A stretch of 64,000 bases of DNA from an uncultured bacterium (lineage in GTDB: Bacteria > Chloroflexota > Anaerolineae > J036 > Brachytrichaceae), in contig CAIXPS010000292.1 in the NCBI GenBank assembly GCA_903921365.1, positions 1-64,000 of the forward strand, read 5' to 3'. Below, in pieces: positions 1 to 64,000 of this stretch (position 1 is its first letter; every line of letters starts with the position of its first letter). A program made the position numbers and the translations under genes. The notes under the pieces are model-generated. The model made no database searches and had not been told where the DNA came from. It saw nothing but the letters and a program-made list of their open reading frames with translations.

Positions 1-1
1 A

Positions 2-133
2 TATGAAGTGGCAACTAATAGAAAAGTGACCGGCACTCAAATCCAGTACTATCGTACACTCGTAACTGAAGTTGTCAATAACACCAATGCCTTCGCCAAT
101 TGTGGGCTGGCGACAGGCTGTAACTGCAGGTGA
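2..133 (+). CDS. 3' end of an unknown gene (partial, left edge)
   Basis: Frame 2 is open from the window edge to a TGA at 131-133, giving 43 residues that end in a cysteine-rich tail (ANCGLATGCNCR). The other two plus frames stop within the first 30 bases. The residue mix (Thr, Asn, Val) looks like the end of a real protein, perhaps secreted, but the piece is too short to assign to a family. Sequence to the left is needed to confirm that it is coding. Confidence 0.35.
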   Translation, partial: YEVATNRKVTGTQIQYYRTLVTEVVNNTNAFANCGLATGCNCR

Positions 134-314
134 ATAGCACCCAACTGGGCGATTTTTGAAAGATGTCGTCCTATAAAATTGATCGCGAGATTTGGTAGTC
201 CCTCACGGTTTTGGGGTAATATCACTCCTATCGCATGTCAATGACTCACATCACCTCGCATCTCGACCGTCGCCCTCAATTGTCCCGACCCCAGCAGCCT
301 GGAGTTGGGGTGTC

Positions 315-1550
315 GTGAATCGTTTCTTCTACGACATCCCGCAGCGCCTGCGCGGTAACTTCATCCTGTTTTACTGGGATATCGCCTTGTGGGGTCTGTA
401 TACCGGCTCAACGGTCGTATTCCTGACCGTTTATGCGGCGCGCGCCGGCGCCACGAGCGAACAAATCGGTTGGATGAGCGCCGGCCCTGCCATCGTCGCG
501 CTGCTGGCGAGTATTCCCGTTGGGCTGCTCGCCCGGAGATACGCGCCCAAGCGTAGTGTGGTGATCGGGGCGCTTATTGCCAGATCATTGCTGTTGACCT
601 ATGTCTTTATCCCAACGCTTGTCCCGGCCGTAGATCGCGTCAATGTCGTCATTGTCATGACGATCCTGATGGCGATCCCGAATACCTTTTTGAACATCTG
701 CTTCGGCCCTTTCTTTATGCTGGGGATCCCCCCGGAATGGCGCGGCGCCGTGGTCGGCGCGCGCAACGCGATCATGTCGATTATCTCGTTCTTCGTGACG
801 CTTATCTGCGGGCAGTTGCTGCTACATCTGGATTTCCCAACCGGTTATCAGGTTGTGTTTTTTATCGGGTTTGCCGGGGCGATTGTGACGGTGCCGGTCC
901 TGATCCGGATCAAACAGTATCCTGCACCCGAACCACCGCCCGGTTCGACACCCGCACAACCGGCAATTAAGGGCGCCTTTTGGAGCAGGTTGATCCCCAA
1001 CCGTGATCCGGCGGGTCGACATTATCTGGTGGTTCTGATGATGCTGTTCGCGATGAACGCCGTCGCGTTTATGGTTGCGCCGTTGATGCCGTTGTTCACC
1101 GTTAAGCAACTCGGCCTGGATGACGCGGTGATCAGCATCGGGAGTGCAACAGCCAGTATCCTCGTGTTTGGCGTGTCGCTGTTTGTCGGGCGGATGGCGC
1201 GCCGCTTTGGCAACCGGACGCTGACCGCGTATGGGGTGGGGCTACTGTGTTTCCAGACGGTCAGTCTGGCATTTGCCCAGGATGCCACACTCTACATCGT
1301 TGCAGCGGTCATCGGTGGATTGGCGTCGGGTATCCTGATGGCTGCACAGTACAACTACCATCTGGACAGTGTGCCGCGCACCGATCAGACCGTGTGGATA
1401 TCGTGGAATTCGGCGCTTGGCAACATCGCTGCGTTGCTGGGATCGGTGGCAGGCCCGGTATTGGCCGGTCTGATCGGCATCCCGGCAACGTTCATCACCC
1501 TCGGGGTGATGCGGCTGTTGATAGGCGTAGTGATCTACCTGTGGGGGTGA
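315..1550 (+). CDS. MFS transporter
   Basis: About 411 residues with roughly 12 hydrophobic segments and the loop pattern of the major facilitator superfamily, including a basic loop after the second segment (LLARRYAPKRS) and a matching one in the second half (RMARRFGNRTL). I chose the GTG at 315 because GGAG lies at 301-304 and the protein then starts VNRFFYDIP, just before the first membrane helix. An in-frame TTG at 192 would add 41 residues with no membrane character. The substrate cannot be told from sequence. A second MFS gene follows on the same strand but belongs to a different subfamily. Confidence 0.75.
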   Translation: MNRFFYDIPQRLRGNFILFYWDIALWGLYTGSTVVFLTVYAARAGATSEQIGWMSAGPAIVALLASIPVGLLARRYAPKRSVVIGALIARSLLLTYVFIPTLVPAVDRVNVVIVMTILMAIPNTFLNICFGPFFMLGIPPEWRGAVVGARNAIMSIISFFVTLICGQLLLHLDFPTGYQVVFFIGFAGAIVTVPVLIRIKQYPAPEPPPGSTPAQPAIKGAFWSRLIPNRDPAGRHYLVVLMMLFAMNAVAFMVAPLMPLFTVKQLGLDDAVISIGSATASILVFGVSLFVGRMARRFGNRTLTAYGVGLLCFQTVSLAFAQDATLYIVAAVIGGLASGILMAAQYNYHLDSVPRTDQTVWISWNSALGNIAALLGSVAGPVLAGLIGIPATFITLGVMRLLIGVVIYLWG

Positions 1551-1600
1551 TCGCTATCTTGCCAACACCATCAGGTTGAGGCCATCGAGGCTGAAGCCAT

Positions 1601-1627
1601 CGACCTCCGCGCGAGCGTTGGAGGTCG
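1601..1627 (+). terminator. Hairpin after the first MFS gene
   Basis: CGACCTCC at 1601-1608 pairs with GGAGGTCG at 1620-1627. It lies about 50 bases past the stop codon and just before the promoter of the next gene. There is no T-run, so intrinsic termination is uncertain. Confidence 0.35.
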
Positions 1628-1662
1628 AAGGGAGCGTGGGTATGGTTTTCTGCGTATGTCGC

Positions 1663-1668
1663 TATACT
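1663..1668 (+). promoter_or_regulatory. -10 box of the second MFS gene
   Basis: TATACT ends 10 bases before the ATG at 1679, and no Shine-Dalgarno lies between. A start of transcription at or next to the ATG would give a leaderless or nearly leaderless mRNA. The same arrangement recurs across this window. Confidence 0.45.
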
Positions 1669-1678
1669 TCAGCCACTG

Positions 1679-2902
1679 ATGATTACCGCCCAACCCCCTT
1701 CATCTCTCACGCCGAGTCCGACTTCTACCGCAACCGAGCAACCGTCCGATCCAATCACCGTTGCCACGCTGGCGGGCGGCCACTTTGTCCATGATGCGTT
1801 TGCGAGCTTTCTCTCCCCATTGCTGCCACTGTTGATTCAGAAACTTGGCTTGTCGCTGACTTTGGCCGGGTCACTATCGGCGATGCAGAGTTTGCCGTCG
1901 CTTGTTAACCCACTGCTGGGGATGATTGGCGACCGGGTCAGCCTGCGCTGGCTGGCGATTGTCGCGCCGACGACGACGGCGGTGGCGATGAGCTTGATCG
2001 GCGTCGCGCCTGGCTATATCGTGCTGGCGGTATTGTTGCTGGTGGCTGGCATTAGTAGCGCGTGCTGGCACACTCCAACCCCGGTGATCGTCGCGCGAGC
2101 GGCCGGCAAGCGGGTGGGGATGGGCATGAGCGTTTTGATGCTGGGCGGCGAACTGGCGCGCGGATTAGGCCCGCTCATCGCTGTTGGCGCGGTATCGCTC
2201 TGGGGTCTGGAAGGATTGTGGCGGTTAATCCCGTTCGGCGTGTTTGCCTCTGTGGTGTTGTATTGGCGCACACGTAACCTGAAGCCGCGCATGGCGCAGC
2301 GTAAGACGGATTCATGGGCTGAAACGTGGGTTGAGTTGCGGCGGGTGCTGTTGCCAATTGCAGGGATCGTGTTGACGCGCTCTTTCATGTCGATCGCGCT
2401 TTCGGTCTATTTGCCCACCATGCTCACACGCGAAGGCGACAGTCTGCTGGAGGCCGGCGGCGCGCTCTCGCTTCTGATGCTGGCGGGCGCAATCGGTTCG
2501 CTGGTCACCGGCACGATGAGCGACCGCATCGGCAGGCGTCGGATCCTTGTCACCGTGTTGATCCTGTCGCCGATTTGCATGGGCTTCTTCCTTAATGTGC
2601 ATGGCTGGGTGATGGCGCCAATTCTGTTCGTGATGGGTTTTATGACCAATAGCACCACCCCGGTCATGATGGCGATGGTGCAGGAATACGCCACGGGACA
2701 TCCGGCCACCGCGAACGGCGTCTATATGGCGCTCGAATTTGTGGGTGGCGCTGTTATAACGATCATCGTTGGCGCACTTGCGGATGTGGTTGGACTGCGC
2801 ACCGCTTTCGCCGTCTGCGCATTCATCGCTATATTCGGCGCGCTATTTGTATTGTTCCTGCCCAACCAGAAGAAGGTTGTATCGACCTTAATGAAAGAAT
2901 AA
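1679..2902 (+). CDS. MFS transporter, fosmidomycin-resistance (Fsr)-like
   Basis: 407 residues with a 12-helix MFS pattern. The first helix region reads LAGGHFVHDAFASFLSPLLP, which resembles the His/Asp-containing start of the Fsr drug exporter group. The central loop carries the MFS signature (GMIGDRVSLRW) and the second half repeats it (GTMSDRIGRRR). It probably exports small molecules by proton antiport; the actual substrate is unknown. The first 30 residues are Pro/Ser/Thr-rich and cytoplasmic. The ATG at 1679 sits behind a TATACT box without an SD. Confidence 0.75.
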   Translation: MITAQPPSSLTPSPTSTATEQPSDPITVATLAGGHFVHDAFASFLSPLLPLLIQKLGLSLTLAGSLSAMQSLPSLVNPLLGMIGDRVSLRWLAIVAPTTTAVAMSLIGVAPGYIVLAVLLLVAGISSACWHTPTPVIVARAAGKRVGMGMSVLMLGGELARGLGPLIAVGAVSLWGLEGLWRLIPFGVFASVVLYWRTRNLKPRMAQRKTDSWAETWVELRRVLLPIAGIVLTRSFMSIALSVYLPTMLTREGDSLLEAGGALSLLMLAGAIGSLVTGTMSDRIGRRRILVTVLILSPICMGFFLNVHGWVMAPILFVMGFMTNSTTPVMMAMVQEYATGHPATANGVYMALEFVGGAVITIIVGALADVVGLRTAFAVCAFIAIFGALFVLFLPNQKKVVSTLMKE

Positions 2903-2906
2903 CCGT

Positions 2907-2940
2907 GGGCGATTCCTGCAGCCACAGGAATCGCCCTACT
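2907..2940. repeat. Intergenic palindrome ending in CCCTAC
   Basis: A 12-bp perfect stem (2907-2918 with 2925-2936) and a 6-base loop, followed by the TAC of CCCTAC. It lies 4 bases after the MFS stop and may act as a terminator, but there is no T-run. It shares its shape and its CCCTAC end with the elements at 4213, 9120 and (less closely) 58071. Confidence 0.5.
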
Positions 2941-3137
2941 ACGAGGGGAAAGAGGAAGGAGATAAAGGAGAGAGCAGGTCTTCCATTTGAAGATACCTGC
3001 AGTTCACGACATCCTTTTTATATCCTGCCTGCGTTAACAAGCTGTTGTCAAACTATTAAGCCGCGGTTAATTTGCAGGAACTGTGGATCGATTAGAGATA
3101 AAATGTAACAGTATACGTCCCAAGAGGAAAAACCAGC

Positions 3138-4145
3138 GTGGCTAAAAAAACAAAAGGCGACTTTACCATCGGCATTGACCTGGGCGGCACCAAGATCCTT
3201 GCCGCTGTTGTGGCGGAAGATGGCAGCGTGATCGGTTCGGCTAAAAAACGCACTCAATCGGAGGATGGTCCCGATGCCGTCCTGAAGCGAATTATCAAGA
3301 CGTCGCAGGAGGCTGTCGACGCGGCCGGCGTGACGTTGCAAGACATCACGGCGATTGGCATGGGCGCGCCGGGCGTGATCGATATGGCGCGCGGCGTGGT
3401 CGTAAGCGGGACAAACATGCCCGGATGGGTCAACGTGGATGTGAACAAGGCGCTGCGCGTCTGGAACAACGTTCCGGTGTGGTTGTCAAATGATGTGCGC
3501 GTTGCCACGTTTGGCGAGCAGGCGACCGGGATCGGGAAAGGCGTCAAGAATTTCATAGCGGTGTTTGTCGGCACAGGTATTGGCGGCGGGATTGTCACTA
3601 ACGGGCAGATTTACTCTGGCAGTCGCGGTAGCGCCGGTGAGATCGGACACGTAGTAATAATGGCCGACGGCCCCTATGCAGTGGGCGGCGGCGTGCGTGG
3701 AAGCGTCGAAGCGCTTGCCAGCCGCGCCGCTATCGAGCGAGATCTGCGCATGGCTATGGCAGCCGGGCGCGACACGATTCTGCCGCAACTCGTGCCGGAT
3801 ATTAACGCCAAGTTCACCAGCAGCATTCTGGCAAAGGCCGTCGACAAGGGCGACGCGTTGACGATTCAGGTGCTGCAACGCGCAGCCTACTATCTCGGCC
3901 TGCATGCCGCCAGCCTGATCAACGCGCTTGACCCGGAGATGCTCATTTATGGCGGTGGCGTCTTCGAAGCATTGGGTGAGTGGATGCTCGCGCCAGTGCG
4001 ATCGGTGGCGCGGCAATATGCGCTCAATAAGACGAATTTGGATCAGGTGAGGATTGTCGAGAGCAAACTCGGCGCCAGTGCGGGAATTATCGGCGCCGGG
4101 TTGATGGCGCGGTATGGCAGCCTGACTGTGCCGGCTCCAGTATGA
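3138..4145 (+). CDS. ROK-family sugar kinase (glucokinase-like)
   Basis: 335 residues. The ATP-binding DLGGTK motif is at residues 14-19, the catalytic Asp is in LSNDV (D119), and the GTGIGGG loop lies near 145. ROK glucokinases phosphorylate glucose in the cytosol at the start of glycolysis. His171 of the usual zinc site is kept (EIGH), but the CxCGxxGCxE block is replaced: the three Cys positions are Val182, Gly184 and Ser189. The protein therefore probably binds no structural zinc, and its substrate could differ. The GTG start at 3138 is supported by AAGAGG about 10 bases upstream. The gene stands alone and converges with ubiE. Confidence 0.8.
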   Translation: MAKKTKGDFTIGIDLGGTKILAAVVAEDGSVIGSAKKRTQSEDGPDAVLKRIIKTSQEAVDAAGVTLQDITAIGMGAPGVIDMARGVVVSGTNMPGWVNVDVNKALRVWNNVPVWLSNDVRVATFGEQATGIGKGVKNFIAVFVGTGIGGGIVTNGQIYSGSRGSAGEIGHVVIMADGPYAVGGGVRGSVEALASRAAIERDLRMAMAAGRDTILPQLVPDINAKFTSSILAKAVDKGDALTIQVLQRAAYYLGLHAASLINALDPEMLIYGGGVFEALGEWMLAPVRSVARQYALNKTNLDQVRIVESKLGASAGIIGAGLMARYGSLTVPAPV

Positions 4146-4212
4146 GTTGAAACGCGGATTCGAAACGTGAAGAAGCGAAGAGCGCGAAGAAAGAGTGGAA
4201 GGGGACGGAAGA

Positions 4213-4238
4213 GGAACGGGGTGGCGCCCGTTCCCTAC
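4213..4238. repeat. Palindrome between convergent genes, ending in CCCTAC
   Basis: GGAACGGG (4213-4220) pairs with CCCGTTCC (4227-4234), and the following CCCTAC motif (4233-4238) contains the ubiE stop codon (TAG on the minus strand, 4237-4235). It may work as a bidirectional terminator for the kinase and ubiE. No clear T-run. Confidence 0.5.
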
Positions 4239-4936
4239 TTTGTTCCGGTGTGTATGGCGACTGTGCCGAGCATGAGTTTTTGGTAGGCGACATCGCGCAG
4301 GCCAGCCCGCTGCATGATGATCTTGAGTTCGTCGGGCGTCAGGAACTCCGACACTGATTGGGGCAGATAGGTGTAGGCCTCACGCTCGCCGCTGATGATC
4401 CCGCCAGCGATTGGCACGAGCCGGTTGAAGTAGAGCGTGAAGAATGGGCGCAAAGCGTTCTTCGGCGGTTTGCTGATCTCGAGGCAGACGACGCGCCCGC
4501 CGGGCTTCAGCACGCGCAGTTGCTCGCGAAACGCCGTCTCGCGGTCGATGAAGTTGCGCACCCCGAAACCACTCGTCACCGCGTCAAAGCTCTCATCCTT
4601 AAATGGCAGGCACAGTGCGTCGGCGGTGCACCAGCGAATGCGTTGTGTTGCCGGTTTCACCTGGCCGACCTGCATCATCTCGAGGGTGAAATCGCTCCCA
4701 ATCGTCGTCACGTCAGGCTGCTGCCGCAGCGCTTCAACCATGATGTCGCCCGTGCCCGTGGCCACGTCCAGAATGCGCGCGCCGGGTTTCAGGTTCGCCA
4801 GACGGATGACCTGGCGGCGCCAGGCGCCATCCTGACCTGCGCTCATGATGCGGTTCATCAAGTCGTAGCGTTTTGCAATTCGCGCAAACATAGCGCGCAC
4901 ATAGCGCGCTCGTTCAGTACCTTGTAGATGTGTCAT
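4235..4936 (-). CDS. menG: Demethylmenaquinone C-methyltransferase (UbiE/MenG)
   Basis: 233 residues, the usual size. The family start is present (RAMFARIAKRYDLMNRIMSAGQD), then the SAM-binding motif DVATGTGD and the later RVLKPGGRVVCLEISKP motif. It methylates demethylmenaquinone, the last step of menaquinone synthesis. I start it at the ATG at 4936 (MTHLQGTERARYV); the longer version would overlap the ABC permease. Only 2 bases separate it from the permease stop, so the two are probably cotranscribed. UbiA and UbiD homologues of the same pathway lie at 8244-10613. Confidence 0.85.
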   Translation of the reverse strand: MTHLQGTERARYVRAMFARIAKRYDLMNRIMSAGQDGAWRRQVIRLANLKPGARILDVATGTGDIMVEALRQQPDVTTIGSDFTLEMMQVGQVKPATQRIRWCTADALCLPFKDESFDAVTSGFGVRNFIDRETAFREQLRVLKPGGRVVCLEISKPPKNALRPFFTLYFNRLVPIAGGIISGEREAYTYLPQSVSEFLTPDELKIIMQRAGLRDVAYQKLMLGTVAIHTGTK

Positions 4937-4938
4937 GG

Positions 4939-5676
4939 TTAGGTCGCATATTTCCAGGGGCAAAGACGGCGTTCAAGCCAGTCGATAAAGAAGTACAGCA
5001 CCAGACCCAGGAATCCCATTGCCGCCGCGCCCGCGTAGGTGGCCGGGAAGTCAAACAGGGTGCTTGCATTCAGGAAGATGTAATAACCGAGACCGAGAAC
5101 TGTGGCGGTGGTTTCGGTGATGTACAAGACGGCTACAGCGGTGCCGATGCTCAGGCGCACTGCGGTGAGCACCGCCGGGATCGAGGCGGGCAGATAGACG
5201 AAGCGGAACAAGGCGCGGCGTCCGGCGCCAAGAGACTTCACCGAATTGAGAATTTCGGGCCGGATGCTCGCTGCGTCATCGCGCACGGGCACCAGAATCT
5301 GGAAGAACAGGATCAACACGATCATCAAGACCTTGCTGAAATCGGTCGCGCCAAAGAAGAGCAACACGATTGGCAGGAAGACGATTTTCGGAATGGGGTA
5401 CAGGATGTAGGCAATCGGCGCGAAGATGCGGTTCAGCCGCGGCATCTGTCCCATCGCAAGACCGGCAGGCACGGCAAGACAGATGGCGATGATGACACTG
5501 ACGATCACGCGCAACGCACTCGCGATGAAGTGAGACGCCAACGCGCTGAACTGTGTCACGATGGCGCTGACGACCTGAATGGGCGTCGGCAGGATATCGC
5601 GGTGCACGAGCATCGCCAGCAACTGCCAGAACAGCAGGAACAGGATCGTTGTGATGATCAGGTCGCGTCGTTGCAT
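4939..5676 (-). CDS. ABC transporter permease (NitT/TauT type)
   Basis: 245 residues with about six membrane segments and the cytoplasmic coupling motif near the middle (SIRPEILNSVKSLGAGRRAL, the EAA-type loop). It belongs to the SsuC/TauC-like permeases that carry nitrate, sulfonates, pyrimidines or similar small anions. Its likely partners are the ATPase at 6333 and the binding protein at 7138, but the oppositely oriented gene at 5835 lies between them. On the minus strand a GATAAT box ends 8 bases before the ATG, so the gene seems to have its own promoter. Confidence 0.8.
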   Translation of the reverse strand: MQRRDLIITTILFLLFWQLLAMLVHRDILPTPIQVVSAIVTQFSALASHFIASALRVIVSVIIAICLAVPAGLAMGQMPRLNRIFAPIAYILYPIPKIVFLPIVLLFFGATDFSKVLMIVLILFFQILVPVRDDAASIRPEILNSVKSLGAGRRALFRFVYLPASIPAVLTAVRLSIGTAVAVLYITETTATVLGLGYYIFLNASTLFDFPATYAGAAAMGFLGLVLYFFIDWLERRLCPWKYAT

Positions 5677-5720
5677 ACGTTACTATTATCGCCGGGACGC
5701 GCGTTTGCGCGCTTGCGCGC

Positions 5721-5750
5721 TTGACAATCCCCATGAAATCGCTACATTAT
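5721..5750 (+). promoter_or_regulatory. Sigma-70 type promoter of the zinc-ribbon gene
   Basis: TTGACA at 5721-5726 and TACATT at 5743-5748 (spacing 16), or CATTAT at 5745-5750 (spacing 18). This is the clearest -35 box seen in the window. It predicts an untranslated leader of about 80 bases before the ATG at 5835. Confidence 0.5.
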
Positions 5751-5834
5751 TCAATAGACGGTGATGAGTTGTCATCGTCGTAGCTTTCAATGTGCTGCGA
5801 ACCAGGACGTTTGGCAGCGAATGAGGAAAGAGCC

Positions 5835-6260
5835 ATGGTATGTCGAAACTGTAAGTTAGAACTGCCCGTGTATGCCAGTTATTGCCCGAGTTGCGGTATG
5901 CAAGTGCACAAGCCCCATGTGCACCACGATGTCAGCGCAACAGCGGCACCCAGCATTGAGGCACACGCTCGTCATGTGGACTGGTTGTTTGAGCCGGTTT
6001 ACCATGAGATCGAGCGTCGATTGGATGAGCCCAATGTCGATAAACCCGAGTTGTATGAAACGGCGCATCGTCTCGAAGCAGAGGTGTTGAAAGGCATAGA
6101 GGCCAGCCCGGAAAAAGTGCGCCGTTGGCTCAGAATGTATCAGGAAGTTGCCCCCGATATCCTCGTATTGGCGACAGCAGCGTTGCAGAAGCCCGACGCC
6201 GGCATCTCTTCTCAGATACGGGAAGTGGTTGATCTGTTCGTGCTGCAACCTGTTCACTGA
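5835..6260 (+). CDS. Small protein with an N-terminal zinc ribbon
   Basis: 141 residues. The start has two CxxC pairs (CRNC and CPSC, residues 3-6 and about 17-20) that should hold one zinc ion. A His-rich linker follows (KPHVHHDV) and then an acidic helical region. I chose the ATG at 5835 because GAGGAAAG lies 5 bases upstream and the zinc ribbon then starts at once. I do not recognise the C-terminal part. The gene sits between parts of an ABC importer on the opposite strand, with no clear functional link. Confidence 0.6.
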   Translation: MVCRNCKLELPVYASYCPSCGMQVHKPHVHHDVSATAAPSIEAHARHVDWLFEPVYHEIERRLDEPNVDKPELYETAHRLEAEVLKGIEASPEKVRRWLRMYQEVAPDILVLATAALQKPDAGISSQIREVVDLFVLQPVH

Positions 6261-6332
6261 GCGTGATCGGCGGTGAAAAATGGGGTGTGCGGCGCCCTAT
6301 TGCACATTGCTATAAGTTGAATAGCGCGTGGG

Positions 6333-7121
6333 TTATGGCCCGATCTGCTGCGCAGGCGCAGTCATGCGCCTGCGCACAGCGGCGCATTGTTCGAAGTACG
6401 CCGGCTGTGCGCGGTAATCGGGCGAACCCGCCAGCGGGTTTGTAATCACGACCGGCGTCTTGTGGGGCGGCTCACCCAGCACCAGAATTTTTTGCCCCAG
6501 GAACACGGCGTCCTCAATGTTGTGCGTCACAACGACGAGGGTCAGGTGTTGCTCCTGTTGCAGTTCCATCGTCAGCGTCTGCAAGTCTTCACGCGTCGGC
6601 GCATCAAGGGCGGCGAACGGTTCGTCCATCAGCAGCACATCGGGTTCGAGCGCCAATGTGCGCGCGATCGCTGCGCGTTGGCGTTGACCGCCGGATATCT
6701 GACCGGGGTAACGCTGGCGGATGGCCCCAATGCCGAGGCGGGTGAGCCAGAAGTCTACGATCTCATTTTCCGGCGCCACAGTGTGGTCTGCGGGCGCATG
6801 CCGGCCGTCTGGGCCGTAGTAGTTGCGCAGTTTTAGCCCAAGCGAAGCGTTCTCCGCGACGGTCGCCCATGGCAATAGGCCATACTCCTGTAGCACCAGC
6901 CCCGTGCGTGGACGCGGTCGCACAATCACCTGTCCGTCGATCACGACCTGACCGCTCACAGGTTGCCGCAGGCCTGCCAGCATCATGAGCAAGGTGGTTT
7001 TGCCGCCGCCCGATGCGCCGATCACGGCCCAGGTTTCGGCGCGCGCAACGGTCCAGCGGAACCCCTCGAAGAGTGGCTTTCTGGCAGGATAAGCGAAACT
7101 GACGTCGCGGAACTCGATCAT
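6333..7121 (-). CDS. ABC transporter ATPase (NitT/TauT type)
   Basis: 262 residues with the Walker A motif GASGGGKTT, the Q-loop (LQEYGLLPW), the signature ISGGQRQR, Walker B LLMDEPFAALD and the switch His (VVTHN). It powers import by the permease at 4939 with the binding protein at 7138. It starts 17 bases after the binding-protein stop, and CTTTAGGAT supplies an SD. Near its 3' end a perfect 12-bp inverted repeat with a GTCA loop lies inside the coding sequence (6349-6376). Confidence 0.9.
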   Translation of the reverse strand: MIEFRDVSFAYPARKPLFEGFRWTVARAETWAVIGASGGGKTTLLMMLAGLRQPVSGQVVIDGQVIVRPRPRTGLVLQEYGLLPWATVAENASLGLKLRNYYGPDGRHAPADHTVAPENEIVDFWLTRLGIGAIRQRYPGQISGGQRQRAAIARTLALEPDVLLMDEPFAALDAPTREDLQTLTMELQQEQHLTLVVVTHNIEDAVFLGQKILVLGEPPHKTPVVITNPLAGSPDYRAQPAYFEQCAAVRRRMTAPAQQIGP

Positions 7122-7137
7122 CGTTATCCTAAAGGAC

Positions 7138-8091
7138 TCAAGGCAATTTGGGCAATAGTGTCGCGTCGACCAGCTTTTCGTATGTGAGGGTGTTGACGAG
7201 AAGCCCCTTACCCTTCATCCAGTCCTGAACATCGGCGAATTGCGCCTCAGTGGGGACGGAGGCCTTCGGGAACTTTGGCAGTTTGTACTTGCCGACGAGT
7301 GGTGTGGGGATGAGCTTTTTGTCGCTCAACACGTTCTCAAACTTGGTCGGCGTGGCATTGACATCGTCAATGGCTTTCTCGAGTGCGGACAGGAATTTCT
7401 TAACCGTGTTCGGTTTAGCCTTGATCGTTGCAGTGCTGAATGAGAGCACGCTGTTGCCAATCTCGTTGTGCTTGCTGTCATCGGCGATCAGGATTGCTCC
7501 GCCCTGAGCGGCCAATGACGAATAAGGGTCGGGCAGGGTGGCGGCTTTAATCTTGCCCTGATCCAGCAACTGCATTCGGTCTGCGATCTTGACGACTGGA
7601 ATAGTCTTGATGTCTCCCGTCGCCAATCCTTCCAGTTTGAGCAGACGGTCGGTCACGTAAGCGATCACGGTGCCTTCGGAGATTCCGATTTCGACGCCCT
7701 TAAGGTCGGCGGCGGTTTTGAACCCGCTGTCCTTGGTGGCGTAGATGGAATACTGCGCCGAATCGGGGGTGGCGGTGCGCGCGAAGCGGACCACGCTGAT
7801 TTTCTGGGTATCCTTGTTGTAAAGGACCGTAGAGACCAGGTCGTTGATCATGCCATCAATCTGGCCGGCCTGCATCAACTGGTCGCGTTCGGCTGCGGAG
7901 GCTACTGGGACGAATTCAACCGTGATGCCTTCATTCTTGAAATAGCCCTGGCTATCGGCCACAAAGAGCGGTAGCGCTTCGAGCACGGGGAGCAGGCCGA
8001 TCTTAAGCGTCGGCGTCTCTGCCGGCGTTTGCGCACAGGCGACAAGCAATGTGCTGAGAACAATACTTAACGAAACGAGTTTGCGAAACAT
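7138..8091 (-). CDS. ABC transporter substrate-binding lipoprotein
   Basis: 317 residues. The N-terminal signal ends in a lipobox (LLVAC, Cys at about 19), so the protein should be lipid-anchored outside the membrane. The mature part is of the NMT1/THI5-like or NitT/TauT type (LKIGLLPVLEALPLFVADSQGYF, then ADLKGVEIGISEGT). The substrate is unknown; aromatic or sulfonate-like compounds and pyrimidine precursors all fit the family. It is the first gene of the importer operon, and AGGAGT lies just before the ATG. Neighbouring menaquinone genes do not show that it is MqnA, which has the same fold but no lipobox. Confidence 0.8.
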   Translation of the reverse strand: MFRKLVSLSIVLSTLLVACAQTPAETPTLKIGLLPVLEALPLFVADSQGYFKNEGITVEFVPVASAAERDQLMQAGQIDGMINDLVSTVLYNKDTQKISVVRFARTATPDSAQYSIYATKDSGFKTAADLKGVEIGISEGTVIAYVTDRLLKLEGLATGDIKTIPVVKIADRMQLLDQGKIKAATLPDPYSSLAAQGGAILIADDSKHNEIGNSVLSFSTATIKAKPNTVKKFLSALEKAIDDVNATPTKFENVLSDKKLIPTPLVGKYKLPKFPKASVPTEAQFADVQDWMKGKGLLVNTLTYEKLVDATLLPKLP

Positions 8092-8126
8092 CTTGGTAAC
8101 TCCTGATAATACTTATGACAATACGC

Positions 8127-8165
8127 CCTAAAGGATTCAGAACAATCCTAAAGGATTCAAAGCAA
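8127..8165. repeat. Tandem 19-bp repeat upstream of the ABC operon
   Basis: Two near-identical copies of CCTAAAGGATTCAAAGCAA (8127-8145 with two changes, 8147-8165) lie 20 bp apart. Related copies occur at 7128-7146 and 12836-12854. All lie between minus-strand genes. Function unknown. Confidence 0.5.
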
Positions 8166-8243
8166 TGAACTTGAAACAACACTTTTTTTGCGGCAAGAGG
8201 AGAGATGATAGTACAACAGAATAGGTTACTGCTGAGGCGGGCA

Positions 8244-9107
8244 TTAACGGAGCATAATGGCGATTAAGGTCGCCACAAAGATCGTGATGCTGATATAGCC
8301 ATTAATGTTGAAAAACGCGACGTTTACCTTTGAAAGGTCGGTCGGTTTGACCAGTGAGTGCTCGTAGGCAAGTAAGGCAATGACGGCCGCCAGCCCAATC
8401 CAGTAGATGATTCCAAGCCCCATCGCAACTCCCACACCCGCCAGCAGGATGATGGTGAAGGCGTGACTTATCTTGGCTAGTAACAAGGCGACCCTGTTGC
8501 CCCACTTGGCCGGGATGCTGTACAAGCGCTCCGCGCGGTCGAATTCGGTATCCTGGCAGGCGTAGATCAAATCGAAACCGCCGATCCAGAAGGTGAGCGC
8601 GAATAACAGCAGCCACGCGGGCAGGTCTTGCGCCGTGAACACTGATGCGCGCACTGCTGCCCATGCCCCTATTGGCGCCAGCCCATCGGTAAAGCCCAGG
8701 ATGAAGTGCGACAGCCAGGTGAACCGTTTTGCGTAGGCATAACCCAGCAGGAAGATCACGGCGCCCGGCAGTAGCATGAGCGTCAGCGGGTTGAGTGCCC
8801 AGGCAGCCAGTGCAAGCACCAGCAACGAGACGATCACGCCGATGACGACCGTGCGAACGCTTATCTTGCCGGTCTGTATCGGACGGCTGGCGGTGCGCGG
8901 GTTGCGCGCGTCGATGGTGCGATCGGCCAGCCGGTTGAAGCTCATCCCAAGCGTGCGGGCCGACGCCATCGCGACGGTGATCCAGAAGAACTGTGCGAAT
9001 GTGGGCAGGCCGTTCGCCGCCAGAACCATGCCCAGATAGGCAAACGGAAGGGCGAATATGGTGTGCTCAAACTTGATCAGGTCGAGAAAGGCTTTGAGTT
9101 GTTTCAT
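8244..9107 (-). CDS. UbiA-family prenyltransferase (menaquinone synthesis, MqnP-like)
   Basis: 287 residues, an all-helical membrane protein. The two Asp-rich motifs that bind the Mg-prenyl diphosphate are present: NRLADRTIDARN in the first half and DLIYACQDTEFDR in the second. The family attaches a polyprenyl chain to an aromatic acid. Together with the UbiD homologue directly upstream it fits the MqnP/MqnL pair of the futalosine route to menaquinone. The early genes (mqnA-D) are not in the window. It lies 33 bases after the ubiD stop and is probably in the same transcript. Confidence 0.8.
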   Translation of the reverse strand: MKQLKAFLDLIKFEHTIFALPFAYLGMVLAANGLPTFAQFFWITVAMASARTLGMSFNRLADRTIDARNPRTASRPIQTGKISVRTVVIGVIVSLLVLALAAWALNPLTLMLLPGAVIFLLGYAYAKRFTWLSHFILGFTDGLAPIGAWAAVRASVFTAQDLPAWLLLFALTFWIGGFDLIYACQDTEFDRAERLYSIPAKWGNRVALLLAKISHAFTIILLAGVGVAMGLGIIYWIGLAAVIALLAYEHSLVKPTDLSKVNVAFFNINGYISITIFVATLIAIMLR

Positions 9108-9119
9108 TTGTTTCAGACC

Positions 9120-9144
9120 GGCAACCGCAAGGGTTTGCCCCTAC
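9120..9144. repeat. Palindromic repeat overlapping the ubiD stop codon
   Basis: An imperfect inverted repeat, GGCAACC..GGGTTTGCC, followed by CCCTAC. The ubiD stop (TAG on the minus strand, 9143-9141) is part of CCCTAC. A close copy is at 58071-58100. Confidence 0.5.
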
Positions 9145-10613
9145 AGCAGTCCGTACTCCTTCCAGCGGAGGGTGACCCTGTCTTTGATCGCTTGATCCAT
9201 CTGGACTTCGTCCGGCCAGCCGCGCGTGTGGTTGTCGCCTGGGCCTTTGGCTGTGGCGTCAATGCCGATCTTGCCGCCAAAGGAGTTGCGCATGGCCGAG
9301 TGGTCAAGCTGGTCGACGGCGGCCTCAACGATCGTCACATCGCGTTTCCAGTCGACGTTCCCTAGCACCCGCCAGGCCACTTCGCTCAGGTTGTGCACGT
9401 TCACGTTGGCATCGACGACGACGATGGCCTTGCTCAGCATCAACAGCCCCAGTCCCCAGATGCCAAACATCGCCTTCTGGGCATGCCCGGGGAAGCGCTT
9501 CTTGATCGAGACGATCACCAGATTGTGGAAGACGCCTTCGGCGGGCATGTTGAAGTCGACGACCTCGCCCATGAACAGGCGCAGCAACGGCAGGAACAAC
9601 CGCTCGGTCGCCTTGCCCATCCAGTAGTCTTCCATCGGCGGGATGCCGACGACGGTTGTGGGATAGATGGCATCTTTGCGGTGCGTGATTGCCGTGACAT
9701 GAAAGACCGGGAACTGATCAGCCGGGGTGTAGTAGCCGGTGTGGTCGCCGAACGGCCCTTCGGTTTCATGTTCGTTCGGGTCGACATACCCCTCGATGAC
9801 GATCTCGGCTTCGGCAGGCGCTTCGATGGGTTGCGTGACGCACTTGACAAACTCGACAGCTTTGCCACGCAGATATCCAGCGAGCAGATACTCGTCGATG
9901 TTCGGGGGCAAGGGGGCCGATGAGCACCACATGGATGCCGGGTCGCCGCCCAGCACGATGGCGCACGGGATTTGCGGCTTGTGCGTTTCCTGCGCGACGC
10001 GCTCGTGCTCGGCGCCACCCTTGTGGCGTTGCCAGTGCATCATGAGCGAGTGTTCATTGCGCACCTGCAGTCGATACATGCCCACGTTGCGCGTGCCCGT
10101 CGCCGGATCGCGCGTGATGACCTGCATGAGCGTGATGTATTTACCGCCATCGGCAGGCCAGCATTTTAAGATCGGCATCCCAAGGATCGACAGCGAGGGA
10201 TTCTCGGTGATGATGACTTCCTGTGCCGGCGCCTTGCTGACGATCTTTGGCTTGAGCCCCACTGAGCGCAGCACGTCGAACATATCTCCGGCGCGGCTGA
10301 GCGTGGCGCCAAGACCGCGCGGCAGGCGCAAGTCGATGACTTTGGCGAGGTTCTGGTTGAGGTCGTCCAGCACGTCGACGTTCAAGGCGAGTGCCATGCG
10401 CGCTTCACTGCCGAAGGCGTTGATCAGTACCGGCATCGTGCTGCCCTTGACGTTTTCGAACAGCAGAGCCTTGTTTTGCGACGCCGGCCCCTTTGAGATG
10501 CGGTCGGTGATCTCGGTGATTTCTAGATCGGGATCGACCTCGGTCTTGATGCGGATCAGTTCCCCGCGCTCTTCAAGCGCGCTGACGAACTCACGTAGAT
10601 TGCGAAAAGCCAT
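9141..10613 (-). CDS. UbiD-family decarboxylase (menaquinone synthesis, MqnL-like)
   Basis: 490 residues, full length for the family. Conserved blocks include the prenyl-FMN and metal-binding region (NVGMYRLQV...MMHWQRHKGGAEH) and the EGPFGDHTGYY block with its acidic residues. It removes the carboxyl group from the prenylated aromatic acid made by UbiA, using prenylated FMN. The UbiX flavin prenyltransferase needed to make that cofactor is not in the window. It starts 20 bases after feoB and has a weak AAGG upstream. The pathway assignment rests on the UbiA and MenG neighbours. Confidence 0.85.
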   Translation of the reverse strand: MAFRNLREFVSALEERGELIRIKTEVDPDLEITEITDRISKGPASQNKALLFENVKGSTMPVLINAFGSEARMALALNVDVLDDLNQNLAKVIDLRLPRGLGATLSRAGDMFDVLRSVGLKPKIVSKAPAQEVIITENPSLSILGMPILKCWPADGGKYITLMQVITRDPATGTRNVGMYRLQVRNEHSLMMHWQRHKGGAEHERVAQETHKPQIPCAIVLGGDPASMWCSSAPLPPNIDEYLLAGYLRGKAVEFVKCVTQPIEAPAEAEIVIEGYVDPNEHETEGPFGDHTGYYTPADQFPVFHVTAITHRKDAIYPTTVVGIPPMEDYWMGKATERLFLPLLRLFMGEVVDFNMPAEGVFHNLVIVSIKKRFPGHAQKAMFGIWGLGLLMLSKAIVVVDANVNVHNLSEVAWRVLGNVDWKRDVTIVEAAVDQLDHSAMRNSFGGKIGIDATAKGPGDNHTRGWPDEVQMDQAIKDRVTLRWKEYGLL

Positions 10614-10633
10614 ATGCCTTGCTTATGCTCCGT

Positions 10634-12559
10634 TTATATTCCAATCAGTGGCAATGCAATCACCCCGATGATCCTGGCAATCAATGCCGCGATGAACGCG
10701 ATCACGATCGTGATACCCGCTATGCTGAACATTGCCTTTGTGCCTAATTCACGGCGCAACACGCTCAGCGTCGCCAGACACGGAATGTAAAAGACCACGA
10801 ATACACTGAAGGTAATCATCTGCACAGGAGTCAGGACGGATGCGAAGTTGGTGCTGCCCAACGCCTGTCCCAGCATGATCAATGACAACTCTTTCCGAAG
10901 GATGCCAAAGATCAACGGCACGCCGACCTGTTGTGGCAACCCCAACGCCCAGGTAATCGGTCGCCCCAGGATGTCGAAATATGACGCCAGGTTGAAGTAT
11001 GCCAGCAGCGACAACACGATGCTGCCGACGATCAGCACGGGCCAGGCTTCGACGATGAATTCGCGCACGCGGAACCAGGCTTTCTGGACAACCGTGCGCA
11101 GCGTGGGCAGCCGGTAGACGGGCATTTCGAGGATCAACCCGGGGCTGTCGAGCGGGAGCAGTCGCGAGAGTAGTTTGCCGGTGACCGCGATGACGAACAG
11201 ATTGAACAGGTAGATCAGAAGCGCCAGCGCCGGGCCCAGGTAGAAGGCGACCAGGCCGAACACCACTGCCAGGCGCGCGGCGCACGGCACGAGTGTTGCC
11301 AGGGCGGCTGCCAGGTAGCGGTCGCGCTTCTCCTCAAGGATGCGCGTCGACATGACGGCGGGCACGTTGCACCCGTAACCAAGGATGAACGGGACGATGG
11401 CCTTGCCATGCAACCCAAGTTTGTGCATCAACGCGTCCATCAGGAAGGCGATGCGCGGCAGGTAACCGATGTCTTCGAGGATGCCCATGCCGATTAGGAA
11501 CGGCAGAAGATAGGGCAGGACAATCGCGACGCCGCCGGTGATGCCCTGCAGCAGCCCTGTGACGATCTGTGAGACGAGAGTCCCTGTGCCGACGAGCGTA
11601 ATGACGAAAGCCGTCAGGCCATCGAGTATCGCGAGCAACGGCGGTTCAACCAGCCTCCCAAAGCCATACACACCCTGGAAGAAGATCAGCATGATGACGA
11701 CCAGGCCAACGTACCCAAGGAGCGGGTGGAGCAGGAAGTCGTCGATCCGGTCGCGCCAGGTGAGATATCGCTCTCCCTGGTGCAACACGGTGTGCACGAT
11801 GAGCGCGGCCTGGTTGCGGCGCTCGGAGTTGAAGACAAACCCGACTTGTTGCCCGTGCGCCATCTCGATGGCCTTCTGCGTCGCCTGGACGTGTGGGAGC
11901 AACCCGGGCAGCTTTTTCTCCACCTGTTCAATCAACTGTGGCGTGCCTTCGAGCAGTTTGATGGCGACCATTTCTGGATGGAGTGGGGCGAACTGACCAT
12001 CAATGCTCGCCATTGTCGCGCTTATTGCGTCCTCGATGTCCTGGTTGTAGCGTTGGCGTTCTGGTGGCTGGCGACTGCGCGCCGTTTCCATCGCGGTTGT
12101 GAACAACGGCTTAATACCGCGCCCTTTGTTGGCGACGATGGGAAGCGTCGGCACACCCAGCATCTGCTGCAACTGTAACCCGTTGATCTTCATCCCCAGC
12201 CGGGCGGCGTCGTCCATCATATTCAGCGCGACGACGAGCGGGATGTTTAGCTCCATCAGCTCAAGCGTGAGGTTTAACCCCTGGATGAGGTGCGAAGCGT
12301 CCACGACATTGATGATGACATCCACCTGGCGAGCTGTCAGGTAGGCCAGTGCTTCACGCTCGGCTGGGTTCATCCCGGCAAGCGTATAGGTGCCGGGCAA
12401 GTCGACCAGTTCGACCACTTCGCCCAGCACGCGCACTTTGCTCTCTGTAAAGGTGACGGTTGTCCCGGAGAAGTTCCCGGTTTCGGCCTTGTATCCTGCA
12501 ACCTGGTTAAACAGCGTGCTCTTGCCACAGTTGGGTTGTCCTATCAGAGCGAAACGCAT
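10634..12559 (-). CDS. feoB: Ferrous iron transporter FeoB
   Basis: 641 residues. The N-terminal GTPase domain has G1 GQPNCGKST (7-15), G3 DLPGTY and G4 NMMD. The membrane part holds the two Gate regions with conserved Cys (FILGYGCNVPAVMSTRIL, LVPCAARLAVVFG). It imports Fe2+ through the cytoplasmic membrane. It is shorter than the E. coli protein (773 residues), but the Gate and GTPase domains are complete. The first 16 bases overlap the end of feoA, so translation is likely coupled. Confidence 0.95.
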   Translation of the reverse strand: MRFALIGQPNCGKSTLFNQVAGYKAETGNFSGTTVTFTESKVRVLGEVVELVDLPGTYTLAGMNPAEREALAYLTARQVDVIINVVDASHLIQGLNLTLELMELNIPLVVALNMMDDAARLGMKINGLQLQQMLGVPTLPIVANKGRGIKPLFTTAMETARSRQPPERQRYNQDIEDAISATMASIDGQFAPLHPEMVAIKLLEGTPQLIEQVEKKLPGLLPHVQATQKAIEMAHGQQVGFVFNSERRNQAALIVHTVLHQGERYLTWRDRIDDFLLHPLLGYVGLVVIMLIFFQGVYGFGRLVEPPLLAILDGLTAFVITLVGTGTLVSQIVTGLLQGITGGVAIVLPYLLPFLIGMGILEDIGYLPRIAFLMDALMHKLGLHGKAIVPFILGYGCNVPAVMSTRILEEKRDRYLAAALATLVPCAARLAVVFGLVAFYLGPALALLIYLFNLFVIAVTGKLLSRLLPLDSPGLILEMPVYRLPTLRTVVQKAWFRVREFIVEAWPVLIVGSIVLSLLAYFNLASYFDILGRPITWALGLPQQVGVPLIFGILRKELSLIMLGQALGSTNFASVLTPVQMITFSVFVVFYIPCLATLSVLRRELGTKAMFSIAGITIVIAFIAALIARIIGVIALPLIGI

Positions 12560-12804
12560 TCACCCTCCTCGACGATGATGGTCGACGCCACATCCCGGCC
12601 CAGCGCAACGGAACGTCCGTTGAACTCAACCAGGAGCGGGCCGCCAAGCGGAGCTTCACGCGTAACGCGCACGCAATCGCCGGGGAGTAGACCGAGTTGC
12701 AATAGCTGGTTGGAGAGTTCGGGTTGCGCATCAAACCTGACGACGCGCAACCACTTGCCAATCGCCGCTTTCAGCAGGGATTCGCTGCTCTGTGATATTC
12801 TCAC
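12544..12804 (-). CDS. feoA: FeoA, SH3-like partner of FeoB
   Basis: 86 residues with the FeoA core (LLQLGLLPGDCVRVTREAPLGGPLLVEFNGRSVALGRDVASTIIVE), a small beta-barrel that assists FeoB in ferrous iron uptake. It starts with GTG at 12804. On the minus strand GATAAG ends about 9 bases upstream with no obvious SD. I see no clear Fur box in the 54 bases between it and kbl. Confidence 0.9.
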   Translation of the reverse strand: MRISQSSESLLKAAIGKWLRVVRFDAQPELSNQLLQLGLLPGDCVRVTREAPLGGPLLVEFNGRSVALGRDVASTIIVEEGECVSL

Positions 12805-12835
12805 TGCGACTACCTTATCCTGTTGGATTTTCTAT

Positions 12836-12854
12836 TCTAAAGAATTCAAAGCAA
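12836..12854. repeat. Short intergenic repeat copy (TCTAAAGAATTCAAAGCAA)
   Basis: This differs in two positions from the copy at 8147-8165. It sits between the kbl stop and the feoA start. Confidence 0.4.
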
Positions 12855-12858
12855 CATC

Positions 12859-14037
12859 TTAAATAACGCCCAGGGATTTCCCGACGGTTGCAAACGCTTC
12901 CAGACCGCGATCCAGATCCGACTCGGCGTGCGCAGCGCTGATCATCACGCGGATGCGCGCCCTTCCTTTCGGAACAGTCGGGAATCCGATGGCCATTGCA
13001 AAAACGCTTTGCTCGAACAAGCTGCGCGAGAATTTCTGCGCCAGGGCGGCCTCGCCGAGCATGACCGGTGTGATCGGTGTTTCGCTATGACCGATATCAA
13101 AACCGAGCGTCTTCATTCCGGCCTTGAAGTAACGCGTATTATTCCACAACTTGTCGACGCGCTCTGTGGAGGCTTCGAGGATGTCGACCGCGGCCAGGCA
13201 CGCGGCAGCGTCGGCGGCGGTCATCGCACTGGAGAAGAGAAATGGGCGGCCGCGCTGGTGCAACCATTCCACGATCTCGCTGCTGGCCGCAACATAACCG
13301 CCCACCACGCCAAAAGCCTTCGAGAGCGTGCCAATCTCGATGTCCACGCGCCCGTGCAATCCATAGTGATCGACGATGCCACGACCGCCATGCCCCATCA
13401 CGCCTTCGCCGTGGGCATCATCCACCATCAGCAATATGCTATGGCGCTCGGCCACTTCAACGAGGGAGGGCAGCGGAGCGATATCGCCGTCCATCGAGAA
13501 TACGCCGTCGGTGATGATCAGCGCGCGCCGATGGGCGCCCGCTGCTTTGATCTGATCCTCCAGCGACTGTGCGTCATTATGGCCGTAGCGGATGATGCGC
13601 GCTCCCGACAGGCGCGCGCCGTCGATGATGCTGGCGTGGTTCAGTTCGTCGGAGAAGATGACATCTTCCTTGCCCACCAGCCCTGTAATTGTGGCGAGGT
13701 TTGAGGTGAAACCGGACTGGAACGAGATCGTGGCCGGCACGCCCTTGAACTTTGCGAGACGCTCCTCAAGCCTGCGATGCAGGTCAAGCGTCCCGGCGAT
13801 GGTGCGCACGGCTGCCGGCCCCACGCCGTATTTCTCGATCGCGCTTTGTGCCGCCATCTTGAGACGCGGGTCGTTTGCCAATCCCAGGTAGTTGTTGGAG
13901 CAAAAGTTCAGCACATGTTTGCCGTCAACCGTCAACCATGCGCCCTGAGCGGACTCGATGGTGCGAATGTTGTTATAGAGCCCTTGTTGCCGCAGGCCGT
14001 CCAATTCGTCGCGAATCCATTGCACTTTGTCTGCCAT
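12859..14037 (-). CDS. kbl: 2-amino-3-ketobutyrate CoA ligase / glycine C-acetyltransferase
   Basis: 392 residues, close to the usual 398. This is an alpha-oxoamine synthase with the PLP lysine in [13 protein letters not shown], the FQSGFTSN block and [15 protein letters not shown]. Kbl splits 2-amino-3-ketobutyrate, made from threonine, into glycine and acetyl-CoA. BioF (7-keto-8-aminopelargonate synthase) is the close alternative and cannot be excluded from sequence alone. A dehydrogenase gene directly upstream makes a Tdh-Kbl threonine pathway plausible. I start it at the ATG at 14037 ([12 protein letters not shown]), with AAGGA just upstream. Confidence 0.85.
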
Positions 14038-14131
14038 ATATTCCTTATCTTTTCGCGTTTGATATGTTGTCATAATCAGAGTCGTCATCATTGTAGACCC
14101 GCGCGCGAGGCGACACCCGTCGGTCGGTCGG

Positions 14132-15103
14132 TCACATTTCCAGAAGCACCTTCAAGATGCCTTTTTGCCGGGCATGCTGGAAGGCTGCCAGTGCGTGGTT
14201 CAATGAATACCGGGCGCTGATCAACGGCGTCACGTCAACCCGTTTGGTTTCGAGCAGGCGCAATGCCGTGGTAAACGGCCCGCAGCGGGAACCGATCAGG
14301 TTGATTTCATCCACAACCAACGCTGTCAGGTTTGCGGGTGTCAGTCCTTCAAAGGTGCTCTTCAATACCAGTGTCCCGCGCGGGCGCAACATGCGGCGCG
14401 CCTGATCGAACCCGCTTGCGGCGCCTGTGCACTCCACCACTATATCGAAGTTGCGTTTGCCATCCCACTCATCCGAAAGCAGTGTGGGAATGCCTCTCCG
14501 CTGCAGGATGCCCAGTTTTTCGGCATGTTTACCGAAGACTGTCAGTGTGCAATCCGTGGTTGCCAGCACCTGTGCGCACAATAACCCGAGTTTGCCGTCG
14601 CCGATGACTGCGACACGATCGGTCGTTTTGATGTGCACTTGTTCAAGGATCTGGCAGGCAGCCGCGAGCGGCTCGACGAACACCGCTTCAGCATCGCTCA
14701 GCTCATCAGGCACGTGGTGCAGGTTGGCGATGGGCACGCTGGCATAGTCGGCGAACACGCCGTCGTGCCTGTCGATGCCAATCGTTGTGCGCTCAGGATC
14801 CTGTGCGCGCGAGAAGTAATCGCGGGAAGGCGATTCTGGCGCGACGCAGTTAATCTCAGCCACGACCCTGTCGCCCGCCGCGAAACCGCTGTTGCCAAGC
14901 GCTGCTTCTTGATCAAACACAAGGACGCCCACAAACTCATGGCCAGGTATGCCCCGGAAACCCATATACCCTTTGGTTAACTCGATATCCGTGTTGCAGA
15001 TACCCGCAGTAGTTACCCTCACGAACGCCTCACCCGGGGCGCCTGCCGGGTTTGGCCGGTCTGATTCAAATGCTAAATTGTCTGTCAATACCAACGCGCG
15101 CAT
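14132..15103 (-). CDS. Medium-chain zinc-type dehydrogenase without the structural zinc loop
   Basis: 323 residues: a GroES-like N-terminal half with the catalytic zinc ligands (GICNTD and GHEFVG) and a Rossmann half ([17 protein letters not shown]). Most relatives carry a four-Cys structural zinc lobe; here that segment (residues about 88-112) keeps a single Cys. The position before kbl would suit threonine dehydrogenase, but the protein is shorter than typical Tdh, so the substrate stays open. It belongs to the long minus-strand run that starts with DUF177 and rpoD. Confidence 0.7.
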
Positions 15104-15230
15104 AGGGTTACCTCACTCCTGCTTCGGGTCTGTATCGGGGCAGTAAGCGAGGCGATTGCGTGACTCTTTGCGAGATAGCTGATCGAGCGGTTTTCTACCC
15201 GTCAAGCATGATGCGCGTGACGAAAACCCG

Positions 15231-16409
15231 TCAGGTGCTGCTGATTGCATAGTATCCCTGTGCTGCGCCCCACAATTGGTCAAGCTCGCAGTACTCGTCG
15301 GCGATGTGGGCATGGTGTTCGCTGCCGGGGCCAAAGCCAACCGTTGGAATGCCCAGAAGTCCAGAGCTGCGCGATGCGTTGGTGCAGAACGAGTAGTAGC
15401 CGATCACGGGATCGCCCAAAGCCTCTCGGCAGGTCAGAACAAACGGGTCGTCTAGCGCCATTTTCCAGGCGGGTTGGAACTTGAGCATCGTCCGCGTCGC
15501 GCTTGTGTACGCGCGAATCGTTTCTGTATCGATCTCCGCGTCGGCATTCAACGTGGGGTCTTCGGCGTGCAGTTTCTCGATGATCGCGCGGATCGGGTCG
15601 AGTACGTCTTTCTCGGTTTCGCCCGCCAGCAGACGGCGGTCGCTGCGCACGCGGCAGCGGTCCGGGAGAACTGAGACGCTGGGATATGGATTGCTGATGA
15701 TTTCAGTAGGCTCGAAAATGCCATAGCCAAGCACTGGATCAAACGGCGGCTGCCACTCGTTCAAGGCGAGGATCAGCTTCGCCATCTTCTTCAACGCGTT
15801 GACGCCCAGGTGAGGTGTGCTGGCGTGCGCCGGAATACCTTTGACGGTCAGGAATACTTCGGCGCGACCGCGACCGCCCAGGTTGAGTTTTAGCCCGGTG
15901 GACTCACAAATCACGACGCGGGCCGGATGATACGCGGCAAGCACATCGGCGAACGCCAGCCCTTCGATCTGCTCCTCGTTTACCGAGGCTGATACAAAGA
16001 TGGTGTTCTTCAGCCGGCCATCCTGTTTGGCAAATGCTGCGCCGCAGATACTGGCAGCCAGAGCGCCTTTCATGTCGGATGCGCCGCGTCCCCATAGCTT
16101 GCCGTCGCTGACCTCACCGCCAAACGGGTCCTTTGTCCAGGCGCCAGCCGCGGCGACGGTGTCCATATGCGAATCAAACATCAATGCGCCATTGGAATTT
16201 GTCGGGGGTTGTGTCGGGCGGAGACTTCCCACAACATTGCCAAGTTCGTCGACGCGCACGTCATCGTAGTTGAGCGCGCGCATCGCAGCGATCACTGCCT
16301 GCGCTGCTGCGCCTTCCTCGCCAGCCAGGCTTTTCGCGCGGATCAGGCTCTGTGCGACTTCGATAACGGTTTGTTTGCGTTCATCGGAAAGGGTGTTTGA
16401 TATATCCAT
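15231..16409 (-). CDS. M20-family hydrolase (YgeY-like)
   Basis: 392 residues. Metal ligands of the M20/ArgE/DapE fold are visible: DSHMDTV (His and Asp), WGRGASDMKG (bridging Asp), NEEQIEG (general-base Glu and next ligand), and a late His near the C-terminus (SEHHAHIADE). The closest recognised group is YgeY, whose members are annotated as amidohydrolases linked to purine or selenium metabolism; acetylornithine deacetylase or succinyl-diaminopimelate desuccinylase activity is possible. It starts 15 bases after the E1-beta stop, so it is probably cotranscribed. Confidence 0.75.
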   Translation of the reverse strand: MDISNTLSDERKQTVIEVAQSLIRAKSLAGEEGAAAQAVIAAMRALNYDDVRVDELGNVVGSLRPTQPPTNSNGALMFDSHMDTVAAAGAWTKDPFGGEVSDGKLWGRGASDMKGALAASICGAAFAKQDGRLKNTIFVSASVNEEQIEGLAFADVLAAYHPARVVICESTGLKLNLGGRGRAEVFLTVKGIPAHASTPHLGVNALKKMAKLILALNEWQPPFDPVLGYGIFEPTEIISNPYPSVSVLPDRCRVRSDRRLLAGETEKDVLDPIRAIIEKLHAEDPTLNADAEIDTETIRAYTSATRTMLKFQPAWKMALDDPFVLTCREALGDPVIGYYSFCTNASRSSGLLGIPTVGFGPGSEHHAHIADEYCELDQLWGAAQGYYAISST

Positions 16410-16424
16410 AAGATGAACAGGAGG

Positions 16425-17405
16425 TTATCTATAAAGCGCTTTGACGGCGCGGACGATATCGTTTTCATTCGGGAGCACGTATTGCTCGAGTGCGGGGGAG
16501 TAGGGCAGCGGGACATTGCGCGCCGCCACGCGGGCGATCGGCGAGTCGAGGTAATCCAGGGCTTCCTCGGCGATGATGGCCGCGATCTCTGCGCCCGGGC
16601 CGCTGCGCTTATGCGCTTCGTGCACGATGACGACGCGTCCGGTCTTCTTTGCGGACTCTACCAGCGTGGGCACGTCAAGGGGGACGAGTGTTCGCGGGTC
16701 GATGACCTCGCATGATATTGGCGCGGGGCCGCTGCTGAGTTTCTCCGCCGCGCTCAGGGCGTGCTTCACCATACTTCCAATGGCGATAATGGTCACGTCG
16801 CTCCCTTTGCGCAAAATGCCGGCGCATCCGAACGGCGTCAGTAAGTCCTCATCCGGCACTGCGCCCTTTTCGGCATACAGCATCTTGTGCTCAAAATACA
16901 ACACTGGGTCTTCACCCCGAATCGCAGTTTTCAGCAGTCCTTTCGCGTCGGCAGGCGTGCTGGGACACACCACTTTCAGCCCGGGGATATTCATGAACCA
17001 TGACTCAGGGCTTTGTGAGTGCTGTGCGGCAGAAGCGCCTGGCGCGCCGGTGGCAACGCGGATGGTCAGCGGGACGCGCGCCTTGCCGCCGCTCATGTAG
17101 CGGGCTTTGGCAACCTGGTTGATCAACTGGTCGCCGGCGCAACCCAGGAAATCGCCAAACATGATTTCGGCAACCGGGCGCATGCCCATCATTGCCGCGC
17201 CAAGCGCGGCGCCAATGATGCCAGCCTCGCTGATGGGCGTATCGATGACGCGCGCCGCGCCAAACCTGCTGAGCAGGCCGCTCGTGACGCCGAACACTCC
17301 ACCCATCGTTCCGACATCTTCGCCAATGATGAATACATTGGGGTCGCGATCCATTTCCTCGCGGAGCGCCTCGTTGATTGCATCGCTATATGTGATAGTT
17401 CGCAT
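16425..17405 (-). CDS. 2-oxoacid dehydrogenase E1 component, beta subunit
   Basis: 326 residues, full length, with the thiamine-diphosphate E1-beta blocks (FIIGEDVGTMGGVFGVTSGL, DTPISEAGIIGAALGAAMMG, and EVIDPRTLVPLD near the end). It works with an alpha subunit to decarboxylate pyruvate, acetoin or branched-chain oxoacids. No alpha subunit, E2 or E3 gene is present in the window, which is unusual. The ATG is only 1 base after the rpoD stop. The alpha subunit must be encoded elsewhere if this enzyme is active. Confidence 0.85.
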   Translation of the reverse strand: MRTITYSDAINEALREEMDRDPNVFIIGEDVGTMGGVFGVTSGLLSRFGAARVIDTPISEAGIIGAALGAAMMGMRPVAEIMFGDFLGCAGDQLINQVAKARYMSGGKARVPLTIRVATGAPGASAAQHSQSPESWFMNIPGLKVVCPSTPADAKGLLKTAIRGEDPVLYFEHKMLYAEKGAVPDEDLLTPFGCAGILRKGSDVTIIAIGSMVKHALSAAEKLSSGPAPISCEVIDPRTLVPLDVPTLVESAKKTGRVVIVHEAHKRSGPGAEIAAIIAEEALDYLDSPIARVAARNVPLPYSPALEQYVLPNENDIVRAVKALYR

Positions 17406-17406
17406 G

Positions 17407-18585
17407 TTATTTTAAGAAATCTTTGAGCTGACGGCTGCGGACAGGATGGCGCAGGCGGCGCAGTGCGCGCCCTTCAATCTGGCGGATGCGCTCACGCGTC
17501 AGCCCGAACTTCTGTCCCACTTCTTCGAGCGTATAACTTTTTCCATTGACCAGGCCAAAGCGCAATCGCAGAATGCGTTGCTCGCGCGGCGTCAGGCTGG
17601 AGAGCACCTGCTCGATTTTGTCATGGAGAAGGCCTTCATATACCGTCTGTGAAGGCGATGGCGTGGTCTCATCCTCAATAAACGAGCCAAACTCGTTGTC
17701 CTCTTCCTCACCGACGGGCTGTTCCAGCGAGAGCGGTCGCCATGACACTTTCAGCATCCATTCGACTTTCGCCAGTTCAATGCCCAGTTCTGCCGCGATT
17801 TCATTGGGATTCGGTTTGCGCCCCAGCGCCTGCTCCATTTCATGCGCCGTCTTGTACAGGCGACGGATGCGGTCGCTCATGTGAACTGGCACGCGAATAG
17901 TGCGCGCCTGGTCGGCAATGGCGCGCGTAATCGTCTGGCGAATCCACCATGTCGCATAGGTGCTGAAGCGAAAGCCGAGTTTATGGTTGTACTTCTCGAC
18001 TGCTTTCATCAGGCCGAGATTGCCTTCTTGAATCAAGTCCAGGAATGGCACGCCACGGCCCATATACTTCTTTGCGATACTGACGACGAGACGCGTATTC
18101 GCTTTAATCAAATGATCGCGCGCCAGGCGGCCGTCCTCAAGGATAAGGTTGTGCTTCTCTATCTCATCCGGCTTGAGTGTGCGTTCCGTCGACTCCAGGC
18201 GCACTTTTGTGCGCGCGGCGTGATCGATCTTGCGGGCGAGTTTGATCTCCTCTGCATTGGTCAGGAGTGGCACGCGCGCCATTTCGCGCAGATATAGCCC
18301 GATGCTGTCGTCAGAACTGATCGCGGCTACGTCGTCGCTCTCCTCCTCTTCCTCTTCTTCATCGTCAAGGAAATACAGATCGCCATCATCCTCGTCATCA
18401 GCCGACAGGTCCTGCACCTGAACGCCTGTATCGGTTAAAAGGCTGATGACCCGATCCAGGAGGTCGCTGCTGTCCTCAAGATCGGGCAGCAGTTCGAGAA
18501 TATCATCGACGATGACGTAGCCTTGTGTTTCGGCCTTTATCAGCAACGCAGCAACAATCTGGTCTTCATCGATTTGTGTTTTCAT
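17407..18585 (-). CDS. rpoD: Primary-type RNA polymerase sigma factor (RpoD/SigA)
   Basis: 392 residues. In order: a region 1.1-like N-terminus, a very acidic linker (DLYFLDDEEEEEEESDD, about 70-86), region 1.2 (DSIGLYLREMARVPLLT), region 2 with FLDLIQEGNLGLMKAVEKY and STYATWWIRQ for -10 recognition and melting, region 3, and region 4 with LTPREQRILRLRFGL and the helix-turn-helix EEVGQKFGLTRERIRQIE. It directs transcription from TTGACA/TATAAT-like promoters. It is followed with a 1-base gap by the E1-beta gene and preceded by a DUF177 gene, not by dnaG as in many bacteria. Confidence 0.93.
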   Translation of the reverse strand: MKTQIDEDQIVAALLIKAETQGYVIVDDILELLPDLEDSSDLLDRVISLLTDTGVQVQDLSADDEDDGDLYFLDDEEEEEEESDDVAAISSDDSIGLYLREMARVPLLTNAEEIKLARKIDHAARTKVRLESTERTLKPDEIEKHNLILEDGRLARDHLIKANTRLVVSIAKKYMGRGVPFLDLIQEGNLGLMKAVEKYNHKLGFRFSTYATWWIRQTITRAIADQARTIRVPVHMSDRIRRLYKTAHEMEQALGRKPNPNEIAAELGIELAKVEWMLKVSWRPLSLEQPVGEEEDNEFGSFIEDETTPSPSQTVYEGLLHDKIEQVLSSLTPREQRILRLRFGLVNGKSYTLEEVGQKFGLTRERIRQIEGRALRRLRHPVRSRQLKDFLK

Positions 18586-18612
18586 GGTGTAATTCGGCAG
18601 TGCGTTCGCTGT

Positions 18613-19098
18613 TTAGGACGGCTCGCCCTTCCCGTTATTATCTGGATCTGCCCATTTCACGGTCAGCCATTCAGCGTCATCTTTATCCACCAGGTCATTA
18701 AGAGCGTTGTTATCCTGATATCTGGGATGGATCGGATTAATAGGGATGGTCATGATGATGAGTTCGCGGATTGTCTCGGTCAGGTCGATGTAGCCGTCGT
18801 CGCGTATCCGGCGATCTTCTTCAGGCGGTGTGAAACCTGGCAGGGAAAAGGCGACGTCGTCAAGTGACACGGTCAGAGGAAGTTCGAACATCTCGATCGA
18901 TCGCACGCACTGCACATCAACTGCTGAATCGATGTTGCCTTCAACAAGGATGCTTTCGTTGGTGCGGGTAAACGTCAAATCTGCTCGCAGGTATGCTACC
19001 TGGAGTTCGTCATCTAGCCAGGTGCGCCCACGATCAAGCTGCTCGTACTGACGAGTGCCAACCGGCGCGCCGAGGAGTTTATTCAGCCGGAAGCGCAT
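18613..19098 (-). CDS. DUF177 (YceD) family protein
   Basis: 161 residues. The conserved C-x-R-S-I-E-x-F segment is near the middle and the IDLTETIRELIIMTIPINPIHP segment near the end. The family is linked to 23S rRNA or large-subunit biogenesis, and its gene normally precedes rpmF (L32). Here rpmF is absent and rpoD follows 27 bases later. On the minus strand TAAACT ends 5 bases before the ATG, suggesting a leaderless start for the whole long operon. Confidence 0.75.
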   Translation of the reverse strand: MRFRLNKLLGAPVGTRQYEQLDRGRTWLDDELQVAYLRADLTFTRTNESILVEGNIDSAVDVQCVRSIEMFELPLTVSLDDVAFSLPGFTPPEEDRRIRDDGYIDLTETIRELIIMTIPINPIHPRYQDNNALNDLVDKDDAEWLTVKWADPDNNGKGEPS

Positions 19099-19453
19099 AA
19101 TTTAGTTTAACACGGCTCAATAGTCAGAGTCAATCATGTCAGAGTCAGCCAAGTCAGAGTCAGTTATTGAAAGGAATCGAAAAGAATCAACACGAATTAT
19201 CTCAGCAAAATGATTGATTTGTATAATGAGGATTGTACCAAACCTGGCGCCTTGTTCATAACAAGCAAGCAACCAATTGTGTCTTGCCCTTGCGCATAAC
19301 TATCTTAAAAGGATATCTATTTTTAAGGTTTGGTTGAACGACTGTCTTGCTTAAAAAGTCCAGTTGAGTAAAATCAGGAGTCCCACAGGTGATGTGTCCA
19401 TATGCAATTGGTTGTCTGGCATATCACTGAGTTTTAATGCTGGAGCCAGAGAA
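19099..19453. other. AT-rich gap upstream of dnaA with tandem 15-bp repeats
   Basis: Three direct repeats with the core GTCAGAGTCA start at 19123, 19138 and 19153, a period of exactly 15 bp. An AT-rich stretch follows, with a TATAAT box at 19222-19227 that could serve dnaA. I found no clear DnaA box (TTATNCACA) on either strand, so an origin of replication is possible by position only. The leader before the dnaA ATG would be about 220 bases. Confidence 0.5.
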
Positions 19454-20863
19454 ATGAGACCTGAAGAAGCATGGCAATCAGCGATTGGCGAGATCGAGAT
19501 AAACGTAGGGCGCGGGACATATACGACTTGGCTGAAGTCGGCACGCCTTGTGACTTATGAGGATGGTCAGTTCATCATCGGGGTTCCAAACGGATATGTG
19601 AAGGAATGGATGGAAAACCGCATGGTGGGTCAACTTAAGAAGGCATTAGGCGACCGCATGGGACGCGGTGTGGATGTAACATTCACCCTGATCACTCAAA
19701 ACTCAATATCCCAGAATGGCCTGTCGCCAGCGGCGCCGGTGAATACAAATGCTACACAAGTGCCAACATTACCAGTACGCAATATTTCGGCATCACAAGC
19801 CGATACCCAGAGTAACTCCGCGCGCTCGCCTGGGGCGCAGGGTGATGGTTTGAATCCGCGTTACACCTTCGAGAGCTTCGTGGTAGGCTCTGGCAACCGA
19901 ATGGCGCATGCCGCTGCCATGTCCGTTGCGGAGCAACCGGCCGATCGCTACAACCCGCTATTTCTGTACGGCGGGTCTGGTCTGGGCAAGACCCATCTTC
20001 TGCACGCGATTGGTCACGCAGCGCGATTGCACGGTTTGACTTCGTTCTATGTCACATCCGAGACATTCATGAACGAACTCATCGCCTCAATCCGTTCGCA
20101 GAGCACGGAGACTTTTCGCAACAAATATCGTTACGTCGATATGTTGTTGATGGACGATGTGCAATTTATCGCTGGAAAAGAGAGCACGCAGGAGGAGTTC
20201 TTTCACACCTTCAATACGCTCTACAGCGCAAACAAACAAATCGTCGTCACCAGTGATCGACCGCCTAAGATGATGGTCACGCTTGAGGAGCGCCTGCGCA
20301 GCCGGTTCGAGTGGGGTTTGATGACCGATATCGCGCCGCCTGATCTTGAGACGCGCATTGCGATCCTGCAGCAGAAAGCGGCTCAGCGCAACGCCATATT
20401 GCCTTCTGATGTGATCGAGTTTGTGGCAAAACAGGTTCAGAGCAATGTGCGCGAGCTCGAGGGCGCATTGACTCGGTTGCTTGCGACATCCGAAATGACG
20501 GGTAGAGTGATCAATGTGCAGTTCGCGCGCGACACACTTGTCGACCTGGTGGGGCGCCGGGCGCATATCACGCCGTCACAAGTGATCGAGACTATCTCCA
20601 AGTACTACAGCATCTCGTTGCAGGAGCTGGTGTCTGCATCGCGCAACAAAGAGCTTGTTGTGCCCCGACAGGTGGCTATGTACCTGATCCGGCAGGAAAC
20701 CGATGCGTCGTTGCCAGAAATCGGCGGGCTGCTAGGAGGACGCGACCACTCCACAGTAATTCACGGCATCGAGCGCGTGAAGGAACGGCTGGAGTCAGAG
20801 GATCAGTTGCGCCGCGACGTGATGAGCGTCCGCGAGCAACTCTACATCAACGTTACTGCTTAG
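19454..20863 (+). CDS. dnaA: Chromosomal replication initiator DnaA
   Basis: 469 residues. Domain I is at 1-80, a Ser/Asn/Gln-rich linker at 81-133, then the AAA+ domain with Walker A GGSGLGKT (173-180) and Walker [10 protein letters not shown]. Domain IV holds the DnaA signature ([16 protein letters not shown]) for DnaA-box binding. I chose the ATG at 19454 ([11 protein letters not shown]), with GGAG 8 bases upstream; the longer frame back to 19364 adds residues that do not match the family. dnaN is not next to it, unlike the classic dnaA-dnaN order. Confidence 0.95.
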
Positions 20864-20873
20864 ACGGCGCGCG

Positions 20874-20897
20874 CACCCCTTGCAATTGCAAGGGGTG
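20874..20897. terminator. Perfect 24-bp palindrome between convergent dnaA and phhB
   Basis: CACCCCTTGCAA followed directly by its reverse complement. It lies 10 bases after the dnaA stop and 10 bases before the end of the pterin dehydratase gene. No T-run on either side, so it may act through pausing or protein binding. Confidence 0.5.
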
Positions 20898-20907
20898 AGT
20901 TGTGGGA

Positions 20908-21195
20908 CTAGATCATGGGGAGGCGATTGATCTGTTCGGCAAGATTGATGTCTTTATCGGTCAAGCCGCTTGCATCATGTGTAGTGAGTGCCAGCGTCAC
21001 TCGACGCCAGTTGATGGTGATATCCGGGTGATGTTGTGCTGCCTCGGCCAGTAACCCGACAGCATTTACGAATGTAAGCGCCTGCACAAATCCAGATAGC
21101 GCGAAAGTGCGCGTGATCTCGCCCTGCGCATTCAGCGACCACCCTTCCAACTTCGCGAGCGTTGTTTGTGCCTCTTCTGTGCTAAATTTTGTCAT
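20908..21195 (-). CDS. phhB: 4a-hydroxytetrahydrobiopterin dehydratase (PCD/DCoH)
   Basis: 95 residues, the normal size. It has the conserved core with the catalytic His pair (AAQHHPDITINWRRVTLALTTHDASGLTDKD). The enzyme dehydrates pterin-4a-carbinolamine to recycle the pterin cofactor; in bacteria without phenylalanine hydroxylase it may support the molybdopterin pathway. It lies 38 bases after the amidohydrolase gene on the same strand. Confidence 0.88.
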   Translation of the reverse strand: MTKFSTEEAQTTLAKLEGWSLNAQGEITRTFALSGFVQALTFVNAVGLLAEAAQHHPDITINWRRVTLALTTHDASGLTDKDINLAEQINRLPMI

Positions 21196-21233
21196 TGCGC
21201 CTGCTTCTCACAAATCCCTGCTCAACTGCTGAA

Positions 21234-23261
21234 TTATGCTGTTGTGCCGGCCTGATCTTTGCCCATCACGATGTCGATATATTCATGCCGGATGACGGCG
21301 TCGTCCAGTATGCCAAATTGCGCCAACACTTCACCGATTACTTGTGACTTGTGCTCTGCGTCGCGGATGCTCCATGTGCGGCTCTTTATCTCGATATAAG
21401 CGCCTGATTGTTCGGGCTTGACGATGCGATCGATATTGATAAAGAAGGTGTCATCGTCGTACAGGATCTCCCAGCGCAACCGGTCTTTCTCAATCTGCAC
21501 TTCGTGGGATGGCTTGAAATACTCGCGGTAGAAGCGCAGGCTGCGATCTGCCGGCGCGATGAAGCGCGAACGCGACAAGAGGATGGAGTGGGGGTACTCT
21601 CGTTCCTTCTGCGCGCCGACAAGCGTTAACCTGTAACGGCTATTGATGATCTGCCCACTTTCATCAATGTGCTCATCTTCTCGATAACGCAGGCGTGTGT
21701 TCTCACTATCAAAGTGGAAGTAGGTGTCGTATTGCTTGTAATGAACACTGCGCACTACTGTGAAATCGCTGTTATTTATGATCTTGGCAATAATAGGCGC
21801 TGGATCATCGACGCGCGCCTTGAGCTGCACCTCAAACGACTCTTCCTGCTGGACGCCGCCAATGGCCGCCAGTTTGCGCAATACATCGCCCTCGCGCTCG
21901 ATCAGGAACGTGTTGATCTGCGCTGCAACGGCGTTGGCGCGCGCGCGGATGTCGGATTCGTCGAGTGTCAGCAGGGTGCGATTGCGCATCAGACACTTCC
22001 CGTTTACCCAGACATCGCGAACGTCGCTGCCTTTGCTGGCGTAAACGATTTGTGTATAGACGCCGTTCGGGTTGCGCGACAGGCTGTAGTACTGCGGTGT
22101 GTTGTGCAGTGTAGCCATATTGAGCACAATGATGTCAGCCCGCTTGCCTGGAACCAGCGACCCTGTCATATCGCCGATGTGGAGAGCGCGCGCGCCCTCG
22201 ATCGTGCCCATCGCCATAGCCGTGCGCGCCGGAACGACCACAGGGTCGCGCGTGCTGCCTTTGGCAAGTAATGCCACAAGCCGCATCTCCTCAAAGTGGT
22301 CAAGGTCGTTGTTGCTTGCCGGCCCGTCTGTGCCGATGCCTACGTGCAAGCCCGTTGCCAGCATCTGCGTCACATTGGCGACGCCGCTGGCGAGTTTCAG
22401 GTTGGCGGTCGGATTGTGGGATATAGTTGCGCCGGCGCGTTGCAGGGTGCGCATTTCTCCCTGGTCGATAGCAGTGCAGTGTGCGGCGATGACCCTGGCC
22501 TCGAGCAAGCCATTCTTCTTCACCCAGTTCACTACGGGCATGCCGTGTTCGCGGCGCGAATCCTCTACTTCCTGGAAGGTTTCGCTGATGTGGATATGTA
22601 ACGGGACATCGTACTTGATCGCCATCTCGGCGCAGCGCAACAGCAGGTTGCCGCTGCACGTGTATGGCGCATGCGGCGCAACAACTGGAACAATGAGCGG
22701 GTGCCCTTTCCACTTCTGGATGAATTGCTCGCAGCTGACGAGGCTTTCATCCCAGGAACCGGCGTCGGGTGTGGGGTACTGCATGATGGTCTGGCCGCAG
22801 AGCGCCCGCATGCCAGACTTTGAAATGGACTCGGCGATCGAGTCTTCATAGTAGTACATGTCATTGACGCAGGTCACCCCGCTGCGAATCATCTCGGCGC
22901 AGGCGAGTTGCGCGCCAAGCGCGACAAACTCTGGAGACACAAAATTTCGTTCGACCGGCAGCATATAGCCATACAGCCATACGTCAAGCCGCAGGTCATC
23001 GGCGAGTCCACGCAACAGCGTCATCGGCACATGTGTGTGTGCGTTGATCAACCCAGGCATGACGACATGGTTATTGCAATCGACTACTTCAGTTGCCTGG
23101 TAAGTGCGTTCGATCTTTTCTGCCTCGCCAACAGCCACGATCTTGTCCGCTTTGATGGCGACTGCACCGCGGGGGTATAACGCAAAGTTGTCATCCATGG
23201 TGATGACGAAGCCGTTGGTGAGTATTGTGTCGACCCGGATCGGTATTTCAGCTTGAGACAT
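21234..23261 (-). CDS. Amidohydrolase (deaminase type) fused to a CYTH domain
   Basis: 675 residues in two parts. Residues 1-455 are a TrzN/MtaD-like metal-dependent deaminase with HTH (75, 77), LHIH (222, 224), AAHC (261) and TDGP (Asp312), all the expected ligands. Known relatives deaminate 5'-methylthioadenosine, S-adenosylhomocysteine, guanine or triazines. Residues 476-668 look like a CYTH triphosphate tunnel domain: EVQLK at 477-481 in place of ExExK, RLRYRED at 523-529, RLTLVG at 544-549 and YIEIKSR at 622-628. CYTH enzymes hydrolyse triphosphates or cyclise ATP. Only about 200 residues follow the deaminase, so the fusion is in one frame without a break. TATAAC ends 6 bases before the ATG. 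Confidence 0.8.
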   Translation of the reverse strand: MSQAEIPIRVDTILTNGFVITMDDNFALYPRGAVAIKADKIVAVGEAEKIERTYQATEVVDCNNHVVMPGLINAHTHVPMTLLRGLADDLRLDVWLYGYMLPVERNFVSPEFVALGAQLACAEMIRSGVTCVNDMYYYEDSIAESISKSGMRALCGQTIMQYPTPDAGSWDESLVSCEQFIQKWKGHPLIVPVVAPHAPYTCSGNLLLRCAEMAIKYDVPLHIHISETFQEVEDSRREHGMPVVNWVKKNGLLEARVIAAHCTAIDQGEMRTLQRAGATISHNPTANLKLASGVANVTQMLATGLHVGIGTDGPASNNDLDHFEEMRLVALLAKGSTRDPVVVPARTAMAMGTIEGARALHIGDMTGSLVPGKRADIIVLNMATLHNTPQYYSLSRNPNGVYTQIVYASKGSDVRDVWVNGKCLMRNRTLLTLDESDIRARANAVAAQINTFLIEREGDVLRKLAAIGGVQQEESFEVQLKARVDDPAPIIAKIINNSDFTVVRSVHYKQYDTYFHFDSENTRLRYREDEHIDESGQIINSRYRLTLVGAQKEREYPHSILLSRSRFIAPADRSLRFYREYFKPSHEVQIEKDRLRWEILYDDDTFFINIDRIVKPEQSGAYIEIKSRTWSIRDAEHKSQVIGEVLAQFGILDDAVIRHEYIDIVMGKDQAGTTA

Positions 23262-23297
23262 GGGGATGTTATAACATAGATGTGGGGTTGCACAGTC

Positions 23298-23325
23298 TTG
23301 AAAATGCTTTTATACTGAGCATAAT
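23298..23325 (+). promoter_or_regulatory. Promoter of the DMT transporter leader
   Basis: TTGAAA at 23298-23303 and CATAAT at 23320-23325, spacing 16. It predicts a transcript start near 23332, so both hairpin units below lie inside a leader of about 155 bases. Confidence 0.4.
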
Positions 23326-23339
23326 TTCATAAGCTGATT

Positions 23340-23451
23340 TCTCCACGTTGAGAGCCGGGCGCAGTGTTTGCACTCCGGCTTTTTTGCGTTTCAGGAGTGT
23401 TTACGTTCTCCATGTAGAGAGCCGGATGTGTCAATGACACGCCGGCTTTTT
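23340..23451 (+). promoter_or_regulatory. Tandem hairpin/terminator leader of the DMT transporter
   Basis: Two units of the same design. Each has a small CTC/GAG hairpin (around 23341-23353 and 23407-23420) that runs directly into a terminator-like hairpin with AGCCGG paired to CCGGCT and a T-run (23353-23385 and 23420-23451). The stem ends and the sequence TCTCCA(C/T)GT(T/A)GAGAGCCGG are shared, while the inner arms differ but stay paired (AGTG/CACT; GTGTC/GACAC). That covariation supports real RNA structure. It may be a transcription attenuator or riboswitch-like element. It does not match any riboswitch that I can recognise. Confidence 0.55.
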
Positions 23452-23486
23452 CGATTTTTCGAGACATCAGTCTGAGGCAACAGGTA

Positions 23487-24404
23487 ATGACTAGAAAAGG
23501 TATTTTTGCGGACGCGTCACTGCTGATGATCGCCATCATCTGGGGAGCCACGTTCCCCATGGTCAAAGGCGCCGTCGAGAGCTTCCCGGTGTTCTCATTC
23601 CTCGCGGTTCGTTTCGCCATCGCGTCTGTTGCCCTGTTGCTTCTGACCTGGCGCACATTGCGCGCGATTCCTCGCAAGTGGGTGATCGCCGGGTTGCTTG
23701 CCGGTTTGGTCAATTTCGCCGGTTTTGCGCTTCAAACGTATGGGCTGCAGACAATCGCGCCCGGACGCGCCGCCTTTATCACAGGTTTGTATGGCGCACT
23801 CGTCCCATTCATTCTGGTATTTATTGGCAAGGGTAAGATCACCCCCATGATGTGGGCGGCGATTGGGCTTTCTGTTGTGGGGTTGATGTTCCTGTTCTGG
23901 CATGACCTGACTTTCAGTTTCGCTGGCGGCGATATCCTGGTAATTCTGTGCGCATTTGCGTTCGCGTTGCAGATCGTCATGGTCGGGCTGTTTCCCAAAG
24001 ACCTGGACCCCAGGCCAATGGCCACATTACAGGCGCTATCGTGTTTTGGCGCGGCGGCACTTTTTGCGGTGGTCGCTGACCATCCCATGCCTGCGATTCC
24101 AGTGGACACACTGGGTGCAGCCGCCTTCACGGGTTTACTGGGCACGGCTCTGGCCCTGCTGGTGCAGACTTGGGCGCAACGCCATACACCCACCTCACAC
24201 GCAGCACTGATCCTGTGCACTGAGCCAGTCTGGGGGGCGATTGCCAGTGTGACATTGTTCGGCGAGGTATTCACACCGTTAGCAACGCTGGGTTGCGTAT
24301 TCATGTTGGTCAGCATGGTAGCGCCCGATCTGGCGGGAAACATCCGGACGCTGTTCCAGCGTCGTGTGGCTGAACCGGCATCTTTTGGTCTTCCTGCGCG
24401 TTAA
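23487..24404 (+). CDS. DMT/EamA-family transporter
   Basis: 305 residues with about ten membrane helices in two repeated EamA halves (IWGATFPMVKGAV at the start, then CTEPVWGAIASVTLFGEVF in the second half). The family exports amino acids, nucleobases or other metabolites by an electrochemical gradient. The substrate is unknown; the leader structure upstream may sense it. No other gene shares the transcript with certainty, since the next gene has its own -10 box. Confidence 0.8.
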   Translation: MTRKGIFADASLLMIAIIWGATFPMVKGAVESFPVFSFLAVRFAIASVALLLLTWRTLRAIPRKWVIAGLLAGLVNFAGFALQTYGLQTIAPGRAAFITGLYGALVPFILVFIGKGKITPMMWAAIGLSVVGLMFLFWHDLTFSFAGGDILVILCAFAFALQIVMVGLFPKDLDPRPMATLQALSCFGAAALFAVVADHPMPAIPVDTLGAAAFTGLLGTALALLVQTWAQRHTPTSHAALILCTEPVWGAIASVTLFGEVFTPLATLGCVFMLVSMVAPDLAGNIRTLFQRRVAEPASFGLPAR

Positions 24405-24458
24405 GCAGTCATTCGGGGTTGCCCGGTAATACTTAGAAACCGGATAGAGTTGATATAG

Positions 24459-24464
24459 TAAAAT
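24459..24464 (+). promoter_or_regulatory. -10 box of the FHA regulator gene
   Basis: TAAAAT ends 6 bases before the ATG at 24471. Transcription would start at the A of the ATG, giving a leaderless mRNA. No SD is present. Confidence 0.5.
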
Positions 24465-24470
24465 GAGTGC

Positions 24471-25190
24471 ATGACTGGTCAACGAGAAACTATACAACCT
24501 ATCCAGGCTGCGCTGTTGCAAGGCGCCGGAAATGTCCGCATCCTGTTAAATCTACCGCTGATCCGTATTGGCCGCGGTGTATCGGGGGAAGGGGACATTG
24601 TAGTTGCGCCCGATGATACGCAGGTGTCACGTGAGCATGCCAGATTGATTCTTGATCTGGGCCGCTGGCTGCTTGAAGACTGTAGCCGCAATGGCACGCT
24701 GGTCAACGGAGAGATCATCCACACTCAACGCGTCGTCCTGGGCGCGGGCGACCGAATACAGATTGGCAGTTCTTTTGACTTCGTCTTTAAAGACTTGAAC
24801 GTCACAGACGCTTCGCCTGTGACGGATCAACAGTTTGCTGCCCAGCAGTTCGTTCCAAATACCCGCGAGACGCCTCCGACAGACAAAGGCATTTGGATCA
24901 GCCCAAGCGCAGCGATCTGGCGCGATGGGGTGTGCCTGCCCGCGAACCTCTCCCGAACAGAATACCGGTTACTCAAGTTCCTGTCGAAGCGCCCCGGCGA
25001 TGTGTGTGACTATGAAACGACGATCCACGCAGTGTGGGGAATGGCGCGCGACAAGGACAGCTTGCACGAGCTCATTTATCGGGTTCGGCGCAAGATCGAA
25101 GTTGATCCGGCGCAACCGAAATACCTGATCATCCGCGCGGGGATAGGAGTTGTGTTTTTTTCGCTCGGCAGTGATAGCGGCACTCAGTAG
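24471..25190 (+). CDS. FHA domain-winged helix DNA-binding protein
   Basis: 239 residues. The FHA domain is at about 23-105 (IRIGRG, SREHARL, CSRNGTLVNG), a phosphothreonine-binding module. A short linker follows and then an OmpR/PhoB-type winged helix (about 135-235: LSRTEYRLLKFLSKRPG, LIYRVRRKIE). It looks like a transcription factor controlled by a Ser/Thr protein kinase instead of a receiver domain. No kinase gene is in the window. Targets are unknown. Confidence 0.8.
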   Translation: MTGQRETIQPIQAALLQGAGNVRILLNLPLIRIGRGVSGEGDIVVAPDDTQVSREHARLILDLGRWLLEDCSRNGTLVNGEIIHTQRVVLGAGDRIQIGSSFDFVFKDLNVTDASPVTDQQFAAQQFVPNTRETPPTDKGIWISPSAAIWRDGVCLPANLSRTEYRLLKFLSKRPGDVCDYETTIHAVWGMARDKDSLHELIYRVRRKIEVDPAQPKYLIIRAGIGVVFFSLGSDSGTQ

Positions 25191-25208
25191 GGTAACGGGG
25201 ATAAAAAA

Positions 25209-25238
25209 CGCGACACCCGCAGTAAAGCGGATGTCGCG
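25209..25238 (-). terminator. Intrinsic terminator of the RNase J gene
   Basis: A 12-bp stem with one mismatch (25209-25220 with 25227-25238), a 6-base loop, and on the minus strand a run of six T (25208-25203). It lies 40 bases after the RNase J stop, between convergent genes. Confidence 0.8.
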
Positions 25239-25278
25239 CATTTGAGCTCCTTCGGAACTACGGTTGCCTGGGTTTCCT

Positions 25279-26925
25279 CTACGCCACGACCGGGATGATC
25301 ATTGGCCGCCGGCGGGTTTCGGCGTATACAAACTTGCTGAGCGCCTCGGATGCCTTGTCCTTGATCGTCGTTTCGCTGGTGCTGGTGTTGACGTTCTTCA
25401 GAGCTTCGTTTACGGTGGTCGACATCGCCTTGAGCAGTGAGTCCGCCCCCTTCATGTAAACAAAGCCGCGCGTAATTAACTCCGGCGTCTCGCTGAGGCG
25501 CCCAGTGGCGTCGCGGCGCAATACCATCAGGATAAACCCGTCGCGAGACAGCACCTCACGGTCGCGAATGACGACGGGTCCAATGTCGCCGACGCCGCTG
25601 CCATCCACGAATACATAACCGCCCGGCACGCGTTCGAGTTGCTTAGCCGCCCCGTCGGTAAACTCAATTGGGACGCCATTCTCCACGACAAACACATTCT
25701 CGGAGGGAATGCCAAGGTCGGTGGCCAGGCGCGCGTGCGCCCTCAGCATCCTTAGTTCGCCATGCACCGGGATAAAGAACTTGGGACGCACCAGGCTGAT
25801 GAGCAGCTTTTGTTCTTCCTGGCTAGCGTGACCGGAGACGTGGACGCGCGCGAGCGGAGAATAAACCACGTTCGCACCCTTCTGGAAGAGCCGGTTGATG
25901 ATGCGATGGACATACTCCTCGTTGCCAGGTATTGAGTGCGCTGATATGACGATGGTGTCGCCCTTCATCACATTGATAACCGGGTGCTTGCCGGTAGCCA
26001 TGCGCGCCAGCACAGCGCTTGGTTCGCCCTGGCTGCCCGTTGCCATGATGGCGACCTCGTTTGGTTTCATCCTCACAGAGTCTTCAAGGCGAACCAGCAT
26101 GCCGTCGGGGATACTCAGATAGCCCATTTTCTGAGCCATCTTTACGTTGTCGACCATACTCGTGCCCGCGAGCGAGAGCTTGCGCCCATAGATTTCGCAG
26201 ATGTTAACCACCTGCTGAACGCGCGATATCAGCGACGCGAACGTGGCAATAATGATGCGCCCGTCGGCGTCGCGGAAGACGTGCTCAAACGCTGGTTCGA
26301 TGGCGCGTTCACTTGGCGTGATCCCAGGCTGCTCGGCGTTCGTGCTGTCTGACAACAATGCCAGGACGCCGCGCCCGGCGAACTCGGCCAACTTGGTGAA
26401 GTCCGGTTTGTGTCCGTCAACGGGGGTGTGGTCAAACTTAAAGTCCCCGCTGTGGACGATCAGCCCTGCCGGTGTGGTCACGCCATAACCGACATTGTCG
26501 GGGATGCTGTGGTTCATCCGGAACAGCTCAACATTAAATGGCCCGATGTTTAATACAGCATCGGTTGGAACCATGTTGATGGTGGTGTCTGCGAGTTTGG
26601 CGCTGCGCAGTTTTACATCAAGCAACCCTTTAGTCAGCGGAGTTGCATACAGTGGAACGCCCGGAAATTCCTTGACGAGATAGGGAACAGCGCCGGTATG
26701 ATCTTCATGACCGTGCGTGATAATTATCCCGCGGATGATATCCTTTTTATCTTTTAGATAGGAATAGTCTGGGATGACGGCGTCAATGCCGTGCATGTCG
26801 GATTCGGGAAACATGAGACCGCAATCTACGACCAGGATATTGTTCCCGTATTCGTAGATCATCATGTTTTTGCCGACTTCGCCCAGACCTCCCAGTGGAA
26901 TCCATTTTAGTGCTTGTGATGACAT
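25279..26925 (-). CDS. rnj: Ribonuclease J
   Basis: 548 residues. This is a metallo-beta-lactamase/beta-CASP nuclease with the signature HGHEDHTG, a later HSGDFKFDHTP, and the C-terminal HVSGHASQEE block. RNase J degrades and processes RNA with both 5' exonuclease and endonuclease activity. The C-terminal domain is complete. On the minus strand TATAAG ends 8 bases before the ATG and there is no SD, so the gene is probably leaderless. It is divergent from the homoserine dehydrogenase gene. Confidence 0.93.
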   Translation of the reverse strand: MSSQALKWIPLGGLGEVGKNMMIYEYGNNILVVDCGLMFPESDMHGIDAVIPDYSYLKDKKDIIRGIIITHGHEDHTGAVPYLVKEFPGVPLYATPLTKGLLDVKLRSAKLADTTINMVPTDAVLNIGPFNVELFRMNHSIPDNVGYGVTTPAGLIVHSGDFKFDHTPVDGHKPDFTKLAEFAGRGVLALLSDSTNAEQPGITPSERAIEPAFEHVFRDADGRIIIATFASLISRVQQVVNICEIYGRKLSLAGTSMVDNVKMAQKMGYLSIPDGMLVRLEDSVRMKPNEVAIMATGSQGEPSAVLARMATGKHPVINVMKGDTIVISAHSIPGNEEYVHRIINRLFQKGANVVYSPLARVHVSGHASQEEQKLLISLVRPKFFIPVHGELRMLRAHARLATDLGIPSENVFVVENGVPIEFTDGAAKQLERVPGGYVFVDGSGVGDIGPVVIRDREVLSRDGFILMVLRRDATGRLSETPELITRGFVYMKGADSLLKAMSTTVNEALKNVNTSTSETTIKDKASEALSKFVYAETRRRPMIIPVVA

Positions 26926-27006
26926 GAAGTATTCTTATAGAGTAACCTTAATTCAATTAACTCTATTATACTCTTTCAACAGCCTAGATTTATTTTACTC
27001 ACAATT

Positions 27007-28092
27007 ATGAGCCAAACATCCACTGACATAAAGAGCCGCGCCATTTTTCTTCTGGGATTTGGAGGTGTTGGTCGCGCATTAACACGCCAGATTATTGCAG
27101 CCCGACAGCTTCATGCAACGCGCAATCACTTGCGCCTGAGCGTGAATGGCATTGCTGATAGCAGCGGTGTTGTTCTTGCGGCAGATGGCATGAGTGACGA
27201 ACAACTGAACCGCCTGTTGGAAGCAAAGACGCATTCCGGACGGTTGGGCGTCGAGCAGGCGCCGCTGCGATCTGTGCAACCATCTTCGCATCTTGCACCT
27301 GGGACAATCGTTGTAGACACTACTGCGACCGATGTTACCGCGCCGTTTCTTGTGGCAGCGATGCGCGCAGCATGCGGTGTCGTGCTGGCAAACAAGTTGC
27401 CAATGGCCGGCGACCTGGCATGGTATGACGTTTTTGCCGCAGGGTCTGCGCGTTGGGAAACGACGGTGGGCGCCGCTCTCCCCGTGATATCCACCGTGCG
27501 GACTCTGCTGGACAGCGGCGATGAAATTCAACACATCGAAGGGTCGCTGAGCGGCACGTTGGGCTTTATTGCATCCCAACTCGAAGCCGGCGTTCTCTTC
27601 GGTGACGCAGTTCGGGACGCCAGGCAGCGCGGCTATACCGAGCCTGACCCGCGCCAGGATCTGGGTGGCTTGGATGCGGCGCGCAAGGCATTGATTCTGG
27701 CGCGCATGGTCGGTTATCGGTTGAACATGAGCGATGTGCAGGTCGAGTCGCTTTATCCGGCTGAGATGGATCACCTGTCGGTGGATGCGTTTCTGCATGA
27801 GGTGGACAGCCTCAATGCTTCCATGGCATTACGCGCCAACGCATTGACACAGGGTGGCAGAAGACTGCGCTATGCGGCGACAGTCGAAAACGGCCGGTGC
27901 GGTGTTGGGCTTGTGGGCGCTGATCCGGTAAGCAAGCTGGGCGGCATCAGAACGTCAGACAGCATCGTCGTCTTCAGCACAAAGTTCTACAGCGAAAATC
28001 CACTCGCGATCAGCGGGCGAGGAGCCGGTCAGGAAGTGACTGCCGCCGGCGTTCTCGGCGATATTGTTGACCTCTCACGCGAGATGGCCTGA
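27007..28092 (+). CDS. hom: Homoserine dehydrogenase
   Basis: 361 residues. The N-terminal nucleotide-binding motif is GFGGVGRAL, the catalytic domain carries ETTVGAALPVI and the family signature around GTLGFI and RQRGYTEPDPRQDLGGLDAARKALILAR. It reduces aspartate semialdehyde to homoserine for threonine and methionine. The C-terminal ACT domain found in many relatives is missing, so feedback control may be weak or absent. The upstream region is AT-rich with TTTACT 7 bases before the ATG. Confidence 0.88.
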   Translation: MSQTSTDIKSRAIFLLGFGGVGRALTRQIIAARQLHATRNHLRLSVNGIADSSGVVLAADGMSDEQLNRLLEAKTHSGRLGVEQAPLRSVQPSSHLAPGTIVVDTTATDVTAPFLVAAMRAACGVVLANKLPMAGDLAWYDVFAAGSARWETTVGAALPVISTVRTLLDSGDEIQHIEGSLSGTLGFIASQLEAGVLFGDAVRDARQRGYTEPDPRQDLGGLDAARKALILARMVGYRLNMSDVQVESLYPAEMDHLSVDAFLHEVDSLNASMALRANALTQGGRRLRYAATVENGRCGVGLVGADPVSKLGGIRTSDSIVVFSTKFYSENPLAISGRGAGQEVTAAGVLGDIVDLSREMA

Positions 28093-28106
28093 TCGCTATA
28101 GAGCAT

Positions 28107-28149
28107 GCGCGCGTCCAACACCCTGGCTTTACAGGATGCTGGACGCGCA
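28107..28149 (+). terminator. Terminator of the homoserine dehydrogenase gene
   Basis: GCGCGTCCA (28109-28117) pairs with TGGACGCGC (28140-28148), with an inner CCTG/CAGG stem, then ATTTATTT. It lies 14 bases past the stop. Confidence 0.7.
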
Positions 28150-28155
28150 TTTATT

Positions 28156-28803
28156 TCATTTGGCGGCGAAACGAGCCACATCGCCGGCCACCGTGTCCGT
28201 CGGCGTCTGGAAGGGATAGGCCATGCGCCAGTTTCCCTGCGGGTCGATCAAGTAAGTGAAAGAGGTATGAGCAACCAGGTAACTGGCTTGCGTGCCGGTT
28301 GGTTTCTGCTTCTCAAACTTTACCCCATAATCCAGCCCGATATTGGCAACACGGTCTGAGGCGCCGGTCAGTCCGACAAACGAGGGATCGAACGCATTCA
28401 CGTAATTGAGCATGACTTCAGGCGTGTCGCGTTCTCCATCAACAGTGATAAAGACGAAGGCGACTTTATCCACCAATGCCTGGGAAGTCTCAGCCAGTTT
28501 GGCCCGCACTCTTTTGAATTCGGACAACGTCAAAGGGCAGACGTCCGGGCAGTGCGTGTAACCGAAAAACAACAGCACCACCTTTCCACGGTAGTCGCTT
28601 AAATGAGCCGGTTTGCCATACTGATTTGTCAGATCAAAGTCGCGCGCGGGGTGGACGTTATCGATGACCAGTCCGCCTGGGGTAGGGGTAGGCACTGGCG
28701 GCGCCAGTAGATTAGGCGCTATCGAGAGACCCAGGCCAATGATGATCATCACGATAATTGAGCCGACGACGGCGCCCAATAATACTAAGCCATCTTTCTT
28801 CAT
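28156..28803 (-). CDS. SCO1/SenC-family copper chaperone
   Basis: 215 residues. One N-terminal membrane anchor (residues 5-28), then a thioredoxin-like domain with the copper-binding GYTHCPDVCP motif and a distant His in SYLVAHTSFTY. SCO1 proteins deliver copper to the CuA site of cytochrome c oxidase outside the membrane, which suggests aerobic respiration. The ATG follows the trpA stop directly (TAAATG), so the two genes are cotranscribed although unrelated in function. Confidence 0.88.
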   Translation of the reverse strand: MKKDGLVLLGAVVGSIIVMIIIGLGLSIAPNLLAPPVPTPTPGGLVIDNVHPARDFDLTNQYGKPAHLSDYRGKVVLLFFGYTHCPDVCPLTLSEFKRVRAKLAETSQALVDKVAFVFITVDGERDTPEVMLNYVNAFDPSFVGLTGASDRVANIGLDYGVKFEKQKPTGTQASYLVAHTSFTYLIDPQGNWRMAYPFQTPTDTVAGDVARFAAK

Positions 28804-29610
28804 TTACGTTGCACTCCGCACTGGCGCCATCATTGATCGCGCGAAGTCGTAGGCGGCCTGTGCAGGGTCAGGGGCGTCACCGGCGGCGCGAATGAGTGCG
28901 GCGCCAATGATCACGCCGTCCGCGTACTGACCGATCTCGCGCACGTGCTCTGGCTTGCTGATGCCGAAGCCAACCGCGACGGGCTTTCCGTTCGCCTGCG
29001 CTTTGACACGTTCCACATAGTCGCGCAGCCCGGCAGCCAGGTTGTCACGCACGCCGGTGACGCCTGTGACAGAAACCACATACACAAACCCAGTCGCATA
29101 GGAGGCGCCTAATGCTAAGCGCTTCGCCGGACTTGTCGGTGACGTGAACTGCACCAGGGCGATATCCTTTTTGGCGCAATAGGCCCTGATATCGGCGCTC
29201 TCTTCGGGTGGAAGATCAGGGATGATCAACCCGTCAGCGCCGGCTGCTTGCCATGCGCTGACATAGCGTTCTTCCCCGTAAGCCAACAGCGGATTGAGGT
29301 AACCCATTGCCAGCATGGGCGTCTTGATGCCTTTGTCCCTGAGCGAACGAACCAGGTCGATGCACCCTTGCACACTAATGCCGTGCTCGAGCGCGATCTG
29401 GCTGGCGCGCTGGATGACCGGGCCATCCGCCAGTGGGTCGCTGAAGGGCACTCCCACCTCGATCATGTCCACGCCTGCGGCAACGAGCGCCTCGATCACG
29501 CGCAGCGATGTCTCCTGATCTGGATATCCCAGTGGCCAATAGGGCATGAAGGCTGGCCTGCTTTCGCTGCGGGCTTGTTCGAAGGCGATTTGTATGTCTT
29601 TCAATCCCAT
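28804..29610 (-). CDS. trpA: Tryptophan synthase alpha subunit
   Basis: 268 residues, the usual length. Active-site Glu and Asp are in IEVGVPFSDPLADGP, and the loop regions are kept (GLIIPDLPPEES, VSVTGVTG, VGFGISKPEHV). It splits indole-3-glycerol phosphate to indole for the beta subunit. No other trp gene is in the window, so this copy is separated from the rest of the pathway. It starts 6 bases after the flavin reductase stop. Confidence 0.93.
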   Translation of the reverse strand: MGLKDIQIAFEQARSESRPAFMPYWPLGYPDQETSLRVIEALVAAGVDMIEVGVPFSDPLADGPVIQRASQIALEHGISVQGCIDLVRSLRDKGIKTPMLAMGYLNPLLAYGEERYVSAWQAAGADGLIIPDLPPEESADIRAYCAKKDIALVQFTSPTSPAKRLALGASYATGFVYVVSVTGVTGVRDNLAAGLRDYVERVKAQANGKPVAVGFGISKPEHVREIGQYADGVIIGAALIRAAGDAPDPAQAAYDFARSMMAPVRSAT

Positions 29611-29616
29611 TGTTGT

Positions 29617-30108
29617 TCACTCAGCCTTGCTATCAATGGTATGGTAAGCGCCCATGTAGTAAAGCAACGGCGCCTGATCGGGCTTCTGCAGACCACCGGC
29701 TTCGACCTGCCCGATAAAGATAGTGTGATCGCCGGTAACGAGTGGTTCTATCACTCGGCAGTCCAGATAGGCGATGGCATCGGCCAGAACGGGCGCGCCA
29801 GTCGCTTCGACGCGATAGTTCAAGCCTGCAAAGCGATCTTCATTTGGATAGCGTCCCGCAAAGCGATCTGAAATGTGCGCCATGTCCGCTGCAAGAAAGT
29901 TTACGCAGAAAATGCCGCTCTGCTCGATTAGCGGATGCGTGTGTGTCTTTCGGAAGATCGACACAAACACCATCGGCGGCTGCACCGATAAGGAAGAGAA
30001 TGCGGTAGCGGTTAAGCCGTAAATCTCGTTGTTTGTCCGGGTCGTAATAATAGTGACGGTGCTGGCCCACCGTCGCATTATGAGCTTAAAGTCGTCTGCA
30101 TTTACCAT
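29617..30108 (-). CDS. Flavin reductase-like protein (FMN-binding split barrel)
   Basis: 163 residues with the family pattern TIITTRTNNEIYGLTATAFS, LSVQPPMVFVSI and FCVNFLA, and the late GDHTIFIGQVE block. Members bind FMN and reduce it with NAD(P)H, usually for a partner monooxygenase. No partner gene is nearby. Confidence 0.85.
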   Translation of the reverse strand: MVNADDFKLIMRRWASTVTIITTRTNNEIYGLTATAFSSLSVQPPMVFVSIFRKTHTHPLIEQSGIFCVNFLAADMAHISDRFAGRYPNEDRFAGLNYRVEATGAPVLADAIAYLDCRVIEPLVTGDHTIFIGQVEAGGLQKPDQAPLLYYMGAYHTIDSKAE

Positions 30109-30163
30109 GCGTGTCTGTTTCTAAGGTTCCCGTTTAAAGATACTCTCATCATACCGCGCATGG

Positions 30164-31357
30164 TTACAGGCGGAGCGCGATGACGACATCGGCCACATTT
30201 GTGCCGGTAGGGCCAGTCATGATCAAGTTACCGAGTGGGGCAAAAAAGTGATAGCTATCGTTGGCGTCAAGGCAGGCTGACGCGTCCAGCTTGAGTGCCG
30301 CCGCGCGCGCTAGTGTGTCTGGAAACGTGAGTGCGCCGGCAGCATCTGTGGGGCCGTCGGTGCCATCGGTGCCCAGTGCGACGAGGCAGGCCGGCGATTC
30401 AGGGTGCTGCCCAAACGCCAGCGCCGCAGCCAGCGCCAGTTCCTGGTTGCGCCCACCCTTGCCGGGGCCGTGTATGGTGACGGTGGGTTCTCCGCCGTAG
30501 ATCAGGCATGTGCCGGGTTGTTCGCGCAGGATGGCTGACGCGATTTCGCGCCCGCGTTCTGCTGCTTCACCGCGCAGTTCCGTCGTGACGATGCGCGCCG
30601 CGTATCCCAGCGCGCGCGCCTGTTCTGCCGCGGCCTCGCACGCTTGCGTGTTGTTTGCCACAAGGACGTTGTGCGCGGCAGGATGGTTCGTCAGTCCGGA
30701 TGCAATCACATTGAGCGGATCGCCGATGACGTCGGACAGGATCAATCCGATAACTGTCGCTGGTGCAGCGAGTTGCACCAGCCCACCGCTCTTCAGACGT
30801 TCGAGTCGAGACCGCGCAATGTTCATCTCTGTGATATCGGCCCCGCACTTCAGGAGCGCATCGTTGATCGCCTGCATGGTGCGCAACTGGATGCCGGGGT
30901 AAGGGGAGATCATCAAGGCCGATGCGCCGCCCGATATACATGCGATCACGAGTGTCCGGGCATTCAGGCCGGTCAGAGTTTCGCTGACCAGTTGTCCTGC
31001 GCGCATGCTGTTGGCATCTGGCACTGGATGCGCTGATTCAATTACAGTCAGTCGAGGGTCGTTTAGCAATCCTGCGGCGGCGTCAGCGTGGCCGTATTTA
31101 GTGACCACGATTCCCCGGGTTAGTCTGTCAGACACGATATCGCGCGCGGCAGTCGCCATTGGCACGGCCGCTTTGCCCACGGCGATCAGGATGACTGAAT
31201 CAAACGCAGTCATGTCATACAACTTGCCATCCAGCCTGAGTGTGGCGTCCTGCCGGCGCAAGTGTCGCTGGACGGCTGAGCGCGGATCGACGGCATGCAG
31301 CGTGGCGCTGATCATCTTGTCGATATCGTGTCTGAGCATGTTGTTGGAGTGTTCCAT
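30164..31357 (-). CDS. Glycerate 2-kinase (MOFRL family)
   Basis: 397 residues from the ATG at 31357 (MEHSNNMLRHDIDK). It has the DUF4147 nucleotide-binding half (VGKAAVPMATAARDI, CISGGASALMISP) and the C-terminal MOFRL domain (YGGEPTVTIHGPGKGGRNQELALA, LGTDGTDGPTDAAGA). It phosphorylates glycerate to 2-phosphoglycerate, feeding glycolysis or following the serine or glyoxylate routes. A TTG at 31366 and an ATG at 31330 or near it are other possible starts. Confidence 0.88.
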   Translation of the reverse strand: MEHSNNMLRHDIDKMISATLHAVDPRSAVQRHLRRQDATLRLDGKLYDMTAFDSVILIAVGKAAVPMATAARDIVSDRLTRGIVVTKYGHADAAAGLLNDPRLTVIESAHPVPDANSMRAGQLVSETLTGLNARTLVIACISGGASALMISPYPGIQLRTMQAINDALLKCGADITEMNIARSRLERLKSGGLVQLAAPATVIGLILSDVIGDPLNVIASGLTNHPAAHNVLVANNTQACEAAAEQARALGYAARIVTTELRGEAAERGREIASAILREQPGTCLIYGGEPTVTIHGPGKGGRNQELALAAALAFGQHPESPACLVALGTDGTDGPTDAAGALTFPDTLARAAALKLDASACLDANDSYHFFAPLGNLIMTGPTGTNVADVVIALRL

Positions 31358-31370
31358 CTGGCACAAGAGT

Positions 31371-32333
31371 TTACTTGCTTGTGTTCTGGGATGGAGGCGG
31401 CGCCGCTGGCGTAGTTGTTTGCTGTTGAGCCTTCTTGCGCTTGTTGCGTCTGCGTAGAATCAACCCGAGCGCGATAAACGGGCTGGCGAGGATGAGGAGC
31501 ACTGGAATTATCACAATCACTAGCCAGATCACCAGTGAGGCGATGCCCTGAAGCGCGCCGACTAGCGCCTCAATAGCTGATTTCGCCACGCCTTCGGGAC
31601 GCCACCCGGCGATCTGCACAGGTTGCGCTAACGTGTCGGGCATCAGCGTTATGTTGATGGTTGCCATCGCGGCGGACTGGGACAGAAACTGCATGCGTCC
31701 CTTGACCTGTTCGATTTCACCGCGCTTCTGCGTCAACGCGTTGTAAACCGAAAGCACATCGTCAGTTTTCACTGTCTTGCTCATGATATCGCGCAGTTGC
31801 AGCTCTGCCGCTTCGAGGTTTTTCAGCTGCGAGCTCAGGTCGGTGAACTCGGCGGTGACGTCTTCACCCGATATCGTCTCTTCGCGCACCTCAACCGCCT
31901 GCTTGCGAATCGAGCTCATGGCGGCATCAAACTTATCCGAAGGGATGCGCAGGCTGAGTCTCGATTGCAGCCCGGCGTCGTACTTTGTGCTGCTGGAGGA
32001 GACGACGTATCCGCCTGCGTCAGAGGCTAGTTTTGTGATTGCGTCGACGCGGCTCTGCGTATCATCGACGATGAGGATCAGGGTTGCGTTCCGCACAATC
32101 AGCCGCGCCGTAAGCGCTGCAGAAGCAGCTTTATCACCGGATGCTGAATTACCACCTGTAGGCTTTTCCGAGTTTGACAGTGCCGGCGCGTTGGCAGGTT
32201 GCGGCGCGACTCCCTGGTCACTTATGATGGAAGACGGCGTCGCGGCGCTATTGCACCCAGTCATGACAAGTAAGAACATGCTAGCGATCGTCGCGCTCAT
32301 CAACTGTGCCGTCGTATTCAAGCGAGTTTTCAT
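31371..32333 (-). CDS. DUF4349 lipoprotein
   Basis: 320 residues. A signal peptide with lipobox LVMTGC (Cys at about 26) is followed by a Ser/Ala-rich spacer. The DUF4349 domain reads LIVRNATLILIVDD, GGYVVSSSSTKYDAG and LRIPSDKFDAAMSSI, with a coiled-coil stretch (LKNLEAAELQLRDIM) and a C-terminal membrane helix followed by a Lys/Arg-rich tail. It is probably anchored at both ends at the cell surface. The function of the family is unknown. The ATG at 32333 has GGAGG 8 bases upstream. Confidence 0.8.
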   Translation of the reverse strand: MKTRLNTTAQLMSATIASMFLLVMTGCNSAATPSSIISDQGVAPQPANAPALSNSEKPTGGNSASGDKAASAALTARLIVRNATLILIVDDTQSRVDAITKLASDAGGYVVSSSSTKYDAGLQSRLSLRIPSDKFDAAMSSIRKQAVEVREETISGEDVTAEFTDLSSQLKNLEAAELQLRDIMSKTVKTDDVLSVYNALTQKRGEIEQVKGRMQFLSQSAAMATINITLMPDTLAQPVQIAGWRPEGVAKSAIEALVGALQGIASLVIWLVIVIIPVLLILASPFIALGLILRRRNKRKKAQQQTTTPAAPPPSQNTSK

Positions 32334-32485
32334 TGTCTTAACCTCCAGATTAGAACCAATGCGCAGTGCATCACTAACAACAAAGACGATTGCCGGCTCG
32401 GAAAGTTCCAGATTAACAGGATTCTTCTCATTATCAACCCGCCATACGATATCAACAAAATGACAGCCGATCACAGATGCGGCGC

Positions 32486-32491
32486 TATAAT
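32486..32491 (+). promoter_or_regulatory. -10 box (TATAAT) upstream of the hypothetical-pspA unit
   Basis: A perfect TATAAT. Transcription would start near 32498, about 70 bases before the ATG I chose at 32567. The -35 region is poor (TGACAG with a spacing of 19). Confidence 0.45.
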
Positions 32492-32566
32492 CGAATCTGG
32501 TTAAGTCTTCCCTTCAGGATAAGGGTCAGCGGCCAGAACAGGCCGATATTTGATAAGTCAAAGACA

Positions 32567-33262
32567 ATGAGCGACCAACAAGTTACCCCCTTCTGGAAGA
32601 AGTTGCCGAATTTAGTGTTCGGCCGGTTCAACGGCCGCTCAGGCGGTTCGAAACAGCAGGATGATATGCGTGATGCGCTCAATCAGACTGAGCGAAAACC
32701 AGTAGGCGCCATCTCTGACGGATATGATACCAATAAGGTTGAGAACCCCGTTTTTAAGGCTCTGGTATCGCTGGCGCAGATCTACCATGAGCGAAGCGAG
32801 GCCTTGGCAGGGGCATACCCATCAGTGCAGGGGCGCGACGCATTGGCGCCTGTAGTGGGGCAGGTCGCGGAGTGTGTCAATGGGTTGTACCGGCTGGCAC
32901 TAGGTTCAATATCACCCGCGCCATCGCCTGCGCCAACTGACGAAGTGCACCCCACTGATCCAATTGAGGCTACTAGCCCCACCGCCACTATTACACCTGA
33001 AGACGAAGAGGCGGCGAACCCGGACACTGTCCGTCTCCCGATCATGGATTTTTCTGTTGAGGCGCCGACGGGACAGCAGTTAGAAGATACGTTGACGGCG
33101 CTTGGCACTGTCTATTCGTTGATGCTGCTGCTGGACGGCAAGGATGTGGAAGCATCCAGGGTGCAACGCATGCGCAACCTGTTGTCGGATCAGCTCGTGC
33201 TTCTCAATAGCGTGACTTCGCACAACGCCACCGCCATGCCACCGGCATCCCTGATAGCATAG
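32567..33262 (+). CDS. Hypothetical protein next to pspA
   Basis: 231 residues, soluble. The N-terminal 35 residues are basic (FWKKLPNLVFGRFNGRS). Then a helical segment, a Pro/Thr/Ala-rich acidic linker (about 120-165), and a second helical segment (QLEDTLTALGTVYSLMLLL). I do not recognise a family. The ATG at 32567 (MSDQQVTPFWKK) avoids a doubtful N-terminal extension back to 32477. It lies upstream of pspA in the same direction, but pspA has its own promoter. Confidence 0.5.
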   Translation: MSDQQVTPFWKKLPNLVFGRFNGRSGGSKQQDDMRDALNQTERKPVGAISDGYDTNKVENPVFKALVSLAQIYHERSEALAGAYPSVQGRDALAPVVGQVAECVNGLYRLALGSISPAPSPAPTDEVHPTDPIEATSPTATITPEDEEAANPDTVRLPIMDFSVEAPTGQQLEDTLTALGTVYSLMLLLDGKDVEASRVQRMRNLLSDQLVLLNSVTSHNATAMPPASLIA

Positions 33263-33325
33263 CCGGTTGGTGGTGTGATCTGTTTGTTGATTGTCAGCGA
33301 AAAGTCATACAGTCGGCGGGCGGCT

Positions 33326-33334
33326 GATATAATC
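33326..33334 (+). promoter_or_regulatory. Extended -10 promoter of pspA
   Basis: TGATATAAT is an extended -10 (TGN plus TATAAT). No good -35 is visible, as expected for this class. The ATG at 33420 has GGAGGA 7 bases upstream, giving a conventional leader of about 80 bases. Confidence 0.5.
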
Positions 33335-33419
33335 TTCAAAGGCGTGTCCAAAAGGCACTCGTATTCACGTGCATTGCTAAATTTCTGATTTATACCGACC
33401 AGTTTTGGAGGAATCCCAT

Positions 33420-34106
33420 ATGGCCTCACTTATCGACAAAGTTCAGACGCTTATTAAGGCAAATCTTCACGCGCTGGTGGACTCGGCGCTCCAATCCAAC
33501 TCGATGGCTGTTATCGATCAGTACGTCCGCGATGTGGAGAACAATCTGGATGCGCTTGAAGACGCCGCAGCGACTGTTGGCGGACAGGTGAAGACATTAC
33601 AGCGCAAGCATGATGACTATGTCAAGCAGCAGCAGGAGCTTGACCACAATATCGACCTGTTCCTGAGCCAGGGCAAAGATGACCTGGCGCGCGCGGCACA
33701 ATCGAAGATGAACTCGCTCAAGTCGACGGCCGAAACCTATGGCTCCCAGCTTGAGCGCGAGCAGAAAGAGTACAAGTCGCTGCTCGATGCGCGGCTGAAG
33801 TTGCAGGCGAAGCTTGACACGATCAAGCAGCAACGCGAGGAAATGTCGGCGTTGATGGATTTGGCTCGCGCCAAGGAAATCACCAATAAGACCATTAAGT
33901 CATTGGACAATCTGAGCGGCACAGGCGATGCCGATATCTCACGCATGGCTGAATCAATCCGCACCAAACTCGACAAGGCCAGCGCGCAGTCTGAGATCAT
34001 GGCTTCCGGCCTTGATCAGCAGATGGACGACACCCTCGGACGCGGCGAACTGGATGCGCAACTCGAAGAGCGCAAGCGCCGGCTGGGACTGGGTCAAGCC
34101 AAGTAA
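33420..34106 (+). CDS. pspA: PspA/IM30-family membrane-stress protein
   Basis: 228 residues, almost entirely coiled coil with heptad patterns, as in PspA and Vipp1 (ESCRT-III-like). The N-terminal amphipathic helix (MASLIDKVQTLIKANLHALVD) binds the membrane. These proteins form rods or rings that protect the cytoplasmic membrane when the proton gradient is damaged. The usual partners (pspB, pspC, pspF, liaRS) are not nearby. The start is fixed by a strong SD. Confidence 0.88.
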   Translation: MASLIDKVQTLIKANLHALVDSALQSNSMAVIDQYVRDVENNLDALEDAAATVGGQVKTLQRKHDDYVKQQQELDHNIDLFLSQGKDDLARAAQSKMNSLKSTAETYGSQLEREQKEYKSLLDARLKLQAKLDTIKQQREEMSALMDLARAKEITNKTIKSLDNLSGTGDADISRMAESIRTKLDKASAQSEIMASGLDQQMDDTLGRGELDAQLEERKRRLGLGQAK

Positions 34107-34124
34107 TCTCGCAACTGACTTAGA

Positions 34125-34154
34125 GGCGCGCGCACATTGACATGTGCGCGCGCC
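34125..34154 (+). terminator. Perfect GC-rich hairpin after pspA
   Basis: A 13-bp perfect stem (34125-34137 with 34142-34154) and the loop TGAC. The ATG at 34142 lies inside this stem, which argues against it as the start of the next gene. No T-run. Confidence 0.6.
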
Positions 34155-34192
34155 ATAGGCTATTGATGCCTCATAGAACCTCTACTCTAACT

Positions 34193-34672
34193 ATGAACGC
34201 AAAGGCGCTACGGACAGAGGCACTCTATGCGATCTGCACTGCCGGGGTATTTGATCTGGTGAACGTTTGGAGGCTGGAACGCGTGTGTTTCCCGAAAGAC
34301 GCCTACGATTTACCGACGTTGTTTAATCTCGCCCTTATGCCGAATACACTGCGGTTGAAGGCAGTGGCAGACAACCATCTGGTCGGGTATCTGGCCGCCG
34401 AGTATCAGCGCTATGATCATGCGACTTGGATCATTACGGTAGGCGTGACCCCGCAATATGAAGGACGCGGCATTGGTCATGCTTTGATGGACTGTGCGGA
34501 GCAGCACCGGCAGAAGGGCGCCGAGAGGATGAAACTTACTGTGCGCCGCAGCAACGAACGCGCCATTGACCTGTACCGGCGTTGCGGGTACCAGTGGGTG
34601 GGCGCCTATCGCGGTTACTACCAGGATGGCGAAGATGGATTAATCATGGAAAAGAATTTGACGCATCGGTGA
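34193..34672 (+). CDS. GNAT-family N-acetyltransferase (RimI-like)
   Basis: 159 residues. The acetyl-CoA binding motif is VTPQYEGRGIGHALMDCAEQH and the end reads VRRSNERAIDLYRRCGYQWVGAYRGYY, as in RimI-type protein or small-molecule acetyltransferases. The ATG at 34193 (MNAKALRTEAL) gives the usual size; ATGs at 34142 and 34166 would lie in or next to the hairpin. The substrate is unknown. Confidence 0.75.
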   Translation: MNAKALRTEALYAICTAGVFDLVNVWRLERVCFPKDAYDLPTLFNLALMPNTLRLKAVADNHLVGYLAAEYQRYDHATWIITVGVTPQYEGRGIGHALMDCAEQHRQKGAERMKLTVRRSNERAIDLYRRCGYQWVGAYRGYYQDGEDGLIMEKNLTHR

Positions 34673-34698
34673 GTGTGCGGTACACTATAGAGACTGAG

Positions 34699-34771
34699 GT
34701 GCCCTTAGTTCAATTGGCAGAGCGCCTGACTGTGGCTCAGGAGGTTGCGGGTTCGAGACCCGTAGGGCACC
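34699..34771 (+). tRNA. tRNA-His (GTG)
   Basis: A full cloverleaf: acceptor GTGCCCT with AGGGCAC, anticodon loop CTGTGGC (anticodon GTG) on a CCTGA/TCAGG stem, and T-arm GCGGG/CCCGT around TTCGAGA. G at 34698 can pair with C73 at 34771, giving the extra G-1 typical of tRNA-His. The full CCA end is not encoded. TACACTATAG just upstream may be its promoter. Confidence 0.95.
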
Positions 34772-34828
34772 CATCTAATCCCCACTCAATGAACTCCCAT
34801 CTGCTCTCAGAGGTTTTGAGCCTACTGC

Positions 34829-37333
34829 TTACTTCTGGCGAGAGTTCAAGACGCGTTTAACCTCAAACACATTGCGTATATGGCTTAACTTGTTCAGTAT
34901 TGTTGCCACATTGCCTGTGCTGGAGACCTCCGTCTTAAGCCAGATGGTTACCTCGCCGGCTTTGGGGTCGGTGTGGATGATCTTGACATCGTTGATATTC
35001 ATGCCTTGCTCGGCCAGCACGCCAGACAGGTCGTGTAGCAGGCCAGGCCTGTCGATGGCAGTGATAAGGAACTGCACGGGGTAAGTGTCGCGAGATCCGC
35101 CGCCATACACCACTTCTATCAGGCGCGCCGGTTCTGCATTGGTGATATTGCGACATTCACGATGATGCACGCGAATGCCCTGTCCCCGCGTGATGTAACC
35201 GATGACAGGATCGCTTGGCAGCGGCGTGCAGCAAGGCGCTACATTTACGAGCAGCCCGCCGACACCCGACACATGCCATCCAACCTGCTTGATCTTCTCG
35301 GGGGGTTGCTGGCGCAGGAAATTAGGCACCATATTCGCCAGGGTGCCTTGTTCGCGTTCCCTTTCGCGGCGGTGCTCTTCTTCCATCACGCGACCACTGA
35401 TGCTGTCAATCGAGATCGTCCCGTAGCCGACTTTCTCGAGGAAGTCGGATGCCTTGTCTTTCTCGACCTTGAACAGTTTATAGATGTCGTCGATGGACAA
35501 CCAGTTAGTGACGCTGAGGCGCTTCATTTCGCGCTCGATCACTTCTTTGCCGGCAGCAATGTTCTGATCGCGATCCTGTTTGCGGAACCACTGACGAATC
35601 TTGTTCTTGGCATTGGCGGTGGCAACATAGCTGGGGTCGTGCAACCAGTCGCGACTCGGCGTGGCGTTCTGCTTTGTGATGATCTCAACCTGGTCGCCGT
35701 TGTGCAACTTGTGGGTTAACGGCTGGAACATGCCGTTGACGCGTCCGCCGCGGCAGTGATTGCCCAGGTCAGTGTGGATGTGAAACGCGAAGTCAAGAAT
35801 CGTCGAGCCATTCGGCAGTTCAAGCAGCTTGCCCTTCGGGGTGAAGCAGAAGACGGTATCCTTGAAATGATCCTGTTTGAGAGCGTCGACAAATGATGTC
35901 GCATCTTCCGATGTCGTGCTGATGGACTGGATTGCATCACGCAAACTGCTGAGTTTGCGTTGATAATCCGCCTCAAGCGGCGCGCTCTCCTTGTACAGCC
36001 AGTGCGCCGCGATGCCATACTCTGCAGCCTTGTGCATGGCAAGTGTGCGGATCTGGACTTCGAGCGGCTGACCATCATCGGCAATGACGGCGGTATGCAG
36101 GCTTTGATAGTGGTTGTCTTTGGGAACGGAGATATAGTCGTCAAATTCACCGGGTATCGGTTTCCACAATCGATGCACCACGCCAAGCACGCTGTAACAC
36201 TTCTGCACGCCTGGGTCCGCGCGCAGCCGGTCCCGCTCGGCCAGCTTGCGTCCGCGTTCGACCTGAGCCACATTTTTCCCCTCAGCAATGCCAATCAGCG
36301 ACTCTACGTCCGTGCCATCGACACCTGGCGCGAGAGCATCCTCTGGCTTTAGCTCATCCGCGGGCGGCAATACTTCATCGGGCGTTATTAACAATGGGTC
36401 AACGTCGATAACATCATCTTTGATGATCACACGGATGGCGCGCAGGTCGTTGAGCTGATCGAACGAGCGTTTCTTCGATTGCATCTTCCGCGCGATGCTG
36501 TGAATTTGTTTTGCTCGCCCGGTAACATCCACATTGACAATGCCGAACTCGCCCAGCTCTGCGTTTAGTTGTTCGATATAGTGGGCGATCTGCGCATCGC
36601 GTTCTTCCGCGCCCGCCGCGAGCAGGTTGCTGATGAAGTTGTAAGTATCCGGTTCGGCGTACTTGAAACCGAGATCCTCGAGTTGTTGCTTCCACTCCCA
36701 GATGCCAAGACGGCTCGCCAGCGGCGCGTATATTTCAAGCGTCTCCCGCGCGATCTTGCGCTGGCGCTCACGTGAAAGCGCATCCAGCGTTCGCATGTTG
36801 TGCAGCCGGTCTGCGAGCTTGATCAGCACGACGCGCACATCTTTGACAATCCCAAGGAGCATCTTGCGCAACGACTCGGCTTCGCGATCGGTGCGATACG
36901 TTATCGGATTGGTCTCAACCTCGTGACTGTTGGGAGGCGCCGCGGTTGCATCCACAATCTGTGGCGCGAAGTCCGCTTTGTGTTCTTCGCGCGCGCTCAG
37001 TTTCGTGACGGCGTCGACGAGGCTGGCGATTTCATCGCCAAACTGATCCGCGATATCAACAAGTGTGACAGTTGTGTCTTCCACAACATCGTGCATCAAT
37101 GCTGCAGCAAGTGTATTGGCATCGAGCCGCATTTTCGCAAGGATCGCTGCGACAGCGAGTGGATGGGTGATGTAGGGTTCGCCGGTGGAACGTTTCTGGA
37201 GGATGTGGGCGGCGTCTGCCACACGGTAGGCGCGATGAATTAACTCAAGACCGGCCCGGTCGATGCGGGGCGCGACGCAGGCCAGTAGCTCTTCTATGGA
37301 GCTGATACTGTAATCATCAACATCATCAGACAT
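34829..37333 (-). CDS. Bifunctional (p)ppGpp synthase/hydrolase (RelA/SpoT)
   Basis: 834 residues, longer than the usual 700-740. The hydrolase domain keeps its ligands (ITHPLA His57, HD at 81-82, RLHNM 176-180), so it should be active. The synthase domain has DLRAIRVI, EFDDYISVPKDNHYQSLHT and EVQIRT. TGS (about 497-560) and ACT (about 755-834) domains follow. The extra length comes from an insert of about 30 residues in the hydrolase domain (115-148) and one of about 65 in the synthase domain (308-375). It controls the stringent response. Confidence 0.92.
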   Translation of the reverse strand: MSDDVDDYSISSIEELLACVAPRIDRAGLELIHRAYRVADAAHILQKRSTGEPYITHPLAVAAILAKMRLDANTLAAALMHDVVEDTTVTLVDIADQFGDEIASLVDAVTKLSAREEHKADFAPQIVDATAAPPNSHEVETNPITYRTDREAESLRKMLLGIVKDVRVVLIKLADRLHNMRTLDALSRERQRKIARETLEIYAPLASRLGIWEWKQQLEDLGFKYAEPDTYNFISNLLAAGAEERDAQIAHYIEQLNAELGEFGIVNVDVTGRAKQIHSIARKMQSKKRSFDQLNDLRAIRVIIKDDVIDVDPLLITPDEVLPPADELKPEDALAPGVDGTDVESLIGIAEGKNVAQVERGRKLAERDRLRADPGVQKCYSVLGVVHRLWKPIPGEFDDYISVPKDNHYQSLHTAVIADDGQPLEVQIRTLAMHKAAEYGIAAHWLYKESAPLEADYQRKLSSLRDAIQSISTTSEDATSFVDALKQDHFKDTVFCFTPKGKLLELPNGSTILDFAFHIHTDLGNHCRGGRVNGMFQPLTHKLHNGDQVEIITKQNATPSRDWLHDPSYVATANAKNKIRQWFRKQDRDQNIAAGKEVIEREMKRLSVTNWLSIDDIYKLFKVEKDKASDFLEKVGYGTISIDSISGRVMEEEHRREREREQGTLANMVPNFLRQQPPEKIKQVGWHVSGVGGLLVNVAPCCTPLPSDPVIGYITRGQGIRVHHRECRNITNAEPARLIEVVYGGGSRDTYPVQFLITAIDRPGLLHDLSGVLAEQGMNINDVKIIHTDPKAGEVTIWLKTEVSSTGNVATILNKLSHIRNVFEVKRVLNSRQK

Positions 37334-37455
37334 AACCCATAACCAATGTGCGCAATATCCATCATAGGGAGAATCCGATTACCGATTCTCCCTATTTTAA
37401 CCGATAAACACCGCGCACACTGTGACTACAAGCCGGCGCACCCGGAGGGCGTCGT

Positions 37456-40400
37456 TTATTTCTTGCGTGGGAATCGCGTCATCACTGTTGCTGCGTCTGC
37501 GACCATGGCTTTGCTGCCCAATGGCGCGAGCGAGGTCAGGGGCGCCGGCATGCGATCTGGGATGGCGAGGATGAATATCTGCGTGCCTTCCTTCGCGCCC
37601 AATCCCACATCGATCGCTGCCATACCGAGCAGGAATCCCTCTGAGTCGAGCGCGCATGATGTGACCGTGCCGATGACGCGCCCGCGATTGTCGAGGACGG
37701 GATCGCCAAGTTTTGGCATGCGCACACCCTTCTCAACCATGCGGAAGCGCGACAGCTTGACCGCTGATTTAGCAGCCTTTTCGTAATAGGCTCCTTTGCC
37801 TACGAAGAACGGTTTGTATGACTTCACATAGCCGGCGAAGCCGATCTGTGACGGCCCAAGGTTCATCGGCCCAGCCAATTCGTGACCATACAGCGGCAGA
37901 CCTGCTTCTGTGCGCGTGCTGTCGCGCGCCGCCAGCCCAGTTGGTTTGACGCCAAACGCTGCGCCTGTTTTTAAGATGGCGTCCCACAATGCCGCTGACT
38001 GGTCGGGGTGGATAAAAACCTCGTAGCCCAGTGATTCGCCGGTGTAACCGGTGCGCGAGATGTAAACGTCAAACCCGTTCAAGGTGGCTCGTAAGATACC
38101 CGCGCGCTGGAGTTGTGATAGACGGTGGCGGCTGTCAGCACTGTCGAGCAAGGTTGAGAGTGTCTTCAGCGACGCCGGCCCTTGCAGTGCGATGTCCACC
38201 CGCATCTCTGCGCCGACTGCCGGACTGCGCAGGTCGCGCAACACGCATTGGGGGATGCCGTACTTGCCGGCGGAGTTGATCGCGTTCAGCCATGCCCAAT
38301 CCTTGTCGTTGTTCGCAGCGTTGACGACGACCAGATATCGCTCGATTTCCGTCCGATAGATCATGATGTCGTCGATGACATCGCCATTGGCGTCGAGTAG
38401 ATATGCGTATTGCGATGCGCCGACCAGGACATCATTTACATCATTCGTCGAGACGGCATTGAGGAATTCGCGCGCGTTTGGCCCGCTCGCTTCAAGCACG
38501 CCCATGTGGGTTACATCGAACAGTCCGGCCGCCTTGCGAACAGCGGCGTGTTCCTCGCTGACGGATGAACCACCATACCAGACAGGCATCTCGTACCCGG
38601 CAAATGGCGCCAGTTTTGCGCCCAGACGCTTGTGTGTGTCGTAAAGGGTGGTGCGCTTCAAACCGGAATCAGCGCGCGTTTCGGCCAGCACAGGTTGAAG
38701 ATCGGTGAAGGGGGATTGAGCACTGCTGTATTCGGGCAGTGCAGAGCGGCCGATGAAAAATGGTTTGCCGGCAGACACGCTTGATGCGCCCAATTCTGAT
38801 GGGAGGGCGCTCGCATCGAACCCATGCGCGTCCGTTACTTTGACAATCACCGGCCCCGGCAGTTTGGCGTGCGCGTCGTGCTGGTCAAACATCACATAGC
38901 CGTCGGACAACGCGCGGAACCACTGCGCGACGCGGGTCGCATTCTCGGCGGGGACGGCGACATGATAGCTGCCGCCCGCATTCAACACAATGGCTGGCGA
39001 CATACGCGCGCCTGTCGGTTCGAGTATCCAGGCTGATTGAGTCTCTTCGGCGCTCAGCAGGCTGACGTCGCTTGTCACGGCGTTTTGCAGGAAGCTGCGC
39101 GCATGTTCACCGCTGACATCGATGGATCGCAGTGCGCCAGACTGGACGGGTTTGGCGTTTACCGATGTCCACACATGCGGGTAAGTATCAGTCGGGATCG
39201 TTGCGTCGGTTCCAGCCTTTTGCGCAAGCACGCTGATTCGGCCGGCGCCTTCAACCAGATTGTCGAACGCGACCTTTGCGCGATAGGAGGTGGTGCGTGG
39301 GCTGACGTAGGTGTAGGGGCGGGCTGTCTTGAGAACCAATGCGACGACGTTCGCGATCTCGCACATGTCGGCTTCTTTCAGCCCGCGCTGGGTCACCCAG
39401 GGTGTTCCGAAGCGCACTGCGCTCGGTCGGGTGGCGTCGCGGTCTCCGGGAATCGTGTTGCGGTTGCACACGATGTTGGCGAGGTCGAGGATGCGCGCCG
39501 CGGCATCACCCATCAATCGCTCTCCATTGTGCGAGGCGATGGATTTGCAGTCCAGCACGACCAGATGTGTGTTGGTGCCGTTGTGAACCACGCGCATCCC
39601 ATTCGCCTTAAAGCCATCCGAGAGCGCTAGTGCGTTTGCCGCGACCTGGCGCTGCAGCAGTTTGTATTCGGGGCGCTGGGCGAGATTGAACGCAACGGCA
39701 ATGGCCGCAACCTTGTTGATGTGCGGGCCGCCTTGTTCGCCGGGGAAGACGGCACGGTCGATCTTGCGCGCAATTTCTTCGTCGGTGCTGACGATCACAG
39801 CGCCGCGCGGGCCCATCAGCGTCTTGTGGGTGGTAAAGGTGGTCACGTGCGCCACACCGACGGGGTTCGGATACACGCCGGCAATCGCCAGACCGGCAAC
39901 GTGCGAAATATCTGCCAGCAAAAACGCGCCCACAGCATCCGCAATCTCGCGAAACTTCTTGAAGTCGGGCGCCCACGGGTATGAGGTATAGCCCGCGATG
40001 ATCATCTTCGGCTTTTCCTTCATCGCAGTGTCGTAGATCGCATCGTAGTCCAGCAGTTCGGTTTTCTCGTTGACGCGATAGAACACGATGCGATGGTGGC
40101 GACCGCTGTGGTTCACCGGGCTGCCGTGTGACAGATGGCCGCCATGCAGCAAATCGAGCCCCATGACCGTGTCGCCTTCATTGACCAGCGCTTCATAAAC
40201 GGAGGTGTTTGCGATTGCGCCAGACAGCGGCTGGACGTTCAGGAATACCTGATCGGGGGTCATCCCGGGCGGACAGAACAACTCGGCTCCGCGCCGGCGC
40301 GCCAGCGATTCGACCGTATTGGCATATTCGACGCCCTTGTAGTAACGTCGATCTGCATAGCGCCGGTACAGCCCTAGTTGCACGTCGTAATCAAGCAGGC

Positions 40401-40617
40401 CGTGTTCGTCGAGTCCGTGCGCGTCCGGGTGGGGATACCCTTCCGCGTATAGGTTCTGCAGCACTGATCCTTCGGCTTCCAGCACCGCAGCAGGCGCCGA
40501 GGATTCGCTGGCGATCATGATGAGTTTCGAAAACTGACGGGCATGTTCGTGCTGGATCAATTCCGCAATCGCGGGATCGATTGTTGCCAGGTCGCCTCGC
40601 ACAAGAAAATCTGTCAC
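37456..40617 (-). CDS. Serine hydroxymethyltransferase fused to glycine-cleavage T protein
   Basis: 1053 residues in one open frame. Residues 1-440 are SHMT (GlyA) with the PLP lysine K265 in TTHKTLMGPRGA; the segment 62-92 is an unusual insert near the N-terminus. Residues 652-1040 are GcvT, from LKRTTLYDTHKRLGAKLAPF, with the catalytic Asp in STNDVNDV. Residues 484-645 look like a degenerate GcvT/YgfZ-type N-terminal domain: SGEHARSFLQNAVTSDV (502-518) mirrors SGPNAREFLNAVSTNDV (711-727). SHMT and GcvT share tetrahydrofolate, so methylene-THF made by one can be used by the other. GTG start at 40617 behind GAGGAG. Two exact 8-bp repeats (GTTAATAC, 40633-40648) lie upstream. GcvH and GcvP are not in the window. 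Confidence 0.9.
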   Translation of the reverse strand: MTDFLVRGDLATIDPAIAELIQHEHARQFSKLIMIASESSAPAAVLEAEGSVLQNLYAEGYPHPDAHGLDEHGLLDYDVQLGLYRRYADRRYYKGVEYANTVESLARRRGAELFCPPGMTPDQVFLNVQPLSGAIANTSVYEALVNEGDTVMGLDLLHGGHLSHGSPVNHSGRHHRIVFYRVNEKTELLDYDAIYDTAMKEKPKMIIAGYTSYPWAPDFKKFREIADAVGAFLLADISHVAGLAIAGVYPNPVGVAHVTTFTTHKTLMGPRGAVIVSTDEEIARKIDRAVFPGEQGGPHINKVAAIAVAFNLAQRPEYKLLQRQVAANALALSDGFKANGMRVVHNGTNTHLVVLDCKSIASHNGERLMGDAAARILDLANIVCNRNTIPGDRDATRPSAVRFGTPWVTQRGLKEADMCEIANVVALVLKTARPYTYVSPRTTSYRAKVAFDNLVEGAGRISVLAQKAGTDATIPTDTYPHVWTSVNAKPVQSGALRSIDVSGEHARSFLQNAVTSDVSLLSAEETQSAWILEPTGARMSPAIVLNAGGSYHVAVPAENATRVAQWFRALSDGYVMFDQHDAHAKLPGPVIVKVTDAHGFDASALPSELGASSVSAGKPFFIGRSALPEYSSAQSPFTDLQPVLAETRADSGLKRTTLYDTHKRLGAKLAPFAGYEMPVWYGGSSVSEEHAAVRKAAGLFDVTHMGVLEASGPNAREFLNAVSTNDVNDVLVGASQYAYLLDANGDVIDDIMIYRTEIERYLVVVNAANNDKDWAWLNAINSAGKYGIPQCVLRDLRSPAVGAEMRVDIALQGPASLKTLSTLLDSADSRHRLSQLQRAGILRATLNGFDVYISRTGYTGESLGYEVFIHPDQSAALWDAILKTGAAFGVKPTGLAARDSTRTEAGLPLYGHELAGPMNLGPSQIGFAGYVKSYKPFFVGKGAYYEKAAKSAVKLSRFRMVEKGVRMPKLGDPVLDNRGRVIGTVTSCALDSEGFLLGMAAIDVGLGAKEGTQIFILAIPDRMPAPLTSLAPLGSKAMVADAATVMTRFPRKK

Positions 40618-40807
40618 TGGGTTAAGCTCCTCGTTAATACGTTAATACGTTTATGCCATGTCAATGCCACATCGTTGGCGGGTATCGCCCTGTTGAGTGG
40701 TCATTGTGATATCGGATTTTATGGGCGGATTGTAGCACTGAGCCACTGGCGTGATCGGCGTTCCGTGCGCATAATACTTGTATCGAAGGATTCACAAGGT
40801 GTGACTG

Positions 40808-41779
40808 ATGAAACGAATTGCAGTATTGACATCGGGCGGAGATGCGCCTGGCATGAACGCAGCGATTCGCGCCGTGGCGCGATGTTCGATCGCCCAGGGT
40901 TGGGAGGTATACGGCGTCCACCAGGGCTATGCGGGTTTAATCGACGGCGACTTCAGGCCGATGACAGCCCGATCCGTTGGCGGCATCCTGCAGCTTGGCG
41001 GCACGATCCTCGGCAGCGCGCGTTCGCCGGAGTTCAAAACCGAAGAGGGGCGACTGAAGGCGCTATGGGAGCTGCGCCAGAAGGAAATTGACGCTGTGGT
41101 CGTCATCGGCGGTAATGGCTCGCAAACGGGCGCACACGCGTTGTCGCAGATGGGATTTCCGGTGGTGGGCGTGGCGTCGACCATCGATAACGACCTGTTG
41201 GGCAGTGACATTACGATCGGTGTCGATACTGCGCTTAACATCGCGCTTGAGGCGATCGACCGGTTGAAGACAACGGCGTCATCGCATCAGCGCGCCTTTC
41301 TGGTGGAGGTGATGGGGCGTAACTGCGGCTATCTGGCATTAATGGCAGGCATTGCCGGCGGCGCCGAAGCCATCTTGATTCCTGAAATCGAGACTGAACC
41401 CGAGCAGGTGGTGCAGATTTTCAGAAACGCGTACGAGCGCGGCAAGACGCATGCCTGTGCTGTCGTGGCCGAGGGCGCGAAGTATAACGCGCAGAAACTG
41501 GCGGATTACTTTCAGGTGCACAGGGCGCATATCGGGTTTGAGTTGCGCACCTCCACCCTGGGCTACGTTCAGCGCGGCGGCGCGCCAACTGCTTACGATC
41601 GCCTCCTGGCCAGCCGGCTGGGCGCGGGTGCAGTCGCAGCGCTGACACGCAATGAAACAGGCGTGCTGGTTGGCATGATCCAGAGCCGCATCGTCACCAC
41701 GCCGCTGGACAAGGTGGTGGGAGCGCTCAAGCCCATCGATCCGGATCTGTTTGAACTAGCCAAGGTGCTCGATACTTAG
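40808..41779 (+). CDS. pfkA: 6-phosphofructokinase
   Basis: 323 residues, normal for the ATP-dependent bacterial type. The fold motifs are TSGGDAPGMNAAIRA at the start, the TIDND motif with the catalytic Asp127 and Asp129, and EVMGRNCGYLAL. At residues 101-105 the motif is GGNGS instead of GGDGS, so the Mg-binding Asp103 is Asn. Gly104 is kept, which favours ATP over pyrophosphate. It phosphorylates fructose-6-phosphate, the committed step of glycolysis. AAGG lies 8 bases before the ATG, and TAATAC (40772-40777) is a possible -10. Confidence 0.88.
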   Translation: MKRIAVLTSGGDAPGMNAAIRAVARCSIAQGWEVYGVHQGYAGLIDGDFRPMTARSVGGILQLGGTILGSARSPEFKTEEGRLKALWELRQKEIDAVVVIGGNGSQTGAHALSQMGFPVVGVASTIDNDLLGSDITIGVDTALNIALEAIDRLKTTASSHQRAFLVEVMGRNCGYLALMAGIAGGAEAILIPEIETEPEQVVQIFRNAYERGKTHACAVVAEGAKYNAQKLADYFQVHRAHIGFELRTSTLGYVQRGGAPTAYDRLLASRLGAGAVAALTRNETGVLVGMIQSRIVTTPLDKVVGALKPIDPDLFELAKVLDT

Positions 41780-41811
41780 CAGCACAGTCGCATCATGTAT
41801 CATCCAGCAAC

Positions 41812-43704
41812 ATGCGTAGCGTAGCTCTCCGGTTTGTCGTTTTTCTGGTCGTTATCATCAGCCTCGTCAGCCAGCCGGTTGTTACATCGCTGGCTGCGGC
41901 GCCCCCTCCGCCTAAGGCGGCGGCTGCCGCGTGGGCTGCGACGCTCAATGGCGCCAGCGCCGACATGATCATCACCGCGCCGGGATATCCGGATTTGTCA
42001 CCGGCGCGAAACCTGGCTACGAAAGAAGAAAAGACTCGCTTTGTATACGATACATTAACGCATTACGCCGATCAGTCTCAGGCGGGATTGCGCAAAGACC
42101 TGGAGTTGCATCATATTGCTCACCAGGTGCTCTGGATCAGCAATGGCATCTGGGTGCCTGCGATGGATCGCGCAACACTGCTGCGGCTGTCCACGCGCAC
42201 TGATGTGGCGCATATCGATCTAGACGTAAAATCGCCAGGCATACAGACGCAGGCTTTGGCGCGTCTGAGCCCCGCTGTGGCCCTCTCAATCGTTGACCGA
42301 CCGTTTGTGGCGGCGCCGCAGACAGTGGAGTGGGGCGTGTCGAAGGTGAACGCGCCGCAGGTCTGGGCGATGGGTTATACAGGGCAGGGCATCGTCCTGG
42401 CCGACCTCGATACCGGCGTGATGTGGGCCCACCCGGCCTTGCAGCCCAAATACCGCGGTTGGAACGGCATTACCGCGACTCATGATTACAACTGGTACGA
42501 TCCGACTGGGAAGTCGGCATCGATACCGACAGATGATAACGGACATGGGACGCATACCACCGGTAGTCTGGTGGGCGACGACGGGACTGGTAACCAGGTT
42601 GGCGTTGCACCCGGTGCACAGTGGATCGCATGTCGGAACATGGATGCAGGCCAGGGAAGTGTGGCGTTATACACCGCATGTTTTCAATTTGCATTAGCGC
42701 CAGGGGATGCCAATGGGAGTAATGCGAACCCATCTCGCGCGGCTGATATTACCAGTAACTCGTGGACGTGCTGGGGTGGTTCTCCATGGAATGAAGTTGG
42801 ATGTTATGAACCAGCAGCTCTTTTGACCGTGACTCAGGCATTGCGCACCGCAGGGATTATGGTTGTCGCCGCGGCCGGCAATGAGGGTCCAGGTTGCAGT
42901 ACGGTCGGACATGCTCCTGGCACATACGACGGCGCTTTCTCCATCGGTGCGATCGACAGCACCAACGCAATAGCAGGTTTCAGCAGTCGCGGCCCATCGA
43001 CTTATTCCGGGCATATGAAACCAAACATTGTGGCGCCAGGAGTGGATGTCAATTCAAGTCTTAATGGCGGCGGGTATGGGCCAAAGAGCGGCACCAGTAT
43101 GGCCACACCACATGTCGCCGGCGTGGCAGCACTGTTGTGGTCTGCGGCGCCTTGGTTGCGCGGTAATGTTGATGAAACTGAGGCCGTGCTCACCAGCACA
43201 GCGCACGCCTTGACGAATGCGACGACCTGTGGCGGCGTGCCCGGTTCGAGTGTGCCAAACAACACCTTTGGCTATGGGCTGATCAATGCTCAGGCGGCGG
43301 TCAACGAGGCGCGCGCGATTGTGCCACAGGCCTATTCACATTTCCTATATAACAGCAACCTGGACGTTTCCTTTGACTACGTTGTAGAGAACACGAGCCT
43401 TCAGACGCGTAGCAACGTAATCCTCACCGCGACAATTCCAGCGTCTTCAGGAGTGGTGTCAGTTACGAGCGGGGGCATGAGAGTTGGTGCCATCGTGTCG
43501 TGGACACTTGGCAGTCTTTTGCCGGATCAGATCATAACCAGAAGCCTGGTGGTGTTGCCATTGCAGGTTGGCGACATGGTTAGTCATGTTGGCGCAGTGT
43601 ACGATGGCATCGTGTCACGACGAGTTGTTCCCGGGGCCGATACCATCATAACCGTCATCAGCCCCCCTAAACGCTTACTCCTTCTTCTAGTCATGCGCTC
43701 ATGA
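41812..43704 (+). CDS. Secreted subtilisin-family serine protease (S8)
   Basis: 630 residues. A signal peptide (about 1-29), an N-terminal prodomain, then the catalytic triad: Asp in VLADLDTGVMWAHP, His in DDNGHGTHTTG, Ser in GTSMATPHVAG, with the oxyanion Asn in AAAGNEGP. A beta-sandwich DUF11-like domain follows. The last residues, SPPKRLLLLLVMRS, form a hydrophobic tail ending in Arg, similar to the end of the protein at 62671. TATCAT ends 8 bases before the ATG. Confidence 0.88.
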   Translation: MRSVALRFVVFLVVIISLVSQPVVTSLAAAPPPPKAAAAAWAATLNGASADMIITAPGYPDLSPARNLATKEEKTRFVYDTLTHYADQSQAGLRKDLELHHIAHQVLWISNGIWVPAMDRATLLRLSTRTDVAHIDLDVKSPGIQTQALARLSPAVALSIVDRPFVAAPQTVEWGVSKVNAPQVWAMGYTGQGIVLADLDTGVMWAHPALQPKYRGWNGITATHDYNWYDPTGKSASIPTDDNGHGTHTTGSLVGDDGTGNQVGVAPGAQWIACRNMDAGQGSVALYTACFQFALAPGDANGSNANPSRAADITSNSWTCWGGSPWNEVGCYEPAALLTVTQALRTAGIMVVAAAGNEGPGCSTVGHAPGTYDGAFSIGAIDSTNAIAGFSSRGPSTYSGHMKPNIVAPGVDVNSSLNGGGYGPKSGTSMATPHVAGVAALLWSAAPWLRGNVDETEAVLTSTAHALTNATTCGGVPGSSVPNNTFGYGLINAQAAVNEARAIVPQAYSHFLYNSNLDVSFDYVVENTSLQTRSNVILTATIPASSGVVSVTSGGMRVGAIVSWTLGSLLPDQIITRSLVVLPLQVGDMVSHVGAVYDGIVSRRVVPGADTIITVISPPKRLLLLLVMRS

Positions 43705-43765
43705 CATCTATATACATCGTGTCCTATGCGAACATGACCTCCCTATTCTGGACGGTTGCACTGGG

Positions 43766-44716
43766 ATGAAGAACATCGCGCATTTCATGAGTGGGCTGGC
43801 GCTGGCGTCGTTTGTGCCTGGCGTGATGGAAGATGCGGCGCGCGGGTCGTTGTTGATTGCGCTGGGTGGACTCTGCGCAATGCTCCCCGATACGTTTGAC
43901 TTCAAGTTTGTCAGATATCTGGAACGGGCGGACGCGGCTATTGTTCCAGATGTCGCGAGCCCTGATGCGCAAACGATGGCCGATCAGATTGCTGAGCAGA
44001 TGTGGCTGGCAGTGAATCGAAACCGCGCGCGCGTCGTACATCTGCACCCGGCGCGTCGTTCGGTCAGCGAGTGGGTCTTGTATAGCGTAAGGTTTGACGC
44101 TCAATACGGCGACGTTATCGTCACGCTCGACCAGGACGGCTCCACTGGTCAGGCGCATGTCGGGCCGATCGATTACACCTACGACGGCGCCTTGCACATT
44201 GAGGAACTCGGTTCCACGTCGCTGCGGTTCAGCCCGAACGGGGCGATGGTGCGCGTCGAGTTTCTACCGTGGCACCGCGTGTGGACGCATTCGCTGCTCA
44301 TTGCCATCTTGCTCGGACTGATTTTCGGAATGGTGTTGGAGCCGCGCGCCGGGATTGTGGCGTTCCTCGGTTATGCTGTGCATGTCATGGAAGATCAACT
44401 GGGTTATATGGGGTCTGCGCTGTTGGCGCCGCTCAGCTTTAAGCGCAGTAATGGGGCGGGCTGGCTGCATTCCGGGGATGCCATTCCCAATATCGTGACG
44501 GTGTGGTTGTCGCTGTCACTGTTATTGTTGAATATGGATCAAGTCCGGCAAACGCCCGTAATCTCAGTCGGCCCGTACCTGGGATTCGCTGTGATTTTGC
44601 CGTGCGTCGTGCTGATCATCGTGTATGCGCGCAGGCGCTGGCGTCAGCACCTGACGCAACTGGAGGCGGAGCGTCAGAGAGACATCGTCGCAGAGGCACA
44701 GGAGTACCAGGCCTGA
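43766..44716 (+). CDS. Membrane-bound metal-dependent hydrolase (YdjM/DUF457-like)
   Basis: 316 residues. The family metal motif is spread over an N-terminal HFMSGLALA, LPDTFDFK, and RVWTHSLLIAILLG plus YAVHVMEDQLG in membrane helices. A soluble insert (about 55-165) separates the first and second metal motifs. The role of the family is unclear (phospholipid or LexA-linked functions have been suggested). The end is 3 bases from the stop of the convergent gene at 44720. Confidence 0.7.
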   Translation: MKNIAHFMSGLALASFVPGVMEDAARGSLLIALGGLCAMLPDTFDFKFVRYLERADAAIVPDVASPDAQTMADQIAEQMWLAVNRNRARVVHLHPARRSVSEWVLYSVRFDAQYGDVIVTLDQDGSTGQAHVGPIDYTYDGALHIEELGSTSLRFSPNGAMVRVEFLPWHRVWTHSLLIAILLGLIFGMVLEPRAGIVAFLGYAVHVMEDQLGYMGSALLAPLSFKRSNGAGWLHSGDAIPNIVTVWLSLSLLLLNMDQVRQTPVISVGPYLGFAVILPCVVLIIVYARRRWRQHLTQLEAERQRDIVAEAQEYQA

Positions 44717-44719
44717 GCG

Positions 44720-45142
44720 TTATTCATCGTCGCGGTTATCGATCTCGGAAGGCATATCGAGCTTTACGATATCCCCGTGCCGGTTAATCACGACTTTGAA
44801 GCCCAGCATCCCAAGCAACATGCGTCCCTGTTCCGGGATGCCCTGCTGGAATAGCTGCGCAAACGTCTTATCGACGTTACGGAGCGAATTGTCAACGGCC
44901 GCTTTGCTGAACAAATCTTCCTTGCCCATCATCTTCAGCATCCCATCGCTGACCGTGTCTTTATTGTTCTGAACCTGCTGTCGAAAGAAGTCGAGGACTT
45001 GCTCATCGACGCCTCTCGCGTCGACATGGTAGCCAAAACCGTCCTCAGTAATGACATAAGTTGGATCTTCGCCAACATAGGCAACTGGTGCAGCGTTTCC
45101 GCTTTCGTCACTCACCAGTCCTTCAAACAGCGCTTTTAACAT
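44720..45142 (-). CDS. Hypothetical protein
   Basis: 140 residues, acidic at both ends, no signal peptide or membrane segment. It has an N-terminal beta-rich part (YVITEDGFGYHVD) and a helical middle (SLRNVDKTFAQLFQQGIPEQGRMLLGMLG). I do not recognise a family. GAAGGTG lies upstream of the ATG. Confidence 0.6.
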   Translation of the reverse strand: MLKALFEGLVSDESGNAAPVAYVGEDPTYVITEDGFGYHVDARGVDEQVLDFFRQQVQNNKDTVSDGMLKMMGKEDLFSKAAVDNSLRNVDKTFAQLFQQGIPEQGRMLLGMLGFKVVINRHGDIVKLDMPSEIDNRDDE

Positions 45143-45227
45143 GTTGCACCTTCATTCCTTTCTATCATGATGAGCGAGTGACATTATATGCAGCTTAATA
45201 TAAGCCGTTCAGGTTTAGCGGAAAAGC

Positions 45228-45263
45228 TCGCGTGTGTCGCGCGATATCGAGCGACACACGCGA
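45228..45263 (-). terminator. Terminator of the sixA unit
   Basis: A 13-bp perfect stem (45228-45240 with 45251-45263), a 10-base loop, and on the minus strand AGCTTTTCC follows. It starts right after the sixA stop. Confidence 0.7.
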
Positions 45264-45761
45264 TTACTTCTTGTCGGCTTTTGGTTTATCGAACTTGACG
45301 CCTTTGATCCGCGTTTTGTCGACACTAGACCACTTTTTTACGTCGAAACTAAATTCGGCGACGCCGCAGGTGGGCATGTCATTGATTTCGCCGTTTGATA
45401 ATTCGGTTGCGAGATCCGATAGCGCGGGGTTGTGACCAAAGATGAATACCTCGCTCAGGCTGTCATCCAGCCCCTGCGCGATCTTGAGCAGATCACTGGC
45501 CGCCGCCTCGTATAGATCCTCCAGGACGATGATGTCGTTGACGGGATACTTCACTTGTTCTGCGATGATGCGCGCTGTTGTGATTGCGCGGATGGCAGGG
45601 CTGGATAATACGAGTTCAGGCTTTGCATTACGGTTTGACAGCTTCTGACCCATTTGTGGTGCATCGCGCATCCCGCGCCGGTTGAGCGGGCGTTCCTTAT
45701 CAGAAACAGTCGAGTCATCCCAACTCGATTTGGCATGTCGGATGAGTGTGAGTATTTTCAT
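45264..45761 (-). CDS. SixA-like histidine phosphatase
   Basis: 165 residues. The histidine phosphatase signature LIRHAKSSW is at the N-terminus and the second His lies in FGHNPALSDLA, as in SixA, which removes phosphate from phospho-histidine. I start it at the ATG at 45761; the ATG overlaps the stop of the permease gene (ATGA), so the two are translationally coupled. Confidence 0.85.
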   Translation of the reverse strand: MKILTLIRHAKSSWDDSTVSDKERPLNRRGMRDAPQMGQKLSNRNAKPELVLSSPAIRAITTARIIAEQVKYPVNDIIVLEDLYEAAASDLLKIAQGLDDSLSEVFIFGHNPALSDLATELSNGEINDMPTCGVAEFSFDVKKWSSVDKTRIKGVKFDKPKADKK

Positions 45762-47071
45762 AATCCAAGCCACCGCGCCACTTCCGGCGCGACCCCGATG
45801 AAGTTCAATGTCATCGGGGCCAGTAATACACCGAGGCAATCCATTCTGCGACCGCCCACGAAGATTGGAATCAGGCCGATGGCCGCTGCAACGGCCAGTA
45901 TTCCCAATCCCGCCAGACCTGTAAACCCGGCAGTGATTCCACACGAGATGATCAGTGCGACAGTCGCGAGCGCCTGCACGTTGATGCGCGGAGACAGCCA
46001 GGCTGCGGCGCGTGAAAGCACGATGAGCAGGCCGAATGCAAGCACTCCGCCAAACGCGATGGCAGCCACCGCCAGCCCATACAGACGCCATCCATACGGC
46101 ACATACAGGGTGCTGAGCATCCAGGCCATTCCGCCGCGTGTCAGCGTCAATCCTGGCACGAACAGTAGCAGCAGGCTGCCGGCATAGTAGGCGACTTTCG
46201 ACGCTCCCTGAGATATCATGAACACACGTTCATCATGTTGCGCCGAGGCATGACCTGCGAGCAGACCACCGATACCGCCGCTGATGACGGGCAGGAACCC
46301 CGCGAATAACCCGCCTGCTACACCGGTGAGGGTTCCGCGCAGCAGCAGTCCTGGAGGCAGGTCGAAATGGCCTATTCGTTGCAACGGCGGTTGTCTGCCG
46401 AAAAAGAGCGTCTGAATCAAGCTGGGGACTGTGAACAGACCGACGAAGGCTGGCAGCAGGTTGGCAAACGCGGCTTCAAGCGCAATCGGGCTGCGGTATA
46501 ACAAAACGAACCCGAGGATGCCGCTCAGACCGAAGGTGAGCAGCCCTGCGCCAAGCCATGCCCACGCAGACAACAGGCGCCTGACCGGAGTGGGCGCCAG
46601 ATCGTTGCCGCGCGGCCACTCGCCCAAGATGAGAAAACCGCAAATGGCGGTCAGAATCCAGCCGAAATGGGGTTGCAGGATCGCGCGCAACGGGCGAAGC
46701 ATCTCGTCGAGGATTGGCGAAACCAGAACCAGGCATAGCAATGCACTCAGGCTTCCGGCGCCAATCAGAAGCACGGCCTGCATCCCCGCGCCGCGCAGCA
46801 GGTGCTTGGCGGCAGGCGCGACCACGAACGCGCTGGCATCATCTGGCGCGAACAGGAATACTGCCGGGATGACGTTCAGCGTAGACCAGCCCACCACCAG
46901 GCCGATCATTGCCATTGCCATGACCTCGCCGGAGAAAGTTAAAGAGCCGTGTGCTGCGAGGATGATCGCGATGCCAACGATGTTGTAGACGTGCAGTCCC
47001 GGCACAAGCGCGAGAATGGCTCCCGCCATGACGCCGGCCATGGCAATTGGGATCAAGCCTATATCCGCCAT
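45758..47071 (-). CDS. TctA-family (DUF112-like) tricarboxylate transporter permease
   Basis: 437 residues with about 12 membrane helices. The repeated Gly-rich motif (GVMAGAILALVPGLHVYNI and GVAGGLFAGFLPVISGGIGG) is typical of TctA/PF01970. The usual small subunit TctB and binding protein TctC are not in the window, so it may act alone as in archaeal DUF112 members. The ATG at 47071 removes a charged extension; TATACT ends 6 bases before it, so it is probably leaderless. Confidence 0.75.
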   Translation of the reverse strand: MADIGLIPIAMAGVMAGAILALVPGLHVYNIVGIAIILAAHGSLTFSGEVMAMAMIGLVVGWSTLNVIPAVFLFAPDDASAFVVAPAAKHLLRGAGMQAVLLIGAGSLSALLCLVLVSPILDEMLRPLRAILQPHFGWILTAICGFLILGEWPRGNDLAPTPVRRLLSAWAWLGAGLLTFGLSGILGFVLLYRSPIALEAAFANLLPAFVGLFTVPSLIQTLFFGRQPPLQRIGHFDLPPGLLLRGTLTGVAGGLFAGFLPVISGGIGGLLAGHASAQHDERVFMISQGASKVAYYAGSLLLLFVPGLTLTRGGMAWMLSTLYVPYGWRLYGLAVAAIAFGGVLAFGLLIVLSRAAAWLSPRINVQALATVALIISCGITAGFTGLAGLGILAVAAAIGLIPIFVGGRRMDCLGVLLAPMTLNFIGVAPEVARWLGL

Positions 47072-47077
47072 AGCGTA

Positions 47078-47083
47078 AGTATA
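47078..47083 (-). promoter_or_regulatory. -10 box of the tctA-sixA operon
   Basis: TATACT on the minus strand, 6 bases before the ATG at 47071. It lies 12 bases past the terminator of the ribosomal protein operon. Confidence 0.5.
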
Positions 47084-47095
47084 GGGGAATAAAAA

Positions 47096-47125
47096 ACACA
47101 GCCCGATGCGCGCATCGGGCTGTGT
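47096..47125 (-). terminator. Intrinsic terminator of the rplU-rpmA-rpmE operon
   Basis: A perfect 30-bp palindrome followed on the minus strand by six T. It lies about 40 bases past the rpmE stop. Confidence 0.85.
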
Positions 47126-47167
47126 CATTGCCTGGGTGCCAGGACGAACGGCCGAAGTCTATACGAC

Positions 47168-47476
47168 TCAGGACGCGTCGGTTGATCCGCCTTCTTCGTC
47201 AACCACTTCAGCGATCTGCTGGCGGGCGCGACGGCGACGCTGTTTCTCAGCCTTGTCAACTGCCTCGGCCGCTTGCGAACGGATGAGGCGCTTCTGGAAG
47301 CGATCGACTTGCCCTTCGGTGTCGATAATGCGCTGTTGACCCGTAAAGAACGGGTGTGTGCCAGACCATACATCGAGATGCAACTCGGGTCGGGTAGACC
47401 CGACGGTGCCGATGTACTCGCCGGCAACATACACCTTGCACTCGGGGTAATACTTGGGGTGAATATCCTTCTTCAT
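47168..47476 (-). CDS. rpmE: 50S ribosomal protein L31
   Basis: 102 residues. It has the L31 core (MKKDIHPKYYPECKV, SGTHPFFTGQQRIIDTEGQVDRFQKR). Only one Cys remains (Cys13), so this is the zinc-free form. A C-terminal extension of about 30 charged and acidic residues is present. Third gene of the operon, 2 bases after rpmA. Confidence 0.93.
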   Translation of the reverse strand: MKKDIHPKYYPECKVYVAGEYIGTVGSTRPELHLDVWSGTHPFFTGQQRIIDTEGQVDRFQKRLIRSQAAEAVDKAEKQRRRRARQQIAEVVDEEGGSTDAS

Positions 47477-47478
47477 GC

Positions 47479-47787
47479 TTATGCCTCTACAGCCGGAGTT
47501 TCGGCGGGCGCCACAACAATTACCGTTGCGGCTTCTGGTACGATGATGCTGACGATCTTGCGACCTGTCGGCAGCGTATCAAACTTCACAATTCCATCGG
47601 CTGTCGCGAACAGGGTGTGATCGACGCCAATGCCAATGTTTTCGCCGGCTTTGACCGCGGTCCCGCGTTGGCGGACAATGATCGAGCCTGACCGCACAAC
47701 CTGACCACCGTAGCGTTTTACACCCAGGCGTTGTCCCTGGCTATCGCGACCGTTGGTTGTTGAACTACCACCTTTTTTATGTGCCAT
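47479..47787 (-). CDS. rpmA: 50S ribosomal protein L27
   Basis: 102 residues with the canonical start [22 protein letters not shown] and [23 protein letters not shown]. It lies at the peptidyl-transferase centre. The C-terminal tail of about 20 residues is Ala/Val/Pro-rich, beyond the usual end. No N-terminal cleavable extension of the Firmicutes type. Confidence 0.95.
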
Positions 47788-47799
47788 TTCTAACTCTCC

Positions 47800-48294
47800 T
47801 TACGCAGCTCCAGTGTTCTCGCTGGTGGTTTCTGTCGCTGTTACAGTTGCAACGGGCTGAACTTCAGCAGGTTGAACTTCGGCAGTTTGAACTTCAACGG
47901 GCTGCACTTCAACAACTTGAATATCAACGGGCTGAGCTTCGACAGGTTGAATATCAACGGGCTGAGCTTCGACGACTGCTGCGGGCGGTTCTGAGCCTGC
48001 TGCAACCTGCAAAACCGTATAGGTCTGGCGGTGCCCCGTCTTTTTGCGATAGCGCTTCTTGGGCTGATACTTGAACGCCACCAGCTTCTCGCCTTTGACG
48101 TCCCCGACAACCCTGGCTGACAGCTTTGTGCCATCGACGTATGGCTTGCCTACCGATACACCCGTCTCATCTGACAGCAGGAGGACAGGCAACTCGACAG
48201 TTGACCCCGCCGTCTGTCCCAGTTTCTCGACGAGAAACTTATCACCGGGCGCCACACGGTACTGTCGGCCGCCCACCTCAACAATTGCGTACAT
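47800..48294 (-). CDS. rplU: 50S ribosomal protein L21 with a repetitive C-terminal tail
   Basis: 164 residues. The first 100 are normal L21 (MYAIVEVGGRQYRVAPGD, KYQPKKRYRKKTGHRQ). The rest is a low-complexity tail built of about nine copies of a QP-containing 5-residue unit such as VEVQP or VDIQP, seen at DNA level as about 15-bp repeats from 47860 to 47970. The tail is not expected in the ribosome core and may project from the surface. GAGGTG before the ATG. Tandem GCGCACTAC repeats and a GCGCAC/GTGCGC hairpin lie upstream (48422-48445). Confidence 0.92.
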   Translation of the reverse strand: MYAIVEVGGRQYRVAPGDKFLVEKLGQTAGSTVELPVLLLSDETGVSVGKPYVDGTKLSARVVGDVKGEKLVAFKYQPKKRYRKKTGHRQTYTVLQVAAGSEPPAAVVEAQPVDIQPVEAQPVDIQVVEVQPVEVQTAEVQPAEVQPVATVTATETTSENTGAA

Positions 48295-48516
48295 TTATTT
48301 CACCTCTTGGACACACCGATCGGCTGTGTTGTGCCTGTGCATATGGTCTGACAAGCCAACACCCTCCGGGTGAGTGATCCATGTCTATGAAGTATCTGGA
48401 TAATATTACACTGTTTCGCGGGCGCACTACGCGCACTACGTGCGCAAAACAGCCTTCGAATTATACGTGTAACGGTGGTGATGTCAAACTGCATGTGAAA
48501 AAGCGCGTATGTGGCT

Positions 48517-48522
48517 TAGAAT
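48517..48522 (+). promoter_or_regulatory. -10 box of the RNA methyltransferase gene
   Basis: TAGAAT ends 9 bases before the ATG at 48532, with no SD between. Confidence 0.4.
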
Positions 48523-48531
48523 GTAAACCCT

Positions 48532-49758
48532 ATGGCAGATTCTGACACAGACAGCGCTCAGCCGATGACGTTGTCGCGGGTGGTTTTGAAATCCGGGCGC
48601 GACAAATCAGTGCGCGGGCGTCATCCGCGCCTTTTCGCCGGCGCAATCAAGGAAATAGTCGGTCGTCCTAAGGACGGGAATGTGGTTGATGTCAGCACAA
48701 ACAACGATGAATGGCTGGCGCGCGGGATTATCAATCAGCAGGCGCAGATTGCGGTGCGTCTTCTCACGTGGCAACAGGATGAAACCGTCGACGATGTATT
48801 CTGGAAGCAGCGGGTGCATCGGTCGGTTGAATTACGACAGTGCGATCCTCTGTTGCGCGCGACCAATGCCCGGCGGCTGATTTTTGGCGAGAGCGATGGG
48901 CTGCCCGGCGTGATTGCGGATGATTATGCCGGCTATATTGTGCTGCAGCTTTCCACGCTTGCGGCGGTCAATGCGCGCGCTGCCATCGTGGCCGCACTGG
49001 TGGAATGCGCCTCACCTCGTTTCATTTTTGAGCGCAGTGATGAGGAGCGCATGCGCTACGAGCATATCAAGGAAAGCAGCGGGGTTTTGTATGGTGAGGC
49101 GCCGACTGAGCCGGTTGTCATTATCGAAGGCGGCCTGAGTTTTCTGGTTGATGTGCCGCATGGACAAAAGACAGGTTTCTACCTGGATCAGCGTGAGAAC
49201 AGATCGCGGCTGGCGCGCTACTGTGCTGGCGCTAGCGTCCTGAACGTGTTTTCGTATACCGGTTCCTTTGGCATTTATGCGGCTGCGAGCGGGGCGCTGC
49301 GGGTCGTCAACGTGGATTCGTCACCTGACGCGCTTCGCGCGGCTCAGGCGAATGTTGCGTTGCTTGGCGCGACTTCGTGCGAGCAGCAGTATGTGGCGAC
49401 GGATGCCTTTGCCGATCTGCGCGCGCGGCGCGCGGCCGGTGAGCAGTATGACATCGTTGTGCTAGATCCTCCCAAGTTTGCGCATAATCCGGAGCAGATC
49501 GACCGCGCGGCGCGCGCGTATAAGGATCTCAACCGGGTGGGGCTGGCACTTGTCAAACCCGGTGGACTTCTGGCTACCTTTTCGTGCTCCGGCGTGGTCG
49601 ATAGCGCCTTGTTCCAAAAGATCCTCTTCAGCGCGGCAATCGAGGCCCAACGCGATGTCCAGGTGGTTGAGCGGTTTACCCAGGCGAGCGATCACCCGGT
49701 ATTGCTTAGCTATCCCGAGTCCGAGTATTTGAAGGGTTTGCTATGCCGAGTCCGTTAG
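48532..49758 (+). CDS. PUA-domain RNA methyltransferase (RlmI-like)
   Basis: 408 residues. An N-terminal PUA domain (about 12-95) is followed by a Rossmann SAM-dependent methyltransferase with the SAM motif VLNVFSYTGSFGIYAA and the catalytic DPPKFA motif. RlmI makes m5C in 23S rRNA; here no catalytic Cys of the RlmI type is obvious from sequence other than FSCSG late in the protein, which fits the family. Overlaps dgkA by 16 bases. Confidence 0.85.
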   Translation: MADSDTDSAQPMTLSRVVLKSGRDKSVRGRHPRLFAGAIKEIVGRPKDGNVVDVSTNNDEWLARGIINQQAQIAVRLLTWQQDETVDDVFWKQRVHRSVELRQCDPLLRATNARRLIFGESDGLPGVIADDYAGYIVLQLSTLAAVNARAAIVAALVECASPRFIFERSDEERMRYEHIKESSGVLYGEAPTEPVVIIEGGLSFLVDVPHGQKTGFYLDQRENRSRLARYCAGASVLNVFSYTGSFGIYAAASGALRVVNVDSSPDALRAAQANVALLGATSCEQQYVATDAFADLRARRAAGEQYDIVVLDPPKFAHNPEQIDRAARAYKDLNRVGLALVKPGGLLATFSCSGVVDSALFQKILFSAAIEAQRDVQVVERFTQASDHPVLLSYPESEYLKGLLCRVR

Positions 49759-50207
49759 CACAAAACAAGGACACAGAGAGTGAGACTGGCGTCAAGCAAC
49801 CGGGATCGGTGAACGGCTTCAGGCGCGCAACGACGCTTCTCTCTTCGTTTGGCTATGCGTTTGCGGGGATTGCCCACGCGTTCCGGACACAACGAAACTT
49901 CAAAATCCACGCCGGCATGACGGTGATTGTGATTGTGGCCGGATTGGCTTTTAGTGTGACGCTCTCGGAGTGGGAAGCGCTCGCGATCGTCATCGGTCTG
50001 GTGTTTCAGACTGAGTTAACCAACACGGCCGTCGAAGCCATCGTCGACAAGGTGTCGCCGGGGTATCACGAACTGGCTAAGGTGGCCAAGGATTGTAGCG
50101 CCGCGGCCGTGCTGGTGACGGCTATTGCCGCCACGGTTGTGGGTCTGGCTATTTTTGGCCACCATGTGATTGACCTCGGCGGCAGTCTGGGCTTATTGCC
50201 GCGTTAG
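49743..50207 (+). CDS. Diacylglycerol/undecaprenol kinase (DgkA-like)
   Basis: 154 residues, about three membrane helices. It has the catalytic Glu in QTELTNTAVEAIVD, and AKVAKDCSAAAVLV, typical of the DgkA/UdpK family. The N-terminal 25 residues are soluble and extra to the family core. It recycles diacylglycerol or phosphorylates undecaprenol for the cell-wall cycle. The ATG lies inside the end of the methyltransferase gene, so translation is probably coupled. Confidence 0.85.
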   Translation: MPSPLAQNKDTESETGVKQPGSVNGFRRATTLLSSFGYAFAGIAHAFRTQRNFKIHAGMTVIVIVAGLAFSVTLSEWEALAIVIGLVFQTELTNTAVEAIVDKVSPGYHELAKVAKDCSAAAVLVTAIAATVVGLAIFGHHVIDLGGSLGLLPR

Positions 50208-51458
50208 CGCCTGCACGGCCAACTTCAATTGTGCGTCATCCTCAACCGTAAAGTCTTCCCATCTCAGGTCAGATGCGACATCGGGTTTGATCCCAACGCC
50301 GTGCCAGCTCTGGTCTTTCACGCCGCGGTACTCGCCGGCCGGGATCTGGATCATCGCAAACGTGTTTGGCAAGGTGAGTGTGTTGATGATGGAAAGGCGT
50401 CCTGTTGTTTGTGTGCCTACAATGCGCGCCCGGCCAATGTCCTGCAGCATACCGGCAAAGGACTCGGCGACTCCGAGGGTCTGATCACTGACCATCACCA
50501 CCAACGGAAGTTCCTGGGAACCGGCAATATTCTTGCCCGTAATCTCGATCTTCGTCTTATCCGTCCGGGTTTGCAGCACACCGGCGCTGCCATTTGCGAA
50601 AAGCCCCAATAAGTCTGTCAGCGGGAAATCCGGGTTTTGCATGATGCGCAAATCCAGGATCAGACCATCCAGACCTTCTTTGGCGGAAAGGTCGCGCAAT
50701 GCCTGCGAGATTTCGGCACGCGCGCCATCCACCGCCGAACCGTCTGGCTGAATGTAACCGATGTTTGTCCCTGGCACACGGTTGAAAGTAAAGGTGCTTT
50801 CTGCTGTGATCGATTTGCGCGTTACGACCACGTCGCGCTCGCCTTTGCCGGGTGTGTGGATCGTTAATGTTACAGCCGACCCGGCCGCGCCGCGCAAGCG
50901 CGCCAGCACTGCGGCGCCTTCGGCAGCTGACACGGGCTTGCCGTCGATTTGCACGATCGCGTCATGCGGCTTAAGTCCAGCATCAGCAGCCGGGGAAGCC
51001 GGGTAGACGCTCAGAATCAACACGCGGTTCCTGTCAGCAGTTGGCAGGTTGGCCAGGATGCCGATGCCAGTAATAGATGTGGTGACTCCCGATGTGGAAG
51101 TGACAGTCGTTTGTGATGCGGCGTCGGCAATGCTCAGGTCGTTGTCATTCATCACGCCGAGGTAAGAGGACAGCGTCGCAATGAACTCGCTGTTATCCAT
51201 GCCAGCGCTCACCTTTGCCCGGTAAGCGGCGTTTTGCGCCTGCCACGCATCGGCTGCCTTCTGATTGATGTACTGACTCTGGATTGTCTTAACAGCGATA
51301 TCGAAATCGCGCAGCTGAGCTTGTGTGCGCATGGGCAGGTCGATTGGGACCGCCGCGGTGGGCTGGCTACGATTCAACAAATTCGGCGCCGAGCATGCCG
51401 AAATCAACACCAGACTGACAACCGCGAGCAAGCTGACTTTCACACTTCTCTTACCCAT
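50193..51458 (-). CDS. S41-family protease homologue with a degenerate active site
   Basis: 421 residues from the ATG at 51458 (MGKRSVKVSLLAVVS). Lipobox LISAC (Cys22), a PDZ domain (about 130-215) and an S41 C-terminal domain. In active C-terminal processing peptidases the Ser of S-x-S-E and a Lys 25 residues later form the dyad. The matching segment here is GVAESFAGML, with Gly329 at the Ser position and Arg354 (TTGRL) at the Lys position. The spacing and surrounding residues match, so loss of the dyad is clear. It may be a scaffold or peptide-binding lipoprotein. Convergent with dgkA, which ends 15 bases inside it. Confidence 0.8.
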   Translation of the reverse strand: MGKRSVKVSLLAVVSLVLISACSAPNLLNRSQPTAAVPIDLPMRTQAQLRDFDIAVKTIQSQYINQKAADAWQAQNAAYRAKVSAGMDNSEFIATLSSYLGVMNDNDLSIADAASQTTVTSTSGVTTSITGIGILANLPTADRNRVLILSVYPASPAADAGLKPHDAIVQIDGKPVSAAEGAAVLARLRGAAGSAVTLTIHTPGKGERDVVVTRKSITAESTFTFNRVPGTNIGYIQPDGSAVDGARAEISQALRDLSAKEGLDGLILDLRIMQNPDFPLTDLLGLFANGSAGVLQTRTDKTKIEITGKNIAGSQELPLVVMVSDQTLGVAESFAGMLQDIGRARIVGTQTTGRLSIINTLTLPNTFAMIQIPAGEYRGVKDQSWHGVGIKPDVASDLRWEDFTVEDDAQLKLAVQALTRQ

Positions 51459-51466
51459 AAATTTAC

Positions 51467-51697
51467 CTATTCCGCCCCCGCCCATTTCCCGATCAGGGAA
51501 AAGATGAGCCATAAAAGTCCCAGTAGACACGCGCCAAATAATAGACACACCAACCCGACTGCCGCAGGCCCTACACCGTAACTCAACGCGATTAACCCGG
51601 CGCCGGCGAACACCAGAACGATGATCACCAATGCAAACAACCTGCGGTTCGTCTCCTGCTGCATCTTACGCAGGTCGGTAGGCGCGCGCGGTTTCAT
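51467..51697 (-). CDS. Small two-helix membrane protein
   Basis: 76 residues from the ATG at 51697 (MKPRAPTDLRKMQQE). A basic N-terminal helix is followed by two hydrophobic segments. No family recognised. It precedes the S41-like lipoprotein by 8 bases, so the two are probably one operon. On the minus strand TATAAT ends 7 bases before the ATG. Confidence 0.6.
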   Translation of the reverse strand: MKPRAPTDLRKMQQETNRRLFALVIIVLVFAGAGLIALSYGVGPAAVGLVCLLFGACLLGLLWLIFSLIGKWAGAE

Positions 51698-51704
51698 GGC
51701 GCAA

Positions 51705-51713
51705 ATTATAATG
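51705..51713. promoter_or_regulatory. Overlapping divergent -10 boxes
   Basis: The sequence ATTATAATG gives TATAAT on both strands: plus at 51708-51713 for the Nudix gene (ATG at 51734) and minus at 51710-51705 for the small membrane protein (ATG at 51697). The two promoters should exclude each other. Confidence 0.5.
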
Positions 51714-51733
51714 TCCAAAGAGCGTCATAACCT

Positions 51734-52684
51734 ATGTTCTGTCAAAAATGCGGTTCCCAAATGCGACTATCGGAACTGGACGGTCGTTTTCGATGGCAAT
51801 GTCCATCCTGCGGCTATGTTCAGTATGAGAATCCTGTCCCCGGCGTGGGCGTGTTGATCGAACACGAAGACAAGCTTGTGCTGATTCAACGTGACCGACC
51901 ACCGCGCCCGGGCGAATGGGCGTTGCCGTCCGGCTTTATCGAGGCAGACGAAAGCGTGGAACAGGCCGCCTTGCGGGAGGCGATGGAAGAAACCGGGCTC
52001 AATCTGGAACTGATTGAGTTGTTCGGGGTGTACTCGTTCCCCGAAGGGCCGCCGCGCAGCGGGTTGATCATCTTTTACCGCGCCCGTCCGCTCAACATCG
52101 ACGCCATACGCGCCGGCGATGATGCGCGCGCCGTGGGGTTATTCACACCGGGAGAATTTCCAGATATCTGCTTTCGCACGCATCGCGAGGTGATCGCGCG
52201 ATGGGAGCAGATGAGGCAGCAAAACGCCACAGGCGTGTTGCAGGAAGCGCCTTCGGGTCTGGTTATCCGGCGCGCGCAACCAAACGATTACGAGCGCGTA
52301 ATCGACCTGATGATGCTGATCCCGGCAGATGCGGGGATGGATTCGACGAAACGCGGGTATGTGCTGGATGAGTTGCGCCATAACCAAAGCCTCGAGGTGT
52401 GGGTGGCTGAGTCGGAGAATCACGCCGTCGTCGGGTTCTGCGCGCTCTCGTTCGCCAAGACGCTCATCGAAATGCGCGCCTGGCTCGACGCGCTCGCGGT
52501 GGGGCCCGATTACCGCAGACGCGGGGTAGGGCGAGCGTTAGTCGAACTGGCGGTGCGACGCTCGCGCGCGCGCGGCGCCGCTCAGTTGCTGGTCGATAGT
52601 TCGCGCGGCAGCCCCACCGCACAGGACTTTTATCGCGCCGTCGGTTTCGACGCCGAAGAGATCGAGCGCATACGCATTCGCTGA
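51734..52684 (+). CDS. Zinc ribbon-Nudix hydrolase-GNAT acetyltransferase fusion
   Basis: 316 residues in three modules. A four-Cys zinc ribbon (Cys3, 6, 23, 26), a Nudix domain with an intact Nudix box (G67 to L89, containing REAMEETGL), and a GNAT acetyltransferase from about 176 with the CoA motif YRRRGVGRALVELAV. The first two modules resemble NudC-like or YjaD-type hydrolases of nucleotide diphosphate derivatives. The acetyltransferase may act on a related metabolite. The frame is continuous. Its gene shares a bidirectional promoter with the small membrane protein. Confidence 0.85.
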   Translation: MFCQKCGSQMRLSELDGRFRWQCPSCGYVQYENPVPGVGVLIEHEDKLVLIQRDRPPRPGEWALPSGFIEADESVEQAALREAMEETGLNLELIELFGVYSFPEGPPRSGLIIFYRARPLNIDAIRAGDDARAVGLFTPGEFPDICFRTHREVIARWEQMRQQNATGVLQEAPSGLVIRRAQPNDYERVIDLMMLIPADAGMDSTKRGYVLDELRHNQSLEVWVAESENHAVVGFCALSFAKTLIEMRAWLDALAVGPDYRRRGVGRALVELAVRRSRARGAAQLLVDSSRGSPTAQDFYRAVGFDAEEIERIRIR

Positions 52685-52718
52685 CCGGGCTGATTACTGG
52701 GAGCACTGAAAAAGAGTT

Positions 52719-53504
52719 ATGCATCAACATCACATTGAGTCGATTACGCGCGTGAAAACTCACTTCGAGGCCGTTCCCGCCGTTCAGGCGCTGTTGCTGG
52801 GCGGTTCCATCGCCCATCAGTTCGAGAGCGTGGATTCCGATGTCGACATCATGATCGTCGTCTCCCCCGAGGAGCACGCCAGCCGGATCGCAAGCGGGCA
52901 ATTGCAGTTCTTCAGCCGTGAGCTGGTCACATATCCCGAAGGCTATGTGGATGGCAAGTACATCAGCATGGACTTCCTGCGCACCGTGGCGGATCGCGGC
53001 AGCGAGCCGGCGCGCTTCGCGTTTGCCGGCGCCCGCGTCCTGTTTTCGTGCGTCGATGATGTGGACAATGTCCTGCGCAAGATCGCCGCTTACCCTGTAG
53101 ACCAGAAGGTCAGCCGCATCCAGCGCTTCTATGCCCAGTTTGAGACGTGGGCATGGTATACAGGCGAGGGGCTGCGTCTGAAAAACCAGTATTTGTTGAA
53201 TGTCTCTGTTGGGCGGTTAATCCTGTTTGGCGGCCGGTTGATCCTGGCGCACAACGAGATTCTGTACCCGTATCACAAGTGGTTCCTGCACGTTCTGCGG
53301 GATGCGCCCGACAAACCTGCAGGTCTGATGGAACACATCACAGCACTGCAAACGTCTCCGAGCGAGGCGACTATGCGCGCGTTTTTTGAGTGCGTGCGCG
53401 ATTTCCGCAAGTGGGAGATGGCATCCACCGGCTGGCCCAACCAGTTCATGATTGACAGCGAGTTGTCGTGGTTGGATGGCAAGACCCCTGTCGACGACTT
53501 GTAG
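52719..53504 (+). CDS. Nucleotidyltransferase-like protein
   Basis: 261 residues. The polymerase-beta fold signature is present: LLLGGSIAHQFESVDSDVDIMI (Gly-Gly-Ser then D-x-D). A C-terminal helical part may bind the substrate, as in aminoglycoside or DUF4037-type nucleotidyltransferases. Antibiotic adenylation is possible but not supported. A 34-base gap follows the Nudix gene. Confidence 0.65.
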   Translation: MHQHHIESITRVKTHFEAVPAVQALLLGGSIAHQFESVDSDVDIMIVVSPEEHASRIASGQLQFFSRELVTYPEGYVDGKYISMDFLRTVADRGSEPARFAFAGARVLFSCVDDVDNVLRKIAAYPVDQKVSRIQRFYAQFETWAWYTGEGLRLKNQYLLNVSVGRLILFGGRLILAHNEILYPYHKWFLHVLRDAPDKPAGLMEHITALQTSPSEATMRAFFECVRDFRKWEMASTGWPNQFMIDSELSWLDGKTPVDDL

Positions 53505-53525
53505 GCCGGTGAGATTTGTGAAAAA

Positions 53526-53560
53526 CGCACACGACGGCCGGGTTAGGGCCGTCGTGTGCG
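53526..53560 (-). terminator. Intrinsic terminator of the htrA gene
   Basis: A perfect 14-bp stem (53526-53539 with 53547-53560), then on the minus strand five T (53525-53521). It lies 21 bases after the htrA stop, between convergent genes. Confidence 0.85.
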
Positions 53561-53580
53561 CGGGGGAGAAAAGGAAGGGG

Positions 53581-54834
53581 TTACTGGGCCATTTCTGCCA
53601 GTGTCACTGTGATTGTGCGCTCCTGCGTGCCGCGCATCACTATCAGCGTCACCTTGTCACCGGCTTTGTGAGTGCTCAGCGTGCGCGCTAGACCGGATTC
53701 ATCCGTGATCGCACTGCCATCGGCAGAGGTGATGATGTCCTGGCGCTGTAGCCCTGCTTTTGCTGCGGGCGAGCCGGTCACCACGCTCATCACGACGATG
53801 CCATTCTTCTGGGTGATGCCCAGCCGGGCAGCGACTGACGGGGTTAGCGCCGTGTAGCGGATGCCCAGATACGTGTGCGTGGCATGCCCATTTGCGACAA
53901 GTTCGTCAGCAATTGGCTTGGCCGCTGCGATGGAAATCGCGAAGCCGATGCCCTGTGAGGGCACGCCTGGCTCAGCCATGCCCGCGACCAGTGTGTTGAT
54001 ACCGACGACCTGACCGGCCAGGTTGACAAGCGGGCCGCCGGAGTTGCCGGGATTGATCGGCGCGCTGGTTTGGACGACATCGAACAGGAACGGGGCGCTG
54101 CCGTTGCTATCGCTGGGTTCCTGCACAGTGCGACCCAGTGCGCTGGCAACGCCGGCAGTCACCGTCGGGCCGCCAGGCAGCGCTAACGCATTGCCAATCG
54201 CTACAAGCCAGTCGCCCACCTGCAATTGCGTCGAGTCGCCCAGTTCTGCAACCGGCAGATTGTCGCCCTTGATCTGCAGGACGGCCAGGTCAGTCTGGGG
54301 GTCGGCGCCAATAAGCGTCGCCGGGAACGAGCGGCCATCCGGAAGCGAAACGAGCAGGTCCTGGGCGCCTTCGATGACATGGTTATTCGTCAGGATATGT
54401 CCCTGCTTGTCATAGATCACGCCGGAACCGACGCCTGCCGGGACGCTGTAACTCTGGTTGTTCTGGTCGAGTTGCACCTGCTGATTGGTGATCTGCACCA
54501 CCGCAGGCTTGACCTTAGTCGCCACATTGCGCACTGCGGATGTAAAGTCTCCGCTCACGACCGGCCCCGGCTGAGCAGGTGTATCGGCCTGCGTCTGTGC
54601 ACTCGTCGTTTTTGCCGGAGCGATGGCCGCTTCGCTCGATTGATTGAAGGTTTTCACGGTCGCGCTATTGGCGGATATGTTTGACGCCGCGGTGTTGTTC
54701 GTTAGTGCTGCGGCCTGTGAAGCGCTGCCGCTGGTGAGGCTGATGTTGGGAACAGAACACCCCGTGATCATCAGAATGATGGCTGTTGCCGTGGCCATCT
54801 GCACTCCTTTAGTTCGTATCGATTGAATGTTCAT
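53581..54834 (-). CDS. HtrA/DegP-family serine protease (lipoprotein)
   Basis: 417 residues. A signal with lipobox MITGC (Cys26) and a long Ser/Ala/Thr-rich spacer (27-95). The trypsin-like domain has His152 (TNNHV), Asp182 (TDLAVLQ) and Ser265 (GNSGGPL), all intact. One PDZ domain at the C-terminus. It degrades or refolds damaged proteins at the outer face of the membrane. The ATG at 54834 has GGAGG 8 bases upstream. Confidence 0.9.
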   Translation of the reverse strand: MNIQSIRTKGVQMATATAIILMITGCSVPNISLTSGSASQAAALTNNTAASNISANSATVKTFNQSSEAAIAPAKTTSAQTQADTPAQPGPVVSGDFTSAVRNVATKVKPAVVQITNQQVQLDQNNQSYSVPAGVGSGVIYDKQGHILTNNHVIEGAQDLLVSLPDGRSFPATLIGADPQTDLAVLQIKGDNLPVAELGDSTQLQVGDWLVAIGNALALPGGPTVTAGVASALGRTVQEPSDSNGSAPFLFDVVQTSAPINPGNSGGPLVNLAGQVVGINTLVAGMAEPGVPSQGIGFAISIAAAKPIADELVANGHATHTYLGIRYTALTPSVAARLGITQKNGIVVMSVVTGSPAAKAGLQRQDIITSADGSAITDESGLARTLSTHKAGDKVTLIVMRGTQERTITVTLAEMAQ

Positions 54835-54980
54835 CTGTTTTTCCTCCAGACTGTAAGCTTTCTGGTTGCTTTTGGAAACGCTTTATGTGTGCGTTTCATG
54901 GTGATAACGGTACAAATGGCGTCTGAGGCAATGCTGAGCACGCGGTTTGCGTATTGCGTACAGGGTGTTACGGATTCTTA

Positions 54981-55138
54981 ATAGAGCGCTTAGCGTCCCT
55001 TGCGAAGGTTGCCTTGATTAGACGTCATACTGCACGAGACCCTTCGCAAGGGTGGTGTCACGAAGAACCCTGCGAAGGGCGGTCTGGTCGATAGAGGCTT
55101 ATGCACACAACCTTCGCAGGGGAGGCGGATAGAGCGCT
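54981..55138. repeat. Cluster of inverted repeats bracketed by a 10-bp direct repeat
   Basis: Two copies of ATAGAGCGCT (54981-54990, 55129-55138) bracket four copies of a CCCTTGCGAAGG-type motif in alternating orientation (54997, 55040, 55068, 55111). Copies 1 and 2 are inverted to each other, as are copies 3 and 4. The region lies between the divergent htrA and aldo/keto reductase genes; apart from the repeats I see nothing else in this 332-base gap. Confidence 0.55.
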
Positions 55139-55154
55139 ATTTGCAAGTGGGTTA

Positions 55155-55160
55155 TAGAAT
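55155..55160 (+). promoter_or_regulatory. -10 box of the oxidoreductase cluster
   Basis: TAGAAT ends 6 bases before the ATG at 55167. No SD. Predicted leaderless start of the 55167-61460 gene run. Confidence 0.45.
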
Positions 55161-55166
55161 CAGCAT

Positions 55167-56150
55167 ATGAAAACAAGACCTCTCGGGAAAACCGGTATCG
55201 CAGTCAGCGAACTGGCGCTTGGCGGTTTGTTTGTTTCTTCCATCGGCGGGCCTTTCGAGCAGGCGCGCAGTGCAGTGTTGCGCGCGCTGGAACTGGGTGT
55301 GAACTATGTTGACACAGCGCCCGGCTATTTGAACAGCGAGGAAGTGCTCGGCAAAGCGCTTGACGGCGTGACGGCGCCTTATGTGCTATCGACCAAACTG
55401 GGCGGACGCCCTATACCGTTCAATGCTCAGGATCGCAATAGCTTACTGTATTCGGTCGAAGAGAGCCTGCGCATCCTCAAGCGCGACCATATCGACATCC
55501 TGATGATCCACGAGCCCGACCGGCCGGGACAGTACAACTGGTGGGCGGATCCGGCGCACTTCGACGGGCCGGTCATGGATGTGCTGGCGGACCTGAAACG
55601 CCAGGGCGTCATCCGCCATATCGGCCTGGGCGGGACGACGGTTTATGAGTTGCCGCATATCATCAACACCGGGCGGTTTGACGTTGTCCTGACTGCATTT
55701 AACTATAGCCTGTTGTGGCGTGAGGCCGAACTCGAAGTGCTGCCGGCGGCGGTCAAGCAGGGCATGGGGATCGTCATTGGGTCGCCCTTGCAACAGGGTG
55801 CGCTGGCGCGCCGGTATGATGTCGAGGTGCGCCATGGCGCGCGCTGGTTGAGTTCACCGCGCCGCGCGCAGTATCTAAAGCTGTATGATTTTATCGATGA
55901 GATTGGTATTCCACTTGCCGAATTGGGCTTGCGTTTCGTGCTTTCCAATCCGAATGTCTCGTGCACGCTGACGGGCGCGCGCTCGCGCGAGGAAGTCGAG
56001 GCCAATGTGGCGGCCGTGGAGAAGGGCCCGCTGCCAGCGGACATTCTGAAGCGTTTGGACGAGATCGCGGCAATGGTCCCATTCCGCCCGTTCGAAGAGC
56101 CTTTCGGATTGCCGTTCGGGCGCGAGTACTGGGGACCGGGCACAGCCTGA
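55167..56150 (+). CDS. Aldo/keto reductase
   Basis: 327 residues, AKR fold. Catalytic tetrad: Asp in NYVDTAPGY, Tyr in APGY, Lys in LSTKLG and His in LMIHEPD. It resembles the group that oxidises aldoses such as L-fucose or reduces simple carbonyls with NAD(P)H. First gene of the cluster; 63 bases follow before the dehydrogenase gene. It is only distantly similar to the second aldo/keto reductase at 60498. Confidence 0.82.
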   Translation: MKTRPLGKTGIAVSELALGGLFVSSIGGPFEQARSAVLRALELGVNYVDTAPGYLNSEEVLGKALDGVTAPYVLSTKLGGRPIPFNAQDRNSLLYSVEESLRILKRDHIDILMIHEPDRPGQYNWWADPAHFDGPVMDVLADLKRQGVIRHIGLGGTTVYELPHIINTGRFDVVLTAFNYSLLWREAELEVLPAAVKQGMGIVIGSPLQQGALARRYDVEVRHGARWLSSPRRAQYLKLYDFIDEIGIPLAELGLRFVLSNPNVSCTLTGARSREEVEANVAAVEKGPLPADILKRLDEIAAMVPFRPFEEPFGLPFGREYWGPGTA

Positions 56151-56213
56151 TCGTGACGGCCTGACGGCCTGATGGCATGATGTCATGAAGGCATGATGGA
56201 ATGGAGGTGAGTT

Positions 56214-57245
56214 ATGAAAGCAGCAATTGTGCGGCGACCGGGTGAGCTAACCGTTGAGGATATCCCCGCGCCGCAGCCCGGCGATTACGAAGCCCTGTGC
56301 CGAATTGAATACGGCGCCACGTGCACAGGCACTGACCAGCACCTGATCGCGGGACGCTTCCCGTGGCCTGTGACTTACCCGACGATCCTTGGGCACGAGA
56401 GCATCGGGCGCGTCGTGCAGATTGGCAAGCGCGTGCGAAACTACACGGTTGGCGATCTGGTCACCCGTGTAGGCACGCCCTCGCCGCTGACTGGTGAGTT
56501 TCAAGTGAACTGGGGCGGGTATGCTGAGTTCGGCATTGTCCGCGACCACTGGGCGATGCGGGAGGATGGCCTGCCGGCGAGCGAGTGGAGTGGATATCGC
56601 ATCAACCAGGTGCTCCCGTCCGACTTCGACCCAGCGGCGGCGACGATGATCATCACGTGGCGTGAAACGCTCAGCTACCTGAACCGCATGGGCGTCGGCC
56701 AGGGAGCGCGCGTCCTGATCAGCGGCTCCGGCGGAAATGGGCTGGCATTTGCGGCGCATGCGGCAAATCGCGGCGCCGCACAGGTCACGGTAATCGGCAG
56801 CCCCGCCCGTGAAACTGCGGCGCGCGCAGTTGGGGCAAGTGACTATTACGACTATGGCGGCGTGGGATTGATTGAACGAATCGACCAGGCCTTACCTGGC
56901 GGATATGACTTCATCATCGACGCCGTGGGCAAGAGCGGCCAACTCGACGCGATTCTGCCGCTACTCAAGGCCGGCGGCACTGTCGGCATCTATGGCATCG
57001 ATGACTGGGGCAAGTGCGCGCTGAACCCGACGCGGGCGCGCGGCACATTCACTTTTTACAACGGCGGCTACGACGAAGAGGAAACACATGCGCAGATCGT
57101 TGACGATGTTCAACGCGGCAAACTCAATGCGGCGCACTGGCTTGACCTGGAGCACCCCTATGCGTTGAGCGACATCAACCAGGCGTTCGATGCCTTGCGC
57201 GCGCGCAAGATGATCAAGGCGGTGATCCGTTGCGCGTCTATTTAA
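56214..57245 (+). CDS. Medium-chain zinc-type dehydrogenase
   Basis: 343 residues. The GroES-like half has the catalytic Cys (ATCTGTDQ) and GHESIG, and the Rossmann half VLISGSGGNGLAFAAHAAN. The structural zinc loop with four Cys is absent. The substrate is probably a sugar or polyol alcohol, inferred from the neighbours. A strong SD (GGAGGTGAG) precedes the ATG. The last 16 bases overlap the next gene. Confidence 0.8.
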   Translation: MKAAIVRRPGELTVEDIPAPQPGDYEALCRIEYGATCTGTDQHLIAGRFPWPVTYPTILGHESIGRVVQIGKRVRNYTVGDLVTRVGTPSPLTGEFQVNWGGYAEFGIVRDHWAMREDGLPASEWSGYRINQVLPSDFDPAAATMIITWRETLSYLNRMGVGQGARVLISGSGGNGLAFAAHAANRGAAQVTVIGSPARETAARAVGASDYYDYGGVGLIERIDQALPGGYDFIIDAVGKSGQLDAILPLLKAGGTVGIYGIDDWGKCALNPTRARGTFTFYNGGYDEEETHAQIVDDVQRGKLNAAHWLDLEHPYALSDINQAFDALRARKMIKAVIRCASI

Positions 57246-58054
57246 TGACTGACCTCGAAGGCGTCGCCGGCGTGCTCAACTTTGACGATTGGTGCCTGCC
57301 TGAGTCGCGCTATTACGAGACGGCAAAGGAACTGCTCACGCGCGAAGTGAACGCGGCCGTTGATGGGTTCTTTGCAGGCGGCGCCAGCCAGGTGCTGGTG
57401 GCAGACGGCCACGGCGCGGGCGGGATCAACCCGGTTTTGCTCGACAAACGCGCAGAGCTGATGCGCGGTTTTGGCATGGGCTGGCCTTTCCTCCTCAACG
57501 AGGGCTATGACGCAGTTGCGTGGGTGGGGCAGCATGCCAAGGCCGGCACTGTCTACGCGCATCTGGCGCATACACAGTGGTTCAACTATCTCGATCTGTC
57601 GATCAACGAAGTGTCGATCGGCGAGTTCGGCCAACTGGCGCTGTGCGCAAACGAGCTGGACGTGCCCGCGGTCTTCTTCTCCGGCGACAGCGCAGGCTGT
57701 CTCGAAGCCCAGCACCTGACCCCCGGCGTTGAGACGGTCAGCGTCAAACGCGGCACTACGGCGACATCGGGTGACGGACTCGATGCGGCGAAGTATCAGC
57801 GCCACAACGCCGGGGCGGTGCATCGGCATCCTGAACGGGCGCGCGCCTTGATCCGCGAAGGATCAGAGCGCGCCATGCGCCGGTATGCGTCGTATCGCCC
57901 GCGTGTGACGCCACAGTTGGCTGCGCCGTACCAACGGGTGGCGATATTCCGTGGCGAGAAGGGCGGCACAAAGACCATTTCGATCGAGAGCCATCCCAAT
58001 AGCGTTATCGAGTTGATGAATGTGCCGTTCCAACCAGCGCCGCTGGTGGAATAG
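57230..58054 (+). CDS. M55-family D-aminopeptidase (DppA-like)
   Basis: 274 residues. The M55 metal ligands are visible: DLEG at the N-terminus, DGHGAGG, GQHAKAG and NEVSIGEFG. DppA cuts D-amino acid peptides such as D-Ala-D-Ala. I use the TTG at 57230 because the conserved RVYLMTDLEGVAG start would be lost from any later codon. It overlaps the dehydrogenase by 16 bases, so translation is probably coupled. Confidence 0.82.
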   Translation: MRVYLMTDLEGVAGVLNFDDWCLPESRYYETAKELLTREVNAAVDGFFAGGASQVLVADGHGAGGINPVLLDKRAELMRGFGMGWPFLLNEGYDAVAWVGQHAKAGTVYAHLAHTQWFNYLDLSINEVSIGEFGQLALCANELDVPAVFFSGDSAGCLEAQHLTPGVETVSVKRGTTATSGDGLDAAKYQRHNAGAVHRHPERARALIREGSERAMRRYASYRPRVTPQLAAPYQRVAIFRGEKGGTKTISIESHPNSVIELMNVPFQPAPLVE

Positions 58055-58070
58055 GGCGGTGGGTCGCAAG

Positions 58071-58100
58071 ATAGGGCAACCGCAAGGGGTTTGCCTCTAT
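58071..58100. repeat. Palindromic repeat, copy of the element at 9120
   Basis: ATAGGGCAACC, then GCAAGG, then GGTTTGCCTCTAT: the ends are inverted repeats. Nearly identical over 20 bases to 9120-9139. It lies between the M55 and URO-D genes. Confidence 0.5.
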
Positions 58101-58119
58101 ATTTCACACGGAGATAATA

Positions 58120-59394
58120 ATGAATTCCAGAGAACGCGTGGCGCTTAGTTTGAATCATGAAGAACCCGATTACCTGCCCATGGACATGGGAGCCAGCGCC
58201 GTCACCGGCATGCATATCAACACCGTATATGCGCTGCGGCAGGCGCTCAAACTCGACCCGCCTGGGGAGCAGGTCAAGGTGGTTGAGCCGTATCAACTGC
58301 TTGGTGAGATCAAGCCCGATTTGATCGACGCGCTGGGCATCGATGTGATCGGGCTGGGCAAGCCGCAGAATCTGTTTGGCTACAAGAACGAAGGGTGGAA
58401 GCCGTGGACGACGCCGCAGGGCGTGCCGGCGCTGGTTCCTGAAGCCTTCAACACTGACCCCGAACCGAACGGTGAAGTGTTGATGTATCCGGAAGGGGAC
58501 AAGACAGTGCGGCCGAGTGGGCGCCTGCCGCAGGGCGGGTTCTACTTTGACACGATCATCCGCCAGGACCCGATCGACGATGATCACATGAACGTGGAAG
58601 ACAACCTTGAGGAGTTCACACCGATCGCGGACGAAGACCTGGCCTACCTGGCATCCGAAGCAGAGCGGTTGTACACGACGACGGACAAAGCCATCCTTGG
58701 CAACTTTGGCGGCACCGCATTTGGCGATATCGCGATGGTGCCTGCGCCGTTTCTCAAACACCCTAAAGGAATTCGTGACGTTGCCGAGTGGTACATGAGC
58801 ACTGTCAGCCGGCGCGATTATGTGAGCGAAGTATTCGAGCGGCAATGCGACATCGGCCTGGAGAATCTGGAACGCATATTTGCGCTGGTCGGCAATCGTG
58901 TAGCCGCTGTGTTTGTCACGGGCACTGACTTTGGCACACAGAACGGCCCGTTCATCTCTCCAAAGGCGTATCGCAGCTTGTTCATGCCATTCCATAAACG
59001 CGTAAACGAGTGGATTCACACGCGCACCCAGTGGAAGTCGTTCATCCATTCGTGTGGTTCCGTGCGCGCGTTGATCCCCGACTTTATCGAGGCTGGTTTC
59101 GACATCCTGAACCCGGTGCAGACTTCGGCTGCGCGCATGGCGCCGGATGAACTGAAACGCGAGTATGGCAAGTCCATCACCTTCTGGGGCGGGGGCGTGG
59201 ATACGCAACGCACGTTGCCGTTTGGAACGCCGGATGAAGTGCGGCAACAGGTGCGCGAACGCATCCGCACGCTTGGCCCCGGCGGCGGTTTTATTTTCAA
59301 CCCGATCCACAACGTTCAGGCACAGACGCCGGTCGAGAATGTGCTGGCAATGTTCGAGGCTGTGCGGGAGCATGGCCGTTATCCAATCGTATGA
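58120..59394 (+). CDS. Uroporphyrinogen decarboxylase (URO-D) family protein
   Basis: 424 residues of the URO-D/MtaA superfamily: MNSRERVALSLNHEEPDYLPMD at the start, VFVTGTDFGTQNGPFISP and IHSCGSVRALIPDFIEAGFDILNPVQ later. The HxCG motif could hold zinc as in corrinoid methyltransferases. It is longer than HemE (about 350), and the cluster has no haem or corrinoid gene. A role in sugar or C1 breakdown is a guess. SD CGGAGATAATA before the ATG. Confidence 0.75.
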   Translation: MNSRERVALSLNHEEPDYLPMDMGASAVTGMHINTVYALRQALKLDPPGEQVKVVEPYQLLGEIKPDLIDALGIDVIGLGKPQNLFGYKNEGWKPWTTPQGVPALVPEAFNTDPEPNGEVLMYPEGDKTVRPSGRLPQGGFYFDTIIRQDPIDDDHMNVEDNLEEFTPIADEDLAYLASEAERLYTTTDKAILGNFGGTAFGDIAMVPAPFLKHPKGIRDVAEWYMSTVSRRDYVSEVFERQCDIGLENLERIFALVGNRVAAVFVTGTDFGTQNGPFISPKAYRSLFMPFHKRVNEWIHTRTQWKSFIHSCGSVRALIPDFIEAGFDILNPVQTSAARMAPDELKREYGKSITFWGGGVDTQRTLPFGTPDEVRQQVRERIRTLGPGGGFIFNPIHNVQAQTPVENVLAMFEAVREHGRYPIV

Positions 59395-59900
59395 GCGAGA
59401 TCGCATCCATGCGCATGCGCATGCCGGGTGAAACAAAATTGTCGCCAGGGCGCGACTTCACCATCCGCGCTTTCCGATCACAGGATCAGGTCGCGACACG
59501 GGAACTGGTGCTCGAAGGGTTGGGGGAGCGCTGGGGCGTTATTGATGAGTCGCGCAATCCGGACCTGGATGACATTGCTACCTTTTACGTTTCGAAGGGA
59601 CATATGGTGCTCATTGCCGAGGACGATTCCGGGATTCTTGGTAGCGGTGCGCTGGTTGTGACAGACCGCAGGGCGCAAATGGTGCGCGTGTCGGTCAGGG
59701 CGACCGAGCGCAGGCGCGGTATCGCCAGTGCGATTGTCGAGGAGCTGGTCGAAATCGCGCGCGAGCGCGGCGTCAGGCGCATCGAGGTAGAGACAAACAA
59801 TGACTGGCACAGTGCAATACGGTTGTACGAACGGCATGGGTTTGTCGAATATGCTCGTGACGCAGAGAGTGTCTATCTCGCGAGGGAGTTGCCTGAATGA
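59391..59900 (+). CDS. GNAT-family N-acetyltransferase
   Basis: 169 residues. The CoA motif region reads VRATERRRGIASAIVEELVEIARERG and the end WHSAIRLYERHGFVEY. Its ATG overlaps the URO-D stop (ATGA). Substrate unknown. Genes 58120-60484 are linked by such overlaps. Confidence 0.8.
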   Translation: MSEIASMRMRMPGETKLSPGRDFTIRAFRSQDQVATRELVLEGLGERWGVIDESRNPDLDDIATFYVSKGHMVLIAEDDSGILGSGALVVTDRRAQMVRVSVRATERRRGIASAIVEELVEIARERGVRRIEVETNNDWHSAIRLYERHGFVEYARDAESVYLARELPE

Positions 59901-60484
59901 GAAAGTGGATAGTGGGAATGTTAGCTTTTGTTGTTTTGATGGCAGGATGTGCGGCGGCCAGCACACCTCTGGCGTCGCCGCTCGTGACTATCATTGCGAC
60001 GAGCGGCGGCGGGCCGGCTTCGGCGCTCGCTGTGACCAGTAGCGCATTCGAGGCAGGCAAGGCCATCCCGATGAAGTACACATGTGATGGTCAGAAAGTC
60101 TCTGTCCCAATGGCGTGGGGCGATGTGCCTGCGGCGACGAAGAGCTTTGCCCTGATTGTCGATGACCCCGACGCGCCCGGGCGCGTGTTTGTGCACTGGG
60201 TTCTTTTCAACATACCTCCGGCAACGCGCGCGCTGCCGGAAGGCGTCAAGACAGACCCGACGCTCGCGGATGGGACGCGGAACGGGAATAATGGCGGCGG
60301 CCAGAGCGGATACACTGGTCCCTGTCCGCCCAGCGGCGTGCACCGCTACTTCTTTAAGCTGTATGCCCTGGACATGCTACTCACACTTGATCCCGGCGCG
60401 TCGAAGGATCAGGTGCTTGCAGCCATACAGGGGCATATTCTGGCACAGGGCGAGTTGATAGGCACATATACCAGAAGTAAGTAA
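59897..60484 (+). CDS. PEBP-family (YbhB/YbcL) lipoprotein
   Basis: 195 residues. A signal peptide with lipobox LMAGC (Cys18) and then the PEBP fold: IVDDPDAPGRVFVHWVLFN and the ligand pocket YTGPCPPSGVHRYFFKLYALD. Bacterial members are of unclear function; some bind phosphate-containing lipids or inhibit proteases. The ATG overlaps the previous stop. Confidence 0.85.
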   Translation: MRKWIVGMLAFVVLMAGCAAASTPLASPLVTIIATSGGGPASALAVTSSAFEAGKAIPMKYTCDGQKVSVPMAWGDVPAATKSFALIVDDPDAPGRVFVHWVLFNIPPATRALPEGVKTDPTLADGTRNGNNGGGQSGYTGPCPPSGVHRYFFKLYALDMLLTLDPGASKDQVLAAIQGHILAQGELIGTYTRSK

Positions 60485-60497
60485 GATAAGCAGTACT

Positions 60498-61460
60498 ATG
60501 CAAACAAGAAAACTCGGTTGGACAGATCTGAATTTGACGACCATTGGCCTGGGCGCCTGGGCTATGGGAGGCAACGGCTGGAAGTTTGGTTGGGGCCCGC
60601 AGGATGACGCGGACTCGATTGCGACAATACGCCGCGCCAACGAGCTGGGCATCAACTGGATTGATACGGCGGCCATCTATGGACTTGGGCATTCGGAGGA
60701 AGTCGTCGGTCGGGCGTTGAAAATGCTTGCGACAAAGCCGATCGTCGCCACAAAGTGCAGCCGGCGTTGGGATGACGCCGGCATGCCGTACGCGGATCTC
60801 AACCCGGCCAGCCTGCGCAGGGAATGCGACGAGAGCCTGCGCAGGCTTGGCGTCGAACAGATTGACCTGTATCAGGTGCACTGGCCACAGCCAGACGCGG
60901 CAATTGAAGAGGCGTGGGGCACGCTGGCTGACCTTGTAAAGGTTGGCAAGTTGCGCTATATCGGTGTGTGCAATTTCAGCGTTTCGCAACTCATGCGTAT
61001 CCGGCCGATTCATCCGGTCGCCTCGCTGCAACCGCCCTACAGCATGCTGGTGCGGGGTGTGGAGGCTGAGACGCTGGCCTATTGTGCTGCCAATAACATC
61101 GGTGTCGTAGCCTACAGCCCGATGCAGAAGGGACTGCTCACCGGCAAGGTGACGCGCGAATGGGTGGAGTCCCTGGCCGCAGATGACCATCGTCATCGCG
61201 ATCCGATGTTCCAGGAGCCGCAGCTGGGCGCTAATCTTGCTTTGGTTGATGGACTCAAGCAGATTGCTCAGCGCAACGGCAAGACGGCAGCACAACTCGC
61301 GATTGCCTGGGTGCTGCGCCGAGCAGAAGTGACATCGGCCATCGTCGGCGCGCGCAGGCCGTCACAGATCGAAGAGACGGTAGCCGCAGGCGACTGGTCT
61401 TTGTCGCTCGACGACATCGCCAGCGTCGAGATGTTGCTGGCCGAACGAGCCAGAGTTTAG
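60498..61460 (+). CDS. Aldo/keto reductase
   Basis: 320 residues. Tetrad residues are in WIDTAAIYGLGHSE (Asp, Tyr), VATKCSRRW (Lys) and YQVHWPQ (His). It resembles the YdhF/IolS-type NADP-dependent reductases (RKLGWTDLNLTTIGLGAWAMG). It follows the PEBP gene by 13 bases and is the last gene before a hairpin. Confidence 0.85.
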   Translation: MQTRKLGWTDLNLTTIGLGAWAMGGNGWKFGWGPQDDADSIATIRRANELGINWIDTAAIYGLGHSEEVVGRALKMLATKPIVATKCSRRWDDAGMPYADLNPASLRRECDESLRRLGVEQIDLYQVHWPQPDAAIEEAWGTLADLVKVGKLRYIGVCNFSVSQLMRIRPIHPVASLQPPYSMLVRGVEAETLAYCAANNIGVVAYSPMQKGLLTGKVTREWVESLAADDHRHRDPMFQEPQLGANLALVDGLKQIAQRNGKTAAQLAIAWVLRRAEVTSAIVGARRPSQIEETVAAGDWSLSLDDIASVEMLLAERARV

Positions 61461-61474
61461 GTTCAGTTTTATCT

Positions 61475-61504
61475 GCCTGTGAGGTCTTGTTAGGCTTCAC
61501 AGGC
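61475..61504 (+). terminator. Hairpin after the second aldo/keto reductase
   Basis: GCCTGTGA (61475-61482) pairs with TCACAGGC (61497-61504); the loop is 14 bases, then GTTTCG. A weak terminator, 15 bases past the stop. Confidence 0.45.
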
Positions 61505-61527
61505 GTTTCGCAGTTTGTGGTGCAACA

Positions 61528-62643
61528 ATGAACTCACGTCAACGCCTGATGGCCGTCTTAAGCGGCCAGATTCCAGACCGTGTGCCAATCTCGACGTATG
61601 AACTGGTCGGGTATGACAGCGCGTCCGTCGAGAACAATGACTCATCGTACCGAACCCTCATGCAGGCGATTCGCGACAAAACCGATTGCCTGGCCATGTG
61701 GAATCCCGGCTCAAACGAGCAGTTCCTGGGCACGGCCTATCCGGTAGAGCGCGAGTCGCACTTGCGCCGCGAGAGCGACCGCTCGATCACGCGCGCGGTG
61801 ATGCACACGCCGCTTGGCGACTTGTCGCAAACCGCGACGCGCATCGACAGCATTAACACCGTGTGGCAGACCGAGCACTGGTGCAAAACGACCGCCGACG
61901 TGGATCGCGCGTTGTCCGTGCCCTACATTCCGGTCGATTACAGCACAGCAGATGAGGCGCGCATACGGGCTGAAGTGGGCGAGCATGGCATCCTCATGGC
62001 GTCGTTGGGCGACCCGCTGCTCATGGCGGCTGAGCTGATGGAGTTTGGCGAGTTCACGATCTGGGCGGCGACTGAGACTGAACACTTCGCGCGCGCGGTG
62101 CAGACGTTGCAGGAGCGTTGCATGGAGAACCTGCGTCGCATGCTGGCCGTCAACGTGGTTGAACTGTACCGCATCTGCGGGCCGGAATATGCCACACCGC
62201 CCTATCTGCCGCCGGCGCTGTTCGAGCGGTTTGTCGTGCCCTATGTGGCCGAGATGGTCGATCTCATCCACAGCAAGGGTGGGCGAGTGCGCCTGCATTG
62301 CCACGGCAAGATCAAACGCGTGCTCGATATGATCATCGCTACTGGCGCGGACGCAATTGACCCGTGTGAGCCTCCGCCCGACGGGGACATCACGTTGTTG
62401 GAAGTCAAGCGGCGCTGTGCCGGCAAGCTGTGCGTATTCGGCAACCTGGAACTCAAGCTGCTGGAACAAGCGACGGAACAGGAAGTGGATGATTACGTCC
62501 GTGGCTGCATGATCGCAGCTAAGGCGGGTGGCGGCTATGTCATCATGCCCACAGCCGCGCCGATCAACTCACCGCTGACGCCACAGACAGAGCGCAACTA
62601 CCTGCGGTTCATCGACTCCGCCCTCGAATACGGCGGGTATTAG
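61528..62643 (+). CDS. URO-D family protein, second copy
   Basis: 371 residues. Shares MNSRQRLMAVLSGQIPDRVPI and a metal-binding segment (RLHCHGKIKRVLDMIIATGADAIDPCEPPP) with the gene at 58120, but is clearly divergent. The late FGNLELKLLEQAT segment is a family block. It has no obvious SD. Possible roles are methyl transfer or decarboxylation; the substrate is unknown. It converges with the secreted protein gene 27 bases away. Confidence 0.75.
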   Translation: MNSRQRLMAVLSGQIPDRVPISTYELVGYDSASVENNDSSYRTLMQAIRDKTDCLAMWNPGSNEQFLGTAYPVERESHLRRESDRSITRAVMHTPLGDLSQTATRIDSINTVWQTEHWCKTTADVDRALSVPYIPVDYSTADEARIRAEVGEHGILMASLGDPLLMAAELMEFGEFTIWAATETEHFARAVQTLQERCMENLRRMLAVNVVELYRICGPEYATPPYLPPALFERFVVPYVAEMVDLIHSKGGRVRLHCHGKIKRVLDMIIATGADAIDPCEPPPDGDITLLEVKRRCAGKLCVFGNLELKLLEQATEQEVDDYVRGCMIAAKAGGGYVIMPTAAPINSPLTPQTERNYLRFIDSALEYGGY

Positions 62644-62670
62644 GGTTAGTGCGCGGGCGACCCTTGCAGC

Positions 62671-64000
62671 TTACTGCCGGAAAACAAGCGCGAGCACGAT
62701 CGGGTGCCACAAAGCAAAGTTCTCCACGCGATCGGTCGAAAGGGCGCCAATATCGCGCGTTTGTGAGGGTCTCAAACTGGACATCGCTGTGAGCGTGTAG
62801 CCCTGTCCTCCTGCCAGCGTCAGCGTGTAATTTCCGCCGGCATCCGTCGCAGTCGATTGAATCGGTGGATTGAACGGACTGCCCGCCACGCTGACTTGCG
62901 CAGCCAGCGGCGCTGTGGACACAATGTCGCTTACTACACCGGTGACGGTAAGCATTGCACTGGCAGTCAATGTGATGTTCTGGGTGGTCGTGGCGCCAGC
63001 AGATACGCTGACAGCGCCGATGCCCACAACTGGATACCCGTATGCGGATGCAGTGAGGGTGTAGGTATTGCTGTCTAGCCGTAGTGCGTACATGCCGGCT
63101 GAATTAGTCGTGGTGATCGCGACTGTTTCTGCGCTGGAAGACACGTTGACGATTGCGCCGGATATTGGAAGCCCTGATTGCAGATCAGTCACCGCGCCGG
63201 TCAGCCAGCCGGCGCCGCAGCCTGGAAACTTGAATGCGCCGATGCGGGTTTGCCAGTTGCTGGGGCCAGTCGTCGCATAGTACTCATTGGTGTACCAGAA
63301 GGTGCAATCATCTGTGGGGTCAATGCTCATACCTGAATAATCGCCCCAGCGCGCTAAGATGGTCGTCTGTGAACCTGTTCCAGCAACGATCGATTGCTCG
63401 CCCTGTGTGAGATCACCCAACGGGTCGCTTGCCAGCCGTCCGGCGTATCGGATCGACGGGTAGGTGCTGCTGCTGGAGACGCTGTAGCCCAACGCGATGT
63501 TGCCGGCGCCATCCATGGCGATGCTGCCCATCCAGCGGTGATTGCTGTCGGGCGAGTAAGTGCCTTGCTGGTAGATGGATGGCGTCCCGCCGGGGTCGCG
63601 CACTTCGTACCAGCGAATTCCCGCAATGCCGTTGCCTGCATCAACCGTATGGTTCAGAACCAGGGACTGATGCGAGCCGAAGTTGCGGTATGCCAGACGG
63701 TGCATGATGCGATCGCCGATGACGTCCACCTTCTGCGTGACGCCTGGTTGTGGAATGCATGACATGCTGCCTGCCAGCGCACAACTCATGTAGTTGTAAG
63801 GCGCCGTTTGCAGCGTTGCGTTTGGTTCGCCGCCCGTGCCCACCGTAGAGTTCACGTCCATGGTTGAACTAACGCCGAACGTCGAGCTTAGCGGGGTCGT
63901 CCAGTCGACGTGGAATTGCCAGATGCGCAGCAGATTTGACGGGTTGTTTAAATAGATATCGCCGATGGAAGCGTAATAATTGGGCGCGCCATCTGGCGGC
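62671..64000 (-). CDS. Secreted protein with carboxypeptidase-regulatory-like repeats (partial, right edge)
   Basis: At least 442 residues, open to the edge; the ATG at 63861 is internal, because the frame continues through NYYASIGDIYLNN upstream. The visible part is a beta-rich domain of unknown type (RWMGSIAMDGAGNIALGYS, RWGDYSGMSIDP), then two CarboxypepD_reg-like domains (VTDLQSGLPISGAIVNVSSS; VVSDIVSTAPLAAQVSVAGS). The end, HPIVLALVFRQ, resembles the tail of the subtilase at 41812. A surface or secreted role is inferred; the start and any enzymatic domain are outside the window. Confidence 0.75.
   Translation of the reverse strand, partial: PPDGAPNYYASIGDIYLNNPSNLLRIWQFHVDWTTPLSSTFGVSSTMDVNSTVGTGGEPNATLQTAPYNYMSCALAGSMSCIPQPGVTQKVDVIGDRIMHRLAYRNFGSHQSLVLNHTVDAGNGIAGIRWYEVRDPGGTPSIYQQGTYSPDSNHRWMGSIAMDGAGNIALGYSVSSSSTYPSIRYAGRLASDPLGDLTQGEQSIVAGTGSQTTILARWGDYSGMSIDPTDDCTFWYTNEYYATTGPSNWQTRIGAFKFPGCGAGWLTGAVTDLQSGLPISGAIVNVSSSAETVAITTTNSAGMYALRLDSNTYTLTASAYGYPVVGIGAVSVSAGATTTQNITLTASAMLTVTGVVSDIVSTAPLAAQVSVAGSPFNPPIQSTATDAGGNYTLTLAGGQGYTLTAMSSLRPSQTRDIGALSTDRVENFALWHPIVLALVFRQ

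Follow-up and report, generated by a model that had tools for sequence, protein, structure and literature searches.

The window, by which we mean the whole stretch of 64,000 nucleotides that was analysed, carries on its minus strand a gene in which a predicted deaminase of the MTA/SAH/adenosine group is fused to a CYTH/TTM domain. This fusion is real and old. The CYTH tunnel has an altered metal site but a preserved phosphate cradle, and these data suggest a working deaminase and a CYTH domain that would regulate or position it and would bind a phosphate or triphosphate compound without hydrolysing it, a reading to which we would give about an even chance. The original prediction had located the gene at the same positions and had described it as a deaminase joined to a CYTH domain. 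The coordinates were right, the strand is an addition, and the two-part architecture was borne out by sequence profiles, an AlphaFold model and Foldseek. The gene and its parts are as follows:

21234..23261, minus strand: fused deaminase and CYTH gene, a single open reading frame of 675 aa with an ATG start
21909..23237, minus strand: amidohydrolase deaminase domain, residues 9-451 (PF01979; 4f0r, E 2e-99; Foldseek TM 0.96 of target)
23031..23039, minus strand: HxH metal motif H75/H77 of the deaminase (121/121)
22326..22328, minus strand: metal ligand D312 of the deaminase (121/121)
21858..21959, minus strand: helical connector, residues 435-468 (the full-length model has helices at 435-457 and 460-468)
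21258..21842, minus strand: CYTH/TTM domain, residues 474-668 (homologue profiles, AlphaFold, Foldseek)

The reading frame is uninterrupted in the single-contig genomes G053, G023, G212 and G256 and open on many independent contigs, so that an assembly artefact was rejected. A listed defence protein was also rejected, since there was no PADLOC match. No relative was seen in the viral contigs searched, and no plasmid record covered 80% of the protein, the best plasmid matches being restricted to the deaminase part. Our search of the open-licence full-text literature (PMC) gave no paper describing a fusion of an amidohydrolase to CYTH; domain databases may list the combination uncommented.

The N-terminal part scored 221 bits against PF01979 (curated cut-off 25), and comparison with PDB sequences retrieved the MTA/SAH deaminase 4f0r with an E-value of 2e-99. 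PRK09045 was the best NCBIfam deaminase/chlorohydrolase model for this part, and the equivalog cut-offs of PRK09045 (469 of 540 bits), PRK07228 (355 of 522) and PRK15493 (295 of 779) were not reached. The full-length AlphaFold model, which was based on a 71-row alignment, had a pLDDT of 92.7 and a pTM of 0.88. When it was compared with the PDB by Foldseek, the top structures were 4f0r, 4f0s, 3lnp, 4dzh and 4dyk (TM 0.95-0.98 of target). Residues H75, H77, E104, H224, E227, H261 and D312 are invariant in 121 distinct fusions. The original prediction that all metal ligands of the MTA/SAH/guanine deaminase group are kept thus held for H75, H77, H224, E227, H261 and D312 (121/121 homologues), a set that covers the HxH, H, H and D ligands and the catalytic Glu of amidohydrolase-superfamily deaminases. 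Judged by its sequence, the region from residue 9 to 451 is an intact MTA/SAH/adenosine-type deaminase, and its substrate is probably a 5'-modified adenosine (MTA, 5'-deoxyadenosine, SAH) or adenosine.

The MTA/SAH and 5'-deoxyadenosine deaminases (4f0r/4f0s, TM0936, DadD of M. jannaschii) resemble the fusion over the whole N-terminal domain and in all metal ligands, and 4f0r shares 41% identity with the fused deaminase in the Foldseek alignment. However, these enzymes lack both the C-terminal CYTH domain and an insert of about eight residues. The extra residues, as seen against solved unfused deaminases, lie at 391-402 (window 22055-22090), where the confidence of the model is lower, and they possibly contact the CYTH domain. 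Several genomes with the fusion also encode an ordinary unfused deaminase (35-39% identity), and thus the fusion is not simply the sole enzyme of its kind.

When the C-terminal part of the window protein was searched alone, it stayed below PF01928 and was matched by cyaB at an E-value of 5e-4 only. Since this copy is too divergent for PF01928, the region was tested via its homologues. Here, PF01928 matched 11 of 24 C-terminal domains (best 3e-9) and 34 of 71 full-length proteins (E <= 0.01), cyaB matched 19 of 24 C-terminal domains, and in a genome search three homologues passed the curated Pfam cut-off for PF01928. The match to this family that the original prediction had envisaged was consequently obtained for the homologues but not for the window protein itself. 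hhalign aligned the fused domain nearly end-to-end with four small CYTH proteins of related genomes (E 1.5e-4, probability 51%, with shallow profiles). A sequence profile of the domain found no meaningful PDB chain, and matches there came from the fold search alone. AlphaFold modelled the C-terminal domain on its own with a pLDDT of 86.7 and a pTM of 0.83, and Foldseek placed class IV adenylyl cyclases, TTM1, SaTTM and ThTPases first (2fjt: E 1e-7, TM 0.62/0.71), with no better match to another fold. Taken together, profiles, AlphaFold and Foldseek make the CYTH/TTM fold assignment of residues 474-668 secure. This confirms the CYTH domain predicted earlier at residues 476-668, and the motifs EVQLK, RLRYRED and YIEIKSR are present.

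The tunnel contains the following elements, of which E477/Q479/K481 and E624/K626 were placed by aligning the domain with YgiF of E. coli and with small CYTH proteins:

21819..21833, minus strand: altered ExExK, E477-x-Q479-x-K481 (121/121; aligned to YgiF Glu-4, Glu-6, Lys-8)
21681..21689, minus strand: RxR phosphate-binding pair R525/R527 (121/121)
21474..21488, minus strand: phosphate-binding residues K592-x-R594-x-R596 (121/121)
21429..21431, minus strand: D611, conserved acid ahead of strand 8 (121/121)
21384..21392, minus strand: altered ExE on strand 8, E624-x-K626 (121/121; aligned to YgiF Glu-160, Glu-162)

Invariance was scored over 121 distinct fusions from two phyla, and in this set E477, Q479, K481, D512, R525, R527, K592, R594, R596, D611, E624 and K626 do not vary. 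In YgiF, Glu-160 serves metal 1 and substrate coordination, Glu-4, Glu-6 and Glu-162 serve metal 2 and water activation, and exchange of Glu-6 or Glu-160 to Ala impairs the activity (PMC4641920). The roles of ExExK and ExE have been given likewise in another study (PMC8233210). In the fusions, E624, the metal-1 glutamate, is kept and K626 replaces a metal-2 glutamate (121/121). Since Q479 and K626 align with Glu-6 and Glu-162 of YgiF, the catalytic metal 2 has only one of its three ligands left, the other two being replaced (Glu to Gln, Glu to Lys). The hydrolase (TTM/ThTPase) motifs ExExK and strand-8 ExE are absent, and the sequences read E-x-Q-x-K and E-x-K in 121/121. From the Gln in ExExK, the original prediction had suggested that the domain may bind rather than cleave. 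The invariance of this Gln and the invariant Lys at the second ExE position, which had not been remarked on before, make binding without cleavage more plausible on sequence grounds. A decaying tunnel was rejected, since the phosphate-contacting positions are invariant in the 121 fusions.

With the CYTH/TTM family PF01928 (CyaB, YgiF, SaTTM, ThTPase), the fused domain has in common the tunnel fold, the metal-1 Glu, RxR, the K/R cradle and the aspartate ahead of strand 8. It differs in carrying ExQxK for ExExK and ExK for ExE, both of which are invariant in the fusions. The signature of class IV adenylyl cyclases is HFxxxxExExK together with Ala at the second ExE position (PMC8233210). The window protein has QQ at the HF positions and Lys, not Ala, at the second ExE position, and a class IV cyclase (CyaB) was rejected by these motif rules because the fused domain lacks the HF motif. 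A typical ThTPase was rejected by the rules of the same study (PMC8233210), since most members have no W/Y ahead of RxR. In CYTH-CHAD proteins such as E. coli YgiF, a CYTH tunnel also shares one chain with another domain, but there the CYTH domain is N-terminal, its catalytic motifs are intact, and the partner is CHAD and not an enzyme. The window's genome encodes a further CYTH gene (G000:C194:4386-4853, inside a 545-aa frame) and a small standalone CYTH protein (L173; G000:C202:2525-3004) with N-x-E-x-K and an intact ExE.

Since the metal site is altered alike in all 121 fusions and the cradle is kept, the tunnel is likely to sense or hold a phosphate compound. We propose that, together with a single metal ion, it would bind a ligand rich in phosphate (ATP, a different NTP, PPPi or a short polyphosphate), and that this ligand would not be hydrolysed by the usual two-metal route. 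Occupancy of the tunnel may then regulate or position the deaminase via the conserved helical connector, in which R456, E457, K463 and L464 are at least 97% conserved, and the salvage of purines and SAM by-products would thereby track the cell's phosphate or energy status. The role in nucleotide salvage or signalling that the original prediction had suggested is thus plausible. This mechanism is supported by the conservation of the deaminase ligands (121/121), the close structural match to MTA/inosine-binding deaminases, the obligate co-occurrence of both halves, the congruence of their trees and the pTM of the full-length model (0.88).

Alternatively, the CYTH domain may still hydrolyse a phosphate compound such as pyrophosphate, and deamination would then be coupled to a second hydrolysis. 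The plant kinase-TTM fusions AtTTM1 and AtTTM2 resemble our protein in that a CYTH domain without canonical ExExK and ExE is joined to another enzyme, and they are reported to hydrolyse pyrophosphate without these motifs (PMC8233210). Thus, motif loss does not prove loss of catalysis. The tandem kinase-TTM structure 7z67 ranked fourth in Foldseek for the fused CYTH model, and the DxY motif (D512, Y514) is kept. AtTTM1/AtTTM2 differ from the fusion in their partner domain, their organisms and their preference for pyrophosphate. Against retained hydrolysis, mutation of the equivalent Glu-6 impairs YgiF (PMC4641920), and Lys at the second ExE position is described for no CYTH class in the CYTH literature cited here. 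We consider retained hydrolysis unlikely.

A bifunctional protein with a one-metal enzyme of the Vtc4 type, which would use metal 1 and Lys626 to transfer phosphate onto polyphosphate or some other acceptor, is distinctly unlikely. In the polyphosphate polymerase Vtc4, metal site 1 is present and site 2 absent, and basic residues stand where the hydrolases have the glutamates of the acidic patch (PMC4641920); K626 and R628 are basic in the fusion. However, no VTC-family Pfam match was found in 24 C-terminal domains or 71 full-length members, E477 of the acidic patch is retained, unlike in Vtc4, and such an activity has no known link to a deaminase. It also appears quite improbable that the tunnel holds the substrate of the deaminase itself by its phosphate tail, in which case this substrate would be a nucleotide or another phosphate-bearing adenosine compound and not a free nucleoside. 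An invariant phosphate cradle and an invariant deaminase site do lie in one chain and the full-length model is confident, but the nearest solved deaminases bind free nucleosides. That the CYTH domain is a mere structural or oligomerisation scaffold without ligand is very improbable. In favour of it, the Mediator Med18/Med20 barrels, which are structural subunits, occur among the Foldseek matches, but charged tunnel residues that are invariant in 121 proteins, the domains of which differ at up to 66% of positions, are hard to explain without a charged ligand.

A genome survey of the fusion, as advised in the original prediction, yielded it in 89 of 400 Chloroflexota genomes and, for a second phylum, that of L076 (Candidatus Ozemobacteraceae), in 15 of 40. 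In the Chloroflexota, the CYTH subfamily of the fusion and the deaminase clade occur in the same 89 genomes. Of 99 sampled relatives, 67 have the C-terminal domain. It also occurs in 450 contig stretches of GTDB, and the best 80 of these are nearly all named Anaerolineae or Chloroflexi. When the 400 Chloroflexota genomes were searched with the deaminase part, all intact matches (at least 460 bits) lay in frames of 657-840 aa and the unfused deaminases scored at most 292 bits, which leaves a clean gap below the fused set. Neither half turned up as an intact protein without the other among these 400 genomes, and this includes orthologues without the CYTH domain, the case that the original prediction had named as speaking against it. 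Two genomes, G234 and G464, have the halves on separate contigs, apparently because the assembly is broken there.

The phylum of L076 is a small group and not Chloroflexota, since no more than 40 genomes were available for it, against 400 for the Chloroflexota. In the tree, 11 sequences of the second phylum and L076 form one clade with a support of 1.0, and this single clade together with the 15 of 40 genomes indicates that the second phylum carries the fusion. Its genomes with the fusion include G485, G488, G492-G497 and G502-G507. Pairwise distances of the N-terminal and C-terminal domains were correlated (r = 0.81). The C-domain tree had 32 well-supported splits, of which the N-domain tree also supported 27 and conflicted with one. 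This congruence fits a single fusion after which the two domains were inherited together. Tentatively, we consider it possible that this vertically kept CYTH subfamily, with metal-2 ligands changed to Gln and Lys, is a new tri- or polyphosphate sensor or a one-metal phosphotransferase controlling the deamination of purines and SAM by-products in the Chloroflexota and the second phylum.

CYTH/TTM proteins are found throughout life. Their physiological role has been largely elusive so far (PMC8233210). Here, throughout a large clade, one deaminase is locked to a CYTH domain whose hydrolytic metal site is altered and whose phosphate cradle is untouched. The deaminase offers a built-in read-out for the tunnel ligand, so that the question of the ligand is directly testable, and since cultured Chloroflexia appear to carry the fusion, such work is not confined to uncultured organisms. 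As a caution, both metal-2 motifs should be checked before CYTH proteins are named cyclases or triphosphatases.

The immediate neighbour of the fusion in the window is:

20908..21195, minus strand: pterin-4a-carbinolamine dehydratase (PCD) gene (PF01329, E 2e-31), 38 bp downstream of the fusion

This gene is possibly co-transcribed with the fusion. In related genomes, 10 loci also have it close to the fusion, and its downstream position holds in the window's family. Just past it, dnaA lies on the opposite strand. The region 24471-25190 of the window encodes an FHA domain with a transcriptional-regulator C-terminal (winged-helix) domain, and 18 of 80 loci have relatives of this gene close to the fusion. 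In the Anaerolineales, CinA lies upstream and an inositol-monophosphatase (IMPase) or phosphoesterase gene downstream, and a tight same-strand row of CinA-like, fusion and inositol-monophosphatase-family genes was seen in several of them, namely in L079 (5475-9398), L099 (102-4190) and L117 (780-4719). Other lineages have a divergent pyrimidine nucleoside phosphorylase or a convergent MutS gene as neighbour, and in two Chloroflexia-like genomes coaE (dephospho-CoA kinase) abuts the fusion downstream (L214, 5480-8238; L217, 5383-8055). Across 80 loci there was no universal gene partner, each neighbour being limited to sub-lineages, and thus the context does not identify the ligand.

SAH-hydrolase-family genes were present in 94 of 99 genomes of the class, and the motif HxTxE was read in three fusion genomes only (G000, G053, G023). 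HxTxE has been linked to SAH preference, and HxExK marks an SIH-preferring hydrolase (PMC10978960). Since the three genomes carry HxTxE and not HxExK, the archaeal route via DadD and SIHH (SAH to SIH) is not indicated, and MTA, 5'-deoxyadenosine or adenosine would then be the likelier substrates. The window's genome contains four purine-nucleoside-phosphorylase-family genes, and proteins of this family could take up the deaminated product.
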